DNA from: Paenibacillus sp. yr247
Lineage (GTDB): Bacteria > Bacillota > Bacilli > Paenibacillales > NBRC-103111
NCBI RefSeq assembly: GCF_900103825.1
Contig: NZ_FNIF01000010.1
Span: forward strand, 62,001-126,000
DNA length: 64,000 bases
Direction of reading: 5' to 3'
Within the stretch, counting starts at the first letter, position 1. The number at the start of each line of letters is the position of its first letter. The position numbers were made by a program, and so were the translations under genes. The notes beneath the pieces were generated by a model. That model saw only the letters and a program-made list of their open reading frames with translations. It was not told the origin of the DNA and did not search any database. Shown here in pieces: positions 1 to 64,000 of this stretch.

Positions 1-1382
1 TCTGTCGGCGTATTAGAATTCTTCCAAAAACAACTTACTCCTTTCGCCTTAATGAGGTGATCCTCAATCTTTATTTGTGGAAAATCATCCCAATGGATTA
101 ATGTTTTCAATTTTGCAATACACATGGGCAAATTACCTAAGTTACTTCTATCCAGGATGATTTGTGTAGGTGTCGTGTCCCCTATTCCAATAGCGTTCAT
201 AAAACGAAGCTCCAAAGGATCCAAATTCAATCGTTCCGCCAATAAATCCATGCATCTTTCTATCGCAAATGTTAATTCCGGATGACCGAATCCTCGAAAT
301 GACGTAGCATATGGATGGTTTGTATACATGCATAAAGAATCGCAGTGAACATTATCAATTCGATAAGGCCCCGTACAATCAGCTGCTCCCGCTCTACTCA
401 TCACTGCTCCCCGATCCGAATAGGCTCCACTGTCATACAAATATAGAATTTCCGCCGCCATGAGTTTCCCTTCGCTCGTATAACCAAGTTTAACCTTGGC
501 ATCCAATCCAATATGAACTGGTGAAGAAATCATATCCTCTTCTCTGGAATTAACGAGTTTAACAGGTTTTCCTCCAACGGCACTGGAAGCTAAATAGGCG
601 AGAAATTCTAACTGAATGGCGGCCTTTCCACCGAATGATCCTCCGACTAAAGGTGTATGTACGATAACTTTTTGAAGAGGAATGTGAAAAGATTGGCTGA
701 TTGCCCTTCGGATGACATAGGGGGATTGCGATGCTGAAGAAATAATCACTTTTCCGTCACGTGAAATTTCCGCTGTACAGCACCGTGTTTCCATCGCTGC
801 ATGGTCTGACTGCGGTAAGGTAACGTGAACATCAACGATATGATCACTTTTTTTCCAGCCTTCCTTCATATTCCCTTTACGTATTTTAGTCCGATTGGCA
901 ATATTTGTTCCTGGCTCCGGGTATACCTCTTCATGGCGTTTGTATGTGACAAGATCCTCATGAAGGAGAGGAGCACCTTGTTGATAGGCTTCTGTTGGTG
1001 ACTTTAGGACAGGTAATATCTCGTACTCCACTTTGATAAGCAGTGCTGCCTTCTCAGCAAGGTGTTCTTGTTCAGCAACGATAAGTGCAACAGGCTCACC
1101 AAAATATCTCACTTTATCAATTGCTATTGGTGGTCGGTCTTCTAATGGTGATCCTGTAAGAATTGGATGATCTTTACCTATAATGACCGCCTTCACACCG
1201 GGAACTTTTCTGGCCTCCGACGAATCAATTGAGATGATTTTAGCATGGGCATGAGGACTGACCGCCAATTTGGCGTGTAATATTCCAATTTTCGAGAAAT
1301 CATCGATGTATTTGGCTGTCCCTGTTACCTTCTCCCAAGATTCCTTCCTCATAGTGCTTGTTCCAATTGATCGTCCGTTCAT
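1..1382 (-). CDS. Xanthine dehydrogenase-family molybdenum-binding subunit (3' part beyond window)
   Basis: About 460 residues are readable from an ATG at 1382 with a GGAGGGAAC ribosome-binding site just upstream, and the frame stays open to the window edge, so the C-terminal part is missing. The N-terminal a/b hammerhead-like region (TGTAKYIDD) is followed by the Mo-cofactor region with the glycine-rich GGSFGGK loop near residue 260 and the TSFRGFGHPE segment near residue 375. These are hallmarks of the large catalytic subunit of xanthine dehydrogenase and related molybdenum hydroxylases. Family members hydroxylate purines or aldehydes with partner FAD and 2Fe-2S subunits, which would lie outside this window. 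The substrate cannot be fixed from this part; purine use is a reasonable guess only. Confidence 0.9.
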   Translation of the reverse strand, partial: MNGRSIGTSTMRKESWEKVTGTAKYIDDFSKIGILHAKLAVSPHAHAKIISIDSSEARKVPGVKAVIIGKDHPILTGSPLEDRPPIAIDKVRYFGEPVALIVAEQEHLAEKAALLIKVEYEILPVLKSPTEAYQQGAPLLHEDLVTYKRHEEVYPEPGTNIANRTKIRKGNMKEGWKKSDHIVDVHVTLPQSDHAAMETRCCTAEISRDGKVIISSASQSPYVIRRAISQSFHIPLQKVIVHTPLVGGSFGGKAAIQLEFLAYLASSAVGGKPVKLVNSREEDMISSPVHIGLDAKVKLGYTSEGKLMAAEILYLYDSGAYSDRGAVMSRAGAADCTGPYRIDNVHCDSLCMYTNHPYATSFRGFGHPELTFAIERCMDLLAERLNLDPLELRFMNAIGIGDTTPTQIILDRSNLGNLPMCIAKLKTLIHWDDFPQIKIEDHLIKAKGVSCFWKNSNTPT

Positions 1383-1493
1383 AGTTCCCTCCTCCATTAG
1401 CGAATATTACATAATTCCCCCCACCTATAGTCCATATATATTACAGATCTATTTGTCCATATTATTCCAGTCGTAAAAAAATAAATAATAAAT

Positions 1494-1530
1494 AAGCCAG
1501 ATTCCTTCGTGTAAGGAATCCGGGCTTTTA
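1494..1530 (-). terminator. Intrinsic terminator after broken exporter gene
   Basis: On the minus strand AAGCCCGGATTCCTT and AAGGAATCTGGCTT form a long stem with a 5-nt loop, followed by a T-rich stretch. It lies immediately after the stop codon of the decayed aromatic-acid exporter gene and would stop transcription running toward the molybdenum-enzyme gene. Confidence 0.7.
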
Positions 1531-1892
1531 GAGTGCGTTACTATAGTTGCTGAGCTTTTGGAAATCTTGGATGATTTGGTTGGCGTTCATATATAATGCA
1601 AGAGTGTACTGATGTTTCTCTCGAGAAGCGAATTCCATTCTTTCACATAATATGAAATTGTGAAAGCAACGCCGACAATCGTACCTAGGACGCGCTGCCA
1701 AGCAAATTGAATGGATTGGCTAACCGTTATCTGAATGCATAATTTCACTGTAAGCGGGGCTAGGTATGGATGATTCGATCCAGCACATCTAGCTAATTCC
1801 CATGAGAGTGACGCTGCTAATGCTGTTTTCCATACAGATCCTGTAACGCTAATAATAGATTTTATTTGAACGTTCATTTCAATTAAACCCAT
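1528..1892 (-). pseudogene. Aromatic acid exporter (ArAE/FUSC-type) fragment
   Basis: The first 101 codons read as an N-terminal piece of the ArAE-type membrane exporter family (KTALAASLSWELA, then APLTVKL and QRVLGTIVGVAFT), with two hydrophobic segments. Near 1620 the frame shifts. The next frame continues with a helical tail (EKHQYTLALYMNANQIIQDF) ending at 1528, right against a terminator. Intact family members are some 300 residues or more, so a large central part is missing and a frameshift is present. It is almost certainly nonfunctional. Family assignment rests on pattern recognition of the N-terminal membrane region. Confidence 0.6.
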
Positions 1893-1957
1893 CTTTTCAT
1901 TTAGGTTTTCCTATTAGATTCGCAGAGTAGTCCTTCCCATTTATTGACGGAAAAATT

Positions 1958-3505
1958 TCAAGGCAATTGTATCTTGGTGAGCGCCTTCTTCGCGGGTCCC
2001 TCGATCACATCCCCTTGGAATGAATACCTCGATCCATGGCAAGGACAGTCCCAAGTTCGTTCTGCCTCGTTCCATTCAACTTCACACCCTAAGTGCGTAC
2101 ACGTCGTATCTACCACGTGCAGTTTCCCGTCCGATTCGCGATAAGCGCCAGCTCGCTTGCCGTGAACGCGTACGACAGAACCCTCATCAAACGCAAGCTC
2201 CTCTGGCTGTTTCGTCACCAAGTCCAACTTGCCGGCGATCAGATGCATAGCTACGTTGGCATTCTGCATCACAAATGTCTTGATGCTAGGGTCAGCATGA
2301 AAACGTCTCGGCGTGAAAACTTCTTCATAGGGGCTACCCTCCCCCATAATCAGGTTCGTATTCAGCATCGCAGCTACCATACTTGTGGTCATTCCCCATT
2401 TCCGAAAGCCTGTGGCTATCAGATGATTTGGAACATCCGATACCTGCTGCCCGATATAGGGTATTTTATCCAACGTGAAGATGTCCTGCGCCGACCACCG
2501 ATAAAGGATCTCCTTGATTCCGAAGGACTCCTCTCCGAATTTTTGCAAATTTTCATAATGATCAAATGTGCAAATACCTTGGCCTGTCTTATGTCCCTCT
2601 CCTCCGATCAGGATCGCGGGCTCGCCATGAATGAGCAGGGAACGGAGAGAACGCTTGGGTTCTTCCGCACTAATATACATCCCGCCTGGATATGCTTTCT
2701 CGGTTCGGACAGCCAGCACATAAGACTTTTCAGCATGGAGACGAGAAAAGTATAAGCCTTTACGATCATTGAACGGAAAGTGAGAAGAAACCACAACATA
2801 GTCGCACACCACCTGTGATCCCTGCTTCGTCTTCACGATAGAAGGCCTTTCTTGTGATGCACCGACGACCGTTGTATGCTCGAAAATGAGCCCGCCCATT
2901 TTAATAATTTCCTGCAAAAATCTAATCAAGAACGGAACCGGATTGAACTGGGCTTGCCCGCTCATCCTGACAGCTGCTTTCGTCTCGAAGGGCAGTGATG
3001 TTGTTTCCACGTAAGCGCCTGGTATGTTTAATTTGGTATAAGCCTTATATTCATCTTGAATTTTACGTATATAAGCGTTATTGCTTGTATACACATAGGC
3101 GTCTTCTTCACTTAACTGACAATCAATGCTTAACTCATTGACTATGTTTTTCACAAACTGCAGCGCTTCCTGATTAGCATCATAATATAAACGTGTTTTC
3201 TCCTCCCCTAAATGGGAAAGGAATTCACTGTAGATGAGGTCGTGCTGAACGGTAACTTTGGCTGTCGTCGATCCTGTCGTTCCTTCAAGGATGCGGCCTG
3301 CGTTCAAAACCACAACCTTTAACCCGCGTTTAGCCAACAAATAAGCGGTGGTGATACCTGTAATACCTGCTCCAACGACGACGACATCAGCTTTTAAATC
3401 TTCGGTTAAGCTAGGGAATTGAGGCATTTGATCAATAGAATGGAGCCAATAAGACTTAGGAATTTGCGGTAACGTACTAGTGGAATTATCGCTGTTCAAG
3501 GTCAA
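1958..3505 (-). CDS. FAD-dependent oxidoreductase with C-terminal Rieske domain (YhfW-like)
   Basis: This 515-residue protein starts at TTG 3505, preceded by GGAGGGAG. Residues 38-75 form a Rossmann FAD-binding motif (VVVVGAGITGITTAYLLA), and the body is a DAO-type oxidoreductase. The last 90 residues are a Rieske domain with both 2Fe-2S ligand boxes (CTHLGC and CPCHG). This domain order matches Bacillus YhfW, a protein of unsettled function thought to couple substrate oxidation to an internal iron-sulphur cluster. No signal peptide is seen, so it is probably cytoplasmic. It stands alone between a decayed exporter and a repeat. Fold and cofactors are secure; the substrate is unknown. Confidence 0.9.
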   Translation of the reverse strand: MTLNSDNSTSTLPQIPKSYWLHSIDQMPQFPSLTEDLKADVVVVGAGITGITTAYLLAKRGLKVVVLNAGRILEGTTGSTTAKVTVQHDLIYSEFLSHLGEEKTRLYYDANQEALQFVKNIVNELSIDCQLSEEDAYVYTSNNAYIRKIQDEYKAYTKLNIPGAYVETTSLPFETKAAVRMSGQAQFNPVPFLIRFLQEIIKMGGLIFEHTTVVGASQERPSIVKTKQGSQVVCDYVVVSSHFPFNDRKGLYFSRLHAEKSYVLAVRTEKAYPGGMYISAEEPKRSLRSLLIHGEPAILIGGEGHKTGQGICTFDHYENLQKFGEESFGIKEILYRWSAQDIFTLDKIPYIGQQVSDVPNHLIATGFRKWGMTTSMVAAMLNTNLIMGEGSPYEEVFTPRRFHADPSIKTFVMQNANVAMHLIAGKLDLVTKQPEELAFDEGSVVRVHGKRAGAYRESDGKLHVVDTTCTHLGCEVEWNEAERTWDCPCHGSRYSFQGDVIEGPAKKALTKIQLP

Positions 3506-3718
3506 TTTTTTATACTCCCTCCTCCAATTTCCCCCTATATTTTCCTATTGGGCCTCGTTGTATGCATGGCATGTCACTGCTATTTCAGTAACTTCCGATT
3601 AGACTTCTATGTGAACGGACGGAAACCGATCAACCGCACCTTGGATTCGGGCATAAATACGATTCATTCCCCGTGTTGTCCTCCTAATAGTGAAATATGT
3701 AATGAAACACCAACACTT

Positions 3719-3800
3719 TAGCTCAATAAAAAAAGGAGCACCTACCGCCGCGGCAAACTGCTCCTATTTATTCAACTCTCGTTCCTCGTTAATTGAACCA
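3719..3800. repeat. Palindromic intergenic repeat, copy A
   Basis: The hairpin GGAGCA...TGCTCC is preceded by an A-run and followed by ACTCTCGTTCCTCGTTAAT, the right-end motif shared with the other copies. It starts just after the stop of the 124-residue gene (which ends at 3829) and, read on the minus strand, ends in a T-run, so it may also act as a terminator. The rest of 3506-3718 shows no convincing gene. Confidence 0.6.
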
Positions 3801-3828
3801 TAATGTTAGTTTTATTCCTTCTCGTTCA

Positions 3829-4203
3829 TTATGTTATGTACTCAAAACCCCATCGTTCCAAAAGCCATTTATTTGCTAAAATATCTTCTTCAGTTAATCG
3901 ACCCAATTTCATTTTAGCAAGGAGAACGAGTTCTTTACGACCTGTGTACTCAAAGTCCTTGTAGATCTCCTGATTCTTTTTATGGAATAGGTGGATTTGC
4001 TCAGTAAGTTCGAAATATGGCAATGCCCCTTGTTTCCATTCCAAAAACGATTGATACAAAGGCTCCAAGGCTTGTTCAGTTACCAATTTGTGATACTCAT
4101 CAAGAAGTTCACGTTCTTGCTGTTTTTTTTGTTTAGAATTAAACTTGCTCTCCACCTTGTTAATCTCCTTATTCAGTATTTCACTATCGGTTCTGCGTTG
4201 CAC
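3829..4203 (-). CDS. Small charged helical hypothetical protein
   Basis: The 124-residue protein likely starts at GTG 4203, behind a GGGGA sequence. It is rich in Lys, Glu and Gln with a probable coiled-coil N-terminal half (residues 10-40). A C-terminal part with AKMKLGRLTEEDILANKWLL looks like a compact helical domain. No signal peptide or membrane segment is visible, and I do not recognise the family. It is divergent from the membrane-protein gene at 4279 and followed by repeat copy A, so it fits the single-gene unit pattern of this region. Confidence 0.6.
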   Translation of the reverse strand: MQRRTDSEILNKEINKVESKFNSKQKKQQERELLDEYHKLVTEQALEPLYQSFLEWKQGALPYFELTEQIHLFHKKNQEIYKDFEYTGRKELVLLAKMKLGRLTEEDILANKWLLERWGFEYIT

Positions 4204-4278
4204 AATATCCCCTGACCCTCATATTCATTTATTTTATGGACACAATATGAAAAATATGGTTTTGGAGAGAAAATAATC

Positions 4279-5115
4279 ATGCTTTATATCCTTCAAATTG
4301 GTTTAATGCTAGTCTGGGTCGGTTGGTTATTGAAATCAAAGAGATTATCCTGGAGTTCTTTTGTAAATATATATGTACTCGCTTTGCTTGTCGTAGATTT
4401 TACCGAGATCATTCTTAATTTATTACTGGACCTATATAAATTTCCAACGCACCTTTTGTCTGACCCCGTTCGTGACAACTTTTTAGGCATTTTATTTACG
4501 GATTCCATCATATTACCGTTAACAGCTGTATTATTTTGTTATCATGTTAAGAATCATCCTTGGAAAATAACTTTCACTTATACATTCGTCATGACTTTCT
4601 TGGAATGGATTTATTTGGAACTAGGATTTCTGACATACAACTATTGGTCTATTGTTTATTCCTCTTTGTTTTATTTAGTGGGGTTTGCTGTCTTCTCACG
4701 GCTAGGCGATATGTATATCCATAGACCCTCAGAAGTGCCTTATTTCATTAGATTGACTTGCTTTGCCTATACAGCATTGGTGCTGCCTGGCGCAATTCCC
4801 GATGTATTGTTAAATCTTTACAAATGGTGCCCTGGACTTCTACAAAGTCCTGCTTCAGATGATAGAATCGCTGATTTAGGTTCCTGCTTCATTTTTGCTG
4901 TAATTATAGGAATGGTCATATCCAGAATAGCTACCCCATTTAAAATAGTATCGTTTGCACTACTTGCTTGTTTAACTCTTTTATTTGTTTTCTACTCCTA
5001 TGGTCAAGGGTGGTTAATCTACAACCATTGGAACCATCCCCTTACCATTATTAGATATTTAATTCCTTACCAGGTCCTTTATTGGTATGACAGATGGCAA
5101 GCAAAGTCTAGATGA
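4279..5115 (+). CDS. Multi-pass membrane protein, CBO0543-like
   Basis: The 278-residue protein starts at ATG 4279 with GGAGAG 10 nt upstream. It has about seven to eight hydrophobic segments across its whole length. The central part (FLEWIYLELGFLTYNYW, near residues 112-128) resembles the CBO0543 family of uncharacterised Firmicute membrane proteins, which share a conserved EW...LG..TY pattern. No catalytic motif is seen. It is the only plus-strand gene in the first 6 kb and is divergent from 3829-4203. Family assignment is tentative and function unknown. Confidence 0.65.
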   Translation: MLYILQIGLMLVWVGWLLKSKRLSWSSFVNIYVLALLVVDFTEIILNLLLDLYKFPTHLLSDPVRDNFLGILFTDSIILPLTAVLFCYHVKNHPWKITFTYTFVMTFLEWIYLELGFLTYNYWSIVYSSLFYLVGFAVFSRLGDMYIHRPSEVPYFIRLTCFAYTALVLPGAIPDVLLNLYKWCPGLLQSPASDDRIADLGSCFIFAVIIGMVISRIATPFKIVSFALLACLTLLFVFYSYGQGWLIYNHWNHPLTIIRYLIPYQVLYWYDRWQAKSR

Positions 5116-5144
5116 TTGAAGTCGATTGAATCGAGAGAGTAAAA

Positions 5145-5172
5145 AGGCACGACTTGCGTGAATCGTTAGTTC
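5145..5172. repeat. Repeat right-end motif, copy N
   Basis: The sequence GTGAATCGTTAGTTC at the end of a 39-codon minus-strand ORF matches the CGTTAG right end of the dispersed repeat. No clear hairpin or left end is preserved, so it may be a degenerate copy. Confidence 0.35.
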
Positions 5173-5285
5173 ATCAGACTTTTCCTCGTGAGACTCTTTC
5201 TTTTTCTAAGCATCATTGCCAATAATAGAAGTATATTAAATATTAAAAATGAGTTGATCCCATAATACAAGTAAGTTAATTCCAT
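5166..5285 (-). CDS. Possible 39-residue single-span membrane protein
   Basis: An ORF of 39 codons starts at ATG 5285 and ends inside the repeat-like CGTTAGT motif. Residues 8-25 (YGINSFLIFNILLLLAMM) form one hydrophobic segment followed by a basic tail (LRKRKSLTRKSLMN), a layout typical of small membrane peptides. The ribosome-binding site is weak (GAGAG), and the upstream 20 codons are open in another frame that overlaps its start. It could be a real small protein or the tail of a lost gene; no family is recognised. Confidence 0.35.
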   Translation of the reverse strand: MELTYLYYGINSFLIFNILLLLAMMLRKRKSLTRKSLMN

Positions 5286-5356
5286 TCTCTCAAGCCATAC
5301 GCTCGCCAACCCAGACTTTATTTGTCCAGCGATCTATTTTGTATCTCATATCACCT

Positions 5357-5485
5357 TCATAGTTGTACGGGTCTAGTTTGTTCAACCTCTATACGGCAAC
5401 TTGCCGTACCAGCAATAAATGATTCAGCTCCTGAGACAATCGGTGATGAGTTGTTGCGCTTTTGACTGCTTTCATTCTCCTTCAT
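5357..5485 (-). CDS. Possible 42-residue ORF after the metallochaperone gene
   Basis: An ATG at 5485 lies 25 nt after the CopZ-like gene and is preceded by AAGGAAAT. The product is polar at its start (MKENESSQKRNNSSP) and has one Cys near residue 30. A further short frame (PYNYEGDMRYKIDRWTNK) continues downstream toward 5290, which suggests a frameshifted or fragmentary gene rather than a finished one. No homology is recognised. The 395-bp gap 5116-5510 holds only these two small ORFs. Confidence 0.3.
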   Translation of the reverse strand: MKENESSQKRNNSSPIVSGAESFIAGTASCRIEVEQTRPVQL

Positions 5486-5510
5486 ATTTCCTTCATTAGA
5501 AAGAGCGTGA

Positions 5511-5966
5511 TTATACCTCTTTGAGACCCCGCACAAATGAGCTCACGTTTCCTAAGCAACATGCCCCTTGCGGGTTGTTTACTTCGCATCCGCAGCGTCC
5601 CGCCTGAACATGTGCTTTGATTTGGTCGGCAGGTTGTTGGTTGGTGCCTGCCGTTTGAAGAAGGCGCTCTCTCGTCCAATCAAAGCAATAACACACTGGT
5701 ACATCCATGCTGAAGTTCTTTTGGTACACTGGTACCTTCATGTCACTCTCGATGAATGTTTGCGAATGTTTACCGCTGAAGTAAACAATAGAGCAAGCAG
5801 AGTTTGAACAGAATAGGTAAGAGTTCTCAGGTGCAATGGTTTCTAATACCGACGCTTTAAGCAGGGACTTGAGCGTTATGAGTTGCACATTCTTGCCCTT
5901 TTCACCGCAGGAGGGGCAATCCATTTTTACAGCTCTTGTATTATTAAATGGTGCACAGCAATCCAT
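5511..5966 (-). CDS. CopZ-family iron-sulphur/zinc metallochaperone-like protein
   Basis: This 151-residue protein starts at ATG 5966 with a good AAGGAG site. It is very cysteine-rich: an MDCPSCGEKG zinc-knuckle-like start (residues 15-24), CSNSACS near residue 53, PVCYCFDWTRE near residue 91 and a terminal CGCEV...GACCLGN. This pattern matches the CopZ N-terminal zinc/2Fe-2S domain proteins that bind a metal cluster and are thought to deliver metal. The usual HMA copper-binding domain of full CopZ is absent. Repeat copy B lies about 100 nt upstream of its start. It is probably cytoplasmic; the metal partner is unknown. Confidence 0.75.
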   Translation of the reverse strand: MDCCAPFNNTRAVKMDCPSCGEKGKNVQLITLKSLLKASVLETIAPENSYLFCSNSACSIVYFSGKHSQTFIESDMKVPVYQKNFSMDVPVCYCFDWTRERLLQTAGTNQQPADQIKAHVQAGRCGCEVNNPQGACCLGNVSSFVRGLKEV

Positions 5967-6061
5967 TTAAAATCATCTCCTTATGTAGAGGAATCAATCA
6001 ATCATTTGCATATCCTCAGATAATTATCTCACTAATTACAAAAGAAGAAAACCTGCACTTC

Positions 6062-6142
6062 ACTAACCTGCTCGTTACTTTAATTAACAAAAAAAGGAGC
6101 TGCCACGAGGCAAGCTCCTTCACTATCGTTCTGCGTAAGTTG
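6062..6142. repeat. Palindromic intergenic repeat, copy B
   Basis: The left end CCTGCTCGTTACTTTAAT, hairpin AGGAGCTGCC...GGCAAGCTCCT, and right end ACTATCGTTCTGCGTAAG are present in order. It is one of the most complete copies. Immediately to its right, base composition changes to the GC-richer AraC-PhyH block. Confidence 0.7.
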
Positions 6143-6250
6143 AACTGTATCTCTCATAAAGGTCTTTTCATGTCACACCAGTCTCGCCATTATTGAAAAA
6201 CTGCAGGCGGAGGCGGAAGAGTAGGAGGAATTTTAATTAATACTTCCTAC

Positions 6251-6766
6251 ATGATTGAACTAGCGATCATGCCGTTACTAGACATGAACGTGCTCCCCGT
6301 AGGCAACAACAGCCTCGTACCCGGGCTGATGAAGCAAATTATTCTCCGGATCGCCAACAATCAGCCGCCCTATTGGAAAAAGCGGATCACCGCCTTGCTG
6401 GCCGCCGTTTTGGAGGAGCTTTGCGCATCGGCGGATTCCGCCTCGAGGGAAAGGGAGCATCCGCTGCCGATCCAGATAGCCGAAGCTATCGCGTATATGG
6501 AGGAGAATCTTGCAGAGCCTTTGACGATCGAAGCGATCGCGCGGGAAACCGGCTGGTCGTACGAGCATTTTACGAGGATGTTCGTCGCTTCCGTCTGCAT
6601 GTCTCCGAAGCGGGCGCTGTTGGAACGCAGGCTGCTTCGCGCTGAGCAGCTGATGATGAACGGCAAGTGGACGATCAAACAAATCTCCTACGGGGTCGGC
6701 TTTCGGGACGAACAGCACTTTTCCAAAATGTACAAGCGAATCCGGGGGATCACGGCTTCCGACTAA
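6251..6766 (+). pseudogene. AraC-family regulator, N-terminally truncated
   Basis: The 171 codons contain a complete C-terminal AraC DNA-binding domain. The first helix-turn-helix lies near residues 92-112 (EPLTIEAIARETGWS) and the second near residues 140-162 (WTIKQISYGVGFRDEQHFSKMYKR). The usual N-terminal cupin or sensor part of about 100 residues is reduced to a short stub, and there is no clear ribosome-binding site. The gene is GC-richer than its surroundings and points at the PhyH gene, which such AraC proteins often regulate. I infer a truncated regulator left at the edge of a transferred block. Confidence 0.65.
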
Positions 6767-6962
6767 ATCGAACGTTGCAAGGACCCGCTGTTTCGCCATA
6801 CGGCCGCCGTCATCGGTCCGGAAACCCCTTATCCCGTTAACCGTCATATTCCGGTTCATAAGGATATCAATTAAACACATCGTTTTACGGCTTCCCTCCA
6901 TTGATGGGTACCGCCGCCGTGCCGTAAAATGGAGGAGAGACAATCGATGGAGGGTTCAACCG

Positions 6963-7964
6963 ATGGGGAAATTTTATACGCCCAAGTCGCGGGAGCGGCA
7001 CGATCGCTTTTTGGTCAATGTGAAGGAGTACGCTCAATATCATCGGGACGGGTATTTGATCGTGAAAGGGTTATTGTCAAAAGAAGACATCGCCGAGCTT
7101 TACGGGCTGGCGGAGGAAACGAGGAATAAAAACAAGGAGAGGGCTGCCAATATCGCCGACCCGAATAACAAGGACCCTTTGAAGGAGGAGTTCGCCCAAG
7201 CCACCCGCGTTCACATGATTTCCCGATTGAACGCTGCAGCCGAAAGGGGACTGCTGCATCCTCGGGTGCTCGACGTTATCGAGGCGTTGATCGGACCCGA
7301 CGTGTATGCATTGCAGTCCATGCTATTCCTTAATCCGCCCGGGCGCGGCGGACAAGGATGGCATCAGGATGCGTGTTATATCAAGACTCATCCGGACACG
7401 TTGATCGGCGCCTGGATCGCGCTTGAGGAAGCGGACGAAGAGAACGGCTGCCTATGGGTCGTGCCGGGATCGAACCATGAGCCGATCTACCCGCCACAGG
7501 AAATCGGGGGCGGCAACGTCCACGCCGTGGACGCGTTCCGCGACCTGACTGTCGTCCATAACGTCAGCCATCTCGACGACGGCGTGAATACCTTGTCCAA
7601 AGTCGTCGCGAATTACCCGCCTCCGATCCCAGTACCGCTAAGTCCGGGGGACGTGCTTTTTTTCCACTCCCATTTGTTCCACCGCTCCTATCCAAACCGG
7701 ACAACGGACCGTCACCGCCGTTCCTATGTTCTCCACTATTGCAACGCCCGTTCTTGGGTGCCATGGGATCACGACGGCTATGAGGGCGATTCGGGCAACT
7801 ACCGCCAAATCCTGGCCCGAGGCCAGACTCATTTGCCATATGCGGAACCGGTATTCGGCACGGAAGTGTTCTTGGCCGTAGAGGGTGAAGAGTCGGCGGA
7901 TAGCGTAACTATGATGGGCATGGACAACGGGATGATGATGCCGGTGGCCATGAAGAAAGGCTAA
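6963..7964 (+). CDS. Phytanoyl-CoA dioxygenase (PhyH) family protein
   Basis: This 333-residue protein starts at ATG 6963 with GGAGGG 8 nt upstream. It has the non-haem iron(II)/2-oxoglutarate dioxygenase signature: H134xD136 in GWHQDACY, a distal His near 240 in LFHRSYPN and an Arg near 252 for 2-oxoglutarate. Bacterial PhyH proteins hydroxylate diverse small substrates, and the substrate here is unknown. It follows an AraC-type fragment in the same orientation. Both genes are GC-richer than the neighbours and run opposite to them, which points to joint transfer. Confidence 0.88.
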   Translation: MGKFYTPKSRERHDRFLVNVKEYAQYHRDGYLIVKGLLSKEDIAELYGLAEETRNKNKERAANIADPNNKDPLKEEFAQATRVHMISRLNAAAERGLLHPRVLDVIEALIGPDVYALQSMLFLNPPGRGGQGWHQDACYIKTHPDTLIGAWIALEEADEENGCLWVVPGSNHEPIYPPQEIGGGNVHAVDAFRDLTVVHNVSHLDDGVNTLSKVVANYPPPIPVPLSPGDVLFFHSHLFHRSYPNRTTDRHRRSYVLHYCNARSWVPWDHDGYEGDSGNYRQILARGQTHLPYAEPVFGTEVFLAVEGEESADSVTMMGMDNGMMMPVAMKKG

Positions 7965-8105
7965 TCGGCGGCTTCGCCCGAAACCTCGATGGACCGAATG
8001 TTCTCGACGGCCGTCTATTCGTAGAAAATAAAGTTTTAGTCTTTAGTCTGGAGTTGTTAATCCCACGCAGTTTTTGATTTGAAAATTGGCAGCCATCGAA
8101 AAATT

Positions 8106-8212
8106 AAGACTAACCGATAAAAGAAAACAGCAGCGGACTAGGACAAGAAAATAGTCCTAGACTGCCACTGTTTTGTTGTCACAATTGAGCTATCTTTCTG
8201 CGTTAGGTTAGT
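8106..8212. repeat. Palindromic intergenic repeat, copy C2 (longest)
   Basis: The outer ends are perfect inverted repeats: ACTAACC at 8109-8115 and GGTTAGT at 8206-8212. An inner stem CTAGGAC/GTCCTAG (8138-8144, 8154-8160) is flanked by AACAG.../...CTGTTTTGTT arms. The right end TATCTTTCTGCGTTAG matches the family. It sits about 35 nt after the stop of the gene at 8248-8691. Of all copies it looks most like an attC site. Confidence 0.7.
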
Positions 8213-8247
8213 AAATCATGGGCATAACTCATCACACTTCACGACTA

Positions 8248-8691
8248 TTAACGTCTTTTTATTTCATTTATTACAGGTTCAGAGACTGAGACTACATCAA
8301 CAATGTGGTCAAAACAAGAAATCCCGTAATGCTTAAATGGTCCTGGAAAATCTTCTGAAGCGAAAGTTCCAACAGTAATAAAATCAAGATACCTTGATTT
8401 CTTATAGATTCTAAATATTTTTCCTTCAAACTCCTCATAATCATCCCATGTCGTAAATGATTCATTTCGGATTGAGTATGCAACATAAGTCTCAAAGTCA
8501 ATTTGTATTACTGGAGAGTTTTTGTCAACGTTTATTGGATATGAGTCACCAAAGTTTTTTTCACCAATAATAAGTGGTTCAGCTTCTCCCGTTTTACTTT
8601 TGCTGAAGTACAGTCTTAATGAATTTACTTCAGGCTCTGTATGACCAAAGAAAAATACATCCTTTAGTTCCTTTAAGTCTTTATATTCCAA
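8248..8691 (-). CDS. Hypothetical 147-residue protein in a repeat-bounded unit
   Basis: It starts at TTG 8691 behind GGGGAAGGG. The protein is soluble and mixed alpha/beta in character, with many aromatic residues (VFFFGHTEPEVNSLRLYF near residue 12, SFTTWDDYEEF near residue 80) and no signal peptide. I do not recognise a family. The unit lies exactly between repeat copies C2 (after its stop) and C (before its start), the arrangement expected of a gene cassette. It may be an immunity-like or accessory protein, but nothing in the sequence proves that. Confidence 0.6.
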   Translation of the reverse strand: MEYKDLKELKDVFFFGHTEPEVNSLRLYFSKSKTGEAEPLIIGEKNFGDSYPINVDKNSPVIQIDFETYVAYSIRNESFTTWDDYEEFEGKIFRIYKKSRYLDFITVGTFASEDFPGPFKHYGISCFDHIVDVVSVSEPVINEIKRR

Positions 8692-8735
8692 CTCGCACCC
8701 TTCCCCTTTATTAATTCATAATCTAATAATACTCC

Positions 8736-8813
8736 ATTAACCTGCCCGTTACTTCAATGAAATCATAAAAGGAGCTGCCTCAATACAGCTCCTCCACTAT
8801 AGTTTTTCGTTAT
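8736..8813. repeat. Palindromic intergenic repeat, copy C
   Basis: The left end TTAACCTGCCCGTTACTTC, hairpin AGGAGCTGCC...ACAGCTCCT and right end ACTATAGTTTTTCGTTAT are all present. It lies between the stop of the DUF6454 gene (8852) and the TTG start of the next gene (8691). On the minus strand the hairpin is followed by TTTT, so it can double as a terminator. Confidence 0.7.
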
Positions 8814-8851
8814 CCATCCATGCCCCTACGGGGCACCACGGAACTGTAAGA

Positions 8852-9715
8852 TTATAGTTTATTTTTCAAATTGTTTGTTTCATATATCAACATAGACCCG
8901 TGATCGTCATCCGGTACAGCATAAAGCCGCAGCTCTTGACCGGCGTTCTCCATGAACACCGGATTACGGGTAATCACGTGTCCTTGCGGAGAAAACTCAG
9001 TGATGGGTGTTTCATGAATCGTATCCAACGTATTCATGTCTATCAGGGCTAATCCACCTAGCTCGTACGGCTCGGTGCGATTTGCAGGATTGGTCAGCTC
9101 AGAGATACCGCTCAAAATCATTTTCCCTTCGCCTACATAATGACCATCTTGATAATCTACAAAATGACTCGAGTTTTCTTTCACAAGTAGCTGCGTCCCA
9201 TTTTGGTTCCATTCATAGAACTTACGTGAGCCCCAGCTGTTACCTACTAGCTTTCCATTTTGACCGTCACGGACCAATCCTCCGATATGATCATGAACTC
9301 GAAACGATTCTTCTGCTTTCATAGTCTTAGGATCTACTTTGTAAACAATAGATTCGCTATTGGGTCGGTATTCGGCGACAGGTACCCAAATATTATTGCC
9401 GTCAAAATCAATGCCGCCTGGGTGATAGATGTTCCCTTCACCCAAAGGCATATCATTCACAAGCTTCCCCTGTTTATCAAAGACAAATAAGTGACCGATT
9501 CCCTTTCCAGGAGTGCGGTCATAACCGTGCTGGTGCTGGTCATATTTAACAGGCTTTTCAATAAGTTCAACCGAGGACAAATAAAAGAGGTCCCCGATTC
9601 GAACCATTCCTTGTGAGTGGTAATTGTTAAATTGTAGATCAATTCTATCTTTTTGCTCCCATTTCGTGTTGCGTGTAAGATTTCGGAACTGAGAGATTAG
9701 TTTCTGATTATCCAT
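8852..9715 (-). CDS. DUF6454 family protein (beta-propeller-like)
   Basis: The best start is ATG 9715, with GGAAGG 8 nt upstream; a TTG 18 nt earlier lacks its own site. The 287-residue protein shows the DUF6454 pattern: YHSQGMVRIGDLFYLSSVEL, GYDRTPGKGIGHLFVFD, YHPGGIDFDGNNIWVPVAEY, HDHIGGLVRDG and WGSRKFYEW. Repeated blade-like strands suggest a beta-propeller. No enzyme activity is established for this family to my knowledge, and no signal peptide is seen. It is bounded by repeat copies M (17 nt before the start) and C (after the stop). Confidence 0.8.
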   Translation of the reverse strand: MDNQKLISQFRNLTRNTKWEQKDRIDLQFNNYHSQGMVRIGDLFYLSSVELIEKPVKYDQHQHGYDRTPGKGIGHLFVFDKQGKLVNDMPLGEGNIYHPGGIDFDGNNIWVPVAEYRPNSESIVYKVDPKTMKAEESFRVHDHIGGLVRDGQNGKLVGNSWGSRKFYEWNQNGTQLLVKENSSHFVDYQDGHYVGEGKMILSGISELTNPANRTEPYELGGLALIDMNTLDTIHETPITEFSPQGHVITRNPVFMENAGQELRLYAVPDDDHGSMLIYETNNLKNKL

Positions 9716-9731
9716 ATGTGTTTGTCCTTCC

Positions 9732-9778
9732 AAAGTTAAACTGGGGTTTATTGATTTGGGCTATTGTTTCTCGTTAGC
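9732..9778. repeat. Short repeat lacking the central hairpin, copy M
   Basis: The right end CTATTGTTTCTCGTTAGC (9761-9778) and left end GTTAAACTGGGGTTTATTG match the repeat family, but the central stem-loop is missing. It directly follows the degraded YdcF end of the chimeric gene, and its left edge lies 17 nt from the start of the DUF6454 gene. Confidence 0.55.
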
Positions 9779-9782
9779 GTAG

Positions 9783-10592
9783 CTAGCCATATGATCCGAT
9801 TTGGAGTATAGCGGGCCTGAAATATTTCCCTACCTTCTCAAGCTCATTCATTACGTATCTTATTCTATCTTCATCTAGAAACCAGTTATCCTTGGCAGTA
9901 CCTGTCTTGTCAATCACCGGACTTACATAAAAAATTGTCTCTCTTGGAAAAATAATTTGATATGTTAAAGTGCTCGCCGTGCGTGATAGTTTTTACAAAC
10001 CAACACTAAAAACACTAATTTTTTAGGTGTGTTGATGTAATACTTTCAAAGAGAATCGTGCATTTTCAAAAGTATTAGTTGCTTTATCTTCTTGAAGTAT
10101 TGCTTCTGGAGGGACGCCTAACGATACCCCGACATTTCGCAAAAACTCCCATTCAGTTGTTTCTACATGTGGTGTGGCACCAACCTCGCTTAATTCAGAT
10201 ATATCCGCCCATTTATATTCTGAATGTTCATAACTAAGTTTTATCTCCGCATCCTTTGGTAAGGAACAGCGAAATATTCCAACTTGTGCGTTAATACTAC
10301 TATGATAATAAAATCCCGTTAATGCAGCATCCTTAACTTCTATCCCAAGTTCTTCGCGACATTCTCGAAATAACGCTTCATGAATCGTTTCACCAGCATC
10401 TACACCACCACCAGGTAAACTCCACCCCTTATTTCCATATGTTCGCTTTAACAGAAGTATTTGACTCTCGGAATTTGATATTATAGCAAGAATGCCAAAT
10501 CCAAAAGTAACAAAACCCACTAATATCCTCTCCATTTCAACTCTCTGAGTAATCGTCAATTTCAGTTTCAATTCTTTTTTATAATACCACAT
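9783..10592 (-). pseudogene. Chimeric gene: Nudix hydrolase fused to frameshifted YdcF (DUF218) tail
   Basis: The open part (10023-10592, 189 codons) starts with a complete Nudix domain. Its box is GGVDAGE, seven residues, then RECREELGI, where metal-dependent hydrolysis of nucleotide-type substrates occurs in the family. After ISELSEVGATPH the sequence switches to the middle of a YdcF/DUF218 protein (VETTEWEFLRNVGVS, EDKATNTFENARFSL), which is not part of any Nudix fold. The reading frame then stops. YdcF sequence continues downstream in two other frames (VLVCKNYHARRAL, then FYVSPVIDKTGTAKDNWF and VMNELEKVGKYFRPA) to a stop at 9783. The Nudix half may still be made; the YdcF half is dead. 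Confidence 0.8.
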
Positions 10593-10601
10593 ATTGTAAG
10601 T

Positions 10602-10653
10602 ATCCTGCCCGTTACATTAATAAACAAAAGAGGAGCTGCCGCGTTCCGTTAGC
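10602..10653. repeat. Truncated repeat, copy D
   Basis: The left end ATCCTGCCCGTTACATTAAT and one hairpin arm (AGGAGCTGCC) are followed directly by GTTCCGTTAGC, so the second arm is deleted. It lies just upstream of the Nudix start codon. Confidence 0.5.
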
Positions 10654-10741
10654 AAAACCGGATCCACCCCTTAGATAGGCGTAACGAAGGAAATAGAGGG
10701 CTCAGACCCGTTGAGACATGGGAGTGAAAACCTCCAGGGGC

Positions 10742-10812
10742 GGCGTGGAGAATGCGTGCAGTATGTATGGAAATACTTGGAGACCATTCACTCTCCTTTA
10801 TTCCCGCACGCC
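10742..10812. ncRNA. Candidate structured RNA element (three-helix junction)
   Basis: GCGTGC (10754-10759) pairs with GCACGC (10806-10811) and encloses two hairpins: AGTAT/ATACT (10760-10764, 10773-10777) and GGAGA/TCTCC (10779-10783, 10792-10796). GGCGTG at 10742-10747 could pair with the same 3' strand instead, giving a possible alternative fold. A GGAG/CTCC hairpin lies just upstream near 10720-10735. No gene covers 10660-10870. The segment is GC-richer than its flanks. It could be a fragment of a group II intron or another RNA; I cannot name the class. Confidence 0.35.
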
Positions 10813-10890
10813 TTCATGTTGCCGAAGTCTACCGCGGTCGTCCCCTTCTTCTCCTATACTCCTATCCATAGGGATGAAATCCTGCGAATA

Positions 10891-10939
10891 AGCGAGCATT
10901 CGTGAGAAAACTAAATCGTATCGAGGGAGCGCAATGATC
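10891..10939 (-). other. Short fragment shared with 37541-37584
   Basis: On the minus strand it reads LPRYDLVFSRML, matching LPRYDLIFSRKL at 37541-37584 with similar DNA (CGAGGGAG and CGTGAGAA in common). It appears to be a leftover from the same element, probably a transposon or lost gene, with no intact ORF here. Confidence 0.4.
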
Positions 10940-10982
10940 TTGCTTTTCTATATGATACGCTTCACCTTAACAGTCATAACGG

Positions 10983-11018
10983 CGAAAAATGTGAAAGGAG
11001 CTGTCGCCTGCCAGCTCC
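10983..11018 (-). terminator. Terminator-like hairpin after marR (possible repeat copy E)
   Basis: GGAGCTG (10997-11003) pairs with CAGCTCC (11012-11018). On the minus strand the stem is followed by TTTCACATTTTT. It uses the same stem sequence as the dispersed repeats but lacks clear end motifs. It would end transcription coming from the MarR gene. Confidence 0.6.
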
Positions 11019-11124
11019 ATTGTTGTTTATATTGAACGATTACGAACTCTCTCGTAACCCTTTTCGATTACACCAATCGAATATACCGCCACAAGATGGT
11101 TTCATGTTTACGCACAAAGGCTTC

Positions 11125-11544
11125 TTATTCGACGAACGACCTATTGAATTTGGTCAACAGGTATCCGAATTGTTGCCGTTCGTCTTCGCTCCAATCGTCG
11201 TTTAGCCGTTTCGCGATTCGTTCCAAGCGGGCCAGTTTGGTTTCGTTCAGTTCTTTGGCGCCTTTCTCCGTAATCTGCAAAGAGTATGCTCGTCCGTCAG
11301 TAGGATCGGGGATTCGGTAGACGTATCCTTTCTGCTCTAGAGCAGCCGTTTGTCTGCTAACTGTTGATATATCCAGATGAAATTCGTCTGCCAATGCCTT
11401 TACCCCTGCGGCTCCGTTCTCTGAGATTTGGCGCAGCAGCAAATAAGCGGATCTGTCCAGACTCCCGATTAGGGCTATCGAGGTGACCCGTCGGAAAAGG
11501 ATCGCTAGTTCGAGTTCTATGGTTTCCAGTGCCTGTTCATTCAT
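11125..11544 (-). CDS. MarR-family transcriptional regulator
   Basis: This 139-residue protein is a full-length MarR repressor. The winged helix-turn-helix spans residues 45-100: VKALADEFHLDISTVSRQTAALEQ recognition region, then a wing ending RIPDPTDGRAYSLQITEKG. N- and C-terminal helices for dimerisation are present. It is divergent from the CBS and MFS genes, and the 180-bp intergenic region has a palindrome over the promoter of those genes. It therefore probably represses the exporter and itself, with release on binding a toxic ligand. The ligand is unknown. Confidence 0.88.
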   Translation of the reverse strand: MNEQALETIELELAILFRRVTSIALIGSLDRSAYLLLRQISENGAAGVKALADEFHLDISTVSRQTAALEQKGYVYRIPDPTDGRAYSLQITEKGAKELNETKLARLERIAKRLNDDWSEDERQQFGYLLTKFNRSFVE

Positions 11545-11641
11545 TGCATCACCTTCCTTCTCGGTTCGTGAAATTTTCTAAGCTTCATCGTAACATACGG
11601 GCATAGGGAAAGAAAAACTTCCCTCGAACCATTCTATATGG

Positions 11642-11696
11642 TTGACACAGTAACTTATAGTTGTATAATACAATTATAAAGTTTCATAATACAACT
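11642..11696 (+). promoter_or_regulatory. Sigma-A promoter with MarR-type operator
   Basis: TTGACA (11642-11647) and TATAAT (11664-11669) are spaced by 16 nt. The palindrome AGTTGTAT-A-ATACAATT (11659-11675) overlaps the -10 box, and a second half-site ATACAACT follows at 11689-11696. This is a likely binding site for the divergent MarR protein, controlling the CBS-MFS genes. Confidence 0.75.
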
Positions 11697-11724
11697 TTTA
11701 TTTGAAATAAGGGGGGAATGCAAC

Positions 11725-12177
11725 ATGCAAGCCCAGGACATCATGATCAAACAAATATACAAAGTGAGGGAATCGGACACCGTAAAATCAGTTGTCCAGA
11801 AACTCATAGATCATCGAATCGGCGGCATGCCGGTGGTCAACGACCGGAATGAAATCGTCGCTTATGTGAGTGACGGGGATATTATGCGGTATATCGGCAA
11901 GCATGAAGACTTGGTTATCGATTCGCTCTATTACTCCATTGTGTTGAAGGGCGATAACGACGAATTTGAAGAACGAATGCAAAAACTATTAAACTTGTCG
12001 GTCTTAGAAATTGCCAAAAGAAAAGTGATTACCGTCTCGTGGGATGAAGATATCGAAGTGATCGCGGCGATTCTGGGAAAGAAGCAAATTAAAAAGCTGC
12101 CTGTTGAGCGGAATGGTGTGCTTGCGGGTATCATCAGTCGCGGTGACGTTATCAGGCATTCGTTTAAGGCCTTATAG
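11725..12177 (+). CDS. CBS-domain protein
   Basis: This 150-residue protein starts at ATG 11725 with AGGGGGG upstream. It consists of two CBS repeats and little else: residues 1-60 (AQDIMIKQIYKVRESDTVKS ... GDIMRYIG) and residues 90-150 (KRKVITVSWDEDIEVIA ... SRGDVIRHSF). Such pairs bind adenine nucleotides and sense energy state. It is the first gene behind the MarR-controlled promoter and is followed 33 nt later by an MFS exporter. It may tune that exporter or another partner; this is inference from position. Confidence 0.85.
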   Translation: MQAQDIMIKQIYKVRESDTVKSVVQKLIDHRIGGMPVVNDRNEIVAYVSDGDIMRYIGKHEDLVIDSLYYSIVLKGDNDEFEERMQKLLNLSVLEIAKRKVITVSWDEDIEVIAAILGKKQIKKLPVERNGVLAGIISRGDVIRHSFKAL

Positions 12178-12210
12178 TAATAAGTTTGTATCTGAAAAGG
12201 AGTGGGAACC

Positions 12211-13440
12211 ATGACATATAGCAAACAAATAACATCGACCGCATCGGCGGCCGAAACCGTTCGGGAAAAGGGACAATCCAGAGCCGTATGGGCCGTTTTC
12301 TTCGCATGTGTTATTGCGTTTATGGGGCTCGGTCTTGTGGATCCAATTTTGCCGGCGATCGCCAAGAACCTGCACGCTTCGCAAAGCGAAGTCACCTTGT
12401 TGTTCACTAGCTATAATGCCGTTATGGCGGTGGCCATGCTGATCACCGGGGCAATTTCGTCACGAATCGGGATCAAGCGGACGCTGCTGGCCGGCATCGT
12501 CATCATTGCCGTTTTCTCGGCGCTGGGTGGTGGAGTATCCAATGGCATTTGGCAGCTTGTCGGACTTCGCGGCGGCTGGGGTCTCGGCAATGCGCTGTTC
12601 GTCGCTACCGCGTTATCCGCAATCGTCTCTTTATCGTCGTCCGGCACCGCTCGGGCCGTTATTTTATATGAAGCTGCGATCGGTCTCGGCATCTCGATAG
12701 GACCGCTTATCGGCGGGGAGCTCGGTTCCATCTCGTGGAGGGGGCCTTTCCTGGGAGTCGCCGCCCTGATGATCATCGCTTTTATCGCTCTATTTGCCTG
12801 GATGCCCAAATCGAATCAACAACATGCAGTGAAGTCAAAGACCTCCTTGCTTGACCCTTTCCGCGCCATGAAGCACCGTTCCTTGGTCGTGTTCGGAGTG
12901 GCTGCCGCTCTATACAATTTTGGATTTTTCACTTTATTGGCTTACGCGCCATTCGTCATGGGACTCGATGAGCACGGTCTTGGATATGTGTTCCTGGGCT
13001 GGGGGATCTTGCTGGCCATCACTTCCGTATTCATGGCCCCGAAGCTGCAGATGAGGCTCGGAACCGTTACATCTATTTGCATCATGCTCCTCTTATTCGG
13101 TTTGGACCTGCTGGTGATGGGTATTTGGACTTCAAGGCAAGGAGTCATTATTACCGCCGTCATTATTGCCGGAGCTTTGCTCGGAAACAACAACACGCTT
13201 ATTACAACGGCTGTGATGAATGCTGCTCCCGTCGAACGCTCCACTGCATCCGCTGCTTACAGCTTCCTGCGTTTCCTCGGCGCAGCGGTAGCCCCATTTA
13301 TGGCGGGCAAACTGGCAGAGTGGTTCAACCCACATGTTCCGTTCATTGTAGGAGCAGGATTCGTGATCGTATCGATACTGTTTATCTTGCTCAATCGGAA
13401 CCATGTGAAGCATGTCGATCGCGCAGAGACCGGTCACTGA
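12211..13440 (+). CDS. MFS drug-efflux-type transporter
   Basis: It starts at ATG 12211, with AAAGGAG 8 nt upstream (a GTG 9 nt earlier is too close to that site). The 409-residue protein has about 12 membrane segments. The first loop carries a family-typical motif (SSRIGIKRTLL near residue 90). Helix five shows GISIGPLIGGEL, like the antiporter motif C of drug exporters. Together with the MarR repressor this suggests efflux of a toxic compound in exchange for protons. It is co-transcribed with the CBS protein. The substrate cannot be told. Confidence 0.85.
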   Translation: MTYSKQITSTASAAETVREKGQSRAVWAVFFACVIAFMGLGLVDPILPAIAKNLHASQSEVTLLFTSYNAVMAVAMLITGAISSRIGIKRTLLAGIVIIAVFSALGGGVSNGIWQLVGLRGGWGLGNALFVATALSAIVSLSSSGTARAVILYEAAIGLGISIGPLIGGELGSISWRGPFLGVAALMIIAFIALFAWMPKSNQQHAVKSKTSLLDPFRAMKHRSLVVFGVAAALYNFGFFTLLAYAPFVMGLDEHGLGYVFLGWGILLAITSVFMAPKLQMRLGTVTSICIMLLLFGLDLLVMGIWTSRQGVIITAVIIAGALLGNNNTLITTAVMNAAPVERSTASAAYSFLRFLGAAVAPFMAGKLAEWFNPHVPFIVGAGFVIVSILFILLNRNHVKHVDRAETGH

Positions 13441-13512
13441 GTGCAGAAGCCCCAAATGGAAAGATCTTCTTAGACACGATAATCCCCTCCGTTGCTTATC
13501 TAGTATACAAAA

Positions 13513-13565
13513 AGGTACCCACAGCCTGAACACCTTTTTTTTAAGTGTCCAGACTATGGGTACCA
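13513..13565 (+). terminator. Long hairpin after MFS gene
   Basis: GGTACCCACAG pairs with CTATGGGTACC, with an inner ACAC/GTGT stem closed by a T-rich loop. It lacks a clean T-run after the outer stem on the plus strand, so its strength as a terminator is uncertain. It sits 70 nt after the exporter stop. Confidence 0.5.
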
Positions 13566-13623
13566 GTTTATAGCTTCTAAGGCTCGTTTGGTACTCTGCT
13601 CAGAAAACAGACACTCTAATTTA

Positions 13624-13737
13624 TTAAATCATGGGAGCCTCCATTCCCATTTTACTCCATTCTTCTCTTGCAGGTCCATAAACTCCAGGAACCCTTAACC
13701 CGGCTTGACGCATGAGAACAGTCATTTGTTCACACAT
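13624..13737 (-). other. Remnant ORF downstream of glycerate kinase
   Basis: A 37-codon frame (MTVLMRQAGLRVPGVYGPA, then EEWSKMGMEAPMI) reads like the C-terminal end of a larger enzyme. It has no start signal of its own and begins about 13 nt after the glycerate kinase stop. It may be what remains of a gene once part of the operon. The family is not recognised with confidence. Confidence 0.35.
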
Positions 13738-13749
13738 CACAATTCAGCA

Positions 13750-14898
13750 TCAAGACATACCCTTTACTGCGCGTATAATTCTAAATACCTGTTCGGCTGT
13801 ACGACGTAAATTTTGCTTGGTTTCCTTCGGGTCCATGGCTAGCTCCAATGACATTGGGCCGCTAACTATGGGAAAATAAGAGGTTATTCCATTTCCGTTT
13901 AATACGGATGCTTCTTTCGTTATGCCTCCGGCATATGCAAGAACGGGTATGCCGTATTTTTGTGAAAGTCGGGCTATACCTAAAGGCGCCTTTCCCATAG
14001 ATGTTTGTCCATCCAACCTGCCTTCCCCGGTAATGACAAAGTCGGCATCTGCAAGCTTTTGTTCCATGCCGATGATATCTAAGACCAACTCGATCCCGGG
14101 TTGAAGCGTTCCTGACAAAAAAAAGGCGAAAGCGGCTCCGAGTCCGCCGGCTGCTCCTGCGCCGGGAATTTGTCCAACATCTACATTCAGCTCATTATGC
14201 ACAACTTCTGCAAAAGAAGCCAATCCTTCATCAAGCTCTTTTACCATCACAGGGTCGGCCCCCTTTTGTGGAGCAAATACATAAGCGGCCCCATCAGGTC
14301 CGAATAAAGGATTATGGACATCGCATGCGACTCTGAATACGCATTGGTCCAACTCTTGACAAGCCCGGTTCGTATCTATGCTGCGAATGAGAGATAAAGA
14401 ACCCCCGCCTTGACTTACTTCATGTCCCTCAGCATCCTTGAAACTGAAGCCTAAAGCTTGAAGCATCCCGATACCTGCATCATTGGTAGCCGTTCCGCCG
14501 AGCCCAATTACAAATTCGCGGCATCCTTGGCGTAAGGCGTCAAGGATCATCTCTCCTACACCAAACGTTGTTGTTTTGAGCGGATTCCGGTACTCGACAG
14601 GAACGAGCGGTAGGCCGCAGGCGGCCGCAACTTCAATGACCGCCGTTTTTCGATTTCCTAAGATGCCGTAGATAGACTTGACAGGAGTACCAAGCGGACC
14701 TGTAACTTCCACGTTCCTAAGCTCCCCGTTAGTCGCGGAAATAAGCGCTTCGGTTGTCCCCTCTCCACCGTCAGCAAGCGGAACACAAACAATTTCCGCG
14801 TCCGGGTAAACCTTGTTAATCCCAGAAGCAATAGCCTTGCTCCCTTCCAATGATGAAATGCTGCCTTTAAACGAGTCTATCGCGACGACTACCTTCAT
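13750..14898 (-). CDS. Glycerate kinase (mannosylglycerate operon)
   Basis: This 382-residue protein is a full-length GlxK/GarK-type glycerate kinase: VVVAIDSFKGSISS at the start, PLADGGEGTTEAL near residue 40, FVIGLGGTATNDAGIGMLQA near residue 130 and DFVITGEGRLDGQT near residue 285. It phosphorylates D-glycerate with ATP. It is the last gene of the operon with alpha-mannosidase and PTS genes, which yield glycerate from mannosylglycerate, so the function fits well. A weak AGGCT/AGCCT hairpin lies between it and ptsI and might lower its expression. A paralogue is encoded at 60236-61372. Confidence 0.92.
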   Translation of the reverse strand: MKVVVAIDSFKGSISSLEGSKAIASGINKVYPDAEIVCVPLADGGEGTTEALISATNGELRNVEVTGPLGTPVKSIYGILGNRKTAVIEVAAACGLPLVPVEYRNPLKTTTFGVGEMILDALRQGCREFVIGLGGTATNDAGIGMLQALGFSFKDAEGHEVSQGGGSLSLIRSIDTNRACQELDQCVFRVACDVHNPLFGPDGAAYVFAPQKGADPVMVKELDEGLASFAEVVHNELNVDVGQIPGAGAAGGLGAAFAFFLSGTLQPGIELVLDIIGMEQKLADADFVITGEGRLDGQTSMGKAPLGIARLSQKYGIPVLAYAGGITKEASVLNGNGITSYFPIVSGPMSLELAMDPKETKQNLRRTAEQVFRIIRAVKGMS

Positions 14899-14978
14899 GC
14901 ATTTACGCCCCTTTCAATGCAACTTACCAAAACAGAGGCTCTCCCCCGAAACATCTTGAGGGAAAGCCTACATAAATT

Positions 14979-16721
14979 TTACTCAATTAAGGCTTTGGCA
15001 GCGGATCGTACTTCTTCAGCGGTATCCATATTCAAGACCCTTACAAGAAGCGCTTGGGATACCGGCATAGTTAAGGACGATAAGGTAAACTTCTGTTTGG
15101 CAACTGATGCGCCGTCCATACTCCACTCGTCGAGTCCCATAGCTAACAGCAGAGGAGCAGCGAGCGGGTCACCGGCCATCTTGCCGCACATCCCGACCCA
15201 TTTTCCTTCCTTATGGGCTGCTTGAATTAGGGAATGAATAGAGCGAATAACAGCAGGATGGAAGTAATCGTATAAATGCGCAACCTTCTCATTCATACGG
15301 TCTACTGCGAGTGTATATTGGACCAAATCGTTCGTTCCGATACTGAAGAAATCCACTTCCTTGGCGAACCGGTCGGCCAGTTGAATGACCGACGGCACCT
15401 CCGCCATTATGCCGATCTCGCACGATTCGTCGAAAGCAATATGATCAGAACGCAGTGCAGCTTTAACCTCTTCCGTTATAGCTTTGGCCTGCCTCAACTC
15501 TTGGATCGTCGTAATCATGGGGAACATGATTTTGGCGCGACCGAATACACTTGCCCGTAAGATGGCCCGGAGCTGGGTTTTGAACAGCTCCCGCTCTTGA
15601 AGGCAAAGCCGGATGGCACGCAAACCGAGAAACGGATTACTTTCTTTCGGCAGCTGCCAGTACGAAAGGTTTTTATCCCCCCCTATATCTAGGGTGCGGA
15701 TGACGACAGGTTTGTCTTTCCATTGTTCCAGTACTTTTTTGTAAGCGGCGAATTGCTCTTCTTCCGTGGGGAAATGATCCGAGTTCATAAATAAAAACTC
15801 AGTACGGAATAATCCTACGCCATGTACCTCGTCAACGATTCCTTCGCGGAATTCTTCCGGCATTCCGATATTTACGGCCATCTCAACCTGCCTGCCGTCC
15901 GCCGTCAGGGCAGGTTGCTGTTTGAAGGCGGACAAGCGCTCTTCGAACGCTTCTTCTTGCTGCAGCTTGGTCAGGTACTCTTGCGTTGTGGCCGGTTCAG
16001 GGTTAACAATGCAAACCCCCAAAGTACCGTCAATGATGAGCTCGTTTCCATGCTCAATTTCAGCCAAAGCCTCACCTACGCCTACAACTGCAGGTATACC
16101 CAGGGAGCGGGAAAGAATCGCCGTATGAGTCGTTTCGCCGCCTAAGCGAGTGACAAAACCGAGAACAAAGCGACGGTCAAGCTGTACCGTTACAGAAGGC
16201 GTCAGATCATCTGCAATTAATATCGCCGGTTCCATCAATTGGGTCAAATCGGGATAAGAATTTTTTTGCAGATGGGACATTAGACGATTCGCTGCATCCT
16301 TTACGTCATGAATCCGTTCCTTGACGTAGGCGTTATTCATTTTTTCAAACAAAGCAGTGAGCTGATCGACGACGGATTGCACAGCTTTTTCCGGAGAGAA
16401 CATTTTCTTTTCGACGTGCTTCACGATTTCACCGTAAAAAGCCGGATCATTCAACATACTTCGCTGACCTTGAATGATGACGCTTTTTTCTTCACCGAGT
16501 GTTTGCTTGGAGATTTCAATAATTCTCTCTAAGTCGGACAAGGTCTGATCTTTGGCAGAAGCCAGCCTTTTCAATTCCGTTTCTACGAAATGAGACTCGA
16601 TTCGCTCCGGAAAGCTAACCTTTGCCTCAGGCAAAGCATATAGAAAAGCTCTGCCGAAACGGATTCCTTGCGATACGCCGATGCCGGCAATCCGCTTCTC
16701 ACGAACAGGCAAATTGGACAT
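14979..16721 (-). CDS. ptsI: PTS Enzyme I (operon-encoded)
   Basis: The 580 residues cover the whole of Enzyme I. The phosphocarrier His is H199 in GGETTHTAILSRS. The PEP-binding TIM barrel has the FRTEFLFM, DIGGDK and GIMAEVPS segments, and the active Cys lies in GMCGKMAGD. The enzyme takes phosphate from phosphoenolpyruvate and passes it to HPr. Its start codon lies 2 nt after the ptsH stop, so the pair is translated together. Bacteria normally have one housekeeping ptsHI pair, so a set inside a substrate-specific operon points to a dedicated relay. Confidence 0.93.
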   Translation of the reverse strand: MSNLPVREKRIAGIGVSQGIRFGRAFLYALPEAKVSFPERIESHFVETELKRLASAKDQTLSDLERIIEISKQTLGEEKSVIIQGQRSMLNDPAFYGEIVKHVEKKMFSPEKAVQSVVDQLTALFEKMNNAYVKERIHDVKDAANRLMSHLQKNSYPDLTQLMEPAILIADDLTPSVTVQLDRRFVLGFVTRLGGETTHTAILSRSLGIPAVVGVGEALAEIEHGNELIIDGTLGVCIVNPEPATTQEYLTKLQQEEAFEERLSAFKQQPALTADGRQVEMAVNIGMPEEFREGIVDEVHGVGLFRTEFLFMNSDHFPTEEEQFAAYKKVLEQWKDKPVVIRTLDIGGDKNLSYWQLPKESNPFLGLRAIRLCLQERELFKTQLRAILRASVFGRAKIMFPMITTIQELRQAKAITEEVKAALRSDHIAFDESCEIGIMAEVPSVIQLADRFAKEVDFFSIGTNDLVQYTLAVDRMNEKVAHLYDYFHPAVIRSIHSLIQAAHKEGKWVGMCGKMAGDPLAAPLLLAMGLDEWSMDGASVAKQKFTLSSLTMPVSQALLVRVLNMDTAEEVRSAAKALIE

Positions 16722-16723
16722 GA

Positions 16724-16990
16724 TTACTCACCAAACCCTTGCTCAAACAATTGGGCTAACGTCTCAACGGCCTGCTGTTCATCCTCGCCTTCTGCAGTGA
16801 GCGTAACGGACGTCCCTTTTTCGAGGCCAAGCGCCAGTAAACCAAGAATGCTCTTGACATCGATTTCCTCGTCTTCTCCGGATCTCAGCGTAATGTTTGA
16901 AGTAAATTGGCCCGCTTTGTCCGCCAGCAGTTGGGCCGGACGCATATGCATGCCTTGTTCATTTAAGACAGTAACAGTTTTCGAATACAT
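16724..16990 (-). CDS. ptsH: HPr phosphocarrier protein (operon-encoded)
   Basis: The protein is 88 residues, the normal HPr length. H15 lies in GMHMRPAQ, where typical HPr has GIHARPA, so the catalytic His and Arg are kept with changed neighbours. The regulatory serine region (VKSILGLLALGL, Ser47) is present, so HPr-kinase control is possible. It lies between the alpha-mannosidase and Enzyme I genes and probably serves the EIIABC encoded upstream. The altered box suggests it is a paralogue and not the main cellular HPr. Confidence 0.92.
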   Translation of the reverse strand: MYSKTVTVLNEQGMHMRPAQLLADKAGQFTSNITLRSGEDEEIDVKSILGLLALGLEKGTSVTLTAEGEDEQQAVETLAQLFEQGFGE

Positions 16991-17028
16991 AGTTGATTCC
17001 TCCTAGTCTAGATGTTATCGAATTCCAT

Positions 17029-19641
17029 TTACTTAAAAAGGATCGAGCGAACTTGGTTCTTGCTAATCGATAAATCTAAACGGCTATTTTCTAAAGCAAG
17101 CGCTCCTGTAAATTGCTCATTCAAGTTAGCTGTATAGGCCTCTGTGATTAACGATGACAATGAGAAAGAAGCGGCTTTTTCGGTATCGCTCGGGTTATAG
17201 AATCGCAAAATGAAATAATCGCTGGTTTCCGCTTTTTTGAGCGTGCTGAGCACCACGCCAGGTTGATATTCCCTCAGGAAGCTGTAGCTGGCCGGCGTTT
17301 GAACACCGGACGGATTAAGCTTCATCGCATCGTATGGAATTTTGTTATAGAACTCGATCGGCGTCAAGTATTCCTTCGCCATTCTCGCCACGTTCGCATC
17401 CATAATCGAACCAGGATGAAACACTAAAGCAAATTGCAATGAGAGCTTTCCCAGCATTTGCGAATCCGGTGTCGGAAGCTTGATGCCCGAGGGGCGTCCT
17501 GGCCGGCGCAGCATATTTTCTTTCCCCAAGAATCCAACGCTGCGGAATAGCGTAATTGCAATCGTATCGAAATCGTCTCCAACAATTTCAAATTCGCGTG
17601 AGCTTCCTGTTAGCAGGGATACACCGTAATCTTCGTTGGACAAACCGACAAAACTAAGCATAGGGTAGATAGAATCCGGCCGTTCATCCCAATTTTCTTT
17701 CTCCCATACTTCCAAGGCATTATCGACTACCCCCCTCTTGATATAGCCGAACTGATTATCCGAGACGGAGAAAGAAGAGGCGATCCCGGTAGGAATGAGC
17801 ATCCGAACCCGGTGGTCTTCCGCTCTGTTGTCTAAATCGATCACCGTTTCAATTATCGGTTTATGATTCGGAATATGCAATCTAATATGGACTTCAACTC
17901 CACTGTCCGTCACTTGAACTTTACGCTTTTGGAGATTGGACGGCACAGGGAGCGTGTAACGAATATCTATAGCCGCGGCGTAATGGTTTTGGCGAATATC
18001 GATTTCAGCCTTCACATGATCACTGTAAATCAGCTTTTCATCAGCTAATGGAGAGAAATCGTATTCGTCGCCGTCGTCACCTCCATTTTCAAGCAACAAT
18101 ACTTGGTCAAACATGCGGTTCAGTCGTTTATCGAATATCTTCAACGTACCGTTCGGATTTACCTCGATGCGATAAAAATCGGTCTCAATTTGATCTTTAC
18201 TTTCAATGGAGTTCACTGACGGTTCGGCGCTCTCTGTAACAAAGTACGTTTTATAGCCCATAGCCGGCAGACGGTCCTTAAACTGCACGGTATATTTGAT
18301 AAACGGATCATAATCGCCATAATGGACGATTTGCCTGTCAATAAGTCCCGGATCGATAATTTCACTGTCGAGAACTTCAAATTCGATTTCCATATGGTGC
18401 TCATCCATTAGCTTGAAAGCTGGCATCTTTGTAATCAAAGTTGTGGTGAGGACTTCCTCACGCTCATAAGGCACTAAATTGAATGCGGTGAGACGGTCAA
18501 AGGTGTTATCGGCGCTGACGGAATCGACGATTTTACGTTTATAGAAACGGATGAGCTGATCGGTTTTTTCCTCCGCCAAGAAAAAGCGGTTAAAGATTTC
18601 TTGATGGACTTTATCCGAGCAGCAACATCCGATGCTGTCATGGGCATGATTCTTCATCATTTCTTTCCAAATCAGCTCAATGAGCCCGTGATGATACTCG
18701 AAACCAAGACTAAAGGCCAAAGAAGCGAGCGGCTCCAGTATATTGGTAAGTTTATTTTCAATCCGTGCATTCGCCGCTTTAATATCCATACGGGTTGAAT
18801 AAATGCTTCGGTGAACGCGCATATACTTGCCGTCGAGGAATTCTCCGCGCAGGGTAGGCAATCCATAATTTTTCTCTAATTCGTTAAAAATATGCTCATA
18901 CCTGCTCAAGAAAAATTCCCGATCCGGATATAATTTGCGCAGTTTCTCCATAATCGTAAAAATGTTCTTCTGAATCGGCATTTGGTCATGACCGTTCGGA
19001 AGCAAGATATGCTCCGTTGTCGCTCCCTTGTCCAATATAGCAAAATATTTATCGATCCGATTCTTCAGCTTTTCTTCATCTTCCGGCAAATATTTTCCGA
19101 TGGCATATCCTAGCGGCAATAATTGGACCAATACCTTAGAGCCGTCGTCGGCTTCCCAATAAAATTCCGTTTTATCGGTACCGTGCCGCTCGGAGGTTCC
19201 TCTCCAAAAGATCGTATATTTAATGTCGAAGCCGCTAAAAATTTGCGGCATTTGCGAAGATTGTCCAAACGAGTCGGGCAGATAGCCAATCATCATCGGC
19301 TCTCCAAACTCTTTGCTGTCTTTAAGACCGTACAACAAGTTCCGTACAATCGATTCCCCGCCGACCACCATCTCATCGGTTTGCGTATACCAAGGCCCGA
19401 TAATTAATTTTCCCGCTTGCACAAGCTTCTTGACTCGCTCTTTATTCTCCGGTTTTGCGGCAAAATAATCTTCCAATACGGCCGTTTGGCCGTCAAGAAT
19501 ATAATAGGGGTAGTCCGAATTATTCTCGAGCACTTGCATGATTTCTTCCATGTTATTTACAAGCAAAATGCGGGACTCTTCTGTGGAAAAATACCATTCC
19601 CGGTCCCAATGCATATGTGGAACAATGTGAACTTTCTTCAT
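17029..19641 (-). CDS. mngB: Alpha-mannosidase, GH38 (MngB-like)
   Basis: This 870-residue protein opens with the GH38 signature HIVPHMHWDREWYFS, whose His and Asp residues bind zinc. The nucleophile region GYLPDSFGQSSQMPQIF (near residue 145) is intact, followed by LPNGHDQ, and the rest forms the C-terminal beta domains. It has no signal peptide, so it acts in the cytoplasm. In E. coli MngB hydrolyses 2-O-(6-phospho-mannosyl)-glycerate to mannose-6-phosphate and glycerate. The neighbouring PTS transporter and glycerate kinase support the same role here. Other alpha-mannoside phosphates remain possible substrates. Confidence 0.9.
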   Translation of the reverse strand: MKKVHIVPHMHWDREWYFSTEESRILLVNNMEEIMQVLENNSDYPYYILDGQTAVLEDYFAAKPENKERVKKLVQAGKLIIGPWYTQTDEMVVGGESIVRNLLYGLKDSKEFGEPMMIGYLPDSFGQSSQMPQIFSGFDIKYTIFWRGTSERHGTDKTEFYWEADDGSKVLVQLLPLGYAIGKYLPEDEEKLKNRIDKYFAILDKGATTEHILLPNGHDQMPIQKNIFTIMEKLRKLYPDREFFLSRYEHIFNELEKNYGLPTLRGEFLDGKYMRVHRSIYSTRMDIKAANARIENKLTNILEPLASLAFSLGFEYHHGLIELIWKEMMKNHAHDSIGCCCSDKVHQEIFNRFFLAEEKTDQLIRFYKRKIVDSVSADNTFDRLTAFNLVPYEREEVLTTTLITKMPAFKLMDEHHMEIEFEVLDSEIIDPGLIDRQIVHYGDYDPFIKYTVQFKDRLPAMGYKTYFVTESAEPSVNSIESKDQIETDFYRIEVNPNGTLKIFDKRLNRMFDQVLLLENGGDDGDEYDFSPLADEKLIYSDHVKAEIDIRQNHYAAAIDIRYTLPVPSNLQKRKVQVTDSGVEVHIRLHIPNHKPIIETVIDLDNRAEDHRVRMLIPTGIASSFSVSDNQFGYIKRGVVDNALEVWEKENWDERPDSIYPMLSFVGLSNEDYGVSLLTGSSREFEIVGDDFDTIAITLFRSVGFLGKENMLRRPGRPSGIKLPTPDSQMLGKLSLQFALVFHPGSIMDANVARMAKEYLTPIEFYNKIPYDAMKLNPSGVQTPASYSFLREYQPGVVLSTLKKAETSDYFILRFYNPSDTEKAASFSLSSLITEAYTANLNEQFTGALALENSRLDLSISKNQVRSILFK

Positions 19642-19706
19642 AAAGCTTCCACTCCTATCCCGGTGATCTCTTGTTTCATTTTATACGGTTAGCTGATTAA
19701 ACCATT

Positions 19707-21635
19707 TTATTTTTGGGCTCCTGCCAACTTGAACCTTCTGGTCAAAATGAGTAGGACCATCGAAATTAAGGCGCCAAGAATGGCTGCACCAAGCCATATG
19801 AAAGCTGCAACGAATGCTCCTTGACCTTTGAGCAGGGCAAGAGAGAAAATACCGGCTCCAGGCACATTGAGTCCGATGTTATAGTAAGCGACAATCGCTC
19901 CTGTAACGATGGAACCGCCAATTAAGGATGGAATAACGCGTAACGGATCATTGATCATGAATGGGATGGCGCCTTCCGTAATACCAGCCAATCCAAGAAG
20001 CCAGGTTTGCTTGCCGACCTCGCGTTCCTGTAGGGAAAAGTACTTTTTACCAAGCAAAGTGGCACCGGTTATGGAGAAAGCAGAGACCATTTTAACGGAA
20101 GCGAAGGCTGCGTAGGGAATAAAGTTACCGCTGGCCATTGCACCGATACAAAATGTATAGGCGGCTTTGTTGACAGGTCCGCCCAGGTCAAACGATACCA
20201 TTGCTCCGATTATGGCGCCTAATATCAACGCGTTAGTACCGGAAAGACTTTGCAGCCAGGCGATTAATCCTTGGTTGGCTGCGGCTAGCGGTTTTCCTAC
20301 AATGAATAGCATAATACCGCCCACGATAAAAGTGCCGAGTACCGGATACAGCCAAAAACTTACAAATCCAGCGAAGGTGCCCTTTGGTTTAATGGCTCTT
20401 TTCATGTATTTCAATACGTACCCGGCGAGAAGCCCTCCCAGCATACCGCCCAAAAAACCGCTGCCGATCAAATTAGCCGCAACACCAGCCGCAAAGCCCG
20501 GCCCGAGAGCCGGTTTGTCTGCGATCGAATAAGCCATATAAGCTGACAAGATCGGTATCATCAAGGTACCCAGCAGGTTTCCGCCAAGCTGGCGAATCAG
20601 CCAAAGCCAAGAGTTATTGGCATTATAAAGTTGCTGCAGACCGAAAATCTGCGAAATAAGAACTGCAGCGGCCAAAGTCATACCGCCAGCTACAATAACC
20701 GGAATAATATAAGAAATACCGGTGAGAAGCGAGTCCTTCACTTCGGACCTAAACGGCTTGTTATTGGTATCTTGTTCCTTGGAAGAACCGTTAGGTGCCG
20801 AATCACCCGAATATTCTTTTTTCGGAGTGTTTTCCGCCTTTGCCAAAGCTTGGGATAGAATCGCTTTTGCATCCCTCAGGGGTGCTGCCACTGACGTCTT
20901 TACTTTGGGCAGGTGATCAAACCGGTTTTCGTCTTTAACGGCAACATCGACTGCCAAAATAGCCACATCTGCTTTACGAAGAAGCTCGCCCGTGTGGCGG
21001 TCTTCAATGCCGTTGGCTCCTTGCTTTTCGACAAATACGTCGATTCCGAGCTCTTTTCCAGCCTTTAACAAAGCTTCGGCGGCCATGTAAGTATGAGCGA
21101 TTCCGGCCGCGCATGCGGTAACTGCTATAACGGTTTTATTGGTAGCCTTCGGCGTAGTGGCTGTCGATACCGTTTCTAGTGGTAAATCTAGATTGGCGAA
21201 CAATTCCTCACTCGAAGCGGATTGGAGCAGACGATTTTTGTACTCAGGCTTTGAAAGTCTTTTCATCAGTTCAGATAGAAGGGAAAGGTGACCTTTGCCT
21301 GCTTGCTCCTGGGGAATTGCCAAGAGTACGATGAGTTCAACTTGATTGTTCGGTGTGACACTTTCCCAATCTTTGATCGGATTCGTAACAGTTGCCACGG
21401 CGAATGCCGCTTCTTTTACAGCTTCCGATTTGCCGTGAGGAATAGCGAGCCCGCCCCCCAGGCCGGTAGGAGACAATCCTTCTCGGGCGATTACGGCTTC
21501 ATAAAATTGTTCCTCGGAGATGAGTTTTCCGGCTTCCCCGAGCTTATTAACAAGGGCACGAATAGCTTCGTCTTTCGATTTGTATGATTGGCGCACGCTA
21601 ATCAGCGCAGGTGTTGTAGCTTGTTGCAGATTCAT
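19707..21635 (-). CDS. mngA: PTS EIIABC transporter, fructose family (MngA-like)
   Basis: The start is ATG 21635, because the AAGGGAGG site lies just ahead of it. The domain order is EIIA (residues 1-150, H67 in LAIPHGKS), EIIB (residues 165-270, C175 in VTACAAGIAHTYMAAEAL) and a membrane EIIC with about nine segments (residues 300-635). The fused A-B-C order and size match MngA, which imports and 6-phosphorylates mannosylglycerate. Fructose and other family substrates are alternatives, but the GH38 and glycerate kinase genes argue against fructose. A terminator-like hairpin precedes it in the leader, suggesting extra control. Confidence 0.88.
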   Translation of the reverse strand: MNLQQATTPALISVRQSYKSKDEAIRALVNKLGEAGKLISEEQFYEAVIAREGLSPTGLGGGLAIPHGKSEAVKEAAFAVATVTNPIKDWESVTPNNQVELIVLLAIPQEQAGKGHLSLLSELMKRLSKPEYKNRLLQSASSEELFANLDLPLETVSTATTPKATNKTVIAVTACAAGIAHTYMAAEALLKAGKELGIDVFVEKQGANGIEDRHTGELLRKADVAILAVDVAVKDENRFDHLPKVKTSVAAPLRDAKAILSQALAKAENTPKKEYSGDSAPNGSSKEQDTNNKPFRSEVKDSLLTGISYIIPVIVAGGMTLAAAVLISQIFGLQQLYNANNSWLWLIRQLGGNLLGTLMIPILSAYMAYSIADKPALGPGFAAGVAANLIGSGFLGGMLGGLLAGYVLKYMKRAIKPKGTFAGFVSFWLYPVLGTFIVGGIMLFIVGKPLAAANQGLIAWLQSLSGTNALILGAIIGAMVSFDLGGPVNKAAYTFCIGAMASGNFIPYAAFASVKMVSAFSITGATLLGKKYFSLQEREVGKQTWLLGLAGITEGAIPFMINDPLRVIPSLIGGSIVTGAIVAYYNIGLNVPGAGIFSLALLKGQGAFVAAFIWLGAAILGALISMVLLILTRRFKLAGAQK

Positions 21636-21688
21636 TTTAATTGGCCTCCCTTGATGCACTTATGTTTCATTAGTGCCAATCGTAGCAT

Positions 21689-21718
21689 AAAAAAAAATAA
21701 GAAGAATCGTTCTTCTTA
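21689..21718 (-). terminator. Terminator or attenuator between rpiR and mngA
   Basis: TAAGAAGAA-cga-TTCTTCTTA is a perfect 9-bp stem followed by nine T residues on the minus strand. It sits downstream of rpiR and 53 nt upstream of the mngA start. No strong promoter is seen between it and mngA, so it may be a regulated attenuator and not a simple end. Confidence 0.8.
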
Positions 21719-21752
21719 CTTTTACACATTACATTTATTATGTTTTGACTTT

Positions 21753-21770
21753 ATGTGTATTTATACACAT
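21753..21770. promoter_or_regulatory. Palindromic operator candidate upstream of mngA
   Basis: ATGTGTAT-TT-ATACACAT has perfect 8-bp arms just after the rpiR stop. A related half-site TTACACATT lies at 21722-21730. Position and symmetry suggest the binding site of the RpiR regulator. Confidence 0.6.
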
Positions 21771-22531
21771 TATTTATCATGCTCGTTCATATTCCAGTAA
21801 TACTCGGAAAACACCCTGATGACAATCATCAATGGGGTTTTGTCGGTAATATTATATTCATTCAGCATCTTCTTAGGAGAATGACAATAGAGATTGACAT
21901 CGGCGAGCCGCTGAAGCGAGTTACGGTTGAAATGGGTAAGAGAAATCATTTGGATGCCTTTACTCTTGCATAATTCGGCAATCTCTAAAACCTGTGGAGT
22001 TTCTCCGGATAAGCTGATAAAAAAAACAAGTGCCTGTTCTTTTAGATGATTGATTTCGTGAATCATCTCATGGCGATGAATGAAAAATTCGGCTATTGTT
22101 CCAGTTATCTTTAAATTCTTCACCATCATCTCGCAAAAAGGGATACTGTTACCTACGCCAAAAAATAGTACACGCTCCGCCTGCTGCAGCATTTTGGACG
22201 CTATTTCCATCTTTTCCGGATCCAATAAATTAAGTGTTTGTCGGATATTGTAATATAGATTGTCTTTAGGAGTACCCTTCGTTACCACCTCAGGCTCTTC
22301 ATTACGCATTAGTTCATCTTTGAGACTGTTTTTCAGTTGAGAAAATCCATCATACCCCAGCTTTTTGGACAATCGAGTAATTGTATTCGGAACCGTGTAC
22401 AAGTGGGCCGCAAGTGCTTGAATCGACATATTGATCGAATCTTTTTTATTCTTTAACAGGTATTCAATGATTTGATCGTCAGTATCATTCAGCTTATATT
22501 CAAATTTTTGAACCCGCTCATCAAACTGCAT
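21770..22531 (-). CDS. RpiR/MurR-family transcriptional regulator
   Basis: This 253-residue protein has an N-terminal HTH_6 domain (residues 10-80, IQALAAHLYTVPNTITRLSK) and a C-terminal SIS sugar-phosphate isomerase fold (residues 110-245, VLFFGVGNSIPF and FFISLSGETPQVL). Such regulators sense phosphosugars. It lies at the head of the mannosylglycerate operon in the same direction and probably senses mannosylglycerate-phosphate or mannose-6-phosphate. Whether it activates or represses is not shown by the sequence. Confidence 0.88.
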   Translation of the reverse strand: MQFDERVQKFEYKLNDTDDQIIEYLLKNKKDSINMSIQALAAHLYTVPNTITRLSKKLGYDGFSQLKNSLKDELMRNEEPEVVTKGTPKDNLYYNIRQTLNLLDPEKMEIASKMLQQAERVLFFGVGNSIPFCEMMVKNLKITGTIAEFFIHRHEMIHEINHLKEQALVFFISLSGETPQVLEIAELCKSKGIQMISLTHFNRNSLQRLADVNLYCHSPKKMLNEYNITDKTPLMIVIRVFSEYYWNMNEHDK

Positions 22532-22615
22532 GATTCATACTCCTCATTAAACTAATGCGGAACAAGGTTGGTCGTCGAACAAGAATTTTCGTTATTATAT
22601 CAAACTTTGCTCTGT

Positions 22616-22738
22616 TTAACACACGATGGAACTCGGCAATGGCATTTCCTCATACATAAAGTCCGCCGTATCCTCCACCGAAATGTGAGTACCGTCTTCC
22701 TGAAGAACGTCTTTCTCGACCCCTCTTCGTAGCTTAGT
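22616..22738 (-). other. Unidentified remnant ORF
   Basis: A 40-codon frame (VEKDVLQEDGTHISVEDTAD, then FMYEEMPLPSSIVC) ends at 22616 and looks like the C-terminal end of a lost gene. No start codon with a ribosome-binding site is found. The rest of 22532-22880 contains the rpiR upstream region and no other gene. Confidence 0.3.
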
Positions 22739-22880
22739 CCCTTGAACTTAAAAATAAAAATTCTCATTTACGGGGTTCTGATTACTCATATGTTTGTTTC
22801 ATCAGACACACTATATCCTGTTGTAACAAAAAAAAGCAAAGCCAATGCAACTGAAACTACCTTAACTTTGCTTATCTTAC

Positions 22881-24080
22881 TTACACATTCTCTAGGGTTT
22901 TTGCTTTTCGCGCGGCCATATGCTCCATTAGAAATGTAACATACGTTTCGTCTCGAACTAACCATGCTGCATATTCCCTTTTGACGTAACGCTCTGCCTC
23001 TTCGAAAGTAGAAAAGTGTTGGTTGGATTCGACCTCGTCCACGTCGACTACCCATCTGCCTCCCGAAGGAAAAATGAACACTTGTTGTTCATTTCTATTC
23101 TCATAAAGTGATCCATAAACAGAATTTTTCGTGTTAAATGTATTTTTATTCGCATCCGCGCGAATGGGTTCCATTGGAAATGGCTTCGCTACATACCATT
23201 GATAGGCTTCGTCTGTCATAGAGCAACCGGAAGCTTTAGCATGGCCTCCTCCTCCATAAAGACCCGCAATTTCCGAGACGTCGATGTGCTCGTGAATCGT
23301 TCTAAAACTTATCTTTTTACTGCCCATATTCATAATTGCGATGTAATCCAAATGAGGATTTTCTTTGCCCAATTCGTTTCCAAGTTCAGAATGATAGGAT
23401 TCCGCATGAACGATGCCAACATGATGATCATCAATACGGGAGTGGATGATTTCTCTCTTTTTTCTGAGCACGTAGCGTTCGATTTTTTCTTCTTCCATAT
23501 CCAAAATTTTTTCTTCAAAGGGATCGAACGCAAAGTGCTCGCTTTGCTTAATGCGAGCCACCATTTTTTCCTCGAATTCTTCGATGGAAATTAGATAAAA
23601 GAGATCGTTTAATCGTTTGGCCACGAGGTATTCATTCTTTTCCCATTCCCATGTATCATACTGACGGACCAATTCGACGAATTCATCTAATCCCTTCATT
23701 GGCTTCATCAATCCGTTCTGGATCAGATACTCATAAAATAGAGAAGTTGCAGCTGCAAGTTTTCCATTTTCATACGCGATCTGAACCATTCCCCATGGAT
23801 ATTTGTTTAAATGAAGCGAGGTTTTATGATGATCAATAAGTTTTACTTTTCCACCCGATTTCACAAACTCGTTAAGTCCATGTTCATTCGTTTCATCCAC
23901 GGATAAGTCGGTGATAAACAAATAGCTCTTTTTTCTTGATTTTTCTAAAAAGCGTTTTACTTGTAGATTCAAACCTCCTACAGAGTTATAACGGATTTCT
24001 ACCTTTTCACCAAATGCTAATCGAGCTATTATACCGCAACCTACTCCATCTAGATCATTATGAGTATACAAATGATACAA
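22881..24080 (-). CDS. nrnB: DHH-family oligoribonuclease NrnB
   Basis: The 399-residue length equals that of B. subtilis NrnB. DHH phosphoesterase motifs are present: YTHNDLDGVGCG near residue 5, ITDLSVDE near residue 56, LIDHHKT near residue 81 and GGGGHAKASGCS in the DHHA1 domain near residue 275. The enzyme degrades very short RNA and related dinucleotides in a manganese-dependent manner. It stands alone between remnants. A stretch of polar residues at 300-399 forms the C-terminal tail. Confidence 0.88.
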   Translation of the reverse strand: MYHLYTHNDLDGVGCGIIARLAFGEKVEIRYNSVGGLNLQVKRFLEKSRKKSYLFITDLSVDETNEHGLNEFVKSGGKVKLIDHHKTSLHLNKYPWGMVQIAYENGKLAAATSLFYEYLIQNGLMKPMKGLDEFVELVRQYDTWEWEKNEYLVAKRLNDLFYLISIEEFEEKMVARIKQSEHFAFDPFEEKILDMEEEKIERYVLRKKREIIHSRIDDHHVGIVHAESYHSELGNELGKENPHLDYIAIMNMGSKKISFRTIHEHIDVSEIAGLYGGGGHAKASGCSMTDEAYQWYVAKPFPMEPIRADANKNTFNTKNSVYGSLYENRNEQQVFIFPSGGRWVVDVDEVESNQHFSTFEEAERYVKREYAAWLVRDETYVTFLMEHMAARKAKTLENV

Positions 24081-24170
24081 GGGTACACCCCCCTGTTAAT
24101 GATTTCCATTAAGATACCCTTTATCAAGTCACTTTATTCGGTGTTAATGGACAGAGAAATACCCTTGTTT

Positions 24171-24365
24171 TTATGAATATTCCTTTCTTTGTTCGAGCAG
24201 CTTCAACGCTTCGCCGACGTTACTGAACAAGCGCCCAACGCCTTCTGCCAACTTACGTTGAACATCAGTATCAGAATAGTGATTCCTTTAATCTCCCTAA
24301 ACTTCGATTCCAAAGAGGTTGCACACCGACACCATCGCCTGTTGAATTATCCGTTCAGCCCTCGG
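24171..24365 (-). other. Decayed coding remnants
   Basis: Two short frames end in stops: RIIQQAMVSVCNLFGIEV and, in another frame, VQRKLAEGVGRLFSNVGEAL. Both read like real protein tails but have no start signals. They lie directly after a repeat core, so this is probably a gutted unit. No family is recognised. The remainder of 24081-24450 has no gene. Confidence 0.35.
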
Positions 24366-24370
24366 TATTT

Positions 24371-24391
24371 AACTAACGTGTCCCGTTAGTT
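24371..24391. repeat. Repeat core copy K, perfect inverted repeat
   Basis: AACTAAC-GTGTCCC-GTTAGTT is a perfect 7+7 palindrome with a 7-nt spacer, of the same form as the TAACGGGCAGGTTA end of the dispersed repeats. It lies about 60 nt after the stop of the EamA gene, as expected for the family. The long hairpin is missing. Confidence 0.5.
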
Positions 24392-24450
24392 GAGCAAAAT
24401 TCTGTCATTCGATTTACGTAGCCTGACTGTGTTGTTTATTCAATAAATGA

Positions 24451-25314
24451 TCACTTTTGCTCAAATGTCATACCAGAAACGCCAATCAACATAAGAAGTC
24501 CTCCGCCGATGACTTGAACCGTTAAAGATTCGTTCAGTAAAAGCAGAGCACCAACAACACCCCAAAGTGTTGAGGTGGACGAAATTAGACCTGTCCGACC
24601 AGCTCCAATGTGTTGCATGGCAATGTAAAACAATGCCAAGGACAGTCCAAGTGAGATCGCACCACTTGCCACAATTCCAGGGACGACGTGCCATGAAACG
24701 GTTATTGGTTCATCAAAGACGAGTGCAAGTACACCCATCACAACACCAGCCACAAGTGCCTTCACAGAGACCAATGTGACAGCGGGAATATCTTCACCAA
24801 GTACACGTCCGAGATTATTTTCAGTAGCCCACCCTACGTAACCGAGTGCGATTAACAAATTTCCCATAGCGTTCGTTGAAAATAGACCATTTCCTGACCA
24901 AGACAACCAGATCGCACCTGCTACGATAGCAATACTCGCCCAAAGTGTTCTGGCCGTCAATTTCTCTTTGAAGAACATAAACGCTAAGAGAGCGGTAAAG
25001 ACGGCTTCCGTGTTTATCAGTAATACGCCTTCTACTCCAGATGTCAACCGTAAACCGATAAAGTACAAACTCGGACCAAACACAGAACCTGCTAAAAGCC
25101 ACCCAATGGTAACGAGCGGTTTCTTGAATACGAATCCTTTCGCGCGCAAAGCCCAAGGTAACAACGCAAGTCCTGCCGCAAAGTAAGTCCAAGCACCTGC
25201 TGTTAATGCGGGAACAGCTTCTTTAAGTAGCCACTTGTTCAGGACAGTAAAAAGTCCGACTAAGGCTGCTGAACCTAACGCCGCCCCATAGCCAGCCAAT
25301 ACACGTTGTTTCAA
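24451..25314 (-). CDS. EamA/DMT-family exporter
   Basis: This 287-residue protein has ten hydrophobic segments in two five-helix EamA halves, each ending in a family-like motif (LINTEAVFTALLAFMFFKEK near residue 100, and SSTSTLWGVVGALLLLNE near residue 240). DMT proteins export amino acids, metabolites or sometimes metals. It follows a CsoR-type metal-sensing repressor by 16 nt, so it is likely under that control. A metal or metabolite-linked stress export is plausible but unproven. Confidence 0.85.
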   Translation of the reverse strand: MKQRVLAGYGAALGSAALVGLFTVLNKWLLKEAVPALTAGAWTYFAAGLALLPWALRAKGFVFKKPLVTIGWLLAGSVFGPSLYFIGLRLTSGVEGVLLINTEAVFTALLAFMFFKEKLTARTLWASIAIVAGAIWLSWSGNGLFSTNAMGNLLIALGYVGWATENNLGRVLGEDIPAVTLVSVKALVAGVVMGVLALVFDEPITVSWHVVPGIVASGAISLGLSLALFYIAMQHIGAGRTGLISSTSTLWGVVGALLLLNESLTVQVIGGGLLMLIGVSGMTFEQK

Positions 25315-25330
25315 GTTTATATGCCCCCTA

Positions 25331-25615
25331 TCAACGAATGAAGTGGTCTAATGCGTTGTGTAAGTCCTTCAAGACCTGTTCCTGGTTATCATGACCAAAA
25401 GAAGACACGACACACTCCTCTATGTGATCTTTCAAAATAACTTTGGCAACTCCATCCAGTGCCTTTCTCACCGCAGCGATTTGTAGCAGTAACTCAGGAC
25501 AATCCCTTTCACTCTGAGCCATGTCTTTTATTGCTCGTACATGACCTTCGATCCTTGCTAATCGGTTGATAACCTGCTTCCGTTCCTTGTGAAAATGGTG
25601 ATGATGCGTATCCAA
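25331..25615 (-). CDS. CsoR/RcnR-family metal-sensing repressor
   Basis: This 94-residue all-helical repressor has the copper-type C-H-C ligand set (C39 in DCPELL, H64 and C68 in LKDHIEEC) and the basic RLARIEGHVRAI helix of the family. The His-rich start (MDTHHHHFH) is typical of RcnR/InrS-like nickel or cobalt sensors and unusual for pure CsoR. So Cu, Ni or Co are all possible. It is the first gene of a pair with an EamA exporter. RBS GGAGGTG lies upstream of ATG 25615. Confidence 0.85.
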   Translation of the reverse strand: MDTHHHHFHKERKQVINRLARIEGHVRAIKDMAQSERDCPELLLQIAAVRKALDGVAKVILKDHIEECVVSSFGHDNQEQVLKDLHNALDHFIR

Positions 25616-25692
25616 AATAACACCTCCATAAGAGTTGGAAACATTAGGGGTAAAATAATTGTCTCAAGTTGAAAGTAAAGGAGTGCTTCAAA

Positions 25693-25791
25693 TTGCCTCT
25701 GCAAGGAATAAGGTTATGGGTTGCTCTTGTTGCTGCAATGGTTGGAATCGGTGGGGGGTGTGGATTTACAATGGCGATGCAATCAACTTAG
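25693..25791 (+). CDS. Possible 32-residue membrane peptide
   Basis: TTG 25693 follows AAAGGAG by 9 nt. The peptide LWVALVAAMVGIGGGCGFTM is one hydrophobic segment with a glycine run. It is divergent from the csoR-like gene. A real small protein is possible; no family is known to me. The rest of 25616-26021 holds repeat copy F and no other gene. Confidence 0.3.
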   Translation: MPLQGIRLWVALVAAMVGIGGGCGFTMAMQST

Positions 25792-25932
25792 CAACAAGAC
25801 AAGACTCCGTCAAGCTATGGATAAAATGAATGTTTCAAAATGAAATACAAATTTGATCCCATAGAATACATTTATTATCTAAAATAAGCTCAGGGTCATC
25901 TGAGTGTAGATTATGTAAATGTTTATTGGAGC

Positions 25933-26008
25933 ATAACTGCCATTTAGTTTAATAAACAAAAGAGGAGCTGCCGCATAGCATGCCCCTCAACTATGGTTCT
26001 TCGTTAGC
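25933..26008. repeat. Palindromic intergenic repeat, copy F
   Basis: The left end ATAACTGCCATTTAGTTTAAT, hairpin arm AGGAGCTGCC with partner GCCCCT, and right end ACTATGGTTCTTCGTTAGC are present. It begins 14 nt after the stop of the 239-residue gene at 26022. Confidence 0.65.
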
Positions 26009-26021
26009 TCAAATTTTTGAG

Positions 26022-26741
26022 TTATCCTATTATTCTCCTTATTTCTTGATTGGCTACTTCTTCAACCCAAGAAACAAAGTTTGGACATTCATTTATTCTG
26101 TAAAACGTAAATTCCGGATAACCATCAAGAGGTGTTATATGCTCAAAACAATGGTCATGAGCAAGCATAATTATAGATGAGTTATGCTTATGGTATAGGG
26201 TAATATTACCGTTAGCCTCAAAGGCGAATGCTATGTAATCGCTGGGATTAATATAACTTACGAACTTCTCATCCTTATTCACATCTGCGAGATAATTTTC
26301 CCACCCTTGATGAATGCCTAACTCTGCATCTTCAAGAGTCAATGCTGAATCCAAATTTAAAAGCCAACTTATTTCAGTTTCGTTCCATCTTTCTTTAATT
26401 CCTCCAAAATATTGTAAAAGTATCTTATGTTCGTCGCATAATGGCTTATTAATATCAACTGCAGGAGGTTTAACTAACCAACCGAAAGAATTTCCTTCAT
26501 CATCAGACCATCCTAATAATTGGTAGGATTCATTGTTAACCTGAACGTTAGTAACACGTGCCTTAACTAATAAATTACTCAAAACTGGGTAAAGGTTTGT
26601 GAATGAGTCAGAAAAATTAAAGAAGTCCTTGCCTTGGAAGGTCTCAGACAAGGTAACTTTATCACTTGGCTTAATGAACCAAGAAGTATCATTATTAAAA
26701 TCATTCCAATCATTGTTTGAGATATTTGATTCCACTTTCAC
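26022..26741 (-). CDS. Hypothetical 239-residue protein
   Basis: This soluble, acidic protein is rich in Trp, Asn and Asp. A conserved-looking C-terminal half includes LLQYFGGIKERWNETEISWL, NPSDYIAFAFEANGNITLYH and PDFV-like FYRINECPNFVSWVEE. The layout faintly recalls SUKH/SMI1-KNR4 immunity proteins, but I cannot confirm it. There is no signal peptide. Repeat copy F follows it closely, so it is another candidate single-gene unit. Confidence 0.6.
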   Translation of the reverse strand: MKVESNISNNDWNDFNNDTSWFIKPSDKVTLSETFQGKDFFNFSDSFTNLYPVLSNLLVKARVTNVQVNNESYQLLGWSDDEGNSFGWLVKPPAVDINKPLCDEHKILLQYFGGIKERWNETEISWLLNLDSALTLEDAELGIHQGWENYLADVNKDEKFVSYINPSDYIAFAFEANGNITLYHKHNSSIIMLAHDHCFEHITPLDGYPEFTFYRINECPNFVSWVEEVANQEIRRIIG

Positions 26742-26879
26742 ACTTCCTTTAAGGAAAATTTCATTTCAAATGTATATGTTCCTTGAAAAACTCCATTTTC
26801 CTTCTTTTGGAAATAAGGTGTGCAACCACGCTATACTGCCCGTCCCTCGGTTTTAAGGGTTTATCTCACATTTACTCAC

Positions 26880-27648
26880 TCATTCGCAGGATTTCGTCGC
26901 CTTGTATAATAGCTGTACTCCAGAAAGTAAGCTTGTTAGACACCGTCGTTCCATTTTTGGATATGCGGGAACAGAAGAAACGTGTGGAACATTTCTCCAA
27001 ATGCTATACTTCTGCACGCATACTCCACTGATCAAAGAGATGAAAGAGCGCTACCGCTTGAATGGCAAGTTGATGACCTTGAAAGAACTGTACGCCACTC
27101 TTCCTAAGAACAAGAGTAACGAAATCTTAGGTTCTGTCATCGCCGAAACATCCAGTGGGTTACCCGTTAAGTTGGTTTTCGTTCAAAACCGTAACAAACG
27201 CCGGGAATGGCTGGCGATTCTCAGTACCGACCTGACGGTAAGTGCAGACGAGGTCGTTCGAGTCTACGGAATGCGCTGGAGCATCGAGACCTTTTTCAAA
27301 TTCACCAAAAGCTATCTTAAGCTGGGCACTGAGTTTCAGGGCCGCTCTTTTGACATGCTCATTAGCCATACGACTGTGGTATTCAGCCGTTATCTAGTCA
27401 TGGAGTTTGAGCGTCGGCAAGAGAACGATGCCAAGTCGCTGGGGGGTCTATTTTTCCTTTTTGCTGATGAGGTAAGAGACTTGGATTACCAAACTGCATT
27501 GCAGCAACTGATGACGTTGTTCCTGCAGATAGCCGGAGCCAAGACAAAACAGGAGAAGTCCAATGTATTTTGTCAACTCCGCGAGTGGATCTTCGGTTTA
27601 CCCAGCTACATCAAGGGTTTGTTCATAGATTTAAGCTGCGAAAGTTGA
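26880..27648 (+). mobile_element. IS4-type transposase remnant
   Basis: From about 26995 the sequence is a typical C-terminal half of an IS4-like DDE transposase: MKERYRLNGKLMTLKELYA, KLVFVQNRNKRREWLAILST, and the catalytic Glu region YGMRWSIETFFKFTKSYLKL. The first 30 codons of the open frame are frameshifted against the upstream part, and the two catalytic Asp residues are gone. The element is therefore dead. No clear left terminal repeat was found; a long hairpin follows at 27651. Confidence 0.8.
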
Positions 27649-27650
27649 GT

Positions 27651-27693
27651 TACTAACATTAATATTATTAATTATATGTATGTAATGTTAGTA
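27651..27693. repeat. Long inverted repeat after IS remnant
   Basis: TACTAACATTA (27651-27661) and TAATGTTAGTA (27683-27693) form a perfect 11-bp stem, extended by GTTGA/TCAAC outside. The ACTAAC/GTTAGT ends are the same as those of the dispersed repeats. It may be a terminator or an element end. Confidence 0.55.
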
Positions 27694-27776
27694 TCAACTG
27701 GATTGCTATTTAAACTGGAAAACCTGGACTTCCATTATGTATCGAACCCAGCCTTGTACTTAAATCTAAGAAAAAC

Positions 27777-29093
27777 TCATTTGTATTTTTCTTTCCGATT
27801 TTTTAGAAGGGATGTAGAAACTAAAATCGAGAAGTTCAACAATGTCGAAGTCAGAGCGCAAATAAAGAGGCCCTTCATATAACCGAAATTTTGTAGAAGG
27901 ATAAAACCTAGCGTTGTACAGACCAAAACACTCAACGTAATCAAATTGCTTACCTTTTCTTTACTACAGATGATCACGATCATCGGCAGCAAAACGGACA
28001 CGAATAAAATCCCAAAGTAAAAAAAGGCATTAAGCAATGAAAGATTCAAATAAATGGAAAGACATAAGGCAATCCCGCTGATGAAAACAGCAATATAATT
28101 CCCGGCTTTACTCATCTTCTGTTCAGCATATCCTGATAGCCGGGGTACTAGATTCATTTTCCATAATTTAGTTAGCGTGTCGAATTCGATTACGAACGTA
28201 GAACTAATGGCACTAAATGCCCCGATCACAAACAAGCTTAATAAAAAAGTAGAATCGAATCCATGAAGCAAGTCATAATAGATTGTATTTATGTTTTGAA
28301 ATCCACCTGTAAAAATAACGATCAATACCAAAGAGGAAAAGGATAAAGGCAGCGTTCCCCAAATTACTCCGGATAATACAAATGTGTGAGAGGACTCCCT
28401 CTTATCCAGAACTAAAATATACTGCCAGAGTTTACTGTCCATAATCGCTTTCCCGAGGACTATTAAAAAAGACAAAACAAAAAAATATAAAACATCTTTA
28501 TTATCTGTTACAAGAAGGTAAGGATGATATAATCTGATTCCCTTATAGATATGCTCTGCCCCTTCTCGAAGAAAGAAATAGAGCGGAAGTATGAATGCTA
28601 CCGTAAAAATGAAAAAAACACGTGCTAATGTAAGTTTTGTAAGTAATTCACTTCTACGAAGGCAGGAAAGCAAAATGCAGAATATATAAGTAAGAAACAT
28701 TCCAATTGAAGAGGGTATGTCAAAGATTGCATATACCATCATTCCTCCTGCCACAATTTGCATGCATAAAATGCTTACGGTTGTCATGATCAAATAAAAA
28801 ATCATAACCCAGTATCCTAAATCGGGCAGTTTTAATTGGAAATAATCACTAATGGTCTGTCCATTAGGTAAATCACTCTTTATTTTTTTCGCCAACGGGG
28901 CAAGGATTATCATGGCTAATGTCCCCGCTAAAGCATATCCAACTCCCCCAAATATCCCAAAGGTGATAATCGCTTCCAGTCCGAGAAGAATTGCACTCCC
29001 TGTTATCCCTCTGTCAATGATTGAAATGGCTCGCAAGCTAAATCCGATCTCAGCTGAATTAAAAACTTTTTGGAACAAGGATCTATCTGACAA
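27777..29093 (-). CDS. Sodium:solute symporter family protein
   Basis: The 438-residue protein has about 11-13 membrane segments. The region AGTLAMIILAPLAKKIKSDL followed by NGQTISDYFQLK (near residues 55-90) is characteristic of the SSS family, which couples sodium to uptake of a sugar, amino acid or carboxylate. It is slightly short for the family (commonly 450-550). It begins 1 nt after the response regulator gene, so it is likely the target or partner of that two-component system. Some SSS-like proteins act as sensors for a kinase; that is possible here. Confidence 0.75.
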   Translation of the reverse strand: MSDRSLFQKVFNSAEIGFSLRAISIIDRGITGSAILLGLEAIITFGIFGGVGYALAGTLAMIILAPLAKKIKSDLPNGQTISDYFQLKLPDLGYWVMIFYLIMTTVSILCMQIVAGGMMVYAIFDIPSSIGMFLTYIFCILLSCLRRSELLTKLTLARVFFIFTVAFILPLYFFLREGAEHIYKGIRLYHPYLLVTDNKDVLYFFVLSFLIVLGKAIMDSKLWQYILVLDKRESSHTFVLSGVIWGTLPLSFSSLVLIVIFTGGFQNINTIYYDLLHGFDSTFLLSLFVIGAFSAISSTFVIEFDTLTKLWKMNLVPRLSGYAEQKMSKAGNYIAVFISGIALCLSIYLNLSLLNAFFYFGILFVSVLLPMIVIICSKEKVSNLITLSVLVCTTLGFILLQNFGYMKGLFICALTSTLLNFSILVSTSLLKNRKEKYK

Positions 29094-29094
29094 C

Positions 29095-29793
29095 TTATTT
29101 CCCCACTTCGCGGTAGTCTCTTGGTGTAATTCCCACCATTTTTCGAAAAAGAGTACTGAAATAGTGCTGACTGTTAAAACCGGTAATTTCCGCTACTTGA
29201 GATATACTTAAATCAAATTGAGTAATTAGTAGCTTCTTTGCAATTTCTACTCGATAATTTATAAGATACTCCGAGAACGAGTATCCAACTTCCTCACTGA
29301 AACGTCTGCTTAAATAAGAGGGGTTTACATGAATCTCACTGGCGATGTCTGTTAAATTTAATTTTTCACTATATTTTTCATTTACAACCTTCAACGTCTC
29401 AAGCACTATTTGTGAATAGGCTGGATATCTTTCATGACGACCAAATTTACCGACAATTTCTTTTAATTCGCTCTCGATAATAGGTTTGGTTAAATAATCG
29501 ACAACACCAAGTTTAATCGACTGCTTGGCATACTGAAAATCCTGAAAGGCTGTGACTATTACAAGATTTACTTTCTCATTTTGTTTCTTCATCTCTTCCC
29601 CAACTTCAAGTCCTGATCTTCCGGGAAGATTAATATCTAGAAAAGCCAATTCAAAATTCACTTGTTTGCTCAATGCGATTGCTTGACTGCCGTCAATAGC
29701 CATGTATAAATTCCAATGAGGACACAGAGGCTTTATCAAAAATTCTAGTTGTTCCAGCTCCAAAGGCTCATCATCCACCAACAAAACATTCAT
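29095..29793 (-). CDS. Response regulator, AraC type (YesN-like)
   Basis: The 232 residues consist of a receiver domain (residues 1-115, phosphoacceptor Asp in LAFLDINLPGRSG, with DDE near the start and a TKP Lys) and an AraC-type double HTH (residues 135-230, LNLTDIASEIHVNPSYLSRRF and SISQVAEITGFNSQHYFSTLF). Its start overlaps the kinase stop by 4 nt (ATGA), which couples their translation. It probably activates the symporter gene downstream. Confidence 0.9.
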   Translation of the reverse strand: MNVLLVDDEPLELEQLEFLIKPLCPHWNLYMAIDGSQAIALSKQVNFELAFLDINLPGRSGLEVGEEMKKQNEKVNLVIVTAFQDFQYAKQSIKLGVVDYLTKPIIESELKEIVGKFGRHERYPAYSQIVLETLKVVNEKYSEKLNLTDIASEIHVNPSYLSRRFSEEVGYSFSEYLINYRVEIAKKLLITQFDLSISQVAEITGFNSQHYFSTLFRKMVGITPRDYREVGK

Positions 29794-30560
29794 GATTTCA
29801 CATCCACATCATCTTGATAAATAAGAGGCCAACTTACAATAACCTGCATTCCATTACCTTGCAAATGCGTCAAACTTAAGGTTGCTTTATCTTTAAAGAG
29901 CAAATTTAAACGCCTTGATATATTTTTTAATCCTTGCCCGCTGTGTGTTGTTTGCGTAAAGTCTTTATTCGATTCCCCGGGCCCATTATCTCTTACCTCG
30001 AGAATCACCTTCTCGTTTATCGAAATAATCTTAATATCCAATAACGCTTCCCCGATTTTTTTCTCAAGTCCATGCTTAAATGAGTTTTCCACCAAAGTCT
30101 GGAGCATATAGGGAAGTACCAGAGCATTCTTCAATTCCTCATCGCAATCTACCGTGGTTTTCAACCTTTGACCAAACCGCAAATTTTGTATTTCTAGATA
30201 ATGTCTGGTATATTCAACCTCTTTGGAAATTGGGATGAGCTGCTCTTTGATCTGATATTTAAACCGGAAGAATAATGAAAGGTGCTCCAAAGACTTAACT
30301 AATTCATCAATTTTTTTTAAACGTGCCAAACTCAATAATAGGTTCAAAGTATTAAATAAAAAATGTGGCTGTATTTGCTGATTCAGCTGCATGTATTCCA
30401 TTTGATGTAATTCTTTTTCCATTGCCAACTTTGTGTTTTGACTTTTCAGCAGGGCGAATTCCCGTTCAAAAACAAGTAGCCATAATAAAGTAATAGCTCC
30501 TATTACAGGAGCTAAAATGAAAATAATAACCAGTATGGTAAACCACTCGTAACTTATCAT
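29790..30560 (-). CDS. Sensor histidine kinase (LytS/YesM type)
   Basis: This 256-residue kinase has a single N-terminal membrane segment (residues 8-30) and no large sensor domain. The HisKA_7TM/His_kinase box is QIQPHFLFNTLNLLLSLARL, with the phosphorylated His. The ATPase domain shows LVENSFKHG and DNGPGES. The missing sensor suggests that the signal comes through a partner, perhaps the adjacent symporter. It is co-translated with the response regulator. Confidence 0.88.
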   Translation of the reverse strand: MISYEWFTILVIIFILAPVIGAITLLWLLVFEREFALLKSQNTKLAMEKELHQMEYMQLNQQIQPHFLFNTLNLLLSLARLKKIDELVKSLEHLSLFFRFKYQIKEQLIPISKEVEYTRHYLEIQNLRFGQRLKTTVDCDEELKNALVLPYMLQTLVENSFKHGLEKKIGEALLDIKIISINEKVILEVRDNGPGESNKDFTQTTHSGQGLKNISRRLNLLFKDKATLSLTHLQGNGMQVIVSWPLIYQDDVDVKS

Positions 30561-30625
30561 ACTATCCCTTTTCTTTCAATTTTTCTATAGTCTATTTTTA
30601 TATTCTATCAAAAATTTCTCTGTTA

Positions 30626-31609
30626 TTATACAACGTCACAAGCTACGAAATGGCCAGATTCAACCATCCTTAGCTCCGGATTCCTAGTCTTGCATTTCTC
30701 TATCGCGTAAGGACAGCGAGTATGAAATCGGCAGCCAGTTGGAGGATCAATGGGGGAGGGTACGTCTCCTTTCAGAATCACTCGCTCTTTTCTTTGCTTT
30801 CGATCTGGTACAGGTATTGCGGAGAGTAATGCTTTTGTATAGGGATGCTTAGGATTTTGAAAGAGATCATTCTTATCTGCAATTTCTACAACCTTGCCTA
30901 AGTACATAACGATGACTCGGTCAGAAATGTATCGGACAACTCCTAGATCGTGAGAAATAAATAAATAAGTCAATTTATACTTTCGTTGCAGCTCCTGCAA
31001 TAAGTTTAACACTTGTGCCTGAACCGATACGTCAAGGGCTGAGACTGCTTCGTCGCAAATAATCAATTTCGGCTCAACGGCTAGGGCCCTTGCGATCCCT
31101 ATACGCTGGCGCTGTCCGCCACTAAACTCATGCGGAAAACGATCCAAATGTTCTGAACGCAGCCCGACATTTTCCAAAAGTTCAATCGCACGTATGCGTC
31201 GTTGTGATTTAGGAACAACATTCAATGTGGCCATTGCCTCTTCCAGAATTTTTCCTACTGTTTGCCTTGGATTGAGAGAGGCATACGGATCTTGAAATAT
31301 TATTTGAAGATCCTTGCGCATTTTTCTCATGTCTTTGCGATTTAGTCGCAGCAGATCAGCGTTGTTGAATCTTACTTCGCCTGAAGTAGGTTCATTTAAG
31401 CGGAGAATCGCACGACCTGTCGTAGATTTTCCACACCCTGACTCTCCAACAATACTAACCGTCTCTCCTTCATGTATCCAGAAACTGATTTCATCGACTG
31501 CCTTCACATAATTTATGGTTCTACCTAAAATGCCGCCTTTAATTGGAAAGTATTGTTTCAAATTCTTTACTTCCAACAATGGATTTTTACTATCAGAAGC
31601 GTAATCCAT
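30626..31609 (-). CDS. Oligopeptide/dipeptide ABC transporter ATP-binding protein (DppF/OppF-like)
   Basis: It probably starts at ATG 31609, 8 nt after GGAGGT. Walker A is [16 protein letters not shown], the signature is [15 protein letters not shown] and Walker B is [14 protein letters not shown]. The C-terminal oligopeptide-family extension includes [19 protein letters not shown] with conserved Cys residues. It ends the operon and overlaps the upstream ATPase gene by about 17 nt. It powers import of peptides together with the DppD partner. Confidence 0.92.
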
Positions 31610-32621
31610 CACCCGCCACCTCCACCTTCACTGAATCATCCCACTCTTTTGTATACATCCAACACCTCACCTGGCAGGAATCAGTGATATCCGTCAAGTT
31701 CGGTAATGATTCAGTACATATTTTCCTGGCATGTAGACAGCGAGGTTCAAAACTGCAGCCTTTTGGCATGTGAAAGGGACTGGGTACGCTTCCCTTAATT
31801 GCCTCCAAAGTTTCTTGAACGCCATCCGGTCGGGGCAAAGACTTCAGGAGTCCTACAGTATAAGGATGCTTGGGATTTTCAAATAGAGAATCAACATCCG
31901 TGTACTCAACGACTTTCCCAGCATACATCACAACCACTTTGTCACATGTTTCCGCTACAACTCCCAAATCGTGAGTTATCATGATAACAGCGGTTCCCAA
32001 CTTCTTTTGAAGCTGTTTTAATAAATCCAGTATTTGGGCTTGGATCGTTACATCTAGAGCTGTAGTTGGTTCGTCAGCAATCAGCAGCTCCGGATTGCAG
32101 GCCAATGCGATTGCAATCATTACCCTTTGCCGCATGCCTCCGCTTAGTTCATGCGGTTCTTGTTTGGCTCTTTTTTCAGGTGATGGGATTCCCACCATCT
32201 TTAACATTTCTACCGCTTTTTCCCATGCTTCTCTTTTCCCCATTTTTCGGTGAATACGCAGTACTTCCGCAATCTGTTCACCAACTGAGTAAACAGGATT
32301 TAAGGAAGTCATCGGTTCCTGAAAGATCATAGAAATCTGGTTACCCCGAATTCTCTGCATTTCTTCTTCTGTCTTTTCTAAAAGATCTTCACCATTAAAC
32401 CGAATCTTCCCATCTATTATCTTGCCAGGGCTTGATATCAAACGCATAAGGGAGAGTGAGGTGATGCTTTTTCCACATCCGGATTCTCCGACAATCCCTA
32501 GTGTTTCACCTCGTTCGATTGTGAAATCCACTCCGTCTACAGCTTTGACTATTCCATCTTCCATATAAAAGTATGTTTGCAAATTACTTACTTCCAGAGC
32601 TGTTCCTCGGCTGTTATACAT
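31593..32621 (-). CDS. Oligopeptide/dipeptide ABC transporter ATP-binding protein (DppD/OppD-like)
   Basis: The start chosen is ATG 32621, 10 nt after GGAGG; a GTG 9 nt earlier lies too close to that site. Walker A is [16 protein letters not shown], the signature is [15 protein letters not shown] and Walker B is [14 protein letters not shown]. The C-terminal cysteine cluster ([15 protein letters not shown]) is intact. The protein forms the ATPase heterodimer with the next gene product. Confidence 0.92.
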
Positions 32622-32635
32622 GCTCTTCACACCTC

Positions 32636-33556
32636 CTAATTCAGATCAATCCGCTTATTGAGATAGCGATATAAGATATCAACTAGCATGTTTACCATCA
32701 CAAAAATTACGGAAACTACAAGCACCGTTCCCTGTACTACGGGAAAATCCCTCATCCGAATCGCGTCAATAATTAAACGTCCCATTCCGTTAATGGCGAA
32801 CACAGATTCAGTGATTACAGTTCCGCCAAGCAGCGCTCCGAACTGCAACCCCACTACAGTAATGACCGGAATTAGGGCATTTTTCAAAGCATGCTTATAA
32901 ATAATGATCCTTTCTTTGACCCCTTTAGCTCTTGCCGTACGGATATAGTCTTGGCGAATCACTTCGAGCATACTTGAACGGGTCATTCGAGCAACAATGG
33001 CAGCTCCGCCAGTTCCCAATGTAAGGGCCGGAAGAACTACGTGCATAAAGGTACCCCAACCAGCAACAGGAAAAATATGAATTTTAACGGAAAAATAAAG
33101 GATTAACATTAACGCCAACCAGAAACTAGGCATGGATACTCCTAATAAAGCTACGATCATAATGGTAATATCTGAAAGAGAATATTGTTTCGTTGCCGAA
33201 ATGATGCCTGCGAGTAAACCTAATACAATCGTAACCACAATACTGGCAAAGGCCAGCTCGATTGTAGTTGGCATCCTTATTAAGATTTCATTCAGGACAG
33301 GACGGCTTGTCCGAATGGATTCACCTAAGTCCCCTCTAAAAACATCTGCCACATAAGAAAGGTATTGAATGATAATGGGTTGATCTAAGCCTAATTGGTG
33401 GCGAAGCTGCGCTACTTGCTCTGCCGAAGCATTTTCCCCCGCCAACAAAACGGCTGGATCTCCCGGAACTAACTGTATGATCAGGAATACAACAAATGTA
33501 ACTCCCAACAGAACCGGAATCATTTGTAAAATACGTCTTATGATGAACACAAACAT
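32636..33556 (-). CDS. Peptide ABC transporter permease (DppB/OppB-like)
   Basis: The 306-residue protein has six membrane segments. The family N-terminus ([20 protein letters not shown], then LVPGDPA) is clear, and the EAA loop that contacts the ATPases is near residues 200-225 ([20 protein letters not shown]). It lies between the DppC and DppD genes. Confidence 0.93.
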
Positions 33557-33566
33557 AGTTCTCCCC

Positions 33567-34466
33567 CTATTGTTTCATTCTTGGATCCAGTGCATCACGC
33601 AGTCCGTCGCCAAACAGATTAAAGCCAAGTACCAAGGTTGCAATTGCCAGCCCTGGGAATGTTGCAATATGAGGCGCTGTCCAAAGGAAGTCACGTCCAT
33701 TACTCAGCATTGCTCCCCACTCAGGGGACGGGGGTTGTGCCCCCATACCCAGAAAAGAGAGACCGGCCGCCGTTAAAATGGCTGTAGCCAAACGCAATGT
33801 TCCTTGGACGATAACTGGCGAAAGAATATTTGGTAGGATGTGTACGAACAAAATTTGGAAGTCACTTGCCCCTAGTGAACGAATCGCATCGATATATTCC
33901 AACTTTTTGACGCTTAATGTTGATCCCCTGACAATGCGAGCAAAAGTAGGTATTGAGAAGATGCCTACCGCAATCATGACATTAAACAAGCTTGGACCTA
34001 ATGCGCTTACAATTGCCAAAGCCAGCAGCATGCCGGGGAAGGCAAGCAATACATCAATTATTCGCATGATGACTGTTTCAATCCACTTCCCGTAGTAACC
34101 TGAAACAAGTCCTAAGGGGATTCCGAAAATTGCACCTATACTGACCGATACAATCCCAACAGTGAGTGATAATTGTGAACCAGATATCAAACGACTTAAG
34201 ATGTCTCTGCCTTTATCGTCAGTCCCCATCCAATGAGACATGGAAGGCGTCAGTAACTTTTCCTTCAGATTAATCGCCGTTGGATCGTACGGGGTGAGCA
34301 AAGGCGCAAATAAAGCAATCAATAGATAAAATAGAATGATTCCCCCACCAACCATAGCCAATTTGTTTTTACGTAATTTTTTATAAAACGATTTCCATCT
34401 TTTTAATCTTGGTGAAATGGTTGTAATAGTACCTATCTTTTTAGCCTGAACAACCTCTGAATTCAT
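33567..34466 (-). CDS. Peptide ABC transporter permease (DppC/OppC-like)
   Basis: The 299-residue second permease has the DppC-type start (KLAMVGGGIILFYLLIALFA, then PYDPTAINL), the motif HWMGTDDKGRDILSRLISGS and an EAA loop (YIDAIRSLGASDFQILFVHI). It is the first gene of the dppCBDF operon and is divergent from the M24 peptidase gene; an AT-rich 190-bp region lies between. Confidence 0.93.
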   Translation of the reverse strand: MNSEVVQAKKIGTITTISPRLKRWKSFYKKLRKNKLAMVGGGIILFYLLIALFAPLLTPYDPTAINLKEKLLTPSMSHWMGTDDKGRDILSRLISGSQLSLTVGIVSVSIGAIFGIPLGLVSGYYGKWIETVIMRIIDVLLAFPGMLLALAIVSALGPSLFNVMIAVGIFSIPTFARIVRGSTLSVKKLEYIDAIRSLGASDFQILFVHILPNILSPVIVQGTLRLATAILTAAGLSFLGMGAQPPSPEWGAMLSNGRDFLWTAPHIATFPGLAIATLVLGFNLFGDGLRDALDPRMKQ

Positions 34467-34658
34467 AGTCAGCCCTCCTTGTAACTTGTACTACTAAATT
34501 ATCAGAAATAACTAAATAGTAAATATTTTATAAAAAGTTAGTAAAAATATTGAAAATTTTAGTCATTAAATTGAAAATAAAATATTTTGAATTTTTTTAT
34601 AATTAAAATACACCTATTTAAATAACATCGCTGAGATATTAAATTATGGGGGGTATTT

Positions 34659-35735
34659 ATGCGTAGACAAAGAATTGAAAAGTTAAGAAGCAACATGTTC
34701 TCACAAAAGATTGAAGCCTCATTGATCCTTTCTCCTGAAAACAGATATTACTTTTCGAACTTCCGTGGTTCTAGCGGCGCCCTACTCATTACAATGGACA
34801 GATGTTACTTGTTCACAGATTTTAGATACTCGAAACAAGCTGAAGTCGACTCACCGCTTTTTGAAACAGTTCAACATGGACAAAGCATGATTGAAATGAT
34901 TTGCGACTATTTGAAGAATCTTTCTATTTCACAAGTGGGAATAGAGATGGGAACCATGTCTTTGACCCAGTATAACGAAATAAAAAGCTGCCTTCCCTCT
35001 TTGATGCTTTCGAACATCGAGCCAATCGTATCGGAAATTCGCATGTTTAAGGATCAAGATGAAATCGAGTTTATCAGGCAGGGAATCTCTTTGTGCGACG
35101 AGGCATTCAATCACATTCTCGGATACCTTCGACCTGGTATTTCTGAGAAGGAAATCGGGCTTGAACTTGAATTCTTCATGCGAAAGGCCGGAGCTGAGGG
35201 AATTAAAAGCAATCATGTAATCGCTTCCGGGCAACGTTCCTCTTTACCTCACGGACAAGCTACCGAACGAATTGTGGAAAAAGGTGATTTCTTAAAGATG
35301 GATATTGGTGCAAGGGTAAATGGATATTATTCCGATTTCACTAGAACCGTTGTACTTGGGGAACCGTCAGACAAACAACGAGAGATTTACAATATTGTAA
35401 AAGAGGCTCAATATACCGCATTATCAGTTATTGGTCCTGGAAAAATTTGTTCTGAGGTCGACGAAGCAGCCCGCTCGATCATTCGAAATGCAGGTTACGG
35501 AGATTGCTTTGGCCACAGTTTGGGACATTCGATCGGGCTGTCGGTTCACGAAAAACCAGGTATGCGATCAACCGATCATACTATTCTTCAACCAGGTATG
35601 GTAATCACTGTCGAACCGGGAATTTATATACCTGGCTTCGGCGGGGTTCGAATTGAAGACTTGGTTGTAATAACAGAAGAAGGATTTGTCAATTTAACAC
35701 AATCGACAAAAGAATTGCAAATTATTCCTATATAA
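34659..35735 (+). CDS. M24 family aminopeptidase (Xaa-Pro peptidase type)
   Basis: The 358-residue protein has an N-terminal creatinase-like domain (residues 1-125) and a C-terminal pita-bread domain. Metal ligands lie in MDIGARVNGYYSDFTRT (two Asp), GHSLGHSIGLSVHE (His), TVEPGIYI and GGVRIED (two Glu). These peptidases remove an N-terminal residue before proline in short peptides. It is followed 27 nt later by the peptide-binding protein gene and is divergent from the permease operon, so imported peptides are probably its substrates. Confidence 0.9.
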   Translation: MRRQRIEKLRSNMFSQKIEASLILSPENRYYFSNFRGSSGALLITMDRCYLFTDFRYSKQAEVDSPLFETVQHGQSMIEMICDYLKNLSISQVGIEMGTMSLTQYNEIKSCLPSLMLSNIEPIVSEIRMFKDQDEIEFIRQGISLCDEAFNHILGYLRPGISEKEIGLELEFFMRKAGAEGIKSNHVIASGQRSSLPHGQATERIVEKGDFLKMDIGARVNGYYSDFTRTVVLGEPSDKQREIYNIVKEAQYTALSVIGPGKICSEVDEAARSIIRNAGYGDCFGHSLGHSIGLSVHEKPGMRSTDHTILQPGMVITVEPGIYIPGFGGVRIEDLVVITEEGFVNLTQSTKELQIIPI

Positions 35736-35762
35736 AATCGATCAATTTGGAGGTTTAGATAA

Positions 35763-37325
35763 GTGAGAAAAATGAAACTTGTTACTTCACTTCTTGCTGG
35801 TTTCCTATTTGCCGGTGTCGCATTAACCGGATGCAGCACTCCCACTTCTTCAGGAAACGAAGGATCAAGTGGTGCTCCTAAAACAGGAGGCACTCTTGTA
35901 ATCGCAGAATTGTCCGATGCTACTAAGCTTGATCCTCACAAAGGTACTGATATCCCATCTGCTAATGTTTATCACGGCAAAATCTACGAAGGGCTCGTCA
36001 AACAGGATAAAAACATGGAGATTCAGCCCTCTTTGGCTACAGAGTGGAAAAAAGTAAACGAAACTACATGGGAATTTAAACTTCGCCAGGGGGTTAAGTT
36101 CCATGATGGAACTCCGTTTAATGCAGCAGCTGTGAAAAAAACAATAGACCGCGTTCTTGATAAAAAGACAGCTTCTTCACGAAAAGATCTGTTTGAAATG
36201 ATCACCGAAGTCAAAATTATTGACGATTATACTATACAACTGATCACTTCCTACCCATTTGCACCACTGCTTGCTAATCTTGCACATTACGCAGGGGGGA
36301 TTATTAGTCCAAAGGCAATCGATGAGCAAGGCGATAAATTAGGACAGAATCCATCCGGAACGGGACCTTTCAAATTTGAATCCTGGACACCCGGACAAGA
36401 AATTAAACTATCTAAAAATAATGAGTATTGGGGAGAAAAAGCTAAGGTTGAAAAAGTTACGTTTCGAGTTATTCCGGAAGACTCCACCCGTATTGCGTTA
36501 GTGGAAACAGGTGAAGCCCAGTTGGCCGAACCTGTACCGGTTACCGATGTGGAACGGGTCAGCAAATCTTCTTCTATGACTTTGGTTCGCAGTGATGCGT
36601 TAGGTGTTGATTACGTTGGCTTTAATTTAAAGAAAAAGCCATTTGACGATGTTCGAGTCCGTAAAGCGATCAACCTTGCAGTAGACACAGAAGCGATTCT
36701 AAGTGGCGTTTATAATAATGTAGGCAGCAAGGCTACATCCCCTATGGGACCGAAAGTATGGGGGTTTAATCCGAACCTTAAAGGTTACCCGTACGATGTC
36801 AATAAGGCTAAAGAACTTCTAAAAGAAGCAGGGTATTCAAATGGATTCAAAACCACCATCTGGACTAACGATAATAAAACTCGAGTAAAAGTGGCTGAAG
36901 TAATCCAATCCCAGCTCAAAGGAATTGGTATCAATGCGGAAATCAAGGTGCTTGAGTGGGGCGCTTATCTGGAAGCAACTGCAAAAGGTGAACATGATAT
37001 GTATGTTTTGGGTTGGTCGAATTTGACAGGAGATGCAGACTACAACCAATATTTCCTTTTCCATACCAAAGCGTTTGGAAACGTTGGCAACCGTCACTTT
37101 TATAGCAATCCTGAAATAGATAAGCTGATCGATGCTGGTCGGAGAGAATCGGATCCAGCGAAACGTAAAGAAATCTATGCGAAAGCCCAAGAAATTGAAA
37201 TGGAAGATGCTTCGATGATACTACTCAGAAATAATCAGTATTTAGTAGCCTCTGGCAAAAATGTTAAAGGATTTTGGATGCATCCTTCAGGGATTATGAT
37301 GATCAATGAGGTGTCCATTCAATAA
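35763..37325 (+). CDS. Peptide-binding lipoprotein (DppA/OppA-like, SBP_bac_5)
   Basis: The start is probably GTG 35763, 9 nt after GGAGG; ATG 35772 is less well spaced. A lipoprotein signal peptide ends in LTGC (residues 19-26), so it is anchored on the outside of the membrane. The rest is the SBP_bac_5 fold (LDPHKGTDIPSANVYHGKIYE near residue 60; PEDSTRIALVETGEAQLAE near residue 240; RKAINLAVD near residue 300). It feeds the permease encoded divergently. The terminator at 37375 follows. Confidence 0.93.
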   Translation: MRKMKLVTSLLAGFLFAGVALTGCSTPTSSGNEGSSGAPKTGGTLVIAELSDATKLDPHKGTDIPSANVYHGKIYEGLVKQDKNMEIQPSLATEWKKVNETTWEFKLRQGVKFHDGTPFNAAAVKKTIDRVLDKKTASSRKDLFEMITEVKIIDDYTIQLITSYPFAPLLANLAHYAGGIISPKAIDEQGDKLGQNPSGTGPFKFESWTPGQEIKLSKNNEYWGEKAKVEKVTFRVIPEDSTRIALVETGEAQLAEPVPVTDVERVSKSSSMTLVRSDALGVDYVGFNLKKKPFDDVRVRKAINLAVDTEAILSGVYNNVGSKATSPMGPKVWGFNPNLKGYPYDVNKAKELLKEAGYSNGFKTTIWTNDNKTRVKVAEVIQSQLKGIGINAEIKVLEWGAYLEATAKGEHDMYVLGWSNLTGDADYNQYFLFHTKAFGNVGNRHFYSNPEIDKLIDAGRRESDPAKRKEIYAKAQEIEMEDASMILLRNNQYLVASGKNVKGFWMHPSGIMMINEVSIQ

Positions 37326-37374
37326 ACTGGGGGCTATTACTCTCCCATTCTTTAACGGAAAAATCATTAATTAA

Positions 37375-37430
37375 GAGGCTGTCCCAAAAAAGTAGATAAA
37401 TCTACTTAAGGACAGCCCTCTTTTTCTTTA
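37375..37430 (+). terminator. Terminator after peptide-binding protein; possible IS end
   Basis: GAGGCTGTCC pairs with GGACAGCCCTC, with an inner AAGTAGAT/ATCTACTT stem, followed by TTTTTCTTT. GGCTGTCC ends are common at IS1182-type elements, and a transposase remnant starts inside it, so the hairpin may derive from an IS terminus. Confidence 0.7.
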
Positions 37431-37584
37431 AACCCGACCTCAGACTTACTTTGTGCAAGCCCCTGAGCAGGAATCGTCGAAATCCTCGGTTGTTCTTCAA
37501 ATCTCCAAACACACTCTCGGGTTCAATCATAAGTCTTACTAGCTTGCGTGAGAATATCAAATCATACCGAGGGAGTTGAATCAT
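37402..37584 (-). mobile_element. IS1182/IS5-type transposase C-terminal fragment
   Basis: The 60-codon frame ends with EPESVFGDLKNNRGFRRFLL and RGLHKVSLRSGL, the catalytic-Glu region and end of a DDE transposase of the IS1182-like type. The first 16 residues (LPRYDLIFSRKL) do not belong to that motif and resemble a fragment at 10891-10939. The element is a remnant. Confidence 0.65.
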
Positions 37585-37597
37585 CTATTTTTGAGGA

Positions 37598-38010
37598 TTA
37601 TGTTACAAGTACCTTTAATGCATCAGCTTCAAAAGCCATTTCCATATGAATATTGATTATTCGTTCTAGCCGAGAAATTCTATCTTGAAATTTGAGTTTA
37701 TTGGGTAACATTCTAATTGAGGTGTTTGCGAAAAAAACTGGGGTACTTCCCAGACGCTTCTTATTCGACCGTTCTGTAAATAATTCTTGTCTAGTAGAAT
37801 ATTCATTTGACTCAAATCTTGATGTGCCAGCACACGTGGTAAGTGATCGAGGGAACTCAAGTTTTTTTCAATTTCTTATGCTAGTTGCTCATTATCAACC
37901 TTTAAGAAACCATATAGATGAAAGATTCCCGACGTTATAAAATTTAGTCTTTTATAACCTAAATCATCACATGTGATTGTTTCAAGTTCTAGATCTATAT
38001 CACCGAAGAT
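37598..38010 (-). pseudogene. Mosaic remnant with APH-type kinase motif
   Basis: An aminoglycoside/choline-phosphotransferase motif (LAHQDLSQMNILLD, the HxDxxxxN catalytic loop) lies near 37810-37860. Upstream in the same frame is ITSGIFHLYGFLKVDNEQLA, then a stop codon. Immediately after the motif another frame opens and reads to a stop at 37598 (KFQDRISRLERIINIHMEMA), apparently the tail of a different protein. The unit looks like a broken kinase joined to an unrelated end. It is followed by IS debris. Confidence 0.5.
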
Positions 38011-38036
38011 GTTCTGGACACATGCTCCATCACGCA

Positions 38037-38130
38037 AACCTGCCCTTCAGCAGAATAGCCAAGAAAAAAAGCTGACTGTTCACTCAGTCAGCCTTTTGCA
38101 ATATTCATCTCGTACCACTGCTCTTGTTTT
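38037..38130. repeat. Degenerate repeat, copy L
   Basis: The left-end-like AACCTGCCCTTCAGC is followed by an A-run, the GCTGACTG/CAGTCAGC hairpin and a weak right end ACCACTGCTCTTG. It lies just after the GH3-GH30 gene in its direction of transcription, as other copies do after their genes. Confidence 0.45.
38064..38095 (-). terminator. Terminator after GH3-GH30 gene
   Basis: GCTGACTG-agtgaa-CAGTCAGC followed by seven T residues on the minus strand is a clean intrinsic terminator about 130 nt after the giant glycosidase stop. It may also work on the plus strand. Confidence 0.75.
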
Positions 38131-38222
38131 TCAATAACACCAGTTTTGCTTCATTCATCTATTACAAGATCTTCGCTTCACACCATTCGATAACTAATTC
38201 CTTTAACTTTTTTTCTTTGGAT

Positions 38223-41200
38223 TTAACGTTCGGATGTCCGTCCCGGGATATCGGCCGAGTAGAGGATTTCATTGTTGGAATAGATGACCGCGTAGCTGTC
38301 CGCCATTCCTTCTTTGACGGCGATCGCACGAACGACGTCGCCTTGTTTCACGTTAATGGGCCTTGCATAGATCTCGCTGTCCTTGGTCGGCAGTGAGCCA
38401 TCCGTCGTGTAATGAATGACGGCTCCGGCGATAGTCGTCGACAGCTTGATCGCATGCGGCTTGCCCTGATGTCCGCTATCTCCGTCGATGACGGGAGCGG
38501 CGACTTTGCCTGTAATCGGAACCGCATTTGTTTTTTCCAACTGGAACCAGTCCAAGTTGGTGCCGTCCCCGAGAATCGTGAGTCGGATCGTCTGTGTGCC
38601 GCCGTTCAACTGCACGATATCCGTGACTTGCGTATAGTTCCCCCAGCCGCCGGTGCCCGGCAGTCCTGTCTTCGCTTTCATTTGTCCGCCGGAAGCGAGG
38701 GACATGGACACTCCGCTTTGTGCCGTCGCATAGCGGTATTTTACCGCATAATAACCGGTTTCGGGCACGGTAATCAAGTAATCCATGTAGGTTCCCGCTA
38801 CAGTATATCCGAGGTTGTTGACCTCTCCCCCATACTGGATCACATTCTGACCAGCTTGGGTAAAGCTCTCAGCCTCTACCTTCAGGATACCGTCCATTCC
38901 CGCCATTTGCGGTAGCACCGCTTGAACGTCTATCTCCTGCAGGTCGAATGCGCCGACGCTGCCGGCGATCTGGAGCGTCTGGACTCCGGCTTTCAAATCA
39001 ACCGTCGTGCGAGCCCCGATCCAGGCACTCGATCCGGAAAGGGACGGGATGGTGACGGTGACGGGAGACACGCCTTCCGGGGAAATCCGGAAGCTGCTTC
39101 CGTTCGGCGACTTGGCCTTGACCGTGAAAGCATATTTGCCTTCTACCGGAACGTTGATCTTGAAATCCGCCCAGTCGCCCGGACCGAAGCCGACGATGCT
39201 GCCTGCTCCCGCGGTTACACCTGTCAGCTGGTAATAATCGTCGGAGGTGATGGTGCCCGGAAGCGACTTAGGATTCGTCTTGTAGACGGTTCCTTGCAAA
39301 TTCACGCTCGCCGACAGCGTCTCACCGCCGGTCGAATCGGAATAAGAGGAAGGCGGTACGTTAAGCGTGAGCCTCAAGTTTCCGTAATAAGGCGTCCCGT
39401 TCCAAGCCAGCTTGACGGCAACCTGATTCGGATTCCCGTACGTCAAGTCGGTCACGGTCGGGTTACCGTACGTCACGCCAGTCACGGTGATGCCCTTGGC
39501 GGCCGCTTCCCCCATAATCGTAATCCGGCCCAACTGGTCCGGAACGAAGGTTCCGCCCGCAAGCTTCAACAGGACGGTTTTGCCGTCCACGCCGTAATCC
39601 AGCGTTTCCGGTTCCGCCGTCAGCACCGGAGTTTTGTCCGGAACGGACGGATCGACCAATCGATTCCAACGATACGTAGCGACCGATTTCGCCGGCAACT
39701 TCGCCGCGATCTGCGTGCCGTCGCTCACCAGCTTGAACGTCTGCTCGACATTCGTCTGATTGATCACGACCGTGACGATCCTTTTCTTGTCCGGACTCAG
39801 GAAGGAAATGTTCGTGACCTTGTCTTTTGAGCCGTAATCGCTGTTGATCCGGATATACCCAGGCTCCACAAATTTGGTGAAGTGGCCCAGGAAGTAATAT
39901 TCCGGCGTCATCCAGTAGTTGTTGCGGTCGGACGAATCCTGGATGAGCAACGTCGGGTCCGGCGTGCCGACCCACTGATGCGTGGCAATGTCGCTGTCGA
40001 GCATTGCGACCCATGAATTATAGCTTCTGGCCCAGTTGCGGAAATATTGGGCGATCCGGTCCGTACCTTCCGTTCCCCATACTGCGCGTTCCGTCATATA
40101 CACGTTCTTGTCGGGGTACAGGTCGTGCAATTGGGACATCATCGCAATGTCTCCGCCATAGTCGTGGAACGCCGTTCCGTCGACCGCGTCCCGGTACTCC
40201 GGCACAGCGAGCAGCGGGGCAGGATAGCTCATCGTATCTCCCGGATTATGGTCGAAGATCCACAGCTTCACGTTCAGACCCTCAGCTGCCAGCTTCATCT
40301 TCAGCAGCTTGGTCAGTTCGCCTTCCTGCTGCCACGGCATCCTCGTACTGGGATAATCGATTTCCAGCAGCGGTTCGTTCTGCAGCGTCATCGCATCGAT
40401 GTCGATCCCTTGGGCTTTATAAGCCTGGATGTATTTGACGAAATAATCGGCCAAGACCGGCAAATATTCGTCCTTAACCTGGCCGAGGATCATACTGTCC
40501 GTCGTCTTCATCCAACCCGGAGGACTCCAGGGAGAAGCGAAAATCTTCATGTCCGGATTGATGGCCTTCATCTTCTTCAACGCACCGACAATGCCATAAT
40601 CGATGTCCTTCTGAATCGAAAAATGCTCCAGCGTCGGGTCGGTCTGGCCCGGGGGCATGTCGTCATACGTATAGAACTTCTGTGCCGTAAAATCGGGCGT
40701 TCCGATCGTGACGCGCATCATGCTCATACCGATACCTTCCGTCTTGCTGGCCAGCTTCTTCAGCCATTCCTCCTGCTTGGCAGGCGACATCTTGACCAGG
40801 TTGTAAACCGTGGATTCTTCCATCGACGTTCCGAATCCCATCACCGACTGATATTGCTTGCGAGGATTAATGTTAATCGTCGTGGCGCCGGGATCGTTTC
40901 CTACGGCCGTGATATTCAGATTGGCCTGCTGTTCCAGCCTCTTGTCGCCTTCTTGCCAACGGGGGGCGTAGTACCATTTCTTGCTCTTCGAATCGCGTTC
41001 TGCGGTCACCCAGTTTTCCACGGCGCCGGCGGACACGACCGGCTGTAACGAAATGGCTTCGCCTCCGCTAATCGGCAAGGCCGCAGGGGAGAAGCTGACG
41101 GAACCGAACCAGTTTACATTTATGCCTCCCGCTTTAAGCACGAGCTTGATTTTTTGCACGCCCTGCGTTAGCGGGACGTTCTTCACCGTCGTCGTCTGCC

Positions 41201-43439
41201 AGTTCTGCCATCCTCCGGTGTTGTTAACGGTCAATTCTCCGATTTTAGTTCCGGAAGCGTTCAGGATATTGAAACCGGTATTGTCACCTAAACCCGCATG
41301 GCGGAAATCGATATCGAACGAGCCGGAGACGGGGACGTTAATCAAATACTCCATCCAGTCGCCCGGATCCGTCCATCCGACGTCTTTCCCGCCGCCGACA
41401 TCCGTCGTGGTCTCGGTTTGGATGCCTTGCTGGGTAATGAAATTTTCCGCCTCCACTTTCACGTACGGCGGCTTGCCCGGCTTTTCCGGAAGGGCCGGAA
41501 GGGCTGGCGTTTCCTTGATTTTGGTCAACCCGTAACCGTAGTCGAACAGGATGTATTTCGGATCCAAATTGCGTTGCCCGGCCTTCGGCACCGTATAAGC
41601 TTCGGTGTAGATCGGCCAGCGGACCGGCAGTTTGCCCGTAAAATCGTAGCTGCCGAACAGCACGTCGGCCACGCCTTGGCCTTCCGTGCCCGGAAGCCAT
41701 GCTTCCACAAGTCCGGCCATATCCGTAAGCTGATCATTGATGATCATCGGCCTCCCGGATACGAGCACGACAACCGCTGGAACTCCGGCATCCCGGACGT
41801 TCTTCAGCGTCGCCAGATCCTCCTCGTCCAGCTTCAGCGCGCCCAGATTATCGCCGTTCCCTTCCGCATACGGCGTCTCGCCGATCACAACGATGGCCGC
41901 GTCGTGACCCGCGGCTCCGCGGCCGTGCTTGTTGTAGGTCACGGTTTTCGTGCCGCCGACCGCATTCTTGATGCCCTCCAAAATAGTCGTTCCCGGCGTG
42001 ATGCTGCCAGACTTGCCCTGCCAAGTGATCGACCAGCCGCCCGACTGAAGACCGATATTGTCGGCGCTTTTACCGGCGACCAGAATCTTGTTCATGTTCT
42101 TCAATTGAGAAAGGATCGGCTGGCCGTTCACTCTATCGTTCTTCAAGAGAACAAGCGATTCCCGTACCGCCCGGCGGGCCAACGAACGGTTCGCATCCGA
42201 GCCGAACGCGGTCGCCAAATTCTCGTCGGTCATCGGATGCTCGAACACGCCCGATTCGAATTTGACGCGGAGGATCCGCGTCACCGCGTCATCGATACGG
42301 GACAACGCGATCTTGCCTTCATCCGCCAGCTGTTTCAGGTAAGTAATGCTGATTTTCCAGTCACTCGGTTCCATCAGCATGTCCACGCCCGCGTTGACCG
42401 CAACGCGAATTTGATCCTTCAGACCGCTCACGGGGTTGCTATCCCAGTCTTTCGTAATCTGTTGCACCCCGTTGTAATCCGTGATGACAAAACCGGTAAA
42501 GCCCAGCTGCCCGGATCCGGTTCCTTTAAGGGCGTCCGTCAGGATCCGTTTGTTGGCATGCATTTTGAGCCCTTGGATGCTGCTGTAGGAGACCATGACG
42601 GTTCTGGCGCCGGCGTCGATCGCCGCTTTGTACATCGGAAGATCCAAGTTCAGAACCTCCTGTTCCGTCATCATCGATACATTGCCCTGGTTGGCCCCAT
42701 TGTCCGTCAGACCTTCCCCGAGAAAATGCTTCGCGGTGGCGACCACCTTATCGCTGCTTTTCAGATCTTCGCGCGTTTGGCCTTGAAGCCCTTGGATGTA
42801 AGCGCTGCCCATTTGTGCCGCCAGAGACTGGTTATCGCCGAAACCTTCATAAGAACGGCCCCAACGGACATCCTGTGGGTCCGCGATCGTAGGGGCGAAA
42901 GCCCAGTTCGTGCCGGCTGCCTTGACTTCCTTCGCTGACGCTGCCCCGATTTGCCGGACCAGCTCCGGATCCCTCGTCGCGCCTAGCCCGATATTATGAG
43001 GGAACAAGGTCGCCCCGATCAGGTTGTTGTTCCCATGAACGGCGTCGACGCCGTACAGAATGGGGATCCCCAAATTCGTGGATAGTGCAGCGGCTTGATA
43101 GGAATCCACCAAATCCGCCCACTTTTCCCTTGTGCTGTCTGCCTGTTTACCGTTCGGGAAAGAACCGCCTCCGCTCAGAACGGAGCCGAGCTTGTACGTA
43201 TGTACGTCTTCCGGCGTAACTGATGCCCTCTCCGCCTGCACCATTTGCCCGACTTTTTCCTCCAGCGTCATCCTGGACAGCAGGTCGGCTATGCGGGTTT
43301 CAACCGGGAGGGAAGCGTCATAGTAGGGATGAAGTGCTGATTTAGAAGGTGCGGCAGCGGTCGCCACGGGCACTAAACCCGCCATCGTCGAACAGACAAG
43401 CGCAATGGCCATTGTAGCTGAAATTTTACGTTTCAACAT
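38223..43439 (-). CDS. Secreted multidomain glycosidase: GH3-CBM6-GH30-CBM-CBM6-CHB_HEX_C
   Basis: This 1738-residue protein starts at ATG 43439 behind AAGGAGG. A Sec signal peptide covers residues 1-30. GH3 spans about 45-640: KHF at 237-239, likely nucleophile D321 in FVITDYNG, possible acid/base E526 in PYAEGNGD. A CBM6-like domain covers 658-785. GH30 spans about 850-1260 with acid/base E1022 (TLQNEP) and nucleophile E1117 (YMTERAVWG). An Ig-like region (1270-1385), two CBM6-like domains (1395-1505, 1517-1636) and a CHB_HEX_C-like end (1645-1720) follow. It probably degrades a branched beta-glucan or similar polymer outside the cell. The gene is GC-richer than its flanks, suggesting transfer. 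Long antisense frames in it are artefacts of composition. Confidence 0.92.
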   Translation of the reverse strand: MLKRKISATMAIALVCSTMAGLVPVATAAAPSKSALHPYYDASLPVETRIADLLSRMTLEEKVGQMVQAERASVTPEDVHTYKLGSVLSGGGSFPNGKQADSTREKWADLVDSYQAAALSTNLGIPILYGVDAVHGNNNLIGATLFPHNIGLGATRDPELVRQIGAASAKEVKAAGTNWAFAPTIADPQDVRWGRSYEGFGDNQSLAAQMGSAYIQGLQGQTREDLKSSDKVVATAKHFLGEGLTDNGANQGNVSMMTEQEVLNLDLPMYKAAIDAGARTVMVSYSSIQGLKMHANKRILTDALKGTGSGQLGFTGFVITDYNGVQQITKDWDSNPVSGLKDQIRVAVNAGVDMLMEPSDWKISITYLKQLADEGKIALSRIDDAVTRILRVKFESGVFEHPMTDENLATAFGSDANRSLARRAVRESLVLLKNDRVNGQPILSQLKNMNKILVAGKSADNIGLQSGGWSITWQGKSGSITPGTTILEGIKNAVGGTKTVTYNKHGRGAAGHDAAIVVIGETPYAEGNGDNLGALKLDEEDLATLKNVRDAGVPAVVVLVSGRPMIINDQLTDMAGLVEAWLPGTEGQGVADVLFGSYDFTGKLPVRWPIYTEAYTVPKAGQRNLDPKYILFDYGYGLTKIKETPALPALPEKPGKPPYVKVEAENFITQQGIQTETTTDVGGGKDVGWTDPGDWMEYLINVPVSGSFDIDFRHAGLGDNTGFNILNASGTKIGELTVNNTGGWQNWQTTTVKNVPLTQGVQKIKLVLKAGGINVNWFGSVSFSPAALPISGGEAISLQPVVSAGAVENWVTAERDSKSKKWYYAPRWQEGDKRLEQQANLNITAVGNDPGATTININPRKQYQSVMGFGTSMEESTVYNLVKMSPAKQEEWLKKLASKTEGIGMSMMRVTIGTPDFTAQKFYTYDDMPPGQTDPTLEHFSIQKDIDYGIVGALKKMKAINPDMKIFASPWSPPGWMKTTDSMILGQVKDEYLPVLADYFVKYIQAYKAQGIDIDAMTLQNEPLLEIDYPSTRMPWQQEGELTKLLKMKLAAEGLNVKLWIFDHNPGDTMSYPAPLLAVPEYRDAVDGTAFHDYGGDIAMMSQLHDLYPDKNVYMTERAVWGTEGTDRIAQYFRNWARSYNSWVAMLDSDIATHQWVGTPDPTLLIQDSSDRNNYWMTPEYYFLGHFTKFVEPGYIRINSDYGSKDKVTNISFLSPDKKRIVTVVINQTNVEQTFKLVSDGTQIAAKLPAKSVATYRWNRLVDPSVPDKTPVLTAEPETLDYGVDGKTVLLKLAGGTFVPDQLGRITIMGEAAAKGITVTGVTYGNPTVTDLTYGNPNQVAVKLAWNGTPYYGNLRLTLNVPPSSYSDSTGGETLSASVNLQGTVYKTNPKSLPGTITSDDYYQLTGVTAGAGSIVGFGPGDWADFKINVPVEGKYAFTVKAKSPNGSSFRISPEGVSPVTVTIPSLSGSSAWIGARTTVDLKAGVQTLQIAGSVGAFDLQEIDVQAVLPQMAGMDGILKVEAESFTQAGQNVIQYGGEVNNLGYTVAGTYMDYLITVPETGYYAVKYRYATAQSGVSMSLASGGQMKAKTGLPGTGGWGNYTQVTDIVQLNGGTQTIRLTILGDGTNLDWFQLEKTNAVPITGKVAAPVIDGDSGHQGKPHAIKLSTTIAGAVIHYTTDGSLPTKDSEIYARPINVKQGDVVRAIAVKEGMADSYAVIYSNNEILYSADIPGRTSER

Positions 43440-43470
43440 GTTCTGGATCCTCCTTGTTACAAATGTATAA

Positions 43471-43484
43471 TGAAATCGTTTTCA
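43471..43484. promoter_or_regulatory. cre-like box upstream of GH3-GH30 gene
   Basis: TGAAATCGTTTTCA fits the CcpA/LacI-type consensus TGWAANCGNTNWCA and is a near-perfect palindrome. It lies 32 nt before the start codon, a place where CcpA binding would repress. No other gene is seen in 43440-43727; an open frame at 43509-43706 lacks a start signal. Confidence 0.7.
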
Positions 43485-43727
43485 GAATAATTTGCAGTTT
43501 CGCGTTATTTATCTCCTTTCCATCTTTATCTGGTTTGTACAATAATTGTAAACCAATCCCCCGAATTTGTTAACTCTATTTTTCAGAATCGCTTGTTTTT
43601 TTAACGAATACAGCGAAAATTCGTTCCGATCCGCGTTCTTCCCGGGGTAATTTACCATTAATTGGATGACGATAAACCCGATGGATTTAATATCTCGGGT
43701 AGGCACAGAATGGTTGAAAAGGATGTT

Positions 43728-44218
43728 TTATACAAAACAACTTACATAAAAATAATTACCGTCTAAATCATAAAAGTGGAAGATTGACATCCCTCGACTG
43801 TAAATCCTCCAATTTCACCAACCTCTACTCCACGATCCTCTAGCCCATCAACCCAGTTCTGGACTGTTAAAAGCAACCCTGATCGAGTCTCGTGAATAAA
43901 CTTCAAATTATCATGAATAGGACTTGGGTACGGTATTCCGGCTTTGTTCAGCCCATATTGCAACTGGAGCGTCTTCTCGACCGCTCTTCTTCTATCAGGG
44001 TGCGTATGAAGCTTATATCGTTCCGGGTGATAATATTTTACAAATATCAGCCCCTGATCCGTTTCCATCTTCCACTTTACGTTGAGCCATCCCTTATCGA
44101 CTAGCACCGCATCCCTTACATACAGTCCGAACCGCTCTTTAAGATGAGCCGCTATTTCTTCTGCCCAACTCTCTTTTCTTTCATAAGTCATCTGGCAGGA
44201 ATCAAACCCTTTTGACAA
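43728..44218 (-). pseudogene. Chimeric gene: APH kinase N-lobe fused to VOC (glyoxalase) tail
   Basis: Residues 1-120 read as the N-lobe of an aminoglycoside-phosphotransferase-like kinase (VDKGWLNVKWKMETDQGLIF, VKYYHPERYKLHTHPDRR, LLLTVQNWVDG). Directly after, the sequence becomes the end of a VOC/glyoxalase protein (LEDRGVEVGEIGGFTVEG). It frameshifts and goes on to IFHFYDLDGNYFYVSCFV, ending at 43728. The kinase catalytic lobe and the first VOC half are missing, so neither works. Repeat copy J lies 7 nt upstream of the start. This is the second cross-family fusion inside a repeat-bounded unit in this window. Confidence 0.7.
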
Positions 44219-44224
44219 TTAATT

Positions 44225-44262
44225 GTGACGCATTTGCCTAAGTACTATCGTCGCCGTTAGTG
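44225..44262. repeat. Short repeat, copy J
   Basis: The right end ACTATCGTCGCCGTTAGTG (44244-44262) matches the family; the hairpin is missing. It lies between the YdcF remnant and the APH-VOC chimera, directly after the stop at 44263. Confidence 0.5.
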
Positions 44263-44557
44263 TTACGAATTATTGTTTGAACCAATTTGATATATAGCGC
44301 GCCTAAAATATTTCCCTACCTTTTCAAGCTCATTCATTACGAAGGTTATTTCACAGAAATTCCCATTCAGTTGTTTCTACATGTGGGGTGGCCCCGCCAG
44401 AGGGTAGGATAAACGGAGCGATGTCTTGATGATATAACATTGCCGCTCTTTCCATTAATTGCGGGTGACTTGCACCTGGAATTAAAATAACATCTGAATG
44501 ACCTAACTCCGATTCGAAAAACATAAAATCGCTAATACAGTCAAAGGGAAAAGACAT
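44263..44557 (-). pseudogene. YdcF (DUF218) gene with internal deletion
   Basis: It starts at ATG 44557 with a strong GGGGAGG site. Residues 1-68 are a normal YdcF N-terminus (DVILIPGASHPQLMERAAML, ILPSGGATPHVETTEWEFL) and then a stop appears. Downstream, in another frame, the last part of the same family follows (VMNELEKVGKYFRRAIYQIG) up to 44263. The central 100 or so residues are gone. Both flanks of the deletion share near-identical DNA with the Nudix-YdcF chimera at 9783-10180, so the two loci descend from one gene. Confidence 0.75.
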
Positions 44558-44627
44558 AGTAATACCTCCCCTAATGGAACCACAAACCCATTATATACCA
44601 AGCCGGTTGCTATTTGGCGAACTAAAG

Positions 44628-44720
44628 ATAACTGCCCTTCAACGATCTGAAGCAGTCGCCATAGCGCCTGCTCCAGTTATAATTATTTCGCTAATGTTCA
44701 ACTACAGTTTTCCGTTAGCG
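44628..44720. repeat. Palindromic intergenic repeat, copy H
   Basis: The left end ATAACTGCCCTTCAAC, a weak GAAGCAG...CTGCTCC stem and the right end AACTACAGTTTTCCGTTAGC are present. It starts 7 nt after the SGNH hydrolase stop and ends about 70 nt before the YdcF remnant start. Confidence 0.55.
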
Positions 44721-44726
44721 AAACGG

Positions 44727-45497
44727 TCAATTTAGTTTTATAGCCTCTGAATTAGGCTTGACCAGCTGGCCGGATATTTTCTGAGCGATTGCATCGGCGA
44801 TCGCCCGGTAGCCTGCTTCATTCGGATGGATTGTATCCTGCATGAAAGGATGCTCCTTCCGAACCTCACGTCCAAATACGAGGCTGGGGATATCGAGAAT
44901 ATCGACACGTGGATCATAGTCTCGGAAGCTATGATACACGTCCCAAAGTTGATCGGAGTAAAGCTGCGCGTTCTCAATATCTAGATGAATATAGCTCCAG
45001 CGATTTACTGACAAGAATGGATTCGGTATGCGTAGCAACACCCCACCGTGCGTTTCCTTCAAGAGCCTGTCCACGACGAGCTTCAGATCGGCTTTAATCT
45101 GCGTAGGGCTGCTTTCCCGAATGTCGTTGATCCCATAAGAAACGACATACAAGTCTGCCTGGTCTTGAATCACATTGTCGAGAGTATTGCCGTGGGTAGC
45201 GATTTGGTTAACAAAATGATGCAGCGTATTGCCGCTGGAGCCGCGGTTGCGGATTCGTGCCCCTTCCAGAACGCCTCCGGGAGCCCCATAGATCTCTGCC
45301 AGCTGTTGATATAGTCCCTGCGCCGCTTCTGTCGTACTATCGCCGACGAAGTTGATGAGCTTACCTGATTTGGAGCTCTGATAGAACGTTTGAATCGATT
45401 CGTCCGTCTTGCCGAAGGACGAAACAGGAAGCGGCAGCGAGAAGATCAAGGAGAACGCCAAACCGAGCTTCCACCAGTTCATTCTGCAATGCATCAT
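44727..45497 (-). CDS. SGNH/GDSL-family hydrolase, exported
   Basis: The best start is ATG 45497, 9 nt after AAAGGA. Residues 1-30 form a signal peptide (WWKLGLAFSLIFSLPLPVSS). SGNH blocks follow: block I FVGDSTTEAAQ (Ser nucleophile), block II Gly in RNRGSSGNT, block III GIND, and block V DTIHPN with Asp and His. The enzyme is a likely secreted esterase, perhaps a carbohydrate deacetylase. It is bounded downstream by repeat H. Substrate unknown. Confidence 0.85.
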   Translation of the reverse strand: MMHCRMNWWKLGLAFSLIFSLPLPVSSFGKTDESIQTFYQSSKSGKLINFVGDSTTEAAQGLYQQLAEIYGAPGGVLEGARIRNRGSSGNTLHHFVNQIATHGNTLDNVIQDQADLYVVSYGINDIRESSPTQIKADLKLVVDRLLKETHGGVLLRIPNPFLSVNRWSYIHLDIENAQLYSDQLWDVYHSFRDYDPRVDILDIPSLVFGREVRKEHPFMQDTIHPNEAGYRAIADAIAQKISGQLVKPNSEAIKLN

Positions 45498-45735
45498 CCT
45501 GATCATTCCTTTCTGGGAAAAGTTGAAATGCCATTATATTACTTACGAAAATCTGTTTCCTCACTCACTAATGTTCCCGTCGCAAGTCCCTTCATACACT
45601 TCCGGTGTCTTTGTCTCGGGCGTTCATAAGACTTCACCGGCAGTAGACCTAACAGCTCTCACTGCAAAAACTATTGTGCGCTCACAAAAAAAAGAAAAAG
45701 ACAGCTCCAATAGGAACCGCCTTCTGTACGAAGTC

Positions 45736-45784
45736 TAACAGCCCGTTAGCTGAGAAGGCTGCCGATCTATTGATTTCGGCAGCT
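45736..45784. repeat. Palindromic intergenic repeat, copy G
   Basis: TAACAGCCCGTTAGC is an inverted TAAC...GTTA core, followed by the AGGCTGCCGA/TCGGCAGCT hairpin (45756-45765, 45776-45784). A further AGACAGCTCC fragment at 45688-45700 belongs to an adjoining degenerate copy. On the minus strand, GTTAGAC fits the attC consensus GTTRRRY. Confidence 0.55.
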
Positions 45785-45832
45785 AATCTTACTTAAAATA
45801 GGTGATGTCGTCAATATTATGCTTAACATCAA

Positions 45833-45875
45833 AAAAGCTAAAAGCTGACGTCTGTATGTTACAAACGCCAGCTTT
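45833..45875 (-). terminator. Terminator after amino-acid permease gene
   Basis: AAAGCTG (45841-45847) pairs with CAGCTTT (45869-45875), with inner CGT/ACG and TGT/ACA pairs. On the minus strand it is followed by TAGCTTTTTTG. It ends the permease transcript about 30 nt after its stop. Confidence 0.7.
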
Positions 45876-45902
45876 CAACAGGGTGCTCTATTACACCGAT
45901 AA

Positions 45903-47309
45903 TTATTTATGGATCTCTCCTATTTCATTGCTGCGGATGATTTGCATTTTCTTATACTTGGCAAAGTAAATTATCGTTAAAAAACCAAGCCAAGGTACTC
46001 CAACAATCCACGAAATATCCCAAAAATCTTTGTCTAATCCCATGGTGATTAATACCGCCGCAATTAAAATGATGCCGATAATTTGTAAGTAAGGGAAGAA
46101 TGGAGCTTTTACCGGCAGCTCCTCTCCATGCTTTGCCCATTGCTTCCTGAAATTGAGATGGCTAATTAATGTGATCAGCCATACATAAAGGGCTCCGAAT
46201 AAAGCGATGCCGAATAAATAGTTATACGCCAATGGACTGAACTTCGCAATAATTCCGGCTATAATAACACCTAGACTTGATAACCACAAGGCATTCACTG
46301 GCGTACCGCTTTTGTTGAGCTTGCCCAGAGATGCAGGCGCATAATTACCTCGAGATAGTGAAAATATCATCCGCGTCGTTAAATATAAATTTGTATTCAT
46401 GCTGGAAAGTGCGGCAGTCAAAACGACAAAATTCATAATTCCTGCTGCATAGGCAAAACCAAAATGATCAAAAACCTGAACGAATGGACTTTGAGTAATT
46501 TCCTTCGCCCCTGCATTAATCCACGGAACAACGGCCAACATGATACTGATGGCTAAAAAGTAAAATGCGATTAAGCGGAAAACCATTGTTTTCATCGCAC
46601 GAGGAACCGCCTTATTAGGGTCTTGTGCTTCCCCAGCAGTAACAGCAACTACCTCCACTCCCACAAAGCTAAAGATCGCCATCAAAACCGCCATCCAAAC
46701 ACCGCTAAACCCGTGCGGCATAAAACCGTTATGATTTGTAAAGTTGGCAAATCCAACTGCAGGAGTTCCTATACCAAGAACGGCCGCTATCCCAAAAATA
46801 ATAAAGGCTACGATGGCAACAACTTTGATCATGGCAAACCAGTACTCAATAGATCCGAAGTTTGAAACTGACCGCGAATTTACAAAGATGAGAACGGCAC
46901 CGAAACCTAAGGTCCAAACCCACACTGGTATGCCAGGGAACCAATACTGCATATAAATACCTACAGCTACCGCTTCTCCTCCTATGGCAATTACTTGTGC
47001 TGCCCAATAGGTCCAGCGAGTAGTAAATCCTGCCCACGGACTAATATATTTTTCTGCATAGACCCCAAATGACCCTGCTGTAGGATGAGCAACTGCCATT
47101 TCTGAAAGACTGTACATCATAATTACGGCTATTATAGCTGCAATTACATAGCTAAAAATTACCGCTGGACCCGCATAATTGATGGCAATAGCACTTCCCA
47201 TAAATAGGCCCGTCCCTATTGCTCCACCTAACCCGATCATTGTCAATTGCCCTTTTGTCAATTTTCTGTGAAGTCCTGATTCACGTTCCATTAACTCATC
47301 TTTCTTCAT
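45903..47309 (-). CDS. Amino-acid permease (APC family)
   Basis: It starts at ATG 47309, 7 nt after GGGGGA; an earlier in-frame codon has no site. The 468-residue protein has 12 membrane segments. Helix 1 carries the APC signature MIGLGGAIGTGLFMGSA, and EMAVAHPTAGSFGVYAEKY lies near residue 75, as in the GabP/AnsP/proline-specific group. It imports an amino acid with protons or sodium. The neighbouring aminotransferase and YitT genes do not reveal which amino acid. The C-terminus ends in a short cytoplasmic tail. Confidence 0.9.
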   Translation of the reverse strand: MKKDELMERESGLHRKLTKGQLTMIGLGGAIGTGLFMGSAIAINYAGPAVIFSYVIAAIIAVIMMYSLSEMAVAHPTAGSFGVYAEKYISPWAGFTTRWTYWAAQVIAIGGEAVAVGIYMQYWFPGIPVWVWTLGFGAVLIFVNSRSVSNFGSIEYWFAMIKVVAIVAFIIFGIAAVLGIGTPAVGFANFTNHNGFMPHGFSGVWMAVLMAIFSFVGVEVVAVTAGEAQDPNKAVPRAMKTMVFRLIAFYFLAISIMLAVVPWINAGAKEITQSPFVQVFDHFGFAYAAGIMNFVVLTAALSSMNTNLYLTTRMIFSLSRGNYAPASLGKLNKSGTPVNALWLSSLGVIIAGIIAKFSPLAYNYLFGIALFGALYVWLITLISHLNFRKQWAKHGEELPVKAPFFPYLQIIGIILIAAVLITMGLDKDFWDISWIVGVPWLGFLTIIYFAKYKKMQIIRSNEIGEIHK

Positions 47310-47385
47310 ACATTTTCCCCCTAAATGATGTGGCTTCGACATAAGTAAGCGTATACAATTCTGAAATGAATAACTTTGTTTTTAA

Positions 47386-47982
47386 TCAGCTAGTTTCGCT
47401 GATGTTTATTTTCATTCGTTTTCCTAAAGTTAAGCCAATATCTACCGATTTACCTGCAAGATAGATCGCCACTATAGTTAGCAGTAATTTCAAAAACCCA
47501 TAAAGGTAACCGGTAGACAGGACAATGACAGCATTTAGTAAGAACATTATTTTTCCTATTGTCCATCTAGGCCAAATTTTATTAATGACCACACAGGCAA
47601 TATCCGTTCCACCTGTTGAGCCACCTGCAAGTAGTACGAAAGCTATGGGAATACCGCTAAAGATTCCTCCGCAAATACAACCGAGCAAAGGCTGCGAAAA
47701 CCCTACAACAGAAGAGAATAATGTTAAGAATAGTGACATCGAAAGCATTCCGATAGTGCTATAGATGATAAACTTTATCCCTACATACCGATATCCTAAT
47801 AAAAACAAAGGAATATTAAACAATAAATATATGAATCCTAAAGAGATCGGTACAAAGTGTCCAATAATAATGACGATTCCCCCAAGACCGGGAGCAATGA
47901 TGTCATTCGGTTTCATAAATAAATAGTAGGCATAGGCCGTTAAAGCTGTTCCTGCAACAATCAACAGAATCTCAAATACCAT
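47386..47982 (-). CDS. YitT-family membrane protein
   Basis: The 198-residue protein has five to six membrane segments and the YitT/YczE features: KPNDIIAPGLGGIVIIIGHF near residue 25 and LLAGGSTGGTDIACVVINK near residue 117. It lacks the C-terminal DUF2179 domain of longer YitT proteins. Function of this family is unknown. It lies between the permease and aminotransferase genes in the same direction. Confidence 0.85.
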   Translation of the reverse strand: MVFEILLIVAGTALTAYAYYLFMKPNDIIAPGLGGIVIIIGHFVPISLGFIYLLFNIPLFLLGYRYVGIKFIIYSTIGMLSMSLFLTLFSSVVGFSQPLLGCICGGIFSGIPIAFVLLAGGSTGGTDIACVVINKIWPRWTIGKIMFLLNAVIVLSTGYLYGFLKLLLTIVAIYLAGKSVDIGLTLGKRMKINISETS

Positions 47983-48020
47983 CTTTTTCAGTTAGCATCA
48001 CCTCCTCCATTGTTCAGATT

Positions 48021-49175
48021 TTAGACGACTTCAAATTTGGATTTCAGCTCAACCAGCATATCAATTGCAATGGCGACTTCTTCTTTTGTATTGTAAAAAT
48101 GAGGTGCAATCCGAATGACATCATTGCGCGCTGACACAATAACTCCTTTCTCCCTCATTTTCATTTCGATCATTGACGCGTTCGAGCATTGAAATGCCGT
48201 GTTAGCTGCTTTTCGATTGAGATCTAGTGGACTTGCGATGGTTAGTTCCTTTTCTTGTCCATAAGAAATGGCAAAGCTTGATAATTCGTTAAGATAAGAC
48301 TCAATTCGATTAATACCCATCTGATTAATCAGTTCCATTGCTGCATTTGCGGCATATGCGTTGATCATTGGAGGAGTCCCCGTATCAAATCGCCTTGTTC
48401 CTTCCGCATAATCCAGTGACTTAACATCAAACGAAAAAGGGTTTATTCGGCCGAACCAACCGGTAATGGAAGGTTGCAATTCATTGGCAAGTTCTTTCTT
48501 AACATATAGGAATGCGATTCCCGGTATCCCTAGCAAAAACTTCTGAGCTCCTGCTGCAAGAAAATCAACATCCATCTGCTTAACATCTATAGCAACACAA
48601 CCTGCTGACTGATACGCATCAACAAATAGCCGAGCCCCTTTATCGTGCACGATGGAGGAAATTTGTTTTAAATCTTGTTTAAGTCCATTATAATAAGCAA
48701 CATGTGACATGGAGACAATCAAAGTTTGTTCATCCACATATTGATCATAAAATTCAATAGGAATCTCGTTGTTTTCACTTGGAACAAATGAGATTTGGGC
48801 TCCCCGAGATTTTTGAGCCAACCAGACATGCCCGATCGAAGGAAAATCCATTTCGGTGGTCACGATTTTATTCCTACTTGTTGTAATTTGCAACGCAGAT
48901 GCAACTGCTGATGCCGCTAAAGAAAGAGAGGGAAGCACCGCAATTTCATCAGGTGACGCATTTATTAATGTGGCAAAGGATTGTTTAGCCATCGCTACAC
49001 GATTCATCCAGCCCATCCAGTCCATGCCTTCAGCTAGCCAACCGTCGGTATACTCTTTTATGGCCGCTTCCACTTGAAGGCTCATCGCGCTTTGTGAACA
49101 ACTAGACAGCTGAATCTTGTTTTTCAAAATTGGAAAATATTCTCTTTCCTTAACAAAAGGATATTCCACAAACAT
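48021..49175 (-). CDS. Class V aminotransferase-like PLP enzyme
   Basis: The 384-residue protein follows the class V fold used by cysteine desulphurases and isopenicillin-N epimerase-like enzymes. The PLP-lysine lies in LAAGAQKFLLGIPGIAF (near residue 172), the PLP Asp in ARLFVDAYQSAGCVAIDV, and RFDTGTPPMINAYAAN near residue 260. Without the desulphurase Cys loop, sulphur transfer is unlikely. An amino-group or racemisation reaction is more likely; the substrate is unknown. The gene is divergent from a Crp/Fnr regulator that may control it together with the YitT and permease genes. Confidence 0.85.
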   Translation of the reverse strand: MFVEYPFVKEREYFPILKNKIQLSSCSQSAMSLQVEAAIKEYTDGWLAEGMDWMGWMNRVAMAKQSFATLINASPDEIAVLPSLSLAASAVASALQITTSRNKIVTTEMDFPSIGHVWLAQKSRGAQISFVPSENNEIPIEFYDQYVDEQTLIVSMSHVAYYNGLKQDLKQISSIVHDKGARLFVDAYQSAGCVAIDVKQMDVDFLAAGAQKFLLGIPGIAFLYVKKELANELQPSITGWFGRINPFSFDVKSLDYAEGTRRFDTGTPPMINAYAANAAMELINQMGINRIESYLNELSSFAISYGQEKELTIASPLDLNRKAANTAFQCSNASMIEMKMREKGVIVSARNDVIRIAPHFYNTKEEVAIAIDMLVELKSKFEVV

Positions 49176-49210
49176 CTCTCGCTTTCAATTTTTTTTTGAG
49201 GAGATCTAAA

Positions 49211-49909
49211 ATGACCAAGATAGAAAGCGCTAACAATTCTTCGGTAACATCATGGCTGGAAAGCTTGCCTTTTCATTGGCATCCACTCCCTCAACTTGGA
49301 CAAAAACTGGTTTTAAAAAAGCATGATTTTATCTTCTTGGAAAATCAACCTAATGACTTTGTCTATCTAGTTCTGAACGGACGTATTCGATTATACATTA
49401 CCTCTCTTAATGGCGTGGAGAAAACAATCGCGATCATTGGAAAAAACGGGATGATTGGTGAAAATGGCATCTTTGATAACGATACATCGTACAACCATAG
49501 CGCTATTACTGCTAGTAAGGCTACTTTAATTAGAGTTGATCGAAAAAAACTCGAAGAAACTTTGAAAAGCAATTTTGAGCTTACGCGACAAATTTTGCTT
49601 TTGGTAAACTTAAAAATGAGAATTATGTCATCCCAATTATTGCAGCTAAGCTCTTATTCCGCCATCCAGCGAATTAGTCATACACTCTTACAGTTAGTTG
49701 ATACGTATGGGTTTAGAAAAGGTGAAAAGGAAATCATTGGAATCAGCTTTACACACCAAGAATTAGCCAATCTAGTGAGCACATCAAGAGTGACAACGGC
49801 AAACACTTTAAAAAACTTGGAACGAAGTGGCGTCATTTCAAAACAAAACGGCAAGTACGTAATTGAAGACAAGACGCGCTTGATTTCTTTAGGAACCAAT
49901 CACAATTAA
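49211..49909 (+). CDS. Crp/Fnr-family transcriptional regulator
   Basis: It starts at ATG 49211 behind GAGGAG. The N-terminal cyclic-nucleotide-like domain (residues 30-140, FLENQPNDFVYLVLNGRIRL and GKNGMIGENGIF) lacks an Fnr-type Cys cluster, so it does not sense oxygen through iron-sulphur. The C-terminal winged HTH (residues 165-225, ISFTHQELANLVSTSRVTTA) is intact. The 232-residue length is normal. Its effector is not known. It probably acts on the divergent operon. Confidence 0.88.
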   Translation: MTKIESANNSSVTSWLESLPFHWHPLPQLGQKLVLKKHDFIFLENQPNDFVYLVLNGRIRLYITSLNGVEKTIAIIGKNGMIGENGIFDNDTSYNHSAITASKATLIRVDRKKLEETLKSNFELTRQILLLVNLKMRIMSSQLLQLSSYSAIQRISHTLLQLVDTYGFRKGEKEIIGISFTHQELANLVSTSRVTTANTLKNLERSGVISKQNGKYVIEDKTRLISLGTNHN

Positions 49910-50026
49910 TTTTGATATGCACTCATTTTATAAATTATTTATTAATTATTCTGTAAAGTAGTTTACAACATATAAAATTTCTCACTAGTGACCGAAATCC
50001 GAAAGCTGATGGATGAGTTGAACGAC

Positions 50027-50068
50027 AAAAAGGGGCGACGAATGATTACATTCGACTTGCCCCTTTTT
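50027..50068. terminator. Bidirectional terminator
   Basis: AAAAAGGGGC and GCCCCTTTTT flank an ACGAATG/CATTCG stem, so both strands end in T-runs. It lies about 120 nt after the Crp/Fnr gene and overlaps the end of the IS6 remnant. Confidence 0.8.
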
Positions 50069-50300
50069 GATCATATGCATCGCTTCAATTCCTTGTATTC
50101 GTTTGCTCTGCTGTTAGAAATGATTTAAAACCAAGTATTGGGTTCGTTCGTTTTTTGATGAAACGATGATCCTGTTTTAAGATGTTATGGAGATACTTCG
50201 TCTGTCTTATCTGTGTTTCATGTGGCAGTTTATTATTATTTTTTAGATTTTCTATAGCCACCGGAAAAGCTTGGTTCTTATCTACTTCTGCCGACATTCC
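50043..50300 (-). mobile_element. IS6-family transposase remnant
   Basis: The minus strand reads EVDKNQAFPVAIENLKN, IRQTKYLHNILKQDHRFIKK and NPILGFKSFLTA, then, after a frameshift, GIEAMHMIKKGQVE. This is the C-terminal half of an IS6/IS240-type transposase; DKN and the Glu-containing QDHR region are kept but the N-terminus is absent. The 486-bp gap 49910-50395 holds this remnant and the terminator. Confidence 0.75.
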
Positions 50301-50395
50301 GTCGCTAAAACTACAGCCTGAATCACATCACGACGGTCCCCCCCTCCATGCATGCTTTCATACGTTCCTACATTTATCATCTAGTACTTAAGGAC

Positions 50396-51484
50396 TTACA
50401 TAACCGAAATGGCAGTTTCCAGTACTTTCTTCTCATCCACCTCTAATCCCAACCCATGGCCTTGAGGAACAAATAAATATCCGTCTTTGAATTCCAATTG
50501 ATTTTTAAACAGCGCCAACAGTTCGTCACGATGACCGGTAAATTCTTGATGATACATCGCATTGGAGACAGACGCACAGAAATGTAAACTTGCTGCAGTG
50601 CCGATTGTGGGTTGAGTGTTATGGACAACTATAGGCTTACTCCATGCCTCTGCAAGTGCGGCAATTTTCTTGGCTTCCGTCATTCCGCCGCACTTTACCA
50701 AATCCGGCTGCAAAATATCAGGTTTGCCTTGCAACAGCAGGTCTCTGAATTGCCAGAGCGTATATTCATGTTCGCCAGCGCTTATCGGGGTATCTAATGC
50801 GTCGGACACTTGCGCCATCGCCAAGTAATCATATTGGGGGGTCGGCTCCTCAAACCAAGCAAGACCAATGTGTTCTTCAAGATAACGCCCTATCTGTATC
50901 GCTTTATGTGCAGTATATCCGTTGTTTGCATCAAAAGCTAATTTTACTTCATCGCCAACAGCCTTACGGATGGCTTTCATCATGGCAATTGCCGGGTCAT
51001 TAAGTGTTTCGCCTTTTAACGGTCCGTAATTCATTCGTAACTTAGCGACACCATAGCCTTTTTCTACATTGGATGCAATGATCTTAACTACTTCATCCAC
51101 TGTTGCTTTTCCGTCCCAACCAAAACTGTAGTAGATATTGACCCGGTCCCTGAAACGTCCGCCAATCAACTGGCATATCGGTTTATTTGTAACTTTTCCG
51201 AGAATATCCCACAATGCAATATCGATTCCCGACATGGTTTCCAGAAGCGCGCCCGATGGTCCGAGTTTATGGCGTTTAATAAACATGTTCTCCCAAAGAA
51301 CTTCAACATCGAATGGATCACCGCCGATAATCAAAGGTTTTAGTGAATGCATGGCCATTGCTTGAAGCACATGCCCTCCCATAGGGGAACATTCACCCCA
51401 TCCGCTAATACCTTCGTCGGTGTCCAATTTAATAAATATGCTTCCCCAAGGGAGAAGATAGCTGGTCATGTTGGTAATCTTCAT
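50396..51484 (-). CDS. Enolase-superfamily enzyme (mandelate racemase/muconate lactonizing type)
   Basis: The start is ATG 51484 with AAGGAGG 7 nt upstream; earlier codons lack a site. The 362-residue protein has the capping domain followed by the barrel. The barrel carries YGVAKLRMNYG (Lys-x-Arg in place of KxK), metal ligands in LAFDANNGY, WFEEPTP and SAGEHEY, and a His in IVVHNTQPTIG. Members abstract a proton alpha to a carboxylate, often in sugar-acid dehydration. The adjacent PhyH and sugar ABC genes suggest a sugar acid as substrate. Exact reaction unknown. Confidence 0.88.
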   Translation of the reverse strand: MKITNMTSYLLPWGSIFIKLDTDEGISGWGECSPMGGHVLQAMAMHSLKPLIIGGDPFDVEVLWENMFIKRHKLGPSGALLETMSGIDIALWDILGKVTNKPICQLIGGRFRDRVNIYYSFGWDGKATVDEVVKIIASNVEKGYGVAKLRMNYGPLKGETLNDPAIAMMKAIRKAVGDEVKLAFDANNGYTAHKAIQIGRYLEEHIGLAWFEEPTPQYDYLAMAQVSDALDTPISAGEHEYTLWQFRDLLLQGKPDILQPDLVKCGGMTEAKKIAALAEAWSKPIVVHNTQPTIGTAASLHFCASVSNAMYHQEFTGHRDELLALFKNQLEFKDGYLFVPQGHGLGLEVDEKKVLETAISVM

Positions 51485-51723
51485 GCTTCCAACCTCCTTA
51501 GGGATAATTTCAAATACCTTAGCATAATTTTCGAAACGTAGATTTCGGGAATCCAAAAGGCTATTGCTTTAAGTTTTGATTGATAAACGTCGGTTTTGAT
51601 ATCTACTGATTCGTTCAGGACTGCTTGACGATTTTATGTGCTGCGCTCATTCTTTTACCACTCGAAACAACTAAGGTACCAGCATTTAATTCATCCGATT
51701 AGCTTATCTCTTTCATATCACCA

Positions 51724-52560
51724 TTATTTTCTCACCTGAACAGGAGCGTGCTCCTCCAGCCATCCCCTTAACGGAACTTCCTCGGCGGTCGGAGAGTAAT
51801 ATCCGTTGCAGTTGATCCCAGCACCCAGCAATTGACGTCGGACCGGCTCGGATTGATCCCATAAATCCTGGACCGTCATATCGTCTTTCGTCCTGATCCA
51901 CCGGTACCCGTAACCATAGAAGAGAACCTTGCGGGTAATGTCCGACCAATTCGGACTGGCCGAATGCCATAAACGCCGGTCAAAAATCACGGCCGTTCCC
52001 GGTTTAACGCAGACAGGAATCGCTCCTACGGGTTGGCCGTAACCGCCCTCGGGACGTTCGATCGTATTCTGAAGATGACTATTAGGAACGATCCAGAAGT
52101 TTCCACGTCCCTGCTCTGAAAGATCTGATAAGAAATAGGCAACCTTAAGAGACATTCTCGGACGAGGATCCGACTCCATCTCCACATTCATTCGGCCGCT
52201 GTCCTGATGCCAACCGAGTGTCTTATCGTCTTTTTGCAACCCGGTTGGAGGCGTAACAATCATATGAGCGTGATAAAGGTAAATGTTCCAGCCCAATATC
52301 CCCCATACTTTAGGCAGTACTTTCTCGTAATCCACCAGATCGAGGAAAAGATTGTGATCGGGAATAAAATTAGGATGGAACAATGCTTTCTTAATTTCGT
52401 GTCCAAGCCTAACTTTTTCGTCGAAGATGCGGTCGACTTCCTTGGTCAACGCTGTGACCTGCCCAGGAGACAATACGTTCTCCAGGATCAAATATCCCGT
52501 TTCGTCAAAGGTTCTGCGTTCTTCTTCAGTCAATACGTACTGTAGGCATGATTCATTCAT
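51724..52560 (-). CDS. Phytanoyl-CoA dioxygenase (PhyH) family protein
   Basis: This 278-residue protein starts at ATG 52560 behind GGAGG. The iron ligands are H118 and D120 (LGWHQDSG) and H199 (RLWHSASPN), and R210 is the likely 2-oxoglutarate contact. It is only distantly like the PhyH at 6963-7964. It lies downstream of a sugar ABC transporter and a decayed glycosidase gene and upstream of the enolase-superfamily gene, all on one strand. The substrate may be a product of that transporter; this is inference. Confidence 0.88.
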   Translation of the reverse strand: MNESCLQYVLTEEERRTFDETGYLILENVLSPGQVTALTKEVDRIFDEKVRLGHEIKKALFHPNFIPDHNLFLDLVDYEKVLPKVWGILGWNIYLYHAHMIVTPPTGLQKDDKTLGWHQDSGRMNVEMESDPRPRMSLKVAYFLSDLSEQGRGNFWIVPNSHLQNTIERPEGGYGQPVGAIPVCVKPGTAVIFDRRLWHSASPNWSDITRKVLFYGYGYRWIRTKDDMTVQDLWDQSEPVRRQLLGAGINCNGYYSPTAEEVPLRGWLEEHAPVQVRK

Positions 52561-52903
52561 TTGAACATTCCTCCGTTTGAATTATAGTTAACTAAGTTTA
52601 ATAAGCAGCGATTCCCATACTTCGAGTTTATTAACCGAAATGTACAAGATATTCCCTTTCCGTTCAAAAGGTGATGTTCGATCTGAAATAAGTTGCCGAA
52701 CTTCCAAACGTCTTCACTAGATTGAAGTGTCAATTCAAGCTTAATATCATGAATCGGCATGTTTACAGCTAATGGTCGGCGGCCTAGGCCATTAATTAAA
52801 TTCAAGATGATATACTTTTCCTTTCGAAAACAAGCGACTTTGGATGATGCGCAGCGGCTTTAGCCACCAGTCCTTTTGCGAATTAATCATCGGTTCACTC
52901 CCT
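52557..52903 (-). pseudogene. Gutted glycosidase-like gene
   Basis: It starts with INSQKDWWLKPLRIIQ, typical of some Paenibacillus glycosidase-like proteins at their N-terminus. It then frameshifts and goes straight into a C-terminal-like part (EKYIILNLINGLGRRPLAVN, MPIHDIKLELTL, SKYGNRCLLNLVNYNS). The hundreds of residues between are missing. It overlaps the PhyH start region and lies directly after the ABC permease gene. The family is inferred from the N-terminal pattern only. Confidence 0.5.
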
Positions 52904-52914
52904 TGGCCTCTAAA

Positions 52915-53799
52915 TCATTCTTTTACGCTGCCCAAAACGATTCCTTTTACAAAATAACGTTGAAGAAAAGGATATACCATCAAGACGGGGAGAGCCCCTA
53001 AAAAGATTTGAGCGGCCTTGTATGTGCGATCGGACATTTCTTGCAATTTGGACAGATCGGCTTCGCCCATTAATTCAAAATTCGGTTCGATTACAACAGT
53101 TCGCAAATAACTTTGCAGAGGATAATTTCTAGGAGAGTTCATGAAAATCAGTCCGTGAAACCATTCATTCCAGTGATTAACGATACAAAACAAGGTCAGG
53201 GTAGCCAAAGCCGGTTTCGACAAGGGCACAAAAATTTTCCACAGTATGGTCCAATGTCCGGCACCATCAACAAAAGATGCATCCTCGAGTTCCTTAGGCA
53301 AGTTACGGAAAAAATTAAGCAAAATGATTACATTGAAGACCGGCACTGCATTAGGAAGAATCAGCGCCCAGATCGTATCCAACAAACCGGTTCCCCGCAC
53401 CACCAAGTAATTAGGAATAAGACCCCCGTGGAACAAAATTGTCACTACAAATATCCAAGCATATATTGTCCTTCTTCTGAAATTGGCCGTTTGTTTGGCT
53501 AACGGATAAGCTACGAGAATGGTCAGAAACATGTTGACGACAACCCCTAAACCTACCCTTTGCAAAGTGACCACAAAAGAACGAGCAAACTCCTGTTTTT
53601 CCAAAACATAGTTATAAGACGCAAAAGTGAAGTCAATCGGCCAGAGCGTCACGAAACCGGCACTTGCGGCCGCTGCGGAGCTTAATGATATGGAAAAAAC
53701 ATGAACCAAAGGCAAGATGCACAAAATGGACATTGTAATTAAAAATGAATAATTGAAAACATTAAAAATACCGCGACTTACTGATATCTTATGAAGCAT
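52915..53799 (-). CDS. Sugar ABC transporter permease (LplC/YtcP-like)
   Basis: The 294-residue protein has six membrane segments. The EAA loop (DASFVDGAGHWTILWKIFVP near residue 195) is intact, and the N-terminus (RGIFNVFNYSFLITMSILCI) is like LplC/YtcP. The last residues (YFVKGIVLGSVKE) are typical of the group. It pairs with the LplB-like permease 17 nt upstream. No ATPase gene is nearby, so a shared MsmX-type ATPase probably energises it. Confidence 0.9.
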   Translation of the reverse strand: MLHKISVSRGIFNVFNYSFLITMSILCILPLVHVFSISLSSAAAASAGFVTLWPIDFTFASYNYVLEKQEFARSFVVTLQRVGLGVVVNMFLTILVAYPLAKQTANFRRRTIYAWIFVVTILFHGGLIPNYLVVRGTGLLDTIWALILPNAVPVFNVIILLNFFRNLPKELEDASFVDGAGHWTILWKIFVPLSKPALATLTLFCIVNHWNEWFHGLIFMNSPRNYPLQSYLRTVVIEPNFELMGEADLSKLQEMSDRTYKAAQIFLGALPVLMVYPFLQRYFVKGIVLGSVKE

Positions 53800-53816
53800 G
53801 ATCCTATGTCTCCTCC

Positions 53817-54716
53817 CTAAAAGATACGATAATTCGCTAAGCGATAAGCAAGAAAATAGGAGACGGAGATGAGAACAAGAGAAACAATCGATTTGAACAA
53901 TCCGACTGCGGTAGCTACAGAATACTGGGAATCAATCAGGCCGATCCGATACACAAACGTATCGATGATGTCTCCGCTTTGATACACTTGCGGGCTGTAC
54001 AAGTTGAAAACTTGATCGAAACCTGCGTTCAGGACTTGCCCAAGGCTCAAGGTTGCCAGCAGTATGATAATTGGCAGCATTCCTGGAAGCGTAATATAGA
54101 TCGTCTGCTTCCACCGGTTGGCTCCATCCATGATGGCTGCTTCATACAACGCTGGGTTAATTCCTGTTATTGCAGCCAGATAGACAATCGTGCTGAAGCC
54201 GAATTCCTTCCATTCGTTGGTTATCACCAACACGTACGGAAACCATTTGTTATTGCCGAGAAAAAAATTGGGTTCCAATCCGAATAAGGTCAAAAGCTGA
54301 TTTACGATCCCTTTTGTCGGTGATAGAATATCGATTAAAATTCCCCCCAATATAATCCATGACAAAAAATGAGGCAGGTAAATTAGGGTTTGAACTGACC
54401 TTTTGATAGAATTCTTATAAATTTCGTTCAACAACAAGGAGATCACGATTGGTACAATTAATCCCGTAATCATTTTCATCAAAGAAATAAAAACCGTGTT
54501 CCATATGATTTGCATTGTTCCCGGCATAAGAAACACGTAATTAAAATTGCTTAACCCCGCCCATCTCGAGTTGAATATACCCGTTACCGGGTTAAATTTT
54601 TGAAAAGCAATAACAAGTCCCAACATTGGCCCATAGCTGTATATGAGAATTAAAATCAGCCCTGGTAAGATCATCATATCTAGAGTTAGTTGGTTCCACT
54701 TTATTTTCTTGTTCAT
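53817..54716 (-). CDS. Sugar ABC transporter permease (LplB/YteP-like)
   Basis: The 299-residue protein has six membrane segments and the LplB-type start (MMILPGLILILIYSYGPMLG) and EAA loop (ALYEAAIMDGANRWKQTIYI). It lies between the binding protein and second permease genes and forms the channel with LplC. The substrate is likely an oligosaccharide or polyol glycoside, judging by its family. Confidence 0.9.
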   Translation of the reverse strand: MNKKIKWNQLTLDMMILPGLILILIYSYGPMLGLVIAFQKFNPVTGIFNSRWAGLSNFNYVFLMPGTMQIIWNTVFISLMKMITGLIVPIVISLLLNEIYKNSIKRSVQTLIYLPHFLSWIILGGILIDILSPTKGIVNQLLTLFGLEPNFFLGNNKWFPYVLVITNEWKEFGFSTIVYLAAITGINPALYEAAIMDGANRWKQTIYITLPGMLPIIILLATLSLGQVLNAGFDQVFNLYSPQVYQSGDIIDTFVYRIGLIDSQYSVATAVGLFKSIVSLVLISVSYFLAYRLANYRIF

Positions 54717-54841
54717 GATGTGCCTCCTGAACCTATGAAGAGCTGCTTAAACAAATTTGAAAGACCGGGTTAGAGGGGAATCCGCTTTCATAGCACACGT
54801 CCCCCACACCCTCTTTGTTATAATAATTTATTAGTTAATTA

Positions 54842-56512
54842 TTATTTTTTTGTCTCGTACCAAGCATTAACTTCTTTTGTAATATCATTACCACCGAGAT
54901 TTTTCCAATCGTTTACAAACTTATCGAATTTGTCCAATGAATTCCCCAAAATAATATTGGTAAACGTCTCAAGTTCCAGCTTTTTCAATGTTGCTTGCCT
55001 TTCCACCATGGTAGGGGTCGGCGGACCGTAATACTCATTAGACATTAATGGAAGTTCTTTGTCCCTGTATTTACGTTGGATCTCCAATGATCCGTTATTG
55101 CCGTAAATTTTTTCGTAATTCCAAAGTGACCGATCTCCATTCATGGCCTTCTTTAGATTGCCCAAATGCTGTTTGTCTACCGTATCCAATTTAGACTCAT
55201 CTCCGGTTTTGATCGCATTAAGGATCAGCTCACGCCTTTCCATCAGTCTCTTTAGAACAGTTCCTCCATTAATGGCCCGGTAATGAAAGAGTGCGATGCC
55301 TTCAGGGCTTGTATGGTGAGTCTCTACCGCTGCGCGGGGGCTTTCGATTTTTTCCAATGTGAGATTCAGCAGCTTGATTACTGCTTCGGGATTTTTAACC
55401 CCTTTTTTCACAACAAAGAATTGATTAAAGCTCAGTGGGTTCTGAGCTGCTGCTGGAGAACCATCAATCGAAGGGAACGGGTATGCCTGCCAATCCGCTT
55501 TCGGATCATTTTTGGCGTTGTTCAGTAGAGGCCCGTCAGGATTGACAAGAGCACCATAATACAAGCCGGCTTTCCCTGAAGAAACAAGCTCCTGTGCCTT
55601 GGCAGAATTCTTGACGCCGAATTCCGGGTCAATCTGTCCGTCTTTATACATTTCTTGCAATTTGGCCAGAGCCGCTTTCATCTCCGGTTGTACACTGCCA
55701 TACACCAATTTACCGGAACTATCTTTTGTCCAAATGCCCTGATAAGCGTGAAAGCTATTCACAAAACCTTCAAGATCAACCCAGTAGTCCCATAAGTTCA
55801 TGGATGCCCCAAGTCCATAGGTATCCTTCTTGCCATTTCCATCAGGATCTTGATGGGTAAAAGCACTTGAAATCTTAAAAAGATCCTGCATCGTCTTAGG
55901 TTCCGGCAAGTTCAACTTTTTGAGCCAATCGGTACGTACCCACAGCACTCTGTTAGTAAGGGATTGACTGGGAGGAATAGCCATCAATTTGCCGTCGAAG
56001 GTCGCTGCCTTTTTCGCGATCGGACCGTTTTCAATCATTTCCTTTGTAAAAGGCGCAGCATACTTATCATATAATTTTGTTAGATCTTCCAGTTTCCCTC
56101 CTTCAACAAGCTGCTTCAATTGAGTTGCGTTCACCTTGAAAAAGTCAGGCAAATCACCACTCGTAATTGTGAGATTCAATTTGGAGTCGTATTGATCTTC
56201 ATTGACGATCCATTGATTGCTCAGCTTAATTCCAAGTTCATCTTCGTACGTTTTATACCAAATGTTATTGTTAAGATCTTCTCCTGTTTTAAAGGACATT
56301 GATGAAGAAAGCCACCTTACGGTCGATAACTGAATAGGCGGGTCATATTTGCCTAACGGATTTAAATTCTCCTGCTTCTGCTGAGTGTTTTGCTGGTTGT
56401 CTTTGCTAGGATTTTTTGTTTCTTGAGCGCTTTCATTTGAATTGCTGCAAGCTGACGCAAAAATCAATAACAACACGATGAGAAGATTTAAACTCGCCTT
56501 CCATTTTTTCAT
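54842..56512 (-). CDS. Sugar-binding lipoprotein (LplA-like)
   Basis: The start is ATG 56512, just after GGGGGAAAGG. The lipoprotein signal peptide ends in FASAC (Cys near residue 22). The 556-residue protein has the large SBP1 layout of LplA/YtcQ, with DPDGNGKKDTYGLG near residue 225 and a C-terminal GGNDITKEVNAWYETKK. It captures the substrate at the cell surface for the two permeases. It is controlled by the YesN/YesM pair just upstream. Confidence 0.9.
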   Translation of the reverse strand: MKKWKASLNLLIVLLLIFASACSNSNESAQETKNPSKDNQQNTQQKQENLNPLGKYDPPIQLSTVRWLSSSMSFKTGEDLNNNIWYKTYEDELGIKLSNQWIVNEDQYDSKLNLTITSGDLPDFFKVNATQLKQLVEGGKLEDLTKLYDKYAAPFTKEMIENGPIAKKAATFDGKLMAIPPSQSLTNRVLWVRTDWLKKLNLPEPKTMQDLFKISSAFTHQDPDGNGKKDTYGLGASMNLWDYWVDLEGFVNSFHAYQGIWTKDSSGKLVYGSVQPEMKAALAKLQEMYKDGQIDPEFGVKNSAKAQELVSSGKAGLYYGALVNPDGPLLNNAKNDPKADWQAYPFPSIDGSPAAAQNPLSFNQFFVVKKGVKNPEAVIKLLNLTLEKIESPRAAVETHHTSPEGIALFHYRAINGGTVLKRLMERRELILNAIKTGDESKLDTVDKQHLGNLKKAMNGDRSLWNYEKIYGNNGSLEIQRKYRDKELPLMSNEYYGPPTPTMVERQATLKKLELETFTNIILGNSLDKFDKFVNDWKNLGGNDITKEVNAWYETKK

Positions 56513-56608
56513 GCCTTTCCCCCTTAACAAGAGTAATCATTCATGGATGCATCCTTAACTTCATAATAGATTCAATGCGCTTCAAGGAAAATGACCTGTT
56601 GTTTACAT

Positions 56609-58285
56609 TTAGCGCTTTTCATTGACTTGTTTGTTCATTTGAATGTCCCTATATTCCTGCGGTGATAAATTGGTTTTGCTTCTAATAAATCTCGCGAAAT
56701 ATGATTTCGATTCGAATCCAACGGCATGGGCGATTTCTTGAATTTTCATATTGGAGTGTTCCAATAACATTTTAGCTTTGTTGAATTTCACCTCGTTAAT
56801 ATAGTCCGACAAACCTTGCCCTGAAATTTGTTTGTAAAGTCGGCTTAGATATGAAGGGTTTAAGTAAACCACTTCCGCAAGTTTCGTCAATGAGAGATCT
56901 CCGCCCAGGTGGGTTTCTACGTAGTTGTTTACCCGTTGAACAATATGAAGCTTCTGTTCCTCCTGTTTTATTTTTTGCCAGGAAAACAGCAGAACAGCCG
57001 TTTCATTCAAATATTGGACGGCATCATCCCATGTCGCATGATGTTCCAAATGCATCAGCTTGTTTATATCTATTTGGGGCGCAATGATTTCAGACAGGTT
57101 TAAGCGATTGAGGTAAGATAGAAACATAAGAGAGATGGAATAATAAATTTCCGACAAGACGTAATAGCTGCTTTCCTTCCTATTTTTTTCAATGAAATCT
57201 TGTAGTGACTCGAAGAACTCTGACTTTTTTCCACATTCCAAATGGAGCTGTAGAGCTTTAACAGGAGTTAACACTGCGGAAGCATACTGTTTATTTTGCG
57301 ATACAGCGTTATCAGGGGACAATTCGTAACATTCATCGGTTATCAGCATTTCATTGCCATATCCAAGCCCCCAGGTCATCAAGCTTTTTAAGTTTATAAA
57401 TCTTTCAGGTACGACTTCCCAATCATATGGCCTACGGCTAGTGACAAAAGAGAGGGATAGCTTTAATAGCTCTTTGCAAGTGTCCTGAATGTTTTCCATC
57501 ATACCATCGATGAATCTAACTGTTTTCTCAATCAATTCCGGTGACGTCTGTCCATCCATCCCCTCCTGTTTTGGTTGAATGAGTAAAACAAATTTGGATC
57601 GATCATATACAACGAAGATCAGAGAATAACCGATCAAGTTTTCTTCAACTATATTTTGAACTGCATAAAGTAGCAGGGATTGATCCTTTGACGTGATGCT
57701 TTCGTTCCAATGATCAATTCTACCCAATACCAGCATGACCGGTGCACGAGCGTTTAGACGTATATCCAGCTCTTCAAATCTTTGTGCTAATGTACGATAG
57801 GATGCTAATTGCCCTTCCAGCAGATGCAGTAAAAAATCCTTACGCAGGACAGGCATGCTTAAATAAAATTGTTCCTTCGCATTTTCAATTAGCTGCTCTC
57901 TTTGAAGCTCTTTAGACAAGATAGAGGCAGCTCTTTTTATGGCGTCAATCACTTTATGATCTCCGTCGATTTTTAACAAATAATCAAATCCACCATTTCT
58001 AAGCGCGGTTTGAGCATAATCAAAATCATTGAACCCCGATAAAAAAATGACTTTACAATGAGGCCATTGCTCGTTGATCAGTTGCTGCAGCTCAAGTCCA
58101 CTCATTCCCGGCATACGGATATCGCTCAGCACAATATCTAATTTGACTCTCGGAAGCCACTGAATCACTTCTTGCGCAGAGTAAGCACAAATTATATCCA
58201 GTTCCAGACCTCCGATTTGTTGGAATACGTCATGTAACCCTTGTACAATGTGCTTTTCATTATCAACGATTAATAATCGGATCAT
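56609..58285 (-). CDS. Response regulator, AraC type (YesN-like)
   Basis: The 558-residue protein has a receiver domain (residues 1-120, Asp in LDIVLSDIRMPGMSG), a long middle region (residues 130-445) and a C-terminal AraC HTH pair (residues 450-550, LSLTKLAEVVYLNPSYLSRL and MKIQEIAHAVGFESKSYFAR). Phosphorylation by the kinase encoded 1 nt upstream should let it activate the sugar transporter genes that follow. Confidence 0.92.
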   Translation of the reverse strand: MIRLLIVDNEKHIVQGLHDVFQQIGGLELDIICAYSAQEVIQWLPRVKLDIVLSDIRMPGMSGLELQQLINEQWPHCKVIFLSGFNDFDYAQTALRNGGFDYLLKIDGDHKVIDAIKRAASILSKELQREQLIENAKEQFYLSMPVLRKDFLLHLLEGQLASYRTLAQRFEELDIRLNARAPVMLVLGRIDHWNESITSKDQSLLLYAVQNIVEENLIGYSLIFVVYDRSKFVLLIQPKQEGMDGQTSPELIEKTVRFIDGMMENIQDTCKELLKLSLSFVTSRRPYDWEVVPERFINLKSLMTWGLGYGNEMLITDECYELSPDNAVSQNKQYASAVLTPVKALQLHLECGKKSEFFESLQDFIEKNRKESSYYVLSEIYYSISLMFLSYLNRLNLSEIIAPQIDINKLMHLEHHATWDDAVQYLNETAVLLFSWQKIKQEEQKLHIVQRVNNYVETHLGGDLSLTKLAEVVYLNPSYLSRLYKQISGQGLSDYINEVKFNKAKMLLEHSNMKIQEIAHAVGFESKSYFARFIRSKTNLSPQEYRDIQMNKQVNEKR

Positions 58286-58286
58286 T

Positions 58287-60041
58287 CTACGTGTTCCCCC
58301 GTATCGGAATCGTTATTGTGACCTTTAAACCGCCCAATCCGCTTCTGGAGATAACCAGATCTCCTTCATTACCGAACTTCATTTTCAGCCGCCTGTAAAC
58401 ATTGAGTATGCCGCTTCCTTCATTATCCAATTTGGAATTGGTCTGAACCGATTTCAACATATGTAAAGATTCATCAGTCACTGGATCCCCGTTATCTTCG
58501 ATATGAATATGCAGTAGATGTTCGTTTACGTCCATTTGGATGCTGATCAACCCTTTTCTCTGTAAATCCTCTAATCCATGTTTATAACAGTTTTCGATCA
58601 GCGGTTGAAGTATCAGCTTGGGCACGTATAAACCTTGTGTATCTTGCGGCGGATCGGGGAATTCAACGTAAATATGGTCTTCAAAACGAATACATTGTAT
58701 TTCCACATAAGCCCGGGCGTTTTGTATTTCTTCCTCCAATTTCACCTCATCCGCGCTTTTGGTAATAAAATGAAAATACTTCCCAAGATTCTGCGTCAAA
58801 TGAGCTACCTTCTCCATCTCCTGCATTTTGGCCATTCGGTATAAGTTATAAAAGCTGTTGTATAAAAAATGCGGATTAATTTGGGACTGAAGTTGACGAA
58901 GCTCCGCGAGATGAACACGATACTTTTGCTCATACACTTCTTCAATCAATGTCTTAAGCTTCTGTACTGTAGAATTAAATTGCCTGTATAAGTAACTAAA
59001 TTCATCTTTGCTTTTATGTTGGATAGAAAGCTCAAAGTCTCCTTTCTCTAGATTACGAAATGCTCGTACTAACTTGCTCAAAGGTTGGTGAATCAATTGA
59101 TATATCCAATAAGATGCGATAACAATAATGAAAACGGATACAACAGAAAGCATCCAGAACCAGTTATTAAATTGGCTTAATGGTTTTAATACTTCTTTTT
59201 CCGGCACCGACATCATTAAGGTAATTCCCAACGTACCTGATTTTTCGAATGAAACCATATTATTTTGCTCACCTTTGCGTAATGAATGGATCCCCGCGCT
59301 CTTACTGTTCTCCATTTCCTTACCACGAATAAGTTCCTTAAACTTGTCCATTATGGATGGATCATTAACGTTTGAGATATACCAATCCAATTGATCACTT
59401 ACTATCATTACACTTCCATTTCCCTCGATAGGAAACTGCTGCAGCATTTTCAGCAGTGCATTTTGGGAAATCTCAATACATAACACATAATTGGGATCCC
59501 GTTTCTCCATCACCAATTGTTCTGGAAATGCTAGATTGATGAATATGCGATCATTCCAGTTAAAGAATGGAGAAGAAGACAAATCAGTTATGGCTTGAAA
59601 TGCTTTCCATTCGTCCTGATTCATTGTCTCATACAAATTATTCGCAGAGATGACCTTATTAATTTGCGGGATGTAAGCCGACACATTCAGGATGTAGCTG
59701 TTGGCGTCCCGCACTAAGATCAATCGTTTTTGCAGCCGGATTATGGCATCTTTTTTCTCCACTTCTGTCATGATTTTCGAAGTAAGACTTAGTTTCTCGA
59801 GGTCCTCGTCAGCTGTATACTGCTGAAGCTGCTTAATCGTTTTCGAAAATTCAAGTTCCAGCGAACTTAAATAAAAGTGAACTTTGGATTGCATGGATTT
59901 GGAAATTTCTACTTTGAATTGACTTGCTCCTGCTTCATTAATTTTTATTCCTATCCAGTAAAGAGGCATTATGATAATTAAGAAAGTAAGCACTAGTTTA
60001 TGGTAGATAGAGAAATGAGGGGTATAACGCTTGGCAATCAT
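58287..60041 (-). CDS. Sensor histidine kinase (YesM-like)
   Basis: The 584-residue kinase has one N-terminal membrane segment (residues 13-33), an extracellular sensing domain (residues 34-285), a second membrane segment (near 290-312) and a HAMP domain (near 313-365). The His_kinase box is QINPHFLYNSFYNLYRMA, and the ATPase domain has LIENCYKHGLED and HIEDNGDPVTD. It likely senses a sugar or its binding protein outside the cell and controls the YesN-like partner. Confidence 0.92.
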   Translation of the reverse strand: MIAKRYTPHFSIYHKLVLTFLIIIMPLYWIGIKINEAGASQFKVEISKSMQSKVHFYLSSLELEFSKTIKQLQQYTADEDLEKLSLTSKIMTEVEKKDAIIRLQKRLILVRDANSYILNVSAYIPQINKVISANNLYETMNQDEWKAFQAITDLSSSPFFNWNDRIFINLAFPEQLVMEKRDPNYVLCIEISQNALLKMLQQFPIEGNGSVMIVSDQLDWYISNVNDPSIMDKFKELIRGKEMENSKSAGIHSLRKGEQNNMVSFEKSGTLGITLMMSVPEKEVLKPLSQFNNWFWMLSVVSVFIIVIASYWIYQLIHQPLSKLVRAFRNLEKGDFELSIQHKSKDEFSYLYRQFNSTVQKLKTLIEEVYEQKYRVHLAELRQLQSQINPHFLYNSFYNLYRMAKMQEMEKVAHLTQNLGKYFHFITKSADEVKLEEEIQNARAYVEIQCIRFEDHIYVEFPDPPQDTQGLYVPKLILQPLIENCYKHGLEDLQRKGLISIQMDVNEHLLHIHIEDNGDPVTDESLHMLKSVQTNSKLDNEGSGILNVYRRLKMKFGNEGDLVISRSGLGGLKVTITIPIRGNT

Positions 60042-60120
60042 CGTTTACTCTCCTACAATTATTTATGTATGACCATGGATGAAGCTGATAAAGCTGTTTC
60101 CATTATATACTATAAAGTAA

Positions 60121-60192
60121 GGGTTATAACACAGCAGGACTGCCGAGTAATCGGCAGCCCCAAGTTTTTTTTGAACCACAGTTCTCGTTAGT
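60121..60192. repeat. Palindromic intergenic repeat, copy I
   Basis: GGGTTATAACACAGCAG, the hairpin CTGCCGA-gtaa-TCGGCAG (60140-60157) and the right end ACCACAGTTCTCGTTAGT make a full copy. It lies about 45 nt after the stop of the glycerate kinase gene at 60236. Confidence 0.6.
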
Positions 60193-60235
60193 TTAGTAAA
60201 TTGGAGGGACGGGTAATATCGCAACCCTGACCTCC

Positions 60236-61372
60236 TTAGATATTATACTTCGATGCACGCACTAAACGTGCTACATTCATTGCCGTTTGAAATAGCAATT
60301 TTTCGGCGTTCTGCATTGATTCACTGAGTGAGATCGGCCCCAGTGCGATGGAATGACAGCTTACAAAATAATCGTACAGTTGTTCGTAACCGTTCCCCAG
60401 CCCTCCTGAAATCAGTATGGCTTTAACTGTATGTTCTTTGGCCAACTTAGCAACATGGAATGGGAGCTTTCCATAAAGTGTTTGAAAATCGCTCTGGCCT
60501 TCCCCCGTTATGACCCAATCAGCACTTTTTATTTTATTAGCCAATCCAGCGGCCTCCGTCACAACGCGCGCACCTGAAACCATTTGGGCATCCAACATAA
60601 GTAAAGCAAATCCAAGTCCGCCGGCAGCTCCCGCTCCAGGCAGATCTCGTAGCTGCAAACCAATTTCGCCTTCGATCAATTGAGCATAAGCATTCAAGGA
60701 AGCATCTAACTCCGATATCTGCTGCTTCGTCGCCCCTTTTTGCGGTCCAAATATAAAGGAGGCGCCTTTGGGGCCGCATAACGGATTGTCCACATCGCTC
60801 GCAATAATAATATTGCATTCTCTTATTCTGGGATCCAGCATACTGAGGTTCACAGTTTGAATATGTTTTAAGGATGCGCCAATCGGAGTCACGCTTTGAC
60901 CACCGCTGTCGAGGAAAATCCCCCCCAAGGCCTGCAGCATTCCCAGTCCGCCATCGTTGGTTGCACTGCCACCTAGTCCAATAATAAATCTCCGGTAACC
61001 CTGATCCATTGCATGGAGAAGAAGTTCCCCGACACCGTAACTTGTAGTCATCAGCGGATTTCTTTGGTGCTCCGGGATCATTGGCAATCCTGCAACTTGC
61101 GCAATTTCGATGACCGCTGTCACTCCGTCCCCCAACACTCCATAGTTAGTGATGACCGGTTGCATCAGCGGTCCGGTTGCATTGGTCTCCACTTTTACTC
61201 CATGCGATGCATACAGTAAAGCATCCATAGTTCCTTCACCTCCGTCGGCCATAGGAACCATTTCTACTGTTGCTTCTGGAAAAACTGTATGCCAAGCATT
61301 TTTGATGGTGATAGCAACTTGTGATGCCACCAAACACCCTTTATAAGAATCCGGCGCTACAACAATATGCAT
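60236..61372 (-). CDS. Glycerate kinase (second copy)
   Basis: The 378-residue protein is a GlxK/GarK-type kinase: VAPDSYKGCLVASQVA at the start, PMADGGEGTMDALL near residue 42, FIIGLGGSATNDGGLGMLQA near residue 130 and DWVITGEGQSDFQT near residue 285. It phosphorylates D-glycerate. It is clearly divergent from the copy at 13750-14898, so the two probably serve different pathways. Its neighbours (YciI-like protein, malic enzyme, malate synthase G) suggest glyoxylate or glycerate breakdown. Confidence 0.92.
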   Translation of the reverse strand: MHIVVAPDSYKGCLVASQVAITIKNAWHTVFPEATVEMVPMADGGEGTMDALLYASHGVKVETNATGPLMQPVITNYGVLGDGVTAVIEIAQVAGLPMIPEHQRNPLMTTSYGVGELLLHAMDQGYRRFIIGLGGSATNDGGLGMLQALGGIFLDSGGQSVTPIGASLKHIQTVNLSMLDPRIRECNIIIASDVDNPLCGPKGASFIFGPQKGATKQQISELDASLNAYAQLIEGEIGLQLRDLPGAGAAGGLGFALLMLDAQMVSGARVVTEAAGLANKIKSADWVITGEGQSDFQTLYGKLPFHVAKLAKEHTVKAILISGGLGNGYEQLYDYFVSCHSIALGPISLSESMQNAEKLLFQTAMNVARLVRASKYNI

Positions 61373-61436
61373 AAACTACCCCTTCCTCGAAATCTTGAAG
61401 TTCATATTGTGGTCGGAAAAAACAGAGAAGATGCAC

Positions 61437-61712
61437 TCACTTGTTGGAGTCGCCTAGAACGATTTCCCATTCGTGAATTTCGAAACCTCTTGCTTTGTAA
61501 ATCACATACGGGTCTTGCTCAACAAAACGCTGCACCTGTTCGAACGATTCCGCCATGTAAATCACCAACCCGCCAGCCCCGTCTAGGAAACGTCCGTTTG
61601 CAAATATTTTTCCCTCTTCTCTCAATTTAGCAAGATATTCGAGATGCTGTGGACGATATTCAACGCTTTTTTCCGGACTGAGCATGGGTAAAAAAACTAC
61701 GAAATATATCAA
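61437..61712 (-). CDS. YciI-like protein
   Basis: The likely start is TTG 61712, just after GGAGGAG; upstream in-frame codons overlap a terminator. The product is about 91 residues: an N-terminal IYFVVFLPML, central LREEGKIFANGRFLDGAGGL and C-terminal YKARGFEIHEWEIVL, which match YciI-type alpha-beta barrels. Their function is uncertain. It lies between malic enzyme and glycerate kinase and may act on an intermediate of that pathway. Confidence 0.75.
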   Translation of the reverse strand: MIYFVVFLPMLSPEKSVEYRPQHLEYLAKLREEGKIFANGRFLDGAGGLVIYMAESFEQVQRFVEQDPYVIYKARGFEIHEWEIVLGDSNK

Positions 61713-61734
61713 ATGATCTCCTCCATTTCTATGG

Positions 61735-61772
61735 AAAAAAGGCACTCCGCCAATAGTCAAAAGCCGAGTGCC
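61735..61772 (-). terminator. Terminator after malic enzyme gene
   Basis: GGCACTC (61741-61747) pairs with GAGTGCC (61766-61772), followed on the minus strand by six T residues. It separates malic enzyme from the YciI-like gene, whose start lies 23 nt after it, so some read-through would be needed for joint transcription. Confidence 0.8.
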
Positions 61773-61789
61773 TCAATTTCTAACGATAA

Positions 61790-63232
61790 TTAATTTGTAC
61801 TAATCTGCGACAATTGTTTCGAGACTTTAAATTCTGGCGGTATTCGGCGAGCTACACCGGATTGAATGGCGGCCCATATAACTTGATCCCGAATTTCCTG
61901 TACAACCTTCTCATTAAAAATGGAAGGAATGATATATTGTTCATTTAATTCCTCGTCTGATACGGTTAATGCGATTGCCCGGGAAGCAGCTAATTTCATC
62001 TCCTCGTTAATTTCACTCGCTCTGCAATCAAGGGCTCCACGAAATATACCCGGAAAACAAAGTACATTATTGATTTGGTTTGGAAAGTCGCTTCGTCCGG
62101 TGGCAATCACTCTGACATGTGGCCCGGCCACTTCAGGGTCTATCTCAGGGGTTGGATTCGCCATAGCAAATACGATAGGATCGCTGGCCATACGACAAAC
62201 ATCTTCCACTTTTAACACATTCGGTCCAGAAACACCTATGAAGACATCCGCACCTATCAAAGCGTCTGACAGGCTTCCTGTCAAGCCTTCCGGGTTAGTG
62301 TGCAGCGCTACCCAATCCCACAATGAATTGTCGTATGAAATGCCGCGCGTCAAAATGCCTTGACGATCTACGGCAACTATGTCAATGGCTCCTGCCCCTA
62401 AAAGCATTTTAATGATGGATACACCAGCTGCACCGATGCCAACTACGACGATCCGGATATCCTCCATTCTTTTTTTGGTTAAACGCAAGGCATTAATAAT
62501 CCCGGCTAATACAACAACAGCTGTCCCATGTTGGTCATCATGGAACACAGGAATATCCAACTCTTCCTTAAGGCGAGATTCGATCTCAAAGCATCGCGGA
62601 GAGCTTATATCTTCCAAATTGATTCCACCAAAGGCTGGTGCAATATTCTTAATCGTCCGTATGATATCTTCCGTATCTTTTGTATCTAAACAAATTGGAA
62701 CTGCGTCAACACCAGCCAATTGCTTAAAAAGCATAGCCTTACCCTCCATCACAGGCATAGCAGCTTCAGGACCTATGTCTCCCAAACCGAGAACAGCCGT
62801 CCCATCGGAAATAACAGCAACGGTATTGCGTTTTATTGTCAGAGTAAATGCTTTATGTGGTTCTTCATGAATCGCCATGCATACTCTCGCTACCCCTGGT
62901 GTATAAACTTTCGATAGATCATCCCTGTTTTTCACAGGTATCTTAGGTTGGATTTCTATTTTACCCCCTAGATGAACTAAGAAAATGGGATCCGATATAT
63001 GATGCAATACAACACCTGGCAGCAATCTGATTTTATCCGTCATCAATCCAACGGCCTGCTCCCCAAGATTGACCGTAATATCTCTCGTTGTTGATTGTTT
63101 ATCCGATCGAATCACATCAATTGCTACTATATCTCCTCCGGCAAGACTTACGACATTAGCCATTTCACCGAAGGTTGTCACTTTTTGGTCCAGTTCAATA
63201 CGCAAAATAATGCTGTTGGATGAGGATTTCAA
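61790..63232 (-). CDS. Malic enzyme with N-terminal ACT-like domain
   Basis: The 480-residue protein starts at TTG 63232, overlapping the malate synthase stop. Residues 8-85 form an ACT-like regulatory domain ([20 protein letters not shown]). The malic enzyme body follows, with [17 protein letters not shown] near residue 105, the metal-binding [16 protein letters not shown] near residue 230 and the NAD(P) motif [13 protein letters not shown] near residue 262. It converts malate to pyruvate and carbon dioxide. Cofactor preference cannot be read with certainty. Confidence 0.92.
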
Positions 63233-64000
63233 TATATTTCTCTCCCTCTAGCCTTGAATTCCATGCGTCTGCGGTGCAAAATTGGCTCGGTGTAACCGTT
63301 TGGTTGTTCATACCCTTTGAAAACCAGCTCACAGGCGGCTTGAAATGCCACAGAGTGATCAAAATCCTCAGCCATAGGGCGGTATGCGCGATCACTGGCA
63401 TTCTGCTCATCCACCACTTTAGCCAAACGCTTCATGGTCTTTAGTATCTGGTCTTCCGAGCAAATCCCATGGTGAAGCCAGTTTGCCATGTGTTGACTGG
63501 AAATGCGCAGTGTGGCGCGATCTTCCATCAATCCCACGTTGTTAATATCCGGCACTTTGGAGCACCCAATCCCCTGATCTATCCAACGAACCACATAGCC
63601 AAGTATACCTTGTGCATTGTTATCTAGTTCCTGCTGAATTTCCTCAGGGCTCCATTGCGGGTCTTTAACTACTGGAATTTCCAATATATCCTCTAGAAAA
63701 TCTCTACTAGTTTCTTTCAATTTGTTTTGAACTTCGTTTACATTAATTTGATGATAATGAAGTGAGTGCAATGTTGCCGCTGTGGGTGAAGGTACCCAAG
63801 CGGTATTACAGCCTGCTTCCAGATGCCCTACTTTCTGCTTCAACATTTCCTTCATCAGGTCAGGCATGGCCCACATGCCTTTACCGATCTGAGCTCGACC
63901 TTGCAAGCCACAAGCTAAACCTATGTTCACGTTCGATTGTTCATAGCCTTGCAACCAGCTTGATGACTTCATGTTATTCTTACGAATCATTGGTCCTGCT
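63229..64000 (-). CDS. glcB: Malate synthase G (3' end within window)
   Basis: About 257 C-terminal residues are present; the 5' part runs past the right edge. Matches to malate synthase G are [35 protein letters not shown]-like [38 protein letters not shown] and HGICSEDQI. The enzyme joins glyoxylate and acetyl-CoA to malate in the cytoplasm. Its stop overlaps the malic enzyme start (TTGA), so translation is coupled and the malate made can go to pyruvate. Confidence 0.93.

Follow-up and report, generated by a model that had tools for sequence, protein, structure and literature searches.

A Nudix-YdcF reading frame in Paenibacillus as a probable decayed cassette of a TAACG-junction module system

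The window analyzed here, a stretch of 64,000 nucleotides from the genome of Paenibacillus sp. yr247, contains a reading frame in which a Nudix hydrolase runs into part of a YdcF protein. It is very probable that this frame is a decayed two-gene cassette, which belongs to a genome-wide system of modules with TAACG junctions in Paenibacillus and other Bacilli and in which modules would be exchanged by an enzyme of the Xer/IntI type.

The Nudix-YdcF reading frame

The reading frame encodes 189 aa and occupies 10592-10023 on the minus strand. Pfam NUDIX matched residues 33-143 of this ORF, 10023-10592(-), with 72.2 bits and DUF218 matched residues 138-185 (profile positions 33-80, 34.4 bits, cut-off 27.6). 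As the sequence-only reading had proposed, the Nudix domain continues into the middle of YdcF/DUF218; the joint lies at window positions 10182/10181. YdcF-type sequence in other frames follows downstream of the fused ORF as far as 9783, and alignment to intact YdcF confirmed this part of the reading as well. A YdcF copy had also been placed near 44.4 kb. It is present at 44557-44278(-), as a remnant that follows YdcF to WEFL, lacks about 272 bp and resumes with VMNELEKVGKYF. Judged by alignment, this copy is a separate YdcF unit, with a deletion at another place than that of the fused copy. Both YdcF copies are flanked by repeated cassette junctions. The features of the window are given below; G028 and G016 are two relatives, represented by the loci L235 (G028) and L236 and L237 (G016), and R1 is a profile built from 29 junction-hairpin-junction stretches.

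10616..10652, minus: degenerate upstream hairpin/terminator module with the preceding CTAACG (GCTAACGGAACGCGGCAGCTCCTC...); R1 match 10591-10664, E 3.2e-5; repeated elsewhere in the genome
10605..10615, minus: cassette entry junction GTAACGGGCAG; the module starts after TAAC(G), the start TAACGGGCAGGATACTTACAATATG is common to G028 and G016, and the upstream DNA differs
10182..10592, minus: Nudix gene with its 3' end removed by the deletion; Pfam NUDIX; 91% DNA identity to the intact G028 gene
10181..10182, minus: deletion joint, from the alignment to L235
10023..10181, minus: middle part of YdcF, in frame with Nudix, with a premature stop; DUF218 match and alignment
9783..10022, minus: C-terminal YdcF remnant in shifted frames; alignment to intact G028/G016 YdcF
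9759..9777, minus: cassette exit junction CTAACGAGAAACAATAGCC; module end CTAAC(G) at 9777-9772; window, G028 and G016 agree as far as GCTAACG and then have three different followers
8852..9733, minus: next downstream module, a DUF6454 gene (Pfam PF20055, 257 bits) between junctions at 9772 and about 8813
8728..8825, minus: junction, hairpin module, junction; R1 match, E 6.6e-12
6054..6151, minus: junction, hairpin module, junction; R1 match, E 5.7e-14
25923..26019, minus: junction, hairpin module, junction; R1 match, E 5.8e-10
44618..44730, minus: junction plus hairpin preceding the second YdcF cassette; R1 match, E 7.3e-5
44278..44557, minus: gene of a second, separate YdcF cassette, which has lost about 272 bp internally; 44570-44348 corresponds to L236:6077-6299 and 44350-44276 to L236:6569-6643
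44241..44272, minus: junction at the exit of the second YdcF cassette, CACTAACGGCGACGATAGT; R1 matches weakly (E 0.9), motif seen directly

An intact two-gene unit in relatives

A search of 30 genomes of the genus revealed no joined Nudix-YdcF form in strains other than that of the window; tandem genes were found instead. In G028 and at two loci of G016, a Nudix gene is directly followed by ydcF as a single unit with 83-91% DNA identity. The Nudix proteins are about 80% identical to the window copy at the better loci and 71% at the second G016 locus, and the YdcF proteins of G028 and G016 are 82-91% identical to that of the window over the matched stretch. Where the copies are intact, in G028 and at the first G016 locus, about 46 bp separate the two genes, which lie in different frames, with 152 codons for Nudix (G028) and 191 codons for YdcF (G028/G016). 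The genes of the second G016 locus contain stops or frameshifts.

The alignment to the relatives falls into two parts. Window positions 10614-10182 correspond to L235 6628-7059 (91% DNA identity) and positions 10182-9755 to L235 7342-7769 (90%), and the same two-part alignment was obtained with L236 and L237 (83-90%). By a single deletion the window copy lost 283 bp compared to G028 and 282 bp compared to G016. The deletion ends have essentially one base in common; window position 10182 aligns to L235:7059 as well as to L235:7342. The deletion happens to bring Nudix and YdcF into one frame, and further indels disrupt the YdcF C-terminus. Since the intact tandem unit of the relatives differs from it by the 283-bp deletion and the frameshifts, the comparison shows the fused ORF to be a predicted pseudogene in decay, derived from a two-gene mobile cassette by the internal deletion and frameshifting. 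The unit starts with TAACGGGCAGGATACTTACAATATG and ends with TACGCTAACG in the window as well as in G028 and at the first G016 locus, and the flanking DNA is different in each. Because the neighbours differ on both sides in three genomes and the break lies at TAACG, the Nudix-YdcF unit itself is a predicted mobile cassette.

The ORF is indeed a joint of two genes, and these are cassette-like, as had been read from the window. The accompanying proposal, that two separate cassettes recombined at a short patch of similarity and so produced the fusion, is very improbable. Nudix-alone and YdcF-alone matches in other genomes of the genus speak for it, and the genes may also travel separately, but one locus of G028 and two of G016 already carry Nudix and YdcF side by side, and either side of the gap matches them at 83-91% DNA identity. 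The joint has no such patch in the Nudix partner, and the supposed crossover patch GGTGCCACACC/GGGGCCACCCC turned out to be merely the same codons of two YdcF homologues. We consider it just as improbable that a new functional Nudix-YdcF protein has arisen: the joint is in frame and the Nudix domain is nearly complete, but the YdcF domain is cut after about 50 residues, its C-terminal half is frameshifted and the joined form has no second example among the 30 genomes. We also rejected the idea that a 34-kb element had split a single ydcF gene, with both halves on the same strand and a direct repeat, since identity between the copies is only about 90% and a YdcF end of its own is present in the 44.4-kb copy.

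Junctions and hairpin modules

Gene modules and hairpin modules of about 60 bp are linked head to tail at many junctions throughout the genome. The junction is a dif-like site of about 28 bp with 11-bp arms (ATTNARCTAAC / GATAGTTNAAT) and a 6-7-bp centre. Logos of 369 and 243 distinct sites gave the left arm YRTTNARCTAAC and the right arm GATAGTTNAAT, which are mutually inverted repeats, and centres of GGGCAG (6 bp) or GRRGAAC (7 bp). Junctions of the GGGCAG type are built 11-6-11, which is the 28-bp format of dif modules, and those of the GRRGAAC type 11-7-11. Units of 250-2500 bp starting with GGGCAG contained a forward ORF of at least 60 codons in 187 of 202 cases, and the forward ORF was the longer one in 171.

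The hairpin modules, often located between successive genes, were mostly 57-75 bp long, carried a T-run in 40% and had a mean folding z of -3.6 versus mononucleotide shuffles. RNAalifold returned 3 pairs only on the site alignment, because MAFFT had misaligned the variable hairpins. Rfam gave no relevant match in four cassette-bearing contigs. The only signal was a near-threshold T-box leader at L105:2063-2318 (89.4 bits, cut-off 93), in a cassette-bearing contig. The same 340-bp cassette end was observed at several contig ends (L088:1-341, L102 and L105); probably, therefore, the assembly of this genome is interrupted at repeated cassettes.

Exchange of modules at TAACG

Breaks were mapped by comparing 152 loci (1.88 Mb) all against all. 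The module 3' end was common and followed by divergence in 70 non-redundant pairs, and 23 pairs were the mirror image at the 5' end; these counts are comparisons and not independent events, as some loci recur in several pairs. Identity in the 3' pairs was about 0.95 up to TAACG, fell directly after it to 0.76, 0.64 and 0.53, and then reached background. Since the 3' and 5' pairs had been chosen for TAACG near the alignment end, all diverging alignment ends were used as a control. Here TAACG marked 81 of the 372 ends on the 3' side and 43 of the 384 on the 5' side, compared to a median of 1-2 for permuted versions of the pentamer. The two centres were unlike in 49 of the 70 exchanged pairs and common (6-nt centre) in 21. 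One gene module can precede various hairpin modules, or another gene module directly. As the aligned breaks show, modules are exchanged at the left-arm edge, with the break within TAACG or immediately behind it.

Orientation and distribution

Within loci, 615 of 619 junctions shared the majority orientation and 4 were against it. Compared with local GC skew, 359 junctions were on the leading strand and 3 were not (362 in total). In genome G002, junction strand and GC skew both flip at 5.15 Mb. The sites of closed genomes are spread over megabases on both replichores, with no single array beside attI. Chromosomal integrons are likewise oriented with replication (PMC11023631).

Of 81 relatives, 52 gave R1 matches, among them every one of the 30 genomes of the same genus, and the other 29 gave none, with at most 49 candidates scored per genome. 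Among 300 genomes of the class Bacilli, 42 had matches. An exact pattern with 19 specified bases was scanned over 84,980 species and gave at least 118 stretches; the 80 loci listed were all from Bacilli and include Paenibacillus, Cohnella, Neobacillus, Lederbergia, Cytobacillus, Alicyclobacillus, Terrihalobacillus and others. Viral contigs searched for the cassette system gave 2 matches only. A published description of a TAACG cassette system of Bacilli was not found in the open-access literature. Apparently, this is a large, undescribed family of mobile cassettes in Paenibacillus and other Bacilli.

Candidate recombinases

No match to the integron integrase model TIGR02249 above 265 bits was found in 81 genomes (the genome of the window and relatives). 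Three Xer-type proteins are encoded in the genome of the window: XerD, XerS and a third, Xer-like one of 308 aa that scores below all curated cut-offs; a classical XerC was not recognised among its integrase-search matches. XerS and the third Xer-like protein are encoded about 10 kb apart (G000:C34:818718 and 828018; L113, L147). The 308-aa protein, at C34:828018, is the best candidate for the enzyme. Most genomes of the same genus have an orthologue with 82-93% identity, and other genera have a homologue with about 50%. At the threshold used, it is missing from the site-rich genomes G019, G021, G044 and G061, and it is also present in some site-free genomes. Its role as sole enzyme is unsupported, and phylogeny confounds the association between this protein and the sites.

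Loci L153-L164 of the relatives encode tyrosine recombinases of 288-421 aa, the longer ones with an extra N-terminal part, and several are broken. Against the integron integrase model they reached 100-115 bits per half, with its middle part skipped. These IntI-like proteins were rejected as the enzyme: they also occur in site-free genomes, and outside G044 none of those examined has a convincing site within about 10 kb.

Proposed mechanism and comparison with known systems

Gene modules and short hairpin/terminator modules are thus joined head to tail by the inverted-arm junctions of about 28 bp. From the site architecture we infer a tyrosine recombinase of the Xer/IntI type, which would cut at the TAACG edge. 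Exchange would tolerate unlike centres and perhaps involve one strand only, with replication finishing it. Such a one-strand exchange would explain the near-universal co-orientation with the replication fork.

The system works like an integron or a pool of dif modules, yet departs from both in the features that define them. Like integron cassettes and chromosomal superintegrons, it comprises a promiscuous pool of small cassettes that keep a single orientation with respect to replication; hairpins lie between the genes, and the break falls in a short AAC/GTT core. That the junctions are true integron attC sites left without integrase (CALIN) is nevertheless unlikely. Cassettes of one or two genes with a hairpin between successive genes, a cassette-type content (Nudix, GNAT, DinB, APH, glyoxalase) and the orientation with replication seen in chromosomal integrons (PMC11023631) would all fit. 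However, attC core sites are inverted and broken at the 3' core only, whereas the TAACG cores at the two ends of the Bacilli hairpin are direct and the break is at the gene 3' end, so that the same gene has different hairpins after it. The hairpin is a separate exchangeable module here, and modules are dispersed on both replichores instead of forming one array beside an integrase. No IntI was found: none of the 81 genomes has an integrase over the TIGR02249 cut-off, although sites are present in all 30 genomes of the genus. Integrons are considered almost absent from Firmicutes, with one complete integron and a few CALIN (IntegronFinder 2.0, PMC9024848).

Dif modules moved by the host XerC/XerD are a possible but doubtful explanation. 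The plasmid dif (pdif) modules of Acinetobacter also have sites of about 28 bp (11-6-11) at their ends, a break within the site and small gene modules that are shuffled. The right arm end GTTNAAT resembles the XerD arms TTATGTTAAAT (PMC13141974), Xer-type enzymes are encoded in the genome, and IS insertion occurs at the sites, as with ISAjo2-type elements near pdif (PMC10132070). In contrast to the dif modules, which alternate in orientation (C/D) and recombine at identical or near-identical spacers (PMC13141974), the modules of Bacilli all face one way, head to tail (615/619 sites in majority orientation), and unlike centres in 49 of 70 exchanged pairs are not expected of ordinary Xer exchange (PMC13141974). 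Further differences are the chromosomal location, the many copies per genome and the hairpin modules, besides the tolerance of unlike centres. Movement by a single-strand HUH (IS200/605-like) transposase is quite unlikely. Hairpins, a short fixed break sequence and a replication-linked orientation, all known for IS200/605, are in its favour, but inverted arms with a spacer, as at the junctions, are typical of tyrosine recombinases. Whether the TAACG-junction system represents a third kind of gene cassette besides integrons and dif modules, with dispersed, replication-oriented gene modules, separate terminator-hairpin modules, TAACG exchange and a putative recombinase, is in our judgement evenly balanced. 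A cassette pool of soil Bacilli in which each genome carries many modules, Nudix, acetyltransferase, aminoglycoside-phosphotransferase-like and adenylyltransferase-like genes among them, would amount to a large reservoir of gene exchange that has gone unrecognised. The reasons for which cassette systems follow replication could also be tested independently with it.

Cargo and insertion elements

Among the cassette proteins, 47 matched NUDIX, DJ-1/PfpI, pentapeptide, APH, DinB, GNAT, GrpB, VanZ, methyltransferase and glyoxalase families, among others, and one is aminoglycoside adenylyltransferase-like. Such cargo resembles that of integrons. PADLOC detected little defence content. In the genome of the window, an IS110-family element (Pfam Transposase_20) is inserted inside a cassette junction, after CTA, at L100:8140-9000 and also at L090:8769-8999. 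IS1111-attC and ISAjo2-type elements are likewise site-targeting, but the element here targets TAACG junctions and not attC or pdif. Elsewhere in the window, positions 38223-43439 encode a secreted-looking protein of 1738 aa, in which glycoside hydrolase and carbohydrate-binding parts are apparently combined in one chain.
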